The notes beneath the pieces are model-generated. The model searched no databases, was not told where the DNA came from, and saw only the letters and a program-made list of their open reading frames with translations. DNA of 17,327 nt from Actinomycetales bacterium (lineage in GTDB: Bacteria > Actinomycetota > Actinomycetes > Actinomycetales > Cellulomonadaceae). The stretch lies in contig JAATES010000028.1 of NCBI GenBank assembly GCA_015655615.1, positions 1 to 17,327 on the forward strand, in the 5' to 3' direction. This document shows, one piece after another, positions 1 through 17,327 of this stretch. Both the position numbers and the translations under genes were made by a program. Numbering within the stretch: position 1 is the first letter of the stretch; the number at the start of each line of letters is the position of its first letter.

Positions 1-279
1 ACCCAGATCGAGGTCACGCGCAACGACGGCCAGGGCCCGCTGGGACACCACGGCGGCCCGCATGCGCGCCAGATCGCCCTCGGGCAGATCGGGATGGCGC
101 CGATAGAGCGCCTCTGTCACCGAGAGCCCCAGCACCGTGTCCCCCAGGAACTCCAGCCGCTCGTTGGTGGGGAGGCCCCCTGCCTCGTGCGCGAACGAGC
201 GGTGGGTCAGCGACAGCACAAGAAGCTCGGGGTCGATGTCGACCCCGAGCTTCTCGAGAAGTTCCGTCGCCGGTGACAC
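1..279 (-). CDS. rnc: Ribonuclease III, N-terminal part (cut by window edge)
   Basis: This is the N-terminal part of ribonuclease III, the double-strand-specific endonuclease that matures rRNA and cleaves structured mRNAs. The visible protein carries the family signature [18 protein letters not shown], with the catalytic Glu and Asp of helix alpha-3, preceded by [14 protein letters not shown] and followed by [18 protein letters not shown]. The C-terminal half, including the dsRNA-binding domain, lies beyond base 1. I place the start at GTG 279, giving [20 protein letters not shown], which fits the usual family N-terminus. An in-frame GTG at 327 would add 16 basic residues; it lies inside a hairpin and has no better ribosome binding site, but I cannot exclude it. 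The gene follows rpmF in the same direction, as in other Actinomycetota. Its early codons form a long perfect inverted repeat, listed separately. Confidence 0.95.
219..256 (-). promoter_or_regulatory. Long inverted repeat in the 5' coding region of rnc
   Basis: Bases 221-236 (AGAAGCTCGGGGTCGA) and 239-254 (TCGACCCCGAGCTTCT) are perfect 16-base reverse complements separated by two bases. In the rnc transcript the stem can extend by a G-U and a C-G pair to 219/256, about 17-18 pairs with a tiny loop. It spans codons for roughly [16 protein letters not shown] near-complete dsRNA hairpin is the preferred substrate of RNase III itself, so an autoregulatory cleavage site is a reasonable inference. 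The pairing is read directly; the function is inferred. Confidence 0.6.
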
Positions 280-324
280 AGTCCGGGCTACGCGCTTGCC
301 CGAGACGGAACGGCTACGGTGGGA

Positions 325-350
325 CACGCCTGGGTCAGAACTCAGGCGTG
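325..350 (-). promoter_or_regulatory. Hairpin across the rpmF stop codon, rpmF-rnc junction
   Basis: CACGCCTG (325-332) and CAGGCGTG (343-350) are perfect 8-base arms around a 10-base loop. The structure includes the rpmF stop codon at 342-344 and reaches the alternative rnc GTG at 327. There is no T-run after it in the minus direction, so it is unlikely to be a simple intrinsic terminator. A processing or attenuation hairpin between rpmF and rnc is more likely. Confidence 0.45.
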
Positions 351-533
351 CTCGCTACGTAGCGCCTCGGCGTACTGGCGACCGTTGTAGGTGCCACACG
401 TCGGGCACGCGATGTGCGTCAGCTTGGGTGACTTGCACTGCGGGCAGGTGGCGAGGCTCGCGGCAGTCGTCTTCCACTGCGAACGGCGCGCACGGGTGTT
501 GCTGCGCGACATCTTGCGCTTCGGAACAGCCAC
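342..533 (-). CDS. rpmF: 50S ribosomal protein bL32, zinc-ribbon form
   Basis: The 63-residue product begins (M)[19 protein letters not shown], the diagnostic bL32 N-terminus, and carries a zinc ribbon made of CPQC (residues 30-33) and CPTC (43-46). It is a component of the large ribosomal subunit near the peptidyl transferase region. The start is GTG 533, two bases after the TAG of the DUF177 gene, with a purine-rich GAAAGAGAG stretch upstream, so translation is probably coupled. The length is normal for the cysteine-containing (C+) type. The rpmF-rnc order is conserved in Actinomycetota. A hairpin overlaps its stop codon. Confidence 0.97.
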
Positions 534-535
534 GG

Positions 536-1123
536 CTAGCTCTCTTTCGTCTCGTCGGGGACGCTTGCGTCCGCAAGCATCCCCTGCAACGCGGACCATC
601 GGGGATCGAGGGTCTCGTGCTGATGGTTCGGATCGTCGGCCAGATGCGCACCGCATTCGGAGCACAGCCCCGGGCAGTCGTCCTGACACAACGGTTGGAA
701 TGGTAGTGCAGTGACCACCGAATCCCGAATCACGGGCTCGAGGTCGATGCGATCGTCCTCAATCTCGTGAATGTCATCGTCGTCGTCCCCGGCCTCCCGA
801 GCGGCCTTGGCACGCTCCGGGTAGCTGAAGAGCTCGGTGAGGTACACGTGGACATCGTCCACCACCTCGTCCAAGCATCTCACGCACAGCCCATGCGCCT
901 CGGCCTCAACGGTGCCGGTGACCAGCACACCTTCCAGAACCGACTCCAGCCGCAGGTCCAGCTGGATCTCGGTGTCCTCGGGAACGCTGATCACGACGGT
1001 GCCCATCTCGGGTGGCGCAGCCAGCGTACGGGACTCCTCGCGCATGGTCCCGGGCCGTCGGCTGAGGTCGTGGACATCGAGCACCAACGGCGAACGAGGA
1101 TCAAGCGTGATGAGAGGCTCCAC
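536..1123 (-). CDS. DUF177 (YceD-family) protein
   Basis: The 195-residue protein belongs to the DUF177/YceD family, which is linked to ribosome large-subunit and 23S rRNA biogenesis and is nearly always encoded just before rpmF. Visible features are the N-terminal [18 protein letters not shown], the core [18 protein letters not shown], the pair CVRC (residues 80-83), an acidic run at 112-124 and a cysteine cluster around residues 146-157 (C, DC, LCSEC) that could bind a metal together with CVRC. GTG 1123 is the only reasonable start; no strong ribosome binding site precedes it. It heads the rpmF-rnc cluster, with a possible promoter at 1191-1196. The molecular function in Actinomycetota is not established. 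Confidence 0.9.
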
Positions 1124-1190
1124 ACATCCGGCAGGACAACAAGGTCAGGACACGCCCGCGCCATACGAATACGGAACGGACCGACTACCC

Positions 1191-1196
1191 ATCATA
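1191..1196 (-). promoter_or_regulatory. Candidate -10 element for the DUF177-rpmF-rnc operon
   Basis: TATGAT on the minus strand lies in the 99-bp gap between the SepIVA-like gene and the DUF177 gene, about 70 bases before GTG 1123. It is a near-consensus -10 hexamer in a GC-rich context. No convincing -35 element lies 17 bases upstream. A start of transcription near 1184 is inferred. Confidence 0.35.
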
Positions 1197-1222
1197 CGAC
1201 ATCGCCGGGTACAGCGATACCG

Positions 1223-1756
1223 TCAGTGCGTGCCGAGTCGGCCAGCGAGCTTCTCACGTCCCGCCTGCACCTGAGCGATGACCCTGCCCAAATCGATCTC
1301 GAACTCCGCCAGACGCCGGTCGCAGTAGTCGTCGGCCTCCGATCGCAGCCGGTCTGCGGCCTGTTCGGCATCGGCCACGACCTGCGCCGCGCGCACCTGG
1401 GCATCACGGACCACCGCATCTCGGCTCACCAGCGCAGCAGCCTCGTCCCGGGCCTCCGCCAGCATGGCATCTGCCTGCTGCCGGGCCTCGACGAAGGTCT
1501 GATCGGCATCGGAGAGCACCTCGTCAGCGTGGGTCAGCTGATGCGGAAGAGCCTCGTGGATGGCGTCGATGAGATCGAGGGCCTCCGTGCGGTTGACCAG
1601 CACCGAGGAGGACATCGGCATGGATCGCGAACGTTCCACCAGATCCGTCAGCGCATCCAGCAACGCCGGGACCCCCAACGGGGCCTCATCCTGACCATCC
1701 TCGAAGCCCCCGCCACGAGGCTGGCTTTCATGCAGATCGTCAAAGTCACGGCTCAT
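1223..1756 (-). CDS. SepIVA/DivIVA-like coiled-coil division protein
   Basis: This 177-residue protein resembles the mycobacterial division factor SepIVA (Rv2927c), which sits in the same place, just upstream of the DUF177-rnc genes. Shared features are a short N-terminal helix-rich region LLDALTDLVERSRSMPMS (residues 32-49), then EALDLIDAIHEALPHQL (58-74), an Ala/Glu/Arg-rich coiled coil from about 76 to 140, and the conserved tail ADDYCDRRLAEFE (141-153). It is clearly shorter than the roughly 245-residue mycobacterial protein as I remember it; the coiled coil is what is reduced. It probably acts at the inner face of the membrane in septation or polar growth. ATG 1756 is supported by AAGGAG seven bases upstream. 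It starts 35 bases after coaD and is probably cotranscribed with it. Confidence 0.75.
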   Translation of the reverse strand: MSRDFDDLHESQPRGGGFEDGQDEAPLGVPALLDALTDLVERSRSMPMSSSVLVNRTEALDLIDAIHEALPHQLTHADEVLSDADQTFVEARQQADAMLAEARDEAAALVSRDAVVRDAQVRAAQVVADAEQAADRLRSEADDYCDRRLAEFEIDLGRVIAQVQAGREKLAGRLGTH

Positions 1757-1791
1757 GGTGAACTCCTTGGAAGTCAGTGATGACGTGGATC

Positions 1792-2286
1792 TCAGTGATC
1801 ATGCGGACGAGCGGCGAGCACCGCAGCTCTGACGGCCTGCCCCACCCCGGCAGGGACGAGGTCGTCCACTGGTCCCCCGTGGCGTGCGATGTCCTTGACC
1901 ATGGAGGACGAGATATGGGTGACCGCGGGGTCGGCCGGGATGAACACCGTCTCGATGCCCGACAAGTGGCGGTTCATCAACGCCATGGGCAGCTCGGCGT
2001 CGAGATCCGCGCCACTGCGCAGACCCTTGACCACCGCGGTGGCGCCCACCTGGCGGCAGAACTCCACCAGCAGACCCGGAACCACTGCGACCTCGACCTG
2101 CCCCATCCCGCTGACCGCGGAAGCCACCAGGGCACGGCGCTGGTCCGGTGGAAGCAGAACGGACTTGCTGGCATTGACGGCCAGAGCGACGATGACGCGG
2201 TCGAACATCACACCGGCTCGTTCGATGACGTTGAGGTGGCCCAGGGTGATCGGATCGAACGACCCCGGGCACACGGCGATTCTCAT
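1792..2286 (-). CDS. coaD: Phosphopantetheine adenylyltransferase
   Basis: The 164-residue product catalyses the penultimate step of coenzyme A synthesis, transfer of AMP from ATP to 4'-phosphopantetheine. It starts MRIAVCPGSFDPITLGHL, which holds the nucleotidyltransferase (T/H)xGH motif as TLGH, contains VVKGLRSGADLDAELPMALMN with the conserved Arg of the family, and ends with VTHISSSMVKDIA, the usual ISSS signature. The length is typical. The start at ATG 2286 matches the family N-terminus. GGAGGA directly abuts the ATG, too close for a normal Shine-Dalgarno site, and a TACCGT -10 lies exactly six bases upstream, so the mRNA may be leaderless. The gene is divergent from the GNAT-HAD gene. 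Confidence 0.97.
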   Translation of the reverse strand: MRIAVCPGSFDPITLGHLNVIERAGVMFDRVIVALAVNASKSVLLPPDQRRALVASAVSGMGQVEVAVVPGLLVEFCRQVGATAVVKGLRSGADLDAELPMALMNRHLSGIETVFIPADPAVTHISSSMVKDIARHGGPVDDLVPAGVGQAVRAAVLAARPHDH

Positions 2287-2292
2287 TCCTCC

Positions 2293-2298
2293 ACGGTA
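2293..2298 (-). promoter_or_regulatory. Leaderless-type -10 element of coaD
   Basis: TACCGT (minus strand) matches TANNNT and ends exactly six bases before the coaD ATG, the spacing expected if transcription begins on the start codon. No clear -35 is visible. The 92-bp gap to 2379 is shared with the divergent GNAT-HAD gene; that gene has a weaker match, GACAAT at 2367-2372, also six bases before its ATG. Confidence 0.45.
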
Positions 2299-2378
2299 GC
2301 GGAACGGTCCACTGCCACCCCGCAGGCAGCACCGCGGGAGGGTGCGCGGACGGCGGCAGGCTGCAGGACAATCAGTGC

Positions 2379-3803
2379 ATGAGCTCTGCTGCGCCACATC
2401 GCCATGACGTCGAACCACTGACGACCAGCACCCAATGGGCATCGTTGTACGACGAGGTGCTCAGCCGGTCGTTTCCCGGCCCGGAACTCGAGGACAGGTC
2501 CTCTCTGCTCGCCGCGCTCGATCAAGGATCGCTCCACGCACTCGGTGTGTCCACGCCGGCGGGGCACGTCCGAGCGGGAGTCATGTACCTCGTCCGCGGG
2601 CCTGTGGCACTGATCCTCTACCTGGCCGCCGCTCCCGAGTTCCGCGGGACCGGCGTCGGAGGCGCACTACTGGAGGAGGCCATCGCGCATGCCAGAACAG
2701 TGCCAGGACTCCAGTACGTCCTGGCCGAGGTCGAGCACCCGGACCATCACATCGCCAGCGAGGCCTATGGAGACCCGTCCGCCCGCGTGCGGTTCTATGC
2801 ACGCCACGGCATGCGGGTGCTCGCGGCTCCGTATTTTCAGCCGGCCATCGGGCCTGGTGCCCCGCGCGTCCCGGCCTTGCTGCTCACCACGCTCTGGGTG
2901 GACGACACCGCCGTGGAGGTCCGCGACGAGGCCGGTCGGCCCACCGCAGTGAGCGCTCCGGCCCTCCGGGGCTTTCTCACCGACTACCTCGCCGATGCCG
3001 AAGGCACCTTGCCCACCGACGCCGCCTTCGCTCGATTGCTGGCTGCCTTCGACGGTGCGGCCATCGAGCTCGTCGGGCCGGAGGCGATCAGCACCGTTCC
3101 GGTGGGCACCCTCGATGCGGAGACGTCCTGGTCAGCCCCGGAGGACTCCGTCACCCTGGTGGCCGATGCCATCCTCTTCGACCAGGACGGAACGCTCATC
3201 AGCTCCATCGAGGCGACCGATCATGCCTGGGCGGCCTGGGCCCGCGAGTTCGGTCCCCGAGCGGGGTTCGACCCAGAGTCGGTACACGTCGGACACGGCC
3301 AGCCCGCGCTGACCAGCGTGCGCCGTCACGTCCCCGCCGAGCTCGAGACAGAGGCCCTGGACCGCATCAACGAACTCGAGCTCTCCGAGGTGGCGGGAAT
3401 CGCACCGCTGCCTGGAGTGTGCCGGCTGCTGAGCGCACTCCCCCCTGACCGCTGGACGGTGGTGACCTCGGCGAACCGTGCCCTCAGCGACGTCCGGCTG
3501 GCCGCCGCCGGGATCGATGTGCCGCCCACGCGCGTCACGATCGAGGATGTGGAGCGAGGCAAGCCCGCACCCGATCCCTTTCTGCTGGGTGCAGAACGCC
3601 TGGGTTTCGATCCGAGCGAGTGCCTGGTCATCGAAGACGCCGTAGCGGGCATCCGCGCCGGGATCGCGGCCGGCTGCCTGACGGTCGCGGTGGGAGCAGC
3701 GCACCGCGACGCACCCGGGCTCGCGGACCTCTCCGTTCCGGACATCGCCAGCCTCGTCGTGGCCAGACGACCCGATGGCCGGCTCGCCGTCAGCGTGCGA
3801 TGA
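2379..3803 (+). CDS. GNAT acetyltransferase-HAD phosphatase fusion protein
   Basis: The 474-residue protein joins two enzyme domains. Residues 1 to about 175 are a GNAT acyltransferase: the strand LILYLAAAPEFRGTGVGG carries the acetyl-CoA pyrophosphate-binding RGTGVGG (89-95), and RVRFYARHGM (136-145) is the usual C-terminal GNAT helix. Residues about 260-474 are a class IA HAD hydrolase of the GPP/2-deoxyglucose-6-phosphatase kind: motif I DQDGTL with nucleophile D268 and acid D270, motif II TSANR (363-367), motif III Lys in GKPAPDP (395), motif IV EDA (419-421). All catalytic residues are present, so both halves look active. The joint, about 175-260, is Ala/Asp-rich. Substrates are unknown; a sugar- or polyol-phosphate is an inference from the HAD subfamily. 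It points opposite to coaD and rsmD and converges on rsmD with 25 bases between stops. ATG 2379 has AGGA ten bases upstream. Confidence 0.85.
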   Translation: MSSAAPHRHDVEPLTTSTQWASLYDEVLSRSFPGPELEDRSSLLAALDQGSLHALGVSTPAGHVRAGVMYLVRGPVALILYLAAAPEFRGTGVGGALLEEAIAHARTVPGLQYVLAEVEHPDHHIASEAYGDPSARVRFYARHGMRVLAAPYFQPAIGPGAPRVPALLLTTLWVDDTAVEVRDEAGRPTAVSAPALRGFLTDYLADAEGTLPTDAAFARLLAAFDGAAIELVGPEAISTVPVGTLDAETSWSAPEDSVTLVADAILFDQDGTLISSIEATDHAWAAWAREFGPRAGFDPESVHVGHGQPALTSVRRHVPAELETEALDRINELELSEVAGIAPLPGVCRLLSALPPDRWTVVTSANRALSDVRLAAAGIDVPPTRVTIEDVERGKPAPDPFLLGAERLGFDPSECLVIEDAVAGIRAGIAAGCLTVAVGAAHRDAPGLADLSVPDIASLVVARRPDGRLAVSVR

Positions 3804-3828
3804 GGTCGAGGCCGTCACCCGTGGCAGG

Positions 3829-4443
3829 TCACCGCACGGTCATGACCCCCGGCGCCGCAGAGTGCTCTGGGTCGCGGGCGCCACCGCTGAACTCGGCGTA
3901 GTAGACCGCGGTCTCGCCATAGACCTTGCCGACCGTCAGACGCCAACCCGCAGGCCAGCTCGGCTCACCGGTCCGAGTCGAGCGCTCCACCACCAGCATC
4001 CCCTCCTCCGACGTCCTGGCGGCAGCTCCGGCCAGCACTGCGGCGAGCACATCGTCACCCAGGTCATAGGGCGGGTCGGCGAAGACGAGGTCCCATTGCG
4101 GCGCCGACGCCTGTATGCCGGGCCGTGCCACGAAACGCTCAGCCCGGTCGACAACGACCTCGACGGCGACGTCTCCCAGCGATGCGACATTCTTGCGAGC
4201 CGCCTCGGCCGCGCCGCGCGAGGCCTCGACCAGCACGGCGCTGGCCGCCCCCCGGCTCACCGCCTCGATCCCCAAGGCACCGGAGCCCGCATAGAGATCC
4301 AGCACCCGGGCACCGGTCAGCACCCCGGAGTGCTCCAGCCGGGAGAACACGGCCTCCCGGACCCGCTCGCTGGTCGGTCGTGTCCCGCGCGCCGGCACCT
4401 GAAGGGTGCGCCCCCCGAACACCCCTGACACGATCCTGGTCAC
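3829..4443 (-). CDS. rsmD: 16S rRNA (guanine966-N2)-methyltransferase
   Basis: RsmD methylates G966 (E. coli numbering) of 16S rRNA in the 30S subunit using S-adenosylmethionine. The 204-residue product shows the family N-terminus MTRIVSGVFGGRTLQVP, the recognition segment GTRPTSERVREAVFSRL (20-36), SAM-binding VLDLYAGSGALGIEA (47-61) and the catalytic DPPY (123-126), ending in GKVYGETAVYYAEF plus a short tail. I choose GTG 4443, which gives the family start. An earlier GTG at 4464 overlaps the recG stop as GTGA and would add seven residues. A TACCGT hexamer lies exactly six bases before GTG 4443, so the gene may also have its own leaderless promoter inside the operon. It is third in the DAK-recG-rsmD run. 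Confidence 0.93.
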   Translation of the reverse strand: MTRIVSGVFGGRTLQVPARGTRPTSERVREAVFSRLEHSGVLTGARVLDLYAGSGALGIEAVSRGAASAVLVEASRGAAEAARKNVASLGDVAVEVVVDRAERFVARPGIQASAPQWDLVFADPPYDLGDDVLAAVLAGAAARTSEEGMLVVERSTRTGEPSWPAGWRLTVGKVYGETAVYYAEFSGGARDPEHSAAPGVMTVR

Positions 4444-4449
4444 GGCACC

Positions 4450-4455
4450 ACGGTA
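4450..4455 (-). promoter_or_regulatory. Leaderless-type -10 element before rsmD
   Basis: TACCGT (minus strand) ends six bases before GTG 4443 and lies just past the recG stop at 4461-4463. It repeats the same hexamer and spacing as in front of coaD. It supports the 4443 start and a possible internal promoter; without transcript data this stays tentative. Confidence 0.35.
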
Positions 4456-4460
4456 GAGGA

Positions 4461-6710
4461 TCACACGCGGTCGATGAACTCCTCCCGGCCCCGAAGGGCC
4501 TCCGCGATGGCGTCGACCAGGACCGGGTGGGACGCAAGATCGGGATCACCCTCCACGATCGCCACCGCGTCATCCCGGGCCTGCTCGATGATGTCGGCGT
4601 CCTGGAGCACCCTCAGCAGCCGTAGCGACGACGACCGACCGGACTGCGCGCCCCCGAGCACATCGCCCTCACGGCGCAGTTCGAGATCCTTGGTGGCCAG
4701 CGCGAATCCATCCGTGGTCGCAGCCAGAGCCTCCAGCCGCTGTGCTGCGACGGATCCCTGCGCTGCCGAGGAGACCAGCAACGCGATTCCCGGCGCAGCC
4801 CCGCGGCCCACGCGGCCTCGTAGCTGGTGGAGTTGCGAGATGCCGAAGCGGTCGGCGTCCAGGATCACCATGGTGCTGGCCTGCGGCACATCCACTCCGA
4901 CTTCGATCACCGTGGTGGCAACCAGGACATCCAGCTCTCCGGCCGCGAAGGCTGTCATTACCGCGTCTTTCTCGGCGGCAGCCAGCTGGCCATGCAGTGC
5001 GGCGATCCGCAGACCCGCGAGTGCGGGCATCGACTCCAGTTCCGCAAGGACCTCCTCCACCGCGCGCAGTTCACGAGGTGCGGGGCCCGCCTGATCCAGA
5101 GCCACCGTATCCGCCCCGTCGTCATCGAAGCCCTCGTCGTCTCCGCCGGAGCCCGCGGGCAGATCGTGACCGGTGACGCGGATCCGGGCGCAGACCACGT
5201 AGGCACGCCGACCGGCATCGACCTCTTCTCGAACCCGGTCCCACACGCGGGCCATCCAGACGGGGTTGTCCGCAGGAACGATGTGGGTCAGGGAGGGTGC
5301 CCGGCCGGCCGGAAGCTCCGTGAGAGTCGACACCGCCAGGTCGCCGAACACGGTCATCGCCACCGTGCGCGGGATGGGCGTGGCCGTCATCACGAGGACG
5401 TGAGGCTGAGCGTCGCCACGAGTCCGCAGCGCGTCTCGCTGCTCCACGCCGAACCGATGCTGCTCGTCCACCACCACCAGGCCCAGCTGCGCGAACTGCA
5501 CCGAGTCTCCGAGCAGGGCATGGGTTCCCACCACGATCCCGGCCGCTCCGCTCGCAGCATCGAGCAATGCCTGACGCCGGTCCTTCGCGTTCAATGACCC
5601 CGTCAACAAGGCGACTCGGGTGGAGGCCTCCGGAGCCCCCAGATAGCAGCCCTCCGCCAGATCCCCCAGCAGCGAGCGGATCGACCGCGCATGCTGCACG
5701 GCCAGGACCTCCGTGGGAGCCAGCAGAGCGGCTTGACCGCCCGCGTCCACGACCTGCAGCATCGCCCGCAAGGCGACGACGGTCTTTCCCGAGCCGACGT
5801 CGCCCTGCAGCAGCCGCAACATGGGAACGCCCCCGGCCAGTTCGTCGGACAGCTGATGGCCGACCGCCTCCTGCCCTGCGGTCAGGCGGAACGGCAGTCG
5901 CTCCTCGAACGCCGCCAGGATGCCCGGCCGGTCAGCAGGCCGCTGCGGCCACGCGACCGCATGGCGTGCCAGGACGGACGCCCGCCGCCGGGCCAGCTCG
6001 GTCTGCAGGACCAACGCCTCCTCAAAGCGGAATCTCCGGCGCGCCGACCGCCACTGCCCTTCGTCCGCAGGCTGGTGGATGAAGCGAAGAGCCTCGTACA
6101 GGCCCAGCAGTCCCCTGCGGCGGCGCACCGGGTCGGGCAGCGGATCAGGCACCTCACCTGATCGCAGCGTGCCCAGCACGATCTCCATGCTTGCCGCGAT
6201 GCGCCAGGTCGGCAGCTTCGCGGTCGCGCCGTAGACCGGGATGGGGCGGCTGGCGCGCTCCAGCGCCGACGCCTCATCGGCACCGTCCATGCCGTACAGC
6301 TGGTAGTCCGGATGCATCAGCTGACGCGACCCGCGATACTCGTCGACCACCCCCGTGAACAGCCCCTGGCTCCCGGGGACGAGTCGCGACTCATGGACCC
6401 GCAGCGCCCCGCGGCTCTTGGCGAAGAACGTCAGTTCCAGGGTCTCGCCGCGGTCCCCGCCGACCATGACCGACATGATGAACCCATGACGCGCACGCAT
6501 AGGCCGGATGGTCGCGGACAGCACCCGCGCCAACACCGTGACGTGCCCGCCGGGCTCCAGCAGGCCGATGTCCGTGAGAGCCCCCGGTTCCTGGTAACGA
6601 CGGGGGTAGTACCGCAGGAGCTCTCCCACGGTTCGCGGGCCCAGCGCATCGAAGAGCTTGGCGACTCGGGGGGTCAGAACGCGTCCCAACGCCGTATCGA
6701 GGTACGTCAC
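4461..6710 (-). CDS. recG: ATP-dependent DNA helicase RecG
   Basis: RecG is the superfamily 2 helicase that remodels stalled replication forks and Holliday junctions. The 749-residue protein has an N-terminal wedge/OB domain (about 1-260), then the helicase motor: Walker A GDVGSGKT (303-310), the RecG-type DEQHRFG box (415-421), TATPIPRT (442-449) and QLRGRVGR (629-636), followed by LRREGDVLGGAQSGR near the C-terminus. An acidic, glycine-rich insertion at about 514-544, containing DDEGFDDDGAD, interrupts the second motor domain and is probably a surface loop. The start GTG 6710 overlaps the TGA of the upstream DAK gene (GTGA), so the two are translationally coupled; longer in-frame extensions to 6788 would overlap that gene further and lack family similarity. 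Confidence 0.97.
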   Translation of the reverse strand: MTYLDTALGRVLTPRVAKLFDALGPRTVGELLRYYPRRYQEPGALTDIGLLEPGGHVTVLARVLSATIRPMRARHGFIMSVMVGGDRGETLELTFFAKSRGALRVHESRLVPGSQGLFTGVVDEYRGSRQLMHPDYQLYGMDGADEASALERASRPIPVYGATAKLPTWRIAASMEIVLGTLRSGEVPDPLPDPVRRRRGLLGLYEALRFIHQPADEGQWRSARRRFRFEEALVLQTELARRRASVLARHAVAWPQRPADRPGILAAFEERLPFRLTAGQEAVGHQLSDELAGGVPMLRLLQGDVGSGKTVVALRAMLQVVDAGGQAALLAPTEVLAVQHARSIRSLLGDLAEGCYLGAPEASTRVALLTGSLNAKDRRQALLDAASGAAGIVVGTHALLGDSVQFAQLGLVVVDEQHRFGVEQRDALRTRGDAQPHVLVMTATPIPRTVAMTVFGDLAVSTLTELPAGRAPSLTHIVPADNPVWMARVWDRVREEVDAGRRAYVVCARIRVTGHDLPAGSGGDDEGFDDDGADTVALDQAGPAPRELRAVEEVLAELESMPALAGLRIAALHGQLAAAEKDAVMTAFAAGELDVLVATTVIEVGVDVPQASTMVILDADRFGISQLHQLRGRVGRGAAPGIALLVSSAAQGSVAAQRLEALAATTDGFALATKDLELRREGDVLGGAQSGRSSSLRLLRVLQDADIIEQARDDAVAIVEGDPDLASHPVLVDAIAEALRGREEFIDRV

Positions 6711-8383
6711 TCGACACCCACCACGCAGGATGCCGCCTCCACCCCGGATGGCAGTCTCACCACGTCCAGGCCAGCGGCTCGGGCCCACTGCACCACTGTC
6801 TCGGGAACGCTGGGGTCCGCATGCTCATCGCAGATCAGGGTCACCGTGTCCGTCGCGGCGCCGAGCTGTCCGTGGATGTCTGCCAGTGCCGCGGGCAGAT
6901 CGGCCTGACTGCCATCGGTCTCGAGGATGGTCACCTGCACGTGGCGGATGGCCTCGGCCGCCCGGTCAGCCGCTTCATCCGCCCCGGCTCCCGACGCGAG
7001 CTGGACGGCCGCGAGCGCCGCGATCAGGTGTGCATCGGTCGAATTCCTGCCCCGGAGGGAATGGACCCTGACGCCGCAATGCCATCCGATCTTCTCCGCA
7101 CGCGCCGCAAGGGAGGGGTCCTCGGCGATCCGGCCTGAGATGACCAGCACCTCCCTCCCGTGGGCATCGACGATCGCCCGCCTGAGTTCGGCATCGGCGA
7201 TGGCACCGGTCTGCGACCAGAGCGCCACACCTCCAAGCGCTGCGATATCGGACAGCAGCCGCGGTGACGACGTGATGCCGACGACTCCCCAGGGGCGATC
7301 CGCCACCGGATCGCTGACCCGGTGCACCACCACCTGCGACAGCTGCCATCCGAGGGCCACGGCGATGGCCGCCGCCGGGTCGTCGGTGTGGACGTGGACC
7401 CGCACACTGCGATCCTCCCGGTCACCGGGGGATCCGACCACAACCGAATCCCCGATCTCCGTCAGTGAGGACTGCAGCCTGGAAGCCGCCACGGCGTCAG
7501 CGGGCTCATCGACGTGTGGGTCACAGCCGCCGCGTTCAGCGAGGTACATCACCTCGAAGGCTGGGCCCTCCAGAATGCCACCGTGATCGGCTGCGGGGCC
7601 GCGATGCTGCCCGGCATCCCGCCGGATGCACTGGCAGTCCTGATCCGGGTCGCCGTCGATCACCGATGCCGACCACTCGCTCACCGACAGCGGGATCTGA
7701 GTCACGTCACGGCCCGTGTCACCGTTGACCACGCTTTGCAGTCCCTCCAGGACCAGCAGGAGTCCCACCGCGCCCGAGTCCACGACATGCGCCGTGCGTA
7801 GCGCGGAAAGCTGATCCGGGCTGGCGTCGACGGCTTTCCGGGCGCCTGCCACTGCGGCGTCGATCAGCGTCGAGAGTCGCCATGAATCCTTCTCCAGCAC
7901 GGCCGCCGCCGCGGCCGCCGCCTCACCTGCCGCAGAGAGGATGGTGCCGGGGACCGGCCGGGCGACCGCCGCGCGAGCCCGGTCAGCGCCCTCGATCAGC
8001 CCCGCGACGAGATCCCGCCCCTCCAGCTCCGAGGAGGCCGCCCGTCCCGAGCTGGACACCTGGGCCGGATGGCGAGCGGCGGCGCCGATGGCAAGCCCCC
8101 GCAAGAACTCACCGAGGATGACCCCGGAATTGCCCCGTGCACCTGCGGAGGCACCACTCGCGAATGAGCGCAGGGTCCCGACCGCATCATCGCCCTTCTG
8201 GCGCGCAGTGATCGCCTCGGCGCCGTGGGACAGGGTGAGCCACATGTTGGTGCCGGTGTCGGAATCGGCCACGGGGAAGACGTTCGCAGCGTCGAGTCGT
8301 TCGCGGGACTGCTTCAGGCGGCCGACGGACTCTCGCGCCCAGGCCCTCACATGCTCGGCGGTCAGGTGCGTGATCCCGGTCAT
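6707..8383 (-). CDS. DAK-domain (YloV/FakA-like) kinase family protein
   Basis: The 558-residue protein is a DAK2-domain family member related to Bacillus YloV and staphylococcal FakA, the ATP-binding subunit that phosphorylates FakB-bound fatty acids. The N-terminal DhaL-like domain shows NVFPVADSDTGTNM, the metal/ATP-binding segment (canonically VPDGDTGTN), and GASAGARGNSGVILGEF. A middle domain has FEVMYLAERGG and VRVHVHTDDP, and an EDD/DegV-like C-terminal region follows. No fakB-like partner gene lies in the window, so fatty acid kinase activity is inferred from the family. The position beside recG and near rpmB matches Bacillus yloV-recG. I choose ATG 8383; GTG 8395 is four codons earlier, but GGGAGA there abuts it directly. 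Its TGA overlaps recG. Confidence 0.88.
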   Translation of the reverse strand: MTGITHLTAEHVRAWARESVGRLKQSRERLDAANVFPVADSDTGTNMWLTLSHGAEAITARQKGDDAVGTLRSFASGASAGARGNSGVILGEFLRGLAIGAAARHPAQVSSSGRAASSELEGRDLVAGLIEGADRARAAVARPVPGTILSAAGEAAAAAAAVLEKDSWRLSTLIDAAVAGARKAVDASPDQLSALRTAHVVDSGAVGLLLVLEGLQSVVNGDTGRDVTQIPLSVSEWSASVIDGDPDQDCQCIRRDAGQHRGPAADHGGILEGPAFEVMYLAERGGCDPHVDEPADAVAASRLQSSLTEIGDSVVVGSPGDREDRSVRVHVHTDDPAAAIAVALGWQLSQVVVHRVSDPVADRPWGVVGITSSPRLLSDIAALGGVALWSQTGAIADAELRRAIVDAHGREVLVISGRIAEDPSLAARAEKIGWHCGVRVHSLRGRNSTDAHLIAALAAVQLASGAGADEAADRAAEAIRHVQVTILETDGSQADLPAALADIHGQLGAATDTVTLICDEHADPSVPETVVQWARAAGLDVVRLPSGVEAASCVVGVE

Positions 8384-8426
8384 GACCTGCGTCACTCTCC
8401 CTGTCTCGTCGACCTGCGATCTGATC

Positions 8427-8472
8427 GTGCAGCAGTCCCGTGGTGCAGCAGTCCCGATGCCCTGCAGTCACG
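8427..8472. repeat. Three tandem 16-bp repeats upstream of the DAK-recG operon
   Basis: GTGCAGCAGTCCCG occurs at 8427-8440 and again at 8443-8456, a perfect 14-base repeat with a 16-base period. A third, degenerate copy (10 of 14 matches) follows in the same phase at 8459-8472. The array lies 44 to 89 bases upstream of ATG 8383, where a promoter for the DAK-recG-rsmD operon would be expected. A period of 16 is not a whole number of helical turns. Function is unknown; an operator array is one possibility. Confidence 0.55.
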
Positions 8473-8519
8473 ACGTCCCTCGGCCCTGGAACCTCGTAGG
8501 CAGCACCGGATCGTGCGCC

Positions 8520-8591
8520 CGACACCGACGACGGTGCCCTCCAGTGTCTCCCACACCTCGGTCATCGCGTGAGAACGACGGGTCGGTGTCG
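8520..8591. repeat. 10-bp inverted repeat with 52-bp spacing
   Basis: CGACACCGAC at 8520-8529 is the exact reverse complement of GTCGGTGTCG at 8582-8591. The 52 bases between contain no clear element. It may pair in an RNA from either strand or be a pair of half-sites; in GC-rich DNA it may also be chance. Confidence 0.3.
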
Positions 8592-8645
8592 CGCAGCAGG
8601 CAGACCACGGCGATGATCTGCCCCGGCTTCTGTGGGGACTCGCAC

Positions 8646-8674
8646 ACGCCAGGGCGTGAAGTCCTGGGGACTTG
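8646..8674. repeat. Two adjacent short hairpins at the rpmB promoter
   Basis: CACGCC-AG-GGCGTG (8646-8659) and AAGTCC-TGG-GGACTT (8660-8674) are two perfect 6-bp inverted repeats placed end to end. The second one runs into the TTGAGC -35 element of rpmB, so protein binding here could affect RNA polymerase access. They could instead terminate an RNA coming from either side. Confidence 0.45.
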
Positions 8675-8701
8675 AGCCGCGCCGCCAGTTCGGCTAGTCT
8701 G
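8673..8701 (+). promoter_or_regulatory. rpmB promoter (-35 TTGAGC, -10 TAGTCT)
   Basis: TTGAGC at 8673-8678 and TAGTCT at 8696-8701 are separated by exactly 17 bases and match the housekeeping sigma consensus of Actinomycetota (TTGAC and TANNNT). Transcription would begin near 8708 and give a leader of about 110 bases before rpmB. It is the most convincing -35/-10 pair in the window. Confidence 0.65.
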
Positions 8702-8738
8702 TCGTAGTTGCCCCAACTCGATTGAGGCACTTGTGTGC

Positions 8739-8795
8739 GCGGACGACCAAGGCCGGGCACCCCACCATGACTTCGCGGACGCTCCGGTGTCCGCG
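8739..8795 (+). promoter_or_regulatory. rpmB 5' leader with alternative hairpins
   Basis: CGCGGACG occurs twice in the leader, at 8739-8746 and 8774-8781. Each copy can pair with the single GTCCGCG at 8789-8795; the nearer copy makes a 7-bp stem with an 8-base loop. The two pairings exclude each other. The structure ends 11 bases before the AGGAGA ribosome binding site (8807-8812). Autogenous control by a ribosomal protein, as known for other r-protein leaders, is a plausible inference. Confidence 0.4.
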
Positions 8796-8816
8796 TACCG
8801 ACGATCAGGAGAAACC

Positions 8817-9008
8817 GTGGCTGCCAACTGCGACGTCTGCGGCAAGGGCCCGAGTTTCGGGCACAGTGTCTCGCACTCCCACGTGCGTACCAAGCGCCGC
8901 TGGAACCCGAACATCCAGCGAGTGCGTGCCATCGTGAAGGGCTCGCCCAAGCGTCTCAACGTGTGCACGTCGTGCCTCAAGGCCGACAAGGTCGTGCGGT
9001 CGGCCTGA
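8817..9008 (+). CDS. rpmB: 50S ribosomal protein bL28, zinc-binding form
   Basis: The 63-residue product begins (M)AANCDVCGKGPSFGHSVSHS, followed by RTKRRWNPNIQRVRAIV, the bL28 signature, and ends NVCTSCLKADKVVRSA. CxxC pairs at residues 5-8 and 50-53 mark the zinc-binding (C+) form. It is an early-assembling large-subunit protein. GTG 8817 is preceded by AGGAGA with four bases between; residues encoded further upstream do not resemble the family. It has its own promoter and is followed by a strong hairpin terminator, so it is monocistronic, divergent from the DAK-recG operon. Confidence 0.97.
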   Translation: MAANCDVCGKGPSFGHSVSHSHVRTKRRWNPNIQRVRAIVKGSPKRLNVCTSCLKADKVVRSA

Positions 9009-9025
9009 GCCACCACCCCTCGTCA

Positions 9026-9057
9026 GAGCCCGTGTGAGTCTGAACTCACACGGGCTC
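9026..9057 (+). terminator. Hairpin terminator of rpmB
   Basis: A perfect 14-bp stem, GAGCCCGTGTGAGT (9026-9039) and ACTCACACGGGCTC (9044-9057), closes a CTGA loop 18 bases after the rpmB stop. No T-run follows, which is common for actinobacterial terminators. It is the strongest hairpin in any intergenic region of the window. Confidence 0.8.
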
Positions 9058-9104
9058 CGTCATGTCCGGATCAGTGCGCCACGTGCCGCGTCGGGCGCAG
9101 CTGG

Positions 9105-9118
9105 CCTCCCCAGGGAGG
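9105..9118. promoter_or_regulatory. Palindrome upstream of the GNAT gene
   Basis: CCTCCC-CA-GGGAGG is a perfect 6-bp inverted repeat. It abuts TTGGCC (9119-9124), a possible -35, which is 17 bases before CACGCT (9142-9147); that hexamer ends six bases before ATG 9154. The placement suits an operator, but the promoter match is weak. Confidence 0.3.
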
Positions 9119-9153
9119 TTGGCCCCAGCACTCCTGCGTGGCACGCTTGCAGC

Positions 9154-9669
9154 ATGGACGGGGAACTTGAGGAGTTTGTGGTCCGGCAGGCCGTCGTCGC
9201 CGACGCTCCGTCGATCGCGCGCGTGCACATCGCGGCCTGGCGTCATGCGGCCTCGGATGCGGCCCAAGCCGACTACCTGGCGTCGCTGGACCAGTCCGAG
9301 CGGGCTGAATACTGGCGTGGCGTGCTCGAGTCACGCCACGCCACCACCTGGATCGCCGCCTCAGATCGTCGTGTGCTCGGCTTCGCCTCGCTCGGGGACT
9401 CGCGCGACGAGGATGCCGGACGCCGAACGCTGGAGCTGTACGCGATCTACCTCGATCCCGAGGTCTGGGGACGAGGCGTTGCGCGGAACCTCATGCGGAC
9501 CCTGCTCGATGACGTCCCTGCTGGCTCTCCCCTGACGCTGTGGGTGCAGGCTGACAATGTCCGGGCGCGCCAGTTCTATCGGCGCCATGGCTTTACGTCC
9601 GATGCCACGGAACGCAGCATCGACATCGGAGGCATCGCCGTTCTGGAGGTCCGGTATCGTCGCGGTTGA
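9154..9669 (+). CDS. GNAT family N-acetyltransferase
   Basis: The 171-residue protein is a single-domain GNAT enzyme that transfers an acyl group from acyl-CoA to an amine. It starts with VRQAVVADAPSIARVHIAAW (10-29), a usual GNAT first helix, has the core strand TLELYAIYLDPEVWGRGVARNLM (92-114) with the CoA-binding WGRGVA, and ends with LWVQADNVRARQFYRRHGF (129-147), the motif B asparagine/tyrosine segment. The substrate cannot be inferred. ATG 9154 gives the expected N-terminus; no ribosome binding site precedes it, so a leaderless start is possible. It lies after the rpmB terminator and converges on thiL with 21 bases between stops. It is not obviously related to the GNAT half of the fusion gene at 2379. 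Confidence 0.88.
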   Translation: MDGELEEFVVRQAVVADAPSIARVHIAAWRHAASDAAQADYLASLDQSERAEYWRGVLESRHATTWIAASDRRVLGFASLGDSRDEDAGRRTLELYAIYLDPEVWGRGVARNLMRTLLDDVPAGSPLTLWVQADNVRARQFYRRHGFTSDATERSIDIGGIAVLEVRYRRG

Positions 9670-9690
9670 TTCCCGACTGCCTCCCCGCTC

Positions 9691-10722
9691 TCAGGCCGAA
9701 CGGAAGTGGTCCCACCCGCTCTGCGCGGCTGGGACCTCGCCCTCCACGGTGACCAGGGGCGGGCTGTCCTGCCCCGGCTCGCCCGTGGGCGGAGACGCCG
9801 CGCTCACGACCCTACCGATGCGGGTGAATCCCGGCGGCACGATCGCATCGGGAGGGAGGGTGGCCAACATGCCGTGGTCCTCACCCCCGGCAAGGAGCCA
9901 GTGCCGTACCAGGTCGTCATGGCCATCGGGTCCGGCGCTGAGAACATGCGCGACCACCCGGAGCTCGGAGACGTCCGACAAGAATGCGGCCAACGGGTCC
10001 AACAAGTCGATCGTGACCCCGCTGGCGGCCGCGATCCTCCCGGCGTCCCTGACTAGCCCGTCCGACAGGTCGATCATCGCCGTGGCTCCCGCGCGCGCCG
10101 CGACGACACCGGAGGCGATCGGCGGGTCCGGGCGCACGAAGGCTCCGATGACAGGGGCGAGGACGCGGTCGGTCGCATCGCGACCCTGCTCCAGGCTCAT
10201 CAACCCGGCGGCGGACCAACCTCGGAGACCCGCATGAATGACCTGGTCGCCCACGCTCGCTCCGGATCGCAGCACCGGATCGCGGCCTTGCAGATCGCCG
10301 TGCACCGTCACCGCCACCACGATCACCGGGCCTGCTGACAGATCCCCGCCCACGATCTCGACACCGTACTTCGAGCACGCCGCCGCCATGCCCCGGGCGA
10401 GGTCCTCCACCCAGGCGACTGCAGTCGTTGGCGGCAGCACCAGGGCGACCACCACGCTCGTGGGCTGCGCTCCCATGGCCGCTGCGTCAGCCAGATTCTG
10501 CATGATGGCCCGCCACCCGATGTCCGCCCCCGAACTCCAGGCCCTGCGGAAGTGGTGGTCCTCGACCAGGACATCCGTCGACACCGTGAAACGGGCATCC
10601 GGCGCGGCGACGACGGCCGAGTCGTCACCGGGCCCCACCAGCGCCCGCGGAGTGGCACCCAGGAGCGGGATGAACCGTGCGAGCAGTGCCTGCTCGGACA
10701 ACTCGGCGACGGTCAGCAGCAT
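9691..10722 (-). CDS. thiL: Thiamine-monophosphate kinase
   Basis: ThiL phosphorylates thiamine monophosphate to the active cofactor thiamine diphosphate. The 343-residue protein shows the PurM-like fold signatures: ALVGPGDDSAVV near residue 28, TVSTDVLVEDHHFRR, MQNLADAAAMGAQPTS, EIVGGDLSAG, MIDLSDGLVRDAGRIA and the C-terminal LAGGEDHGMLATLP. The Asp-rich GDD, STD and GGDLS motifs bind the metals and ATP. ATG 10722 matches the family start; there is no ribosome binding site, but TAGGCT lies exactly six bases upstream, indicating a leaderless mRNA. It is divergent from the DUF3515 lipoprotein gene with only 43 bases between starts. Confidence 0.97.
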   Translation of the reverse strand: MLLTVAELSEQALLARFIPLLGATPRALVGPGDDSAVVAAPDARFTVSTDVLVEDHHFRRAWSSGADIGWRAIMQNLADAAAMGAQPTSVVVALVLPPTTAVAWVEDLARGMAAACSKYGVEIVGGDLSAGPVIVVAVTVHGDLQGRDPVLRSGASVGDQVIHAGLRGWSAAGLMSLEQGRDATDRVLAPVIGAFVRPDPPIASGVVAARAGATAMIDLSDGLVRDAGRIAAASGVTIDLLDPLAAFLSDVSELRVVAHVLSAGPDGHDDLVRHWLLAGGEDHGMLATLPPDAIVPPGFTRIGRVVSAASPPTGEPGQDSPPLVTVEGEVPAAQSGWDHFRSA

Positions 10723-10728
10723 GGTACG

Positions 10729-10759
10729 AGCCTACTGTCAGGCCCCGAGTGTGTACGGT
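10729..10759. promoter_or_regulatory. Back-to-back leaderless promoters of thiL and the DUF3515 gene
   Basis: Within a 43-bp gap, TAGGCT (minus strand, 10729-10734) ends six bases before the thiL ATG and TACGGT (plus strand, 10754-10759) ends six bases before the DUF3515 GTG. The two -10 elements are 19 bases apart, so each -35 region falls on or next to the other -10. The two polymerases would compete for the same DNA. Confidence 0.5.
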
Positions 10760-10765
10760 GGGCAG

Positions 10766-11254
10766 GTGAGTTCTCAGCGCTGGCCGCGTCGTGCCCTGAA
10801 GCTCCTCACCGCTGTGACGGCGAGCGTCGTGACCACGGTGGCCCTCGGAGGCTGTTCACCGACGATCGCCGTGCCGGTGGCAAGCCAGGCGACCGATCCG
10901 CTGTGCGCGATGGCCGTGCTCAATGCCCCGGACACGCTGATGGACCTCCCGCAACGACAGACCACCAGTCAGGCCACCACCGCCTGGGGCGACGCCGGCC
11001 AGGCGATCACGTTGCGCTGCGGTGTGGAGCAGCCCGGTCCCAGCACGGAGTGCCTGTCGATCACCACGTCCAAGGTCACCTATGACTGGATCGCCTCGCA
11101 GACGCTCACCGGGTGGATCTTCGTGACCTACGGGCGTGACCCCGCGCTGGAGGTCCGGGTTCCCACGGCCGCTGGCCTGGAACAGCCGTCAGCCGTGCTC
11201 ACCGACCTCGCTCCTGCGGCCCAGGCGCTTCCGGTCTCGGCCTCCTGCGAATAG
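10766..11254 (+). CDS. DUF3515 family lipoprotein
   Basis: This 162-residue protein has a basic N-terminus (RWPRRALKL), a hydrophobic segment and the lipobox LGGC, with the modified cysteine at residue 30, so it is predicted to be an exported lipoprotein anchored in the membrane. The rest matches DUF3515: PLCAMAVL, TTAWGDAGQAITLRCGVEQPG and TYGRDPALEVRVP, with further cysteines at 47, 85, 96 and 161 that may form disulfides. The function of the family is unknown. It lies between thiL and ddl on the opposite strand, the same arrangement I recall for Rv2980 in M. tuberculosis. GTG 10766 has a TACGGT -10 six bases upstream. Confidence 0.85.
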   Translation: MSSQRWPRRALKLLTAVTASVVTTVALGGCSPTIAVPVASQATDPLCAMAVLNAPDTLMDLPQRQTTSQATTAWGDAGQAITLRCGVEQPGPSTECLSITTSKVTYDWIASQTLTGWIFVTYGRDPALEVRVPTAAGLEQPSAVLTDLAPAAQALPVSASCE

Positions 11255-11269
11255 GTGCCCAGGCGGTCC

Positions 11270-12451
11270 TCACCGCAGGCCGAGCGGACGCTCCAAGGCG
11301 AGCTGAAGCAGCTCGTCGAGGAGGTCGGCATAGCCCACTCCGGTACGGTCCCACATGCGCGGATACATCGAGAACGGTGTGAAGCCGGGCATGGTGTTGA
11401 TCTCGTTGACGACGACGGAACCATCCGGCCGGACGAAGACGTCGACCCGGCTCAGTCCCTCCGCGCCGACGGCCTCGAAGGTCTGCACCGCGAGCTCACG
11501 AACCCGCGCGATGACCTCGTCTGGCAGGTCGGCGGGGCAGGACAGCCGCACGCTGGCCTCGTCGAGGTACTTGGCCTCGAAGTCGTAGAACGTGTGGGCG
11601 GCGTCCGTCACCACGATCTCGCCGGGCAAGGATGCCCGGGCACGCTGCCCCTCGCGGCCGCCGAGCACCGCGCACTCGATCTCCCGGCCGACGATCCCCG
11701 CTTCGATCACGAGCTTGGGATCGTGGCGATGCGCCTCGGCGATGGCTGCGGGTAGGTCGGCCAGATCGGTCACCCGGCTGATCCCCAGGCTCGATCCCGC
11801 CCGAGCGGGTTTGACGAAGAGCGGGAGCCCGAGCGGTTCCAGCGCCGCCAGCACCCCGGCCCGGTCCCGCTGCCACTGGCCCGGCAAGACGGTGACGAAC
11901 GGTCCGACCGGAATGCCCTGGCCCGCCAGCACGACCTTCATGAAGTGCTTGTCCATGCCCACGGCAGAGGCGAGGACCCCGGAGCCGACGTACCGCACAT
12001 CGGCCATCTCCAGCAGACCTTGCAGCGTGCCGTCCTCGCCGAAGGGCCCGTGGAGCAGCGGCAGTACGACGTCCACGTTGCCGAGCTCGCGCGGGAACTC
12101 CCCGCGGTCGAGCACCCGCAGCTCACGCTGCCCGGTGCCCATCGGGAGGATCACCTCGCCACCGGACGCTGCGGTGACCTCGGGGAGCCGCCCGGAGTGG
12201 ATCTCCCAGAGCTCAGGGGTGTCCGCCACCAGGACCCAGTGGCCCTCCCGGGTGATCCCCACCGGGACGACGTCGTAGCGGTCCCGGTCGATGGCCCGCA
12301 TCACGCCGGCCGCCGTCGCGCAGGAGATCGCATGCTCTCCCGAACGGCCGCCGAACAGCAGCAGGACACGCGGACGGCGGACGCCTCCGGTGGTGGCGGA
12401 GCCGGCGATCTCCGGGACGGGCAACTGCGATGAGGGCACGACCTGACCCAC
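11270..12451 (-). CDS. ddl: D-alanine--D-alanine ligase
   Basis: Ddl makes the D-Ala-D-Ala dipeptide for peptidoglycan precursors in the cytoplasm. The 393-residue protein shows the ATP-grasp order: VLLLFGGRSGEHAIS (29-43), HGPFGEDGTLQGLLEM (134-149), GMDKHFMK (165-172), VKPARAGSSLGIS (213-225), the omega loop TFYDFEAKYLD (287-297), and NEINTMPGFTPFSMYPRMW (349-367). The omega loop keeps the Lys-Tyr pair (294-295) typical of D-Ala-D-Ala rather than D-Ala-D-Lac ligases. I choose GTG 12451; GTG 12439 is possible, and longer forms would overlap the divergent neighbour's promoter. TACGAT at 12480-12485 is a candidate -10. It converges with the DUF3515 gene, 15 bases between stops. Confidence 0.95.
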   Translation of the reverse strand: MGQVVPSSQLPVPEIAGSATTGGVRRPRVLLLFGGRSGEHAISCATAAGVMRAIDRDRYDVVPVGITREGHWVLVADTPELWEIHSGRLPEVTAASGGEVILPMGTGQRELRVLDRGEFPRELGNVDVVLPLLHGPFGEDGTLQGLLEMADVRYVGSGVLASAVGMDKHFMKVVLAGQGIPVGPFVTVLPGQWQRDRAGVLAALEPLGLPLFVKPARAGSSLGISRVTDLADLPAAIAEAHRHDPKLVIEAGIVGREIECAVLGGREGQRARASLPGEIVVTDAAHTFYDFEAKYLDEASVRLSCPADLPDEVIARVRELAVQTFEAVGAEGLSRVDVFVRPDGSVVVNEINTMPGFTPFSMYPRMWDRTGVGYADLLDELLQLALERPLGLR

Positions 12452-12479
12452 CTTCGATTCGGCGTTGGATGCAGAACTG

Positions 12480-12485
12480 ATCGTA
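12480..12485 (-). promoter_or_regulatory. Candidate -10 element for ddl
   Basis: TACGAT on the minus strand fits TANNNT and lies 28 bases before the chosen GTG, leaving a leader of about 20 bases with only a weak GAAG ribosome binding site. No good -35 is visible. Confidence 0.35.
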
Positions 12486-12514
12486 CCGGTCCACTCCGCG
12501 ACCCGGCCCAGCCA

Positions 12515-12537
12515 CGCCTGACGAGGCGAACTAGGGT
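12515..12537 (+). promoter_or_regulatory. Leaderless-type promoter and small hairpin before the CGS-like gene
   Basis: TAGGGT (12532-12537) ends exactly six bases before ATG 12544. Three bases upstream of it, CGCCT-GACG-AGGCG (12515-12528) forms a perfect 5-bp inverted repeat in the spacer region, where a repressor could bind. No -35 of good quality is seen. Confidence 0.45.
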
Positions 12538-12543
12538 GGATCC

Positions 12544-13731
12544 ATGCCACCCCAGAACGCCCCTGCCGAGGTTCCGGCCGTTCCAGTCCCCGAGCTCACT
12601 CCGGCCACGCTGGCCGTCGTCGCCGGACGTCCGGCCAAGGACCCGGGCGCCCCGGTGAATCCGCCCATCGTGCTGTCATCGACCTATGTGTCCCAGGGGA
12701 CCCCGCCTGCGAGTGAGAAGCTCTACACCCGGTGGGACACCGAGACCTGGTCACCCTTCGAGCAGGCCGTGGCGACCTTGGAGGGCGCGCGGCTGCCGGG
12801 GCTGGTGTTCGGCTCGGGCATGGCCGCCATCGCGGCAGTGCTCTCGGTGGTCCCCGCCGGAGGCAAGGTCGTCGTGCCGCGGCACGCCTACCACGCCACG
12901 TTGATCCTGGCCGACGAGCTGGCCGAGCGATATGCCGTGACCGTGGAGCGGGTGTACGTGGCGGACACCGATGCCGTGATCGCAGCCAGCGCGGGCGCCG
13001 ACCTCGTCTGGATCGAATCGCCCACCAATCCGATGCTCGAGGTCGCGGACCTGCCAGCGATCATCGTGGCTGCCCATGAGGCCGGCGCCCTGGTCGGCGT
13101 GGACAACACGTTCGCGACTCCCCTGGTCCAGCGACCCCTGGCGTGGGGCGCAGACATCGTGGTGCACTCCGTGACCAAGTACCTCGCCGGTCACAGCGAC
13201 GTCGTGCTCGGAATGGCACTGACCGACGACGAGGCCCTGCACCAGCGGCTGTGGCATCACCGCACCCATCACGGTGCCATCGCCGGGCCGTGGGAGGTCT
13301 GGCTCGCGCTCCGGGGCCTGCGGACGTTGTCCCTGCGCGTGGAACGGTCCCAGGCCAGCGCAGCCGACCTGGCACGACGACTCACCGGACATGCCGACGT
13401 CGTGGAGGTCCGGCACCCCTCGCTGCCTCAGGACGCTGGTCACGAGACCGCGAGCCGCATCATGGACGGATACGGATCGATCATCGGCCTACGTCCCCGG
13501 GGTGGTGCGTCAGGGGCGGACCAGCTCATCGCCGCTGTGCGATTGTGGGTACCGGCCACGTCCCTGGGCGGAGTGGAGTCCTCGCTGGAGCGTCGTCGGC
13601 GCTTCGCGACGGAATCGCCGACCGTGCCGGATGACCTCATCCGGATGAGTGTGGGCATCGAGGACGTCGAGGACCTGTGGGCTGACCTCGATCAGGCGCT
13701 GCGAGCAGCCGGACGGCGCCAGGGACGTTAA
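12544..13731 (+). CDS. Cystathionine gamma-synthase-like PLP enzyme
   Basis: The 395-residue protein belongs to the Cys/Met metabolism PLP-dependent family (cystathionine gamma-synthase/lyase, O-acetylhomoserine sulfhydrylase). Visible are the phosphate-binding FGSGMAAI (89-96), WIESPTNPMLEVADL (156-170), VDNTFATPL (186-194), the PLP lysine in HSVTKYLAGHSDVV (K212), and LGGVESSLERRRR (341-353), the usual substrate-binding LGGVES. The common N-terminal YxRxxNPT segment reads YTRWDTETW (61-69), so NPT has become TET. I therefore give no gene symbol: gamma-synthase is most likely, but lyase or another gamma-replacement activity remains possible. It interrupts the usual gpsA-ddl neighbourhood on the other strand, and its TAA overlaps the gpsA stop. 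No ribosome binding site precedes the ATG. Confidence 0.85.
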   Translation: MPPQNAPAEVPAVPVPELTPATLAVVAGRPAKDPGAPVNPPIVLSSTYVSQGTPPASEKLYTRWDTETWSPFEQAVATLEGARLPGLVFGSGMAAIAAVLSVVPAGGKVVVPRHAYHATLILADELAERYAVTVERVYVADTDAVIAASAGADLVWIESPTNPMLEVADLPAIIVAAHEAGALVGVDNTFATPLVQRPLAWGADIVVHSVTKYLAGHSDVVLGMALTDDEALHQRLWHHRTHHGAIAGPWEVWLALRGLRTLSLRVERSQASAADLARRLTGHADVVEVRHPSLPQDAGHETASRIMDGYGSIIGLRPRGGASGADQLIAAVRLWVPATSLGGVESSLERRRRFATESPTVPDDLIRMSVGIEDVEDLWADLDQALRAAGRRQGR

Positions 13732-14756
13732 AAGGATTCGAGGTCGAGCACCTGGCCGTCGAGCCCCTCGGACTTGTGCGGCCGGGTGAGCAGTCGCCGG
13801 CCCATGTCGGCCACCGGCAGTCCGCGGTGGAGCACATCGACGACCGCCTCGGTGATGGGCATCTCCACGCCGACCGAGCGGGAGAGCTCCAGGACGGACG
13901 TACTCGACTTCACGGCCTCCGCAGTCCCGCGTGTGGCGGTCACCGCCTCGTCCAGGGTCTTGCCCTGTCCCAGATGCTTGCCCAGCGCGTTGTTCCGTGA
14001 GGACGGTGAGGCGCACGTCGCGACGAGGTCGCCCATACCGGCGAGTCCGGCGAAGGTCTCCGCATGGGCGCCCAGGGCCAGTCCCAGCCGGGTGATCTCG
14101 ACCAGCCCCCGGGTGATCACGGTGGCCGTGGTGTTGTAGCCCATGCCCTGGCCCTGGGCGATGCCCACGGCCAGCGCGATGACGTTCTTCACGGCGCCGC
14201 ATAATTCCACGCCCACGACGTCGCCGTTGGTGTAGGGGCGGAAGTACTCGCACGAACAGGCCTTGGCCACCAACGCGGCGGTTTGCGGATCGATCGAGGA
14301 CACGACGGTCGCGGTCGGCTGCCGGGCGGCGATCTCGCCGGCGAGGTTGGGCCCGGATACCACGGCGACACGGGCGGCGGGAAGTCGCAACGACTCGGCG
14401 ATGACGGTGCTCATCCGCTTGTCCGTCCCCAGCTCGACGCCCTTCATCAGGGACACCGCCACAGCGCTCTCCCCGATCAGGCCGGCAAGCGGTGTCAGCA
14501 CCGACCGGGCGCTCTGCGAGGGCACGGCGATGACCGCGATGTCGGCTCCAGCCAGGGCAGCGGCCGCATCGGATGTCCCCGAGACGCCGACCGGCAGCGT
14601 GACGCCCGGCAAGTACTTGTCGTTGCGATGGGTCGCGTTAATCTGGTCGGCCACCGCCAGGTCGCGGCCCCACAGTCGGACCTCGCAACCCGAGTCGGCC
14701 AAGACTGCGGAGAACGTCGTTCCCCAGGCTCCGGAACCCAGCACTGCGGCGATCAT
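13728..14756 (-). CDS. gpsA: Glycerol-3-phosphate dehydrogenase [NAD(P)+]
   Basis: GpsA reduces dihydroxyacetone phosphate to sn-glycerol 3-phosphate, the backbone of membrane phospholipids. The 342-residue protein begins MIAAVLGSGAWGTTFSAVLA with the NAD(P)-binding GxGxxG-type loop, then IAVPSQSARSVL, MKGVELGT, VVSGPNLAGEIA, the catalytic Lys in ELCGAVKNVIALAVG, and TCASPSSRNNALGKHLGQG. The start ATG 14756 overlaps the plsC TGA as ATGA, and GAGGA lies six bases upstream, so it is coupled to plsC, which uses its product. At the 3' end its TAA (13728-13730) overlaps the TAA of the convergent CGS-like gene in the palindrome TTAA. Confidence 0.97.
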   Translation of the reverse strand: MIAAVLGSGAWGTTFSAVLADSGCEVRLWGRDLAVADQINATHRNDKYLPGVTLPVGVSGTSDAAAALAGADIAVIAVPSQSARSVLTPLAGLIGESAVAVSLMKGVELGTDKRMSTVIAESLRLPAARVAVVSGPNLAGEIAARQPTATVVSSIDPQTAALVAKACSCEYFRPYTNGDVVGVELCGAVKNVIALAVGIAQGQGMGYNTTATVITRGLVEITRLGLALGAHAETFAGLAGMGDLVATCASPSSRNNALGKHLGQGKTLDEAVTATRGTAEAVKSSTSVLELSRSVGVEMPITEAVVDVLHRGLPVADMGRRLLTRPHKSEGLDGQVLDLESF

Positions 14757-15544
14757 GTGTTGTCCTCACGGTCAGGGGATGGTGACGAGGCTGGGGGCTT
14801 CACCGTCGGGGAAGACGCACCACGCGTAGCAGCCCGGGGGTCGTATCGCTGTGCCGGAGCCTGCTCGCCCCGGATCGCCTCGACCCCTCCGACGATGTCG
14901 TCCATGATGCGGCCCGTGGCCTCGGTCAGCACCGCTGTGGTGATCGGCTTGCCCTGCAGATCCGCCAGATCCACCGGCGGGCCGACGTGCACGTGCACGT
15001 CATGGCGCCGGTGGATCCGGGGAACCTTGGTTCCCCGAGGCAGGATCGTGTGCGTTCCCCACTGTGCCACCGGGATCACCGGAACCCCGCTGGTGAGCGC
15101 AAGCCGGGCGGCCCCGGACTTGGCCGTCATCGGCCACAGCGCAGGATCCTTGGTGAGCGTGCCCTCGGGGAAGATCAGCACCACCTCGCCGGCTTCGAGC
15201 GCCTCGGTGGCAGCCACCAGCGAGTCTGCGGCATTCGCCGTCCCCCGGTAGACCGGGATCATATGGGTGCCCCGCAAGAACCAGCCCAGCACCGGTACCC
15301 GGAACAGCGAGTCCTTCGCCATGATCTTGGGGGCCCGGCCTTGCACATACAGCAGATGCGCGGTCGTGAGCGGGTCGATGTCACTGACGTGGTTGGCGAC
15401 CACGATGTAGCCGCCCGGGCGATCGAGGTACTGCGCCCCCTGCCAGTCCCGGCGGGCCACCATAGCCAGGAAGGGCCGCAGCAGCGTCGCCAGAATCCGG
15501 TACATCGGCGTTCGTCCGTCGGCACGGCGCTGGCGAGGAGTCAC
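14753..15544 (-). CDS. plsC: 1-acyl-sn-glycerol-3-phosphate acyltransferase (PlsC family)
   Basis: This membrane-associated acyltransferase adds the second acyl chain to form phosphatidic acid. The 263-residue protein shows motif I NHVSDID (51-57; catalytic HxxxxD), the RGTHMIPVYRG region (91-101), motif III FPEGTLT (125-131) and PVIPVAQWG. The N-terminus, YRILATLLRPFLAMVA (15-30), is hydrophobic and probably membrane-embedded. The last 30 or so residues are Pro/Ser/Ala-rich and likely disordered. The start GTG 15544 has a TAAGGT -10 six bases upstream; ATG 15505 is an alternative 13 codons later. It is followed by gpsA with an ATGA overlap, joining two consecutive steps of phospholipid synthesis. 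Confidence 0.92.
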   Translation of the reverse strand: MTPRQRRADGRTPMYRILATLLRPFLAMVARRDWQGAQYLDRPGGYIVVANHVSDIDPLTTAHLLYVQGRAPKIMAKDSLFRVPVLGWFLRGTHMIPVYRGTANAADSLVAATEALEAGEVVLIFPEGTLTKDPALWPMTAKSGAARLALTSGVPVIPVAQWGTHTILPRGTKVPRIHRRHDVHVHVGPPVDLADLQGKPITTAVLTEATGRIMDDIVGGVEAIRGEQAPAQRYDPRAATRGASSPTVKPPASSPSPDREDNT

Positions 15545-15550
15545 CGGACC

Positions 15551-15556
15551 ACCTTA
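15551..15556 (-). promoter_or_regulatory. Leaderless-type -10 element of plsC
   Basis: TAAGGT (minus strand) ends exactly six bases before GTG 15544, in the 67-bp gap after leuD. There is no ribosome binding site before that GTG. This implies that plsC-gpsA is transcribed separately from leuCD. Confidence 0.45.
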
Positions 15557-15611
15557 CCGGCTCGCACACGGCCACCCCGGAGGGCGATACGGTCGCCAGC
15601 GTTCTCGTCCC

Positions 15612-16250
15612 TCACGACACCGGTCGCGCGGCCTCGATCTCGACCTTGGGAAGGTGCTTGGCGGGCAACGTCCGGGGACGCCAGGACTCGCGCTTGGCCT
15701 CGAACGCGGTGATGTCCGCCTCGTGCTGCAGGGTCAGTCCGATGTCGTCCAGGCCCTCCAAGAGGCGCCAGCGGGTGTAGTCATCGACCTGGAACGCGAG
15801 GGTCACGTCCTCAGCGGTGGCGGTCTTCGCCTCGAGGTCGACGGTGATCTCCGTGCCCGGCTTGGTCTCCAGGACCTTCCATAGGAGTTCGACGTCCTCC
15901 TGCGCCATCTGACCAGCCAGCAACCCCTGCTTGCCGGAGTTGCCCCGGAAGATGTCGGCGAAACGGGATGCGAAGACGGCCCGGAATCCGTAGTCCTTGA
16001 GCGCCCAGACCGCATGCTCACGCGAGGACCCGGTTCCGAAGTCGGGCCCCGCCACCAGCACAGAGCCGGACGTGTAGGCGGGCTGGTTCAGGACGAACGA
16101 GTCGTCATTGCGCCAGGCCGCGAACAGTGCGTCCTCGAAGCCGGTGCGGGTGACGCGCTTGAGGTAGACCGCCGGGATGATCTGGTCGGTATCCACGTTG
16201 CTGCGGCGCAACGGGACGCCCACGCCGGTGTGCGTGGTGAACTTCTCCAT
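15612..16250 (-). CDS. leuD: 3-isopropylmalate dehydratase small subunit
   Basis: LeuD is the small (swivel-domain) subunit of isopropylmalate isomerase, the second step of leucine synthesis after IPM synthase. The 212-residue protein starts [32 protein letters not shown], typical of the bacterial subunit, and carries [40 protein letters not shown] in sections, the active-site GxGSSREHA loop (about 69-79). The C-terminal 30 residues form the usual extended tail of the actinobacterial type. AGGAGAG lies about nine bases before ATG 16250. It follows leuC after an unusually long 107-bp gap. Confidence 0.97.
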
Positions 16251-16287
16251 AGTGGAACTCTCCTGAACTGAGGGGCTCGGTGTGCCT

Positions 16288-16308
16288 GCCGCGGCGATCT
16301 GTCGCGGC
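16288..16308 (-). promoter_or_regulatory. Hairpin in the leuC-leuD gap
   Basis: GCCGCG (16288-16293) and CGCGGC (16303-16308) can pair around a nine-base loop in the 107-bp gap between leuC and leuD. No T-run follows. It may adjust the leuC/leuD expression ratio or stabilise a processed end; this is inferred only from its position. Confidence 0.3.
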
Positions 16309-16357
16309 GCAGTCTCTCTGGCGCCGGGCCTCCATTGGGATGGGGTAAGAGTGGCGG

Positions 16358-17327
16358 TCAGACCTGGACGAGGACGTTCGGGTCTAGAGGTGCGAGCGGG
16401 GTGCCGGTCAAGGCCGCCGGGTCGAGAAGTGAGAATGACGGGTCCTCCGCCACGAGGTCGGCGATGGAGGACAACGTGCCGCGGATGGCCGTGGCAGCGG
16501 CCACCAGTGGCGAGACCAGGTGCGTGCGCCCGCCCTTGCCCTGGCGTCCTTCAAAGTTGCGGTTCGACGTGGAGGCGGACCGCTCGACCGGTTTGAGCTG
16601 ATCCGGGTTCATCCCCAGGCACATCGAGCATCCCGCGTTGCGCCATTCAGCTCCGAAGTCCTCGAAGATCCGGTCCAGGCCCTCAGCCTCGGCCTGCAGC
16701 CGCACCCGCGCAGAGGCAGGGACGACCAGGACCCGCACGGCATCCGCCTTGTGGTGGCCCTTGATGACCTTGGCGACAGTCCGGAGGTCTTCGATCCGAC
16801 CGTTGGTGCAGGAGCCGATGAAGACCGTGTCGACCTTGATGTCACGCAATGGCGTCCCCGGGTTCAGCCCCATGTACTCGATGGCGCGCTCAGCGGCGAC
16901 CCGGTCGTTCTCGTCTGGGATCTCCGCGGGCACGGGGACGTTCGCACTCAGCGGGAGTCCCTGGCCGGGGTTGGTCCCCCAGGTGATGAAGGGTTCCAGG
17001 TCTCCTGCCTCGAGGACGACCTCGGCGTCGAAGACCGCGTCGTCATCGGTCTTGAGGGTCTTCCAGTAATCGACGGCCGCATCCCAGTCGGCTCCCTCAG
17101 GCGCGTGGGGGCGGCCCTGCAGGTAGTCGAAGGTCGTCTGATCAGGGGCGATCATCCCTGCCCGGGCCCCCGCCTCGATCGACATGTTGCAGATCGTCAT
17201 CCGGGCTTCCATCGACAGTGCGCGGATCGCCTCGCCACGGTATTCGAGGACGTAACCCTGCCCGCCGCCCGTTCCGGTCTTCGCGATGACCGCCAGGGTG
17301 ATTTCCTTGGCCGTGGTTCCAGGCTGG
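16358..17327 (-). CDS. leuC: 3-isopropylmalate dehydratase large subunit, C-terminal part (cut by window edge)
   Basis: This is the C-terminal two-thirds of LeuC, the aconitase-type [4Fe-4S] subunit of isopropylmalate isomerase. From the right edge the frame reads [20 protein letters not shown], then [20 protein letters not shown] and [19 protein letters not shown]. The three cluster cysteines are all present: one in [13 protein letters not shown] and two in [37 protein letters not shown] (in sections) and the C-terminal [15 protein letters not shown] segment are also family features. The start codon lies outside the window. Upstream control of the leucine operon cannot be seen. leuD follows on the same strand. 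Confidence 0.96.

Follow-up and report, generated by a model that had tools for sequence, protein, structure and literature searches.

A conserved mRNA hairpin inside the coding sequence of actinobacterial rnc, most likely a target of RNase III itself

The DNA analysed here, in the following called the window, is a stretch of 17,327 nucleotides from an Actinomycetales bacterium (Cellulomonadaceae; contig JAATES010000028.1). At its beginning, three genes are found on the minus strand in a likely operon: a yceD-type gene (PF02620; 536 to 1123), then rpmF for ribosomal protein L32 (342 to 536) and, directly after it, rnc (1 to 327), which runs off the window's end at base 1. The product of rnc is RNase III, the enzyme that cuts double-stranded RNA. 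An inverted repeat lies inside rnc, on the same strand and with yceD and rpmF upstream. A second, longer copy of rnc is located at the end of contig C96 of the same assembly (G000). The two copies differ at 6 positions in their overlap of 288 bases (window 1 to 288), none of them in the stem, which is identical in both. Since rnc is present on two contigs with 6 differences per 288 bases, the source assembly seems to mix strains, and the longer rnc on C96 would stem from another strain.

The repeat is perfect over 16 bp. Its arms, 221-236 and 239-254, are 100% complementary and are separated by a centre of 2 nt (237-238), exactly as the initial annotation had it. On the mRNA strand, i.e., the minus strand, the stem gains two more pairs, G-U (255:220) and C-G (256:219); this extension had been proposed too, and the pairs are there. 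Fold and sequence together place the mRNA hairpin at 219 to 256. It is the longest perfect repeat in the 17,327 bases, if centres of 10 nt or less are considered. The longest arm in 60 dinucleotide shuffles of the window measured 8-13 nt and none of them had an arm of 14 bp, which sustains the former view that such a repeat is very unlikely to arise by chance. The 17-pair helix is kept when 301 nt are folded (100-400, minus strand; z -4.05, 100 shuffles), and an 81-nt fold of the plus strand around the repeat yields z -4.49. What is encoded here is a stable helix within the rnc coding sequence.

How early in the frame it lies depends on the start codon. The initial annotation had spoken of the first dozen or so codons. 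Counted from the GTG at 279-277, the conserved helix (255-220) corresponds to codons 9-20 and the wording fits; counted from the longest frame, with its GTG at 327, it corresponds to codons 25-36 and the wording does not. A start-type codon occupies the position of 279-277 in 12 of 12 Arthrobacter-type genes (11 times ATG or GTG, once TTG). In what follows, codons are counted backwards from the T in the motif THRS. The element that is conserved in codon register, as described by a covariance model, extends over codons -18 to -3 (214 to 261, minus strand). Its stem reads codon against codon: -16 faces -5, -15 faces -6, -14 faces -7, -13 faces -8 and -12 faces -9, continuing into -11/-10.

Loci for comparison were chosen as those best matching the window's protein; for the families f6 and f19, but not for f1, the set was subsequently completed by place. 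The window's own family, f1, is presumably the Cellulomonas/Promicromonospora family; rnc was found in 200 of its genomes, and 115 distinct sequences make up the sample. The stem type of f6 is that of named Arthrobacter and Glutamicibacter records, that of f7 is the one of Brevibacterium oceani, the f19 stem resembles those of Microbacterium and Leifsonia, and f21 is probably Streptomycetaceae. The anchor motif missed L213, L217, L218, L226, L242, L243, L406, L417 and L537, which were left out, as was L190 from the f1 covariation alignment (A1). There was no usable locus in G736, G710 (f19) and G856 (f7). Some genomes entered twice under two loci (G117 in f6, G131 and G076 in f7, probably G073 in f19, and some of f1); a few sequences are, in consequence, counted twice in the f6 and f19 shuffle counts, the f1 helix-length count and the rpmF-linkage counts given below.

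The hairpin is no peculiarity of the window. A near-perfect hairpin recurs at this single place in 105 of 115 f1 sequences, in 59 of 59 of f6 and in 30 of 30 of f7, and 85 of 117 f1 sequences have a nearly uninterrupted helix of 17 bp. A scan from 800 nt upstream of THRS (where present; 30 of the f6 loci reach less than 550 nt upstream) to 580 nt downstream of it found no other recurrent near-perfect hairpin in f1, f6 or f7. The helix is, moreover, conserved as RNA in the relatives, with compensatory changes that preserve pairing in f1 and in the Arthrobacter-type (f6) and Brevibacterium-type (f7) families. In A1 (74 distinct 48-mers of f1), 94.7% of the cells pair, and there are 30 double changes vs 6.8 in shuffles; the covariation score is 0.123 vs 0.066 shuffled, is reached by 0 of 500 shuffles and lies above every slid control. 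The same holds for 50 sequences of f6 and f7 (A2), with a score of 0.234 vs 0.129, again 0 of 500 and again above every slid control. The alignment of the completed f6 set (A4), whose 58 rows include the window, pairs in 96.8% of the cells and shows 77 double changes vs 22; it scores 0.265 vs 0.125 (0 of 500), the slid controls staying at 0.078 or less. For some tallies of pairs or of pair types, a number of shuffles do equal the observed value: 22 of 500 for A1, 32 and 6 of 500 for A2 and 25 of 500 for A4.

The nature of these changes is easily read from the codons. The third base of the Gly codon at -13 tracks the first base of codon -8: GGG, GGC, GGT and GGA go with Pro, Ala, Thr and Ser, respectively. 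Codons -15 and -6 switch jointly, as AAG-CTT, CGT-ACG, AGT-ACT, CAT-ATG, CAG-CTG or GAG-CTC. On a tree of 89 sequences from f6 and f7, this Gly pair changed at least 26 times on its left side and at least 15 times on its right. The third base of Gly and the first base of its partner codon pair in 82 of the 89, vs 39.5 (sd 10, maximum 68) under independent evolution, and 0 of 300 simulations reach the observed number. Five of the six pairs are singly indecisive in the tree-aware simulation, in which 19 to 43 of 300 runs reach the observed value.

Codon choice tells the same story. At codon -6, Leu is CTT in 104 of 111 f1 sequences vs 39 of 2954 Leu codons in the rest of rnc. The corresponding figures are 108/113 vs 561/2672 for GGG among Gly codons at -13, 105/114 vs 366/782 for CCC among Pro codons at -8, and 112/113 vs 1523/2954 for CTC among Leu codons at -14. 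When synonymous codons are shuffled within the gene (300 times) and a stretch of 63 nt is folded, the f1 sequences reach a median z of -3.41, with z < -2 in 101 of 115. For the window's own stretch, 0 of 300 shuffles fold as well; its z is -3.6 with the truncated gene of the window and -4.7 with the longer copy on C96. Values of z < -2 are also obtained for 57 of 60 f6, 29 of 30 f7 and 36 of 36 f21 sequences. Along the whole of rnc (10 genes per family, 40 shuffles), the segments that stand out begin at codons -25 to -13 in f1 (mean z -2.9 to -4.1) and at codons -25 to -17 in f6 and f7 (mean z -4.0 to -4.7). For all other segments of rnc in these three families, mean z ranges from +0.8 to -1.9; the bottom of this range comes from overlap with the hairpin, and away from it the means stay between +0.8 and -1.4. 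The hairpin holds the lowest z of the gene in 8 of 10 f1, 10 of 10 f6, 10 of 10 f7, 4 of 10 f21 and 5 of 10 f19 genes. That amino acids and RNA fold are under joint constraint, as had been claimed, is thus strongly supported by codon choice, synonymous shuffles and covariation; pairing at synonymous sites in relatives, the check suggested at the time, proved to be conserved.

The probable Streptomycetaceae (f21) deserve a separate comment. Their hairpin sits at the same place and is bulged, in another register and with other letters in the arms. The score of 31 sequences is 0.080 vs 0.057 shuffled (0 of 500); the covariation is weak, because double changes number just 7, fewer than the 9 of one slid control. 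The scan for near-perfect hairpins misses the bulged hairpin in f21; the sole place it reports there is near +345, in 6 of 36. A second stretch of f21 genes (L066, L068, L070) also beats the synonymous shuffles, with mean z of -2.1 and -2.6, around a NERLEFLGD motif; the segments concerned start about 7-11 codons after THRS and make a candidate second structured site.

Which molecule is selected can be judged from the imperfect pairs. On the mRNA strand, G-U outnumbers A-C by 33:14 in A1 and by 46:7 in A2, other mismatches amounting to 49 and 5 cells; the selected object is, therefore, the mRNA. A covariance model built from f6 and f7 only finds the window's element with 54.4 bits (E roughly 1.6e-14), vs 32.8 bits on the plus strand. 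In 97 loci of other families, the same model gives E < 0.001, irrespective of place, in L131, L246, L142, L128, L051 and L049, some of these matches being on both strands. Searched against Rfam, the window has no match at or above the gathering score of the family concerned. In 100-450, six Rfam lines appear at E up to 10, all below the gathering score and none with an rnc name. One of them, Scr3202 (218-315, minus strand), is full-length and was taken as chance, having 20.6 bits vs a gathering score of 52.

The element is not a dispersed repeat either. A 101-base query in its own genome matches rnc only, on the two contigs, and a 30-mer of the element occurs once in 119 of the 200 f1 genomes, twice in G000 and in none of the other 80; the reversed control of the 30-mer pattern has 0 matches in the 200. 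The bare 24-letter pattern CTCGGGRTCN6GAYCCCGAG gives at least 117 matches in named genomes. Among the matches listed, 80 were classified, 37 loci (L327-L363) being outside these; 41 are at this place in rnc and 39 elsewhere or unrecognised, which implies that the bare pattern is not specific.

The hairpin is far from universal. Many families lack it at z < -2, e.g., f3 (0 of 5), f13 (0 of 6), f22 (0 of 6), f91 (0 of 5) and f93 (0 of 7), and it is patchy in f19 (15 of 58). Within f1, nine rnc genes do not score as having a hairpin (z -1.26 to 1.75). These are L025, L032, L095, L096 and L174-L178, of genera g13 and g25; in all of them no rpmF was found upstream, YceD being present, and some, e.g., L025, still show traces of the stem. 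Among the f1 sequences that do have rpmF (107), z lies below -1.5 in 104; two were unscored and are probably near-duplicates, and in the last, L166 (z -1.1), the stem can still be made out. When the RNase III proteins are placed in a tree, the nine fall into two clades (support 0.997 and 0.968), and two changes are required, if the outgroups are counted as hairpin-bearing. The hairpin was, hence, lost twice in f1, alongside the absence of rpmF. Outside f1, f6, f7 and f21, a hairpin at z < -2 is absent from 24 of 25 sequences without rpmF and from 72 of 96 with it. Altogether, 78 of 299 sequences have rpmF upstream and no hairpin at z < -2; the linkage alone thus fails to explain the hairpin. 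By these counts, which are uncorrected for kinship, rpmF linkage looks nearly necessary and not sufficient.

Bacteria that control RNase III via its own mRNA are well known; the papers cited in this and the following paragraphs by PMC number are quoted from excerpts. For AbsB, the RNase III of S. coelicolor, the original account of autoregulation is reportedly that of Xu et al. 2008. In this species RNase III cuts two stem-loops of the transcript, of which one belongs to the rnc cistron and the other lies upstream, and a point mutant of rnc has an increased transcript level and half-life (PMC10126417, excerpt). Its operon comprises a hypothetical protein, L32 and rnc, and an antisense RNA to rnc has been described (PMC5775266, in part). 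The window resembles this in its three-gene order ending with L32 and rnc and in a stem-loop in the rnc cistron. Both cuts in S. coelicolor, however, are in loop regions (PMC10126417, as excerpted), whereas the evidence here is of conservation and covariation; the hairpin of the probable Streptomycetaceae (f21) further differs from the window's in letters, register and bulge. All 36 f21 sequences fold below z -2 at the place of the window's hairpin, a comparison confined to folding within these genes. In S. aureus, RNase III cuts a stem-loop in its own coding sequence, at U+296, and thereby feeds back on itself (PMC3386247, in part). Like the predicted target here, it lies within the rnc coding sequence, yet it is a long irregular helix conserved among Staphylococci (same excerpt), while the present one is near-perfect and precedes THRS. 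In E. coli, RNase III cuts the leader of its own mRNA (rncO) and lowers its level (PMC3386247, same part). That stem-loop is non-coding and 5' terminal; the window's hairpin is not in a 5' leader but inside the rnc frame.

We conclude that the early coding sequence of rnc forms an mRNA hairpin of 16-18 bp, which is maintained by selection as RNA. Most likely, it serves as an RNase III target for feedback, as may be presumed from the known type of substrate and from self-cleavage within the coding sequence in S. aureus and S. coelicolor. RNase III would bind and cut the hairpin in its own mRNA. When the enzyme is abundant, the yceD-rpmF-rnc transcript would lose its rnc function, i.e., a negative feedback would result. 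Cleavage downstream of rpmF could, at the same time, allow a single transcript to yield much L32 and little RNase III. Such a separation of rpmF from rnc expression, less sure than cutting and feedback, is suggested by the rnc genes that lack both rpmF and the hairpin; in particular, none of the nine rpmF-less rnc genes of f1 scores one, which hints at an uncoupling of rnc from L32. Taken as a whole, a selected rnc hairpin that is an RNase III target, mediates feedback and separates L32 from RNase III appears to us quite probable. In S. venezuelae lacking RNase J, reads pile up in rnc, and the authors suggest an internal cut by RNase III (PMC12096830, excerpt). Stems of mRNA stem-loops have, on the other hand, been thought too short for RNase III (PMC5775266, in part), which counts against cutting. 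Where the nuclease domain begins, residues vary as Pro, Ala, Thr or Ser and as pairs of Lys-Leu, Arg-Thr, Ser-Thr, His-Met or Gln-Leu. One may go further and speculate that an old RNA switch has shaped these residues of RNase III in several actinobacterial families, so as to preserve an mRNA that can be cut, exists for the sake of much L32 and little RNase III and is lost once rpmF leaves the operon; this we consider possible, if somewhat doubtful.

Other explanations have to be weighed against a feedback target of RNase III. The selected RNA could mainly separate rpmF from rnc, as a barrier, a processing point or a protection of the rpmF 3' end, instead of sensing RNase III. The rpmF-less genes favour this idea: 0 of 9 in f1 score a hairpin (z above -1.5), in two clades, and 24 of 25 in the other families lack it. 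But so do 72 of 96 genes with rpmF in those families, and the published hairpins in rnc coding sequences are feedback sites. Both roles can coexist; separation as the main function is unlikely, yet worth keeping in mind. Less likely still is that RNase III does not read the hairpin at all and that early translation is slowed or blocked, another RNase cuts or an antisense RNA is in control. The hairpin is early in the frame, slowing of elongation by such a structure was suggested (PMC3386247, excerpt), and S. coelicolor has its antisense RNA to rnc (PMC5775266, in part). A near-uninterrupted helix, however, exceeds the need of a pause element, and an antisense RNA does not require self-complementarity.

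Could the repeat have nothing to do with RNA? As a palindrome in DNA, i.e., a regulator binding site or a cruciform, it would have the advantage of perfect dyad symmetry and of a near-invariant sequence within f1, where the 30-mer is exact in 120 of 200 genomes. Between families, however, the arms differ in letters and remain complementary, and the excess of G-U over A-C on the mRNA strand speaks for RNA; these two observations render the DNA palindrome very improbable. Finally, the hairpin might be a by-product of a conserved protein motif (LGV..DPELL) combined with the codon bias of a high-GC genome. Of course, part of the complementarity comes free, because the amino acids themselves read codon against codon (E-L, G-P, V-D). 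Yet shuffles that preserve protein and codon pool fail to reproduce the hairpin, and stem codons such as CTT are rare in the rest of rnc. By the synonymous-codon shuffles, a protein by-product is refuted for f1, f6, f7 and f21, and its chance is practically negligible.

We found no description of this hairpin in the titles and opening lines of abstracts of the open-licence papers searched, nor in the excerpted parts of PMC10126417, PMC2936110, PMC4681348, PMC12096830, PMC3386247, PMC5775266 and PMC7509114; this is a weak indication, Xu et al. 2008 lying outside that literature. Self-control of RNase III within its coding sequence is already known; a conserved, codon-registered hairpin that shapes amino acids, and its tie to rpmF, look new. 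Here, the same DNA is used doubly, for protein code and RNA structure, and unusually clearly so, with amino-acid changes tracking base pairing. Exact mutants that are synonymous only are on offer, by which feedback of RNase III can be tested in actinobacteria; the element can be found with a covariance model, and the tie between the hairpin and the order of rpmF and rnc is testable.

Elsewhere in the window, a further perfect inverted repeat, of 14 bp with a loop of 4 nt, lies at 9026-9057, directly 3' of a short frame on the plus strand. This frame reads like ribosomal protein L28 (rpmB), and the repeat is probably the terminator of the L28-like frame.
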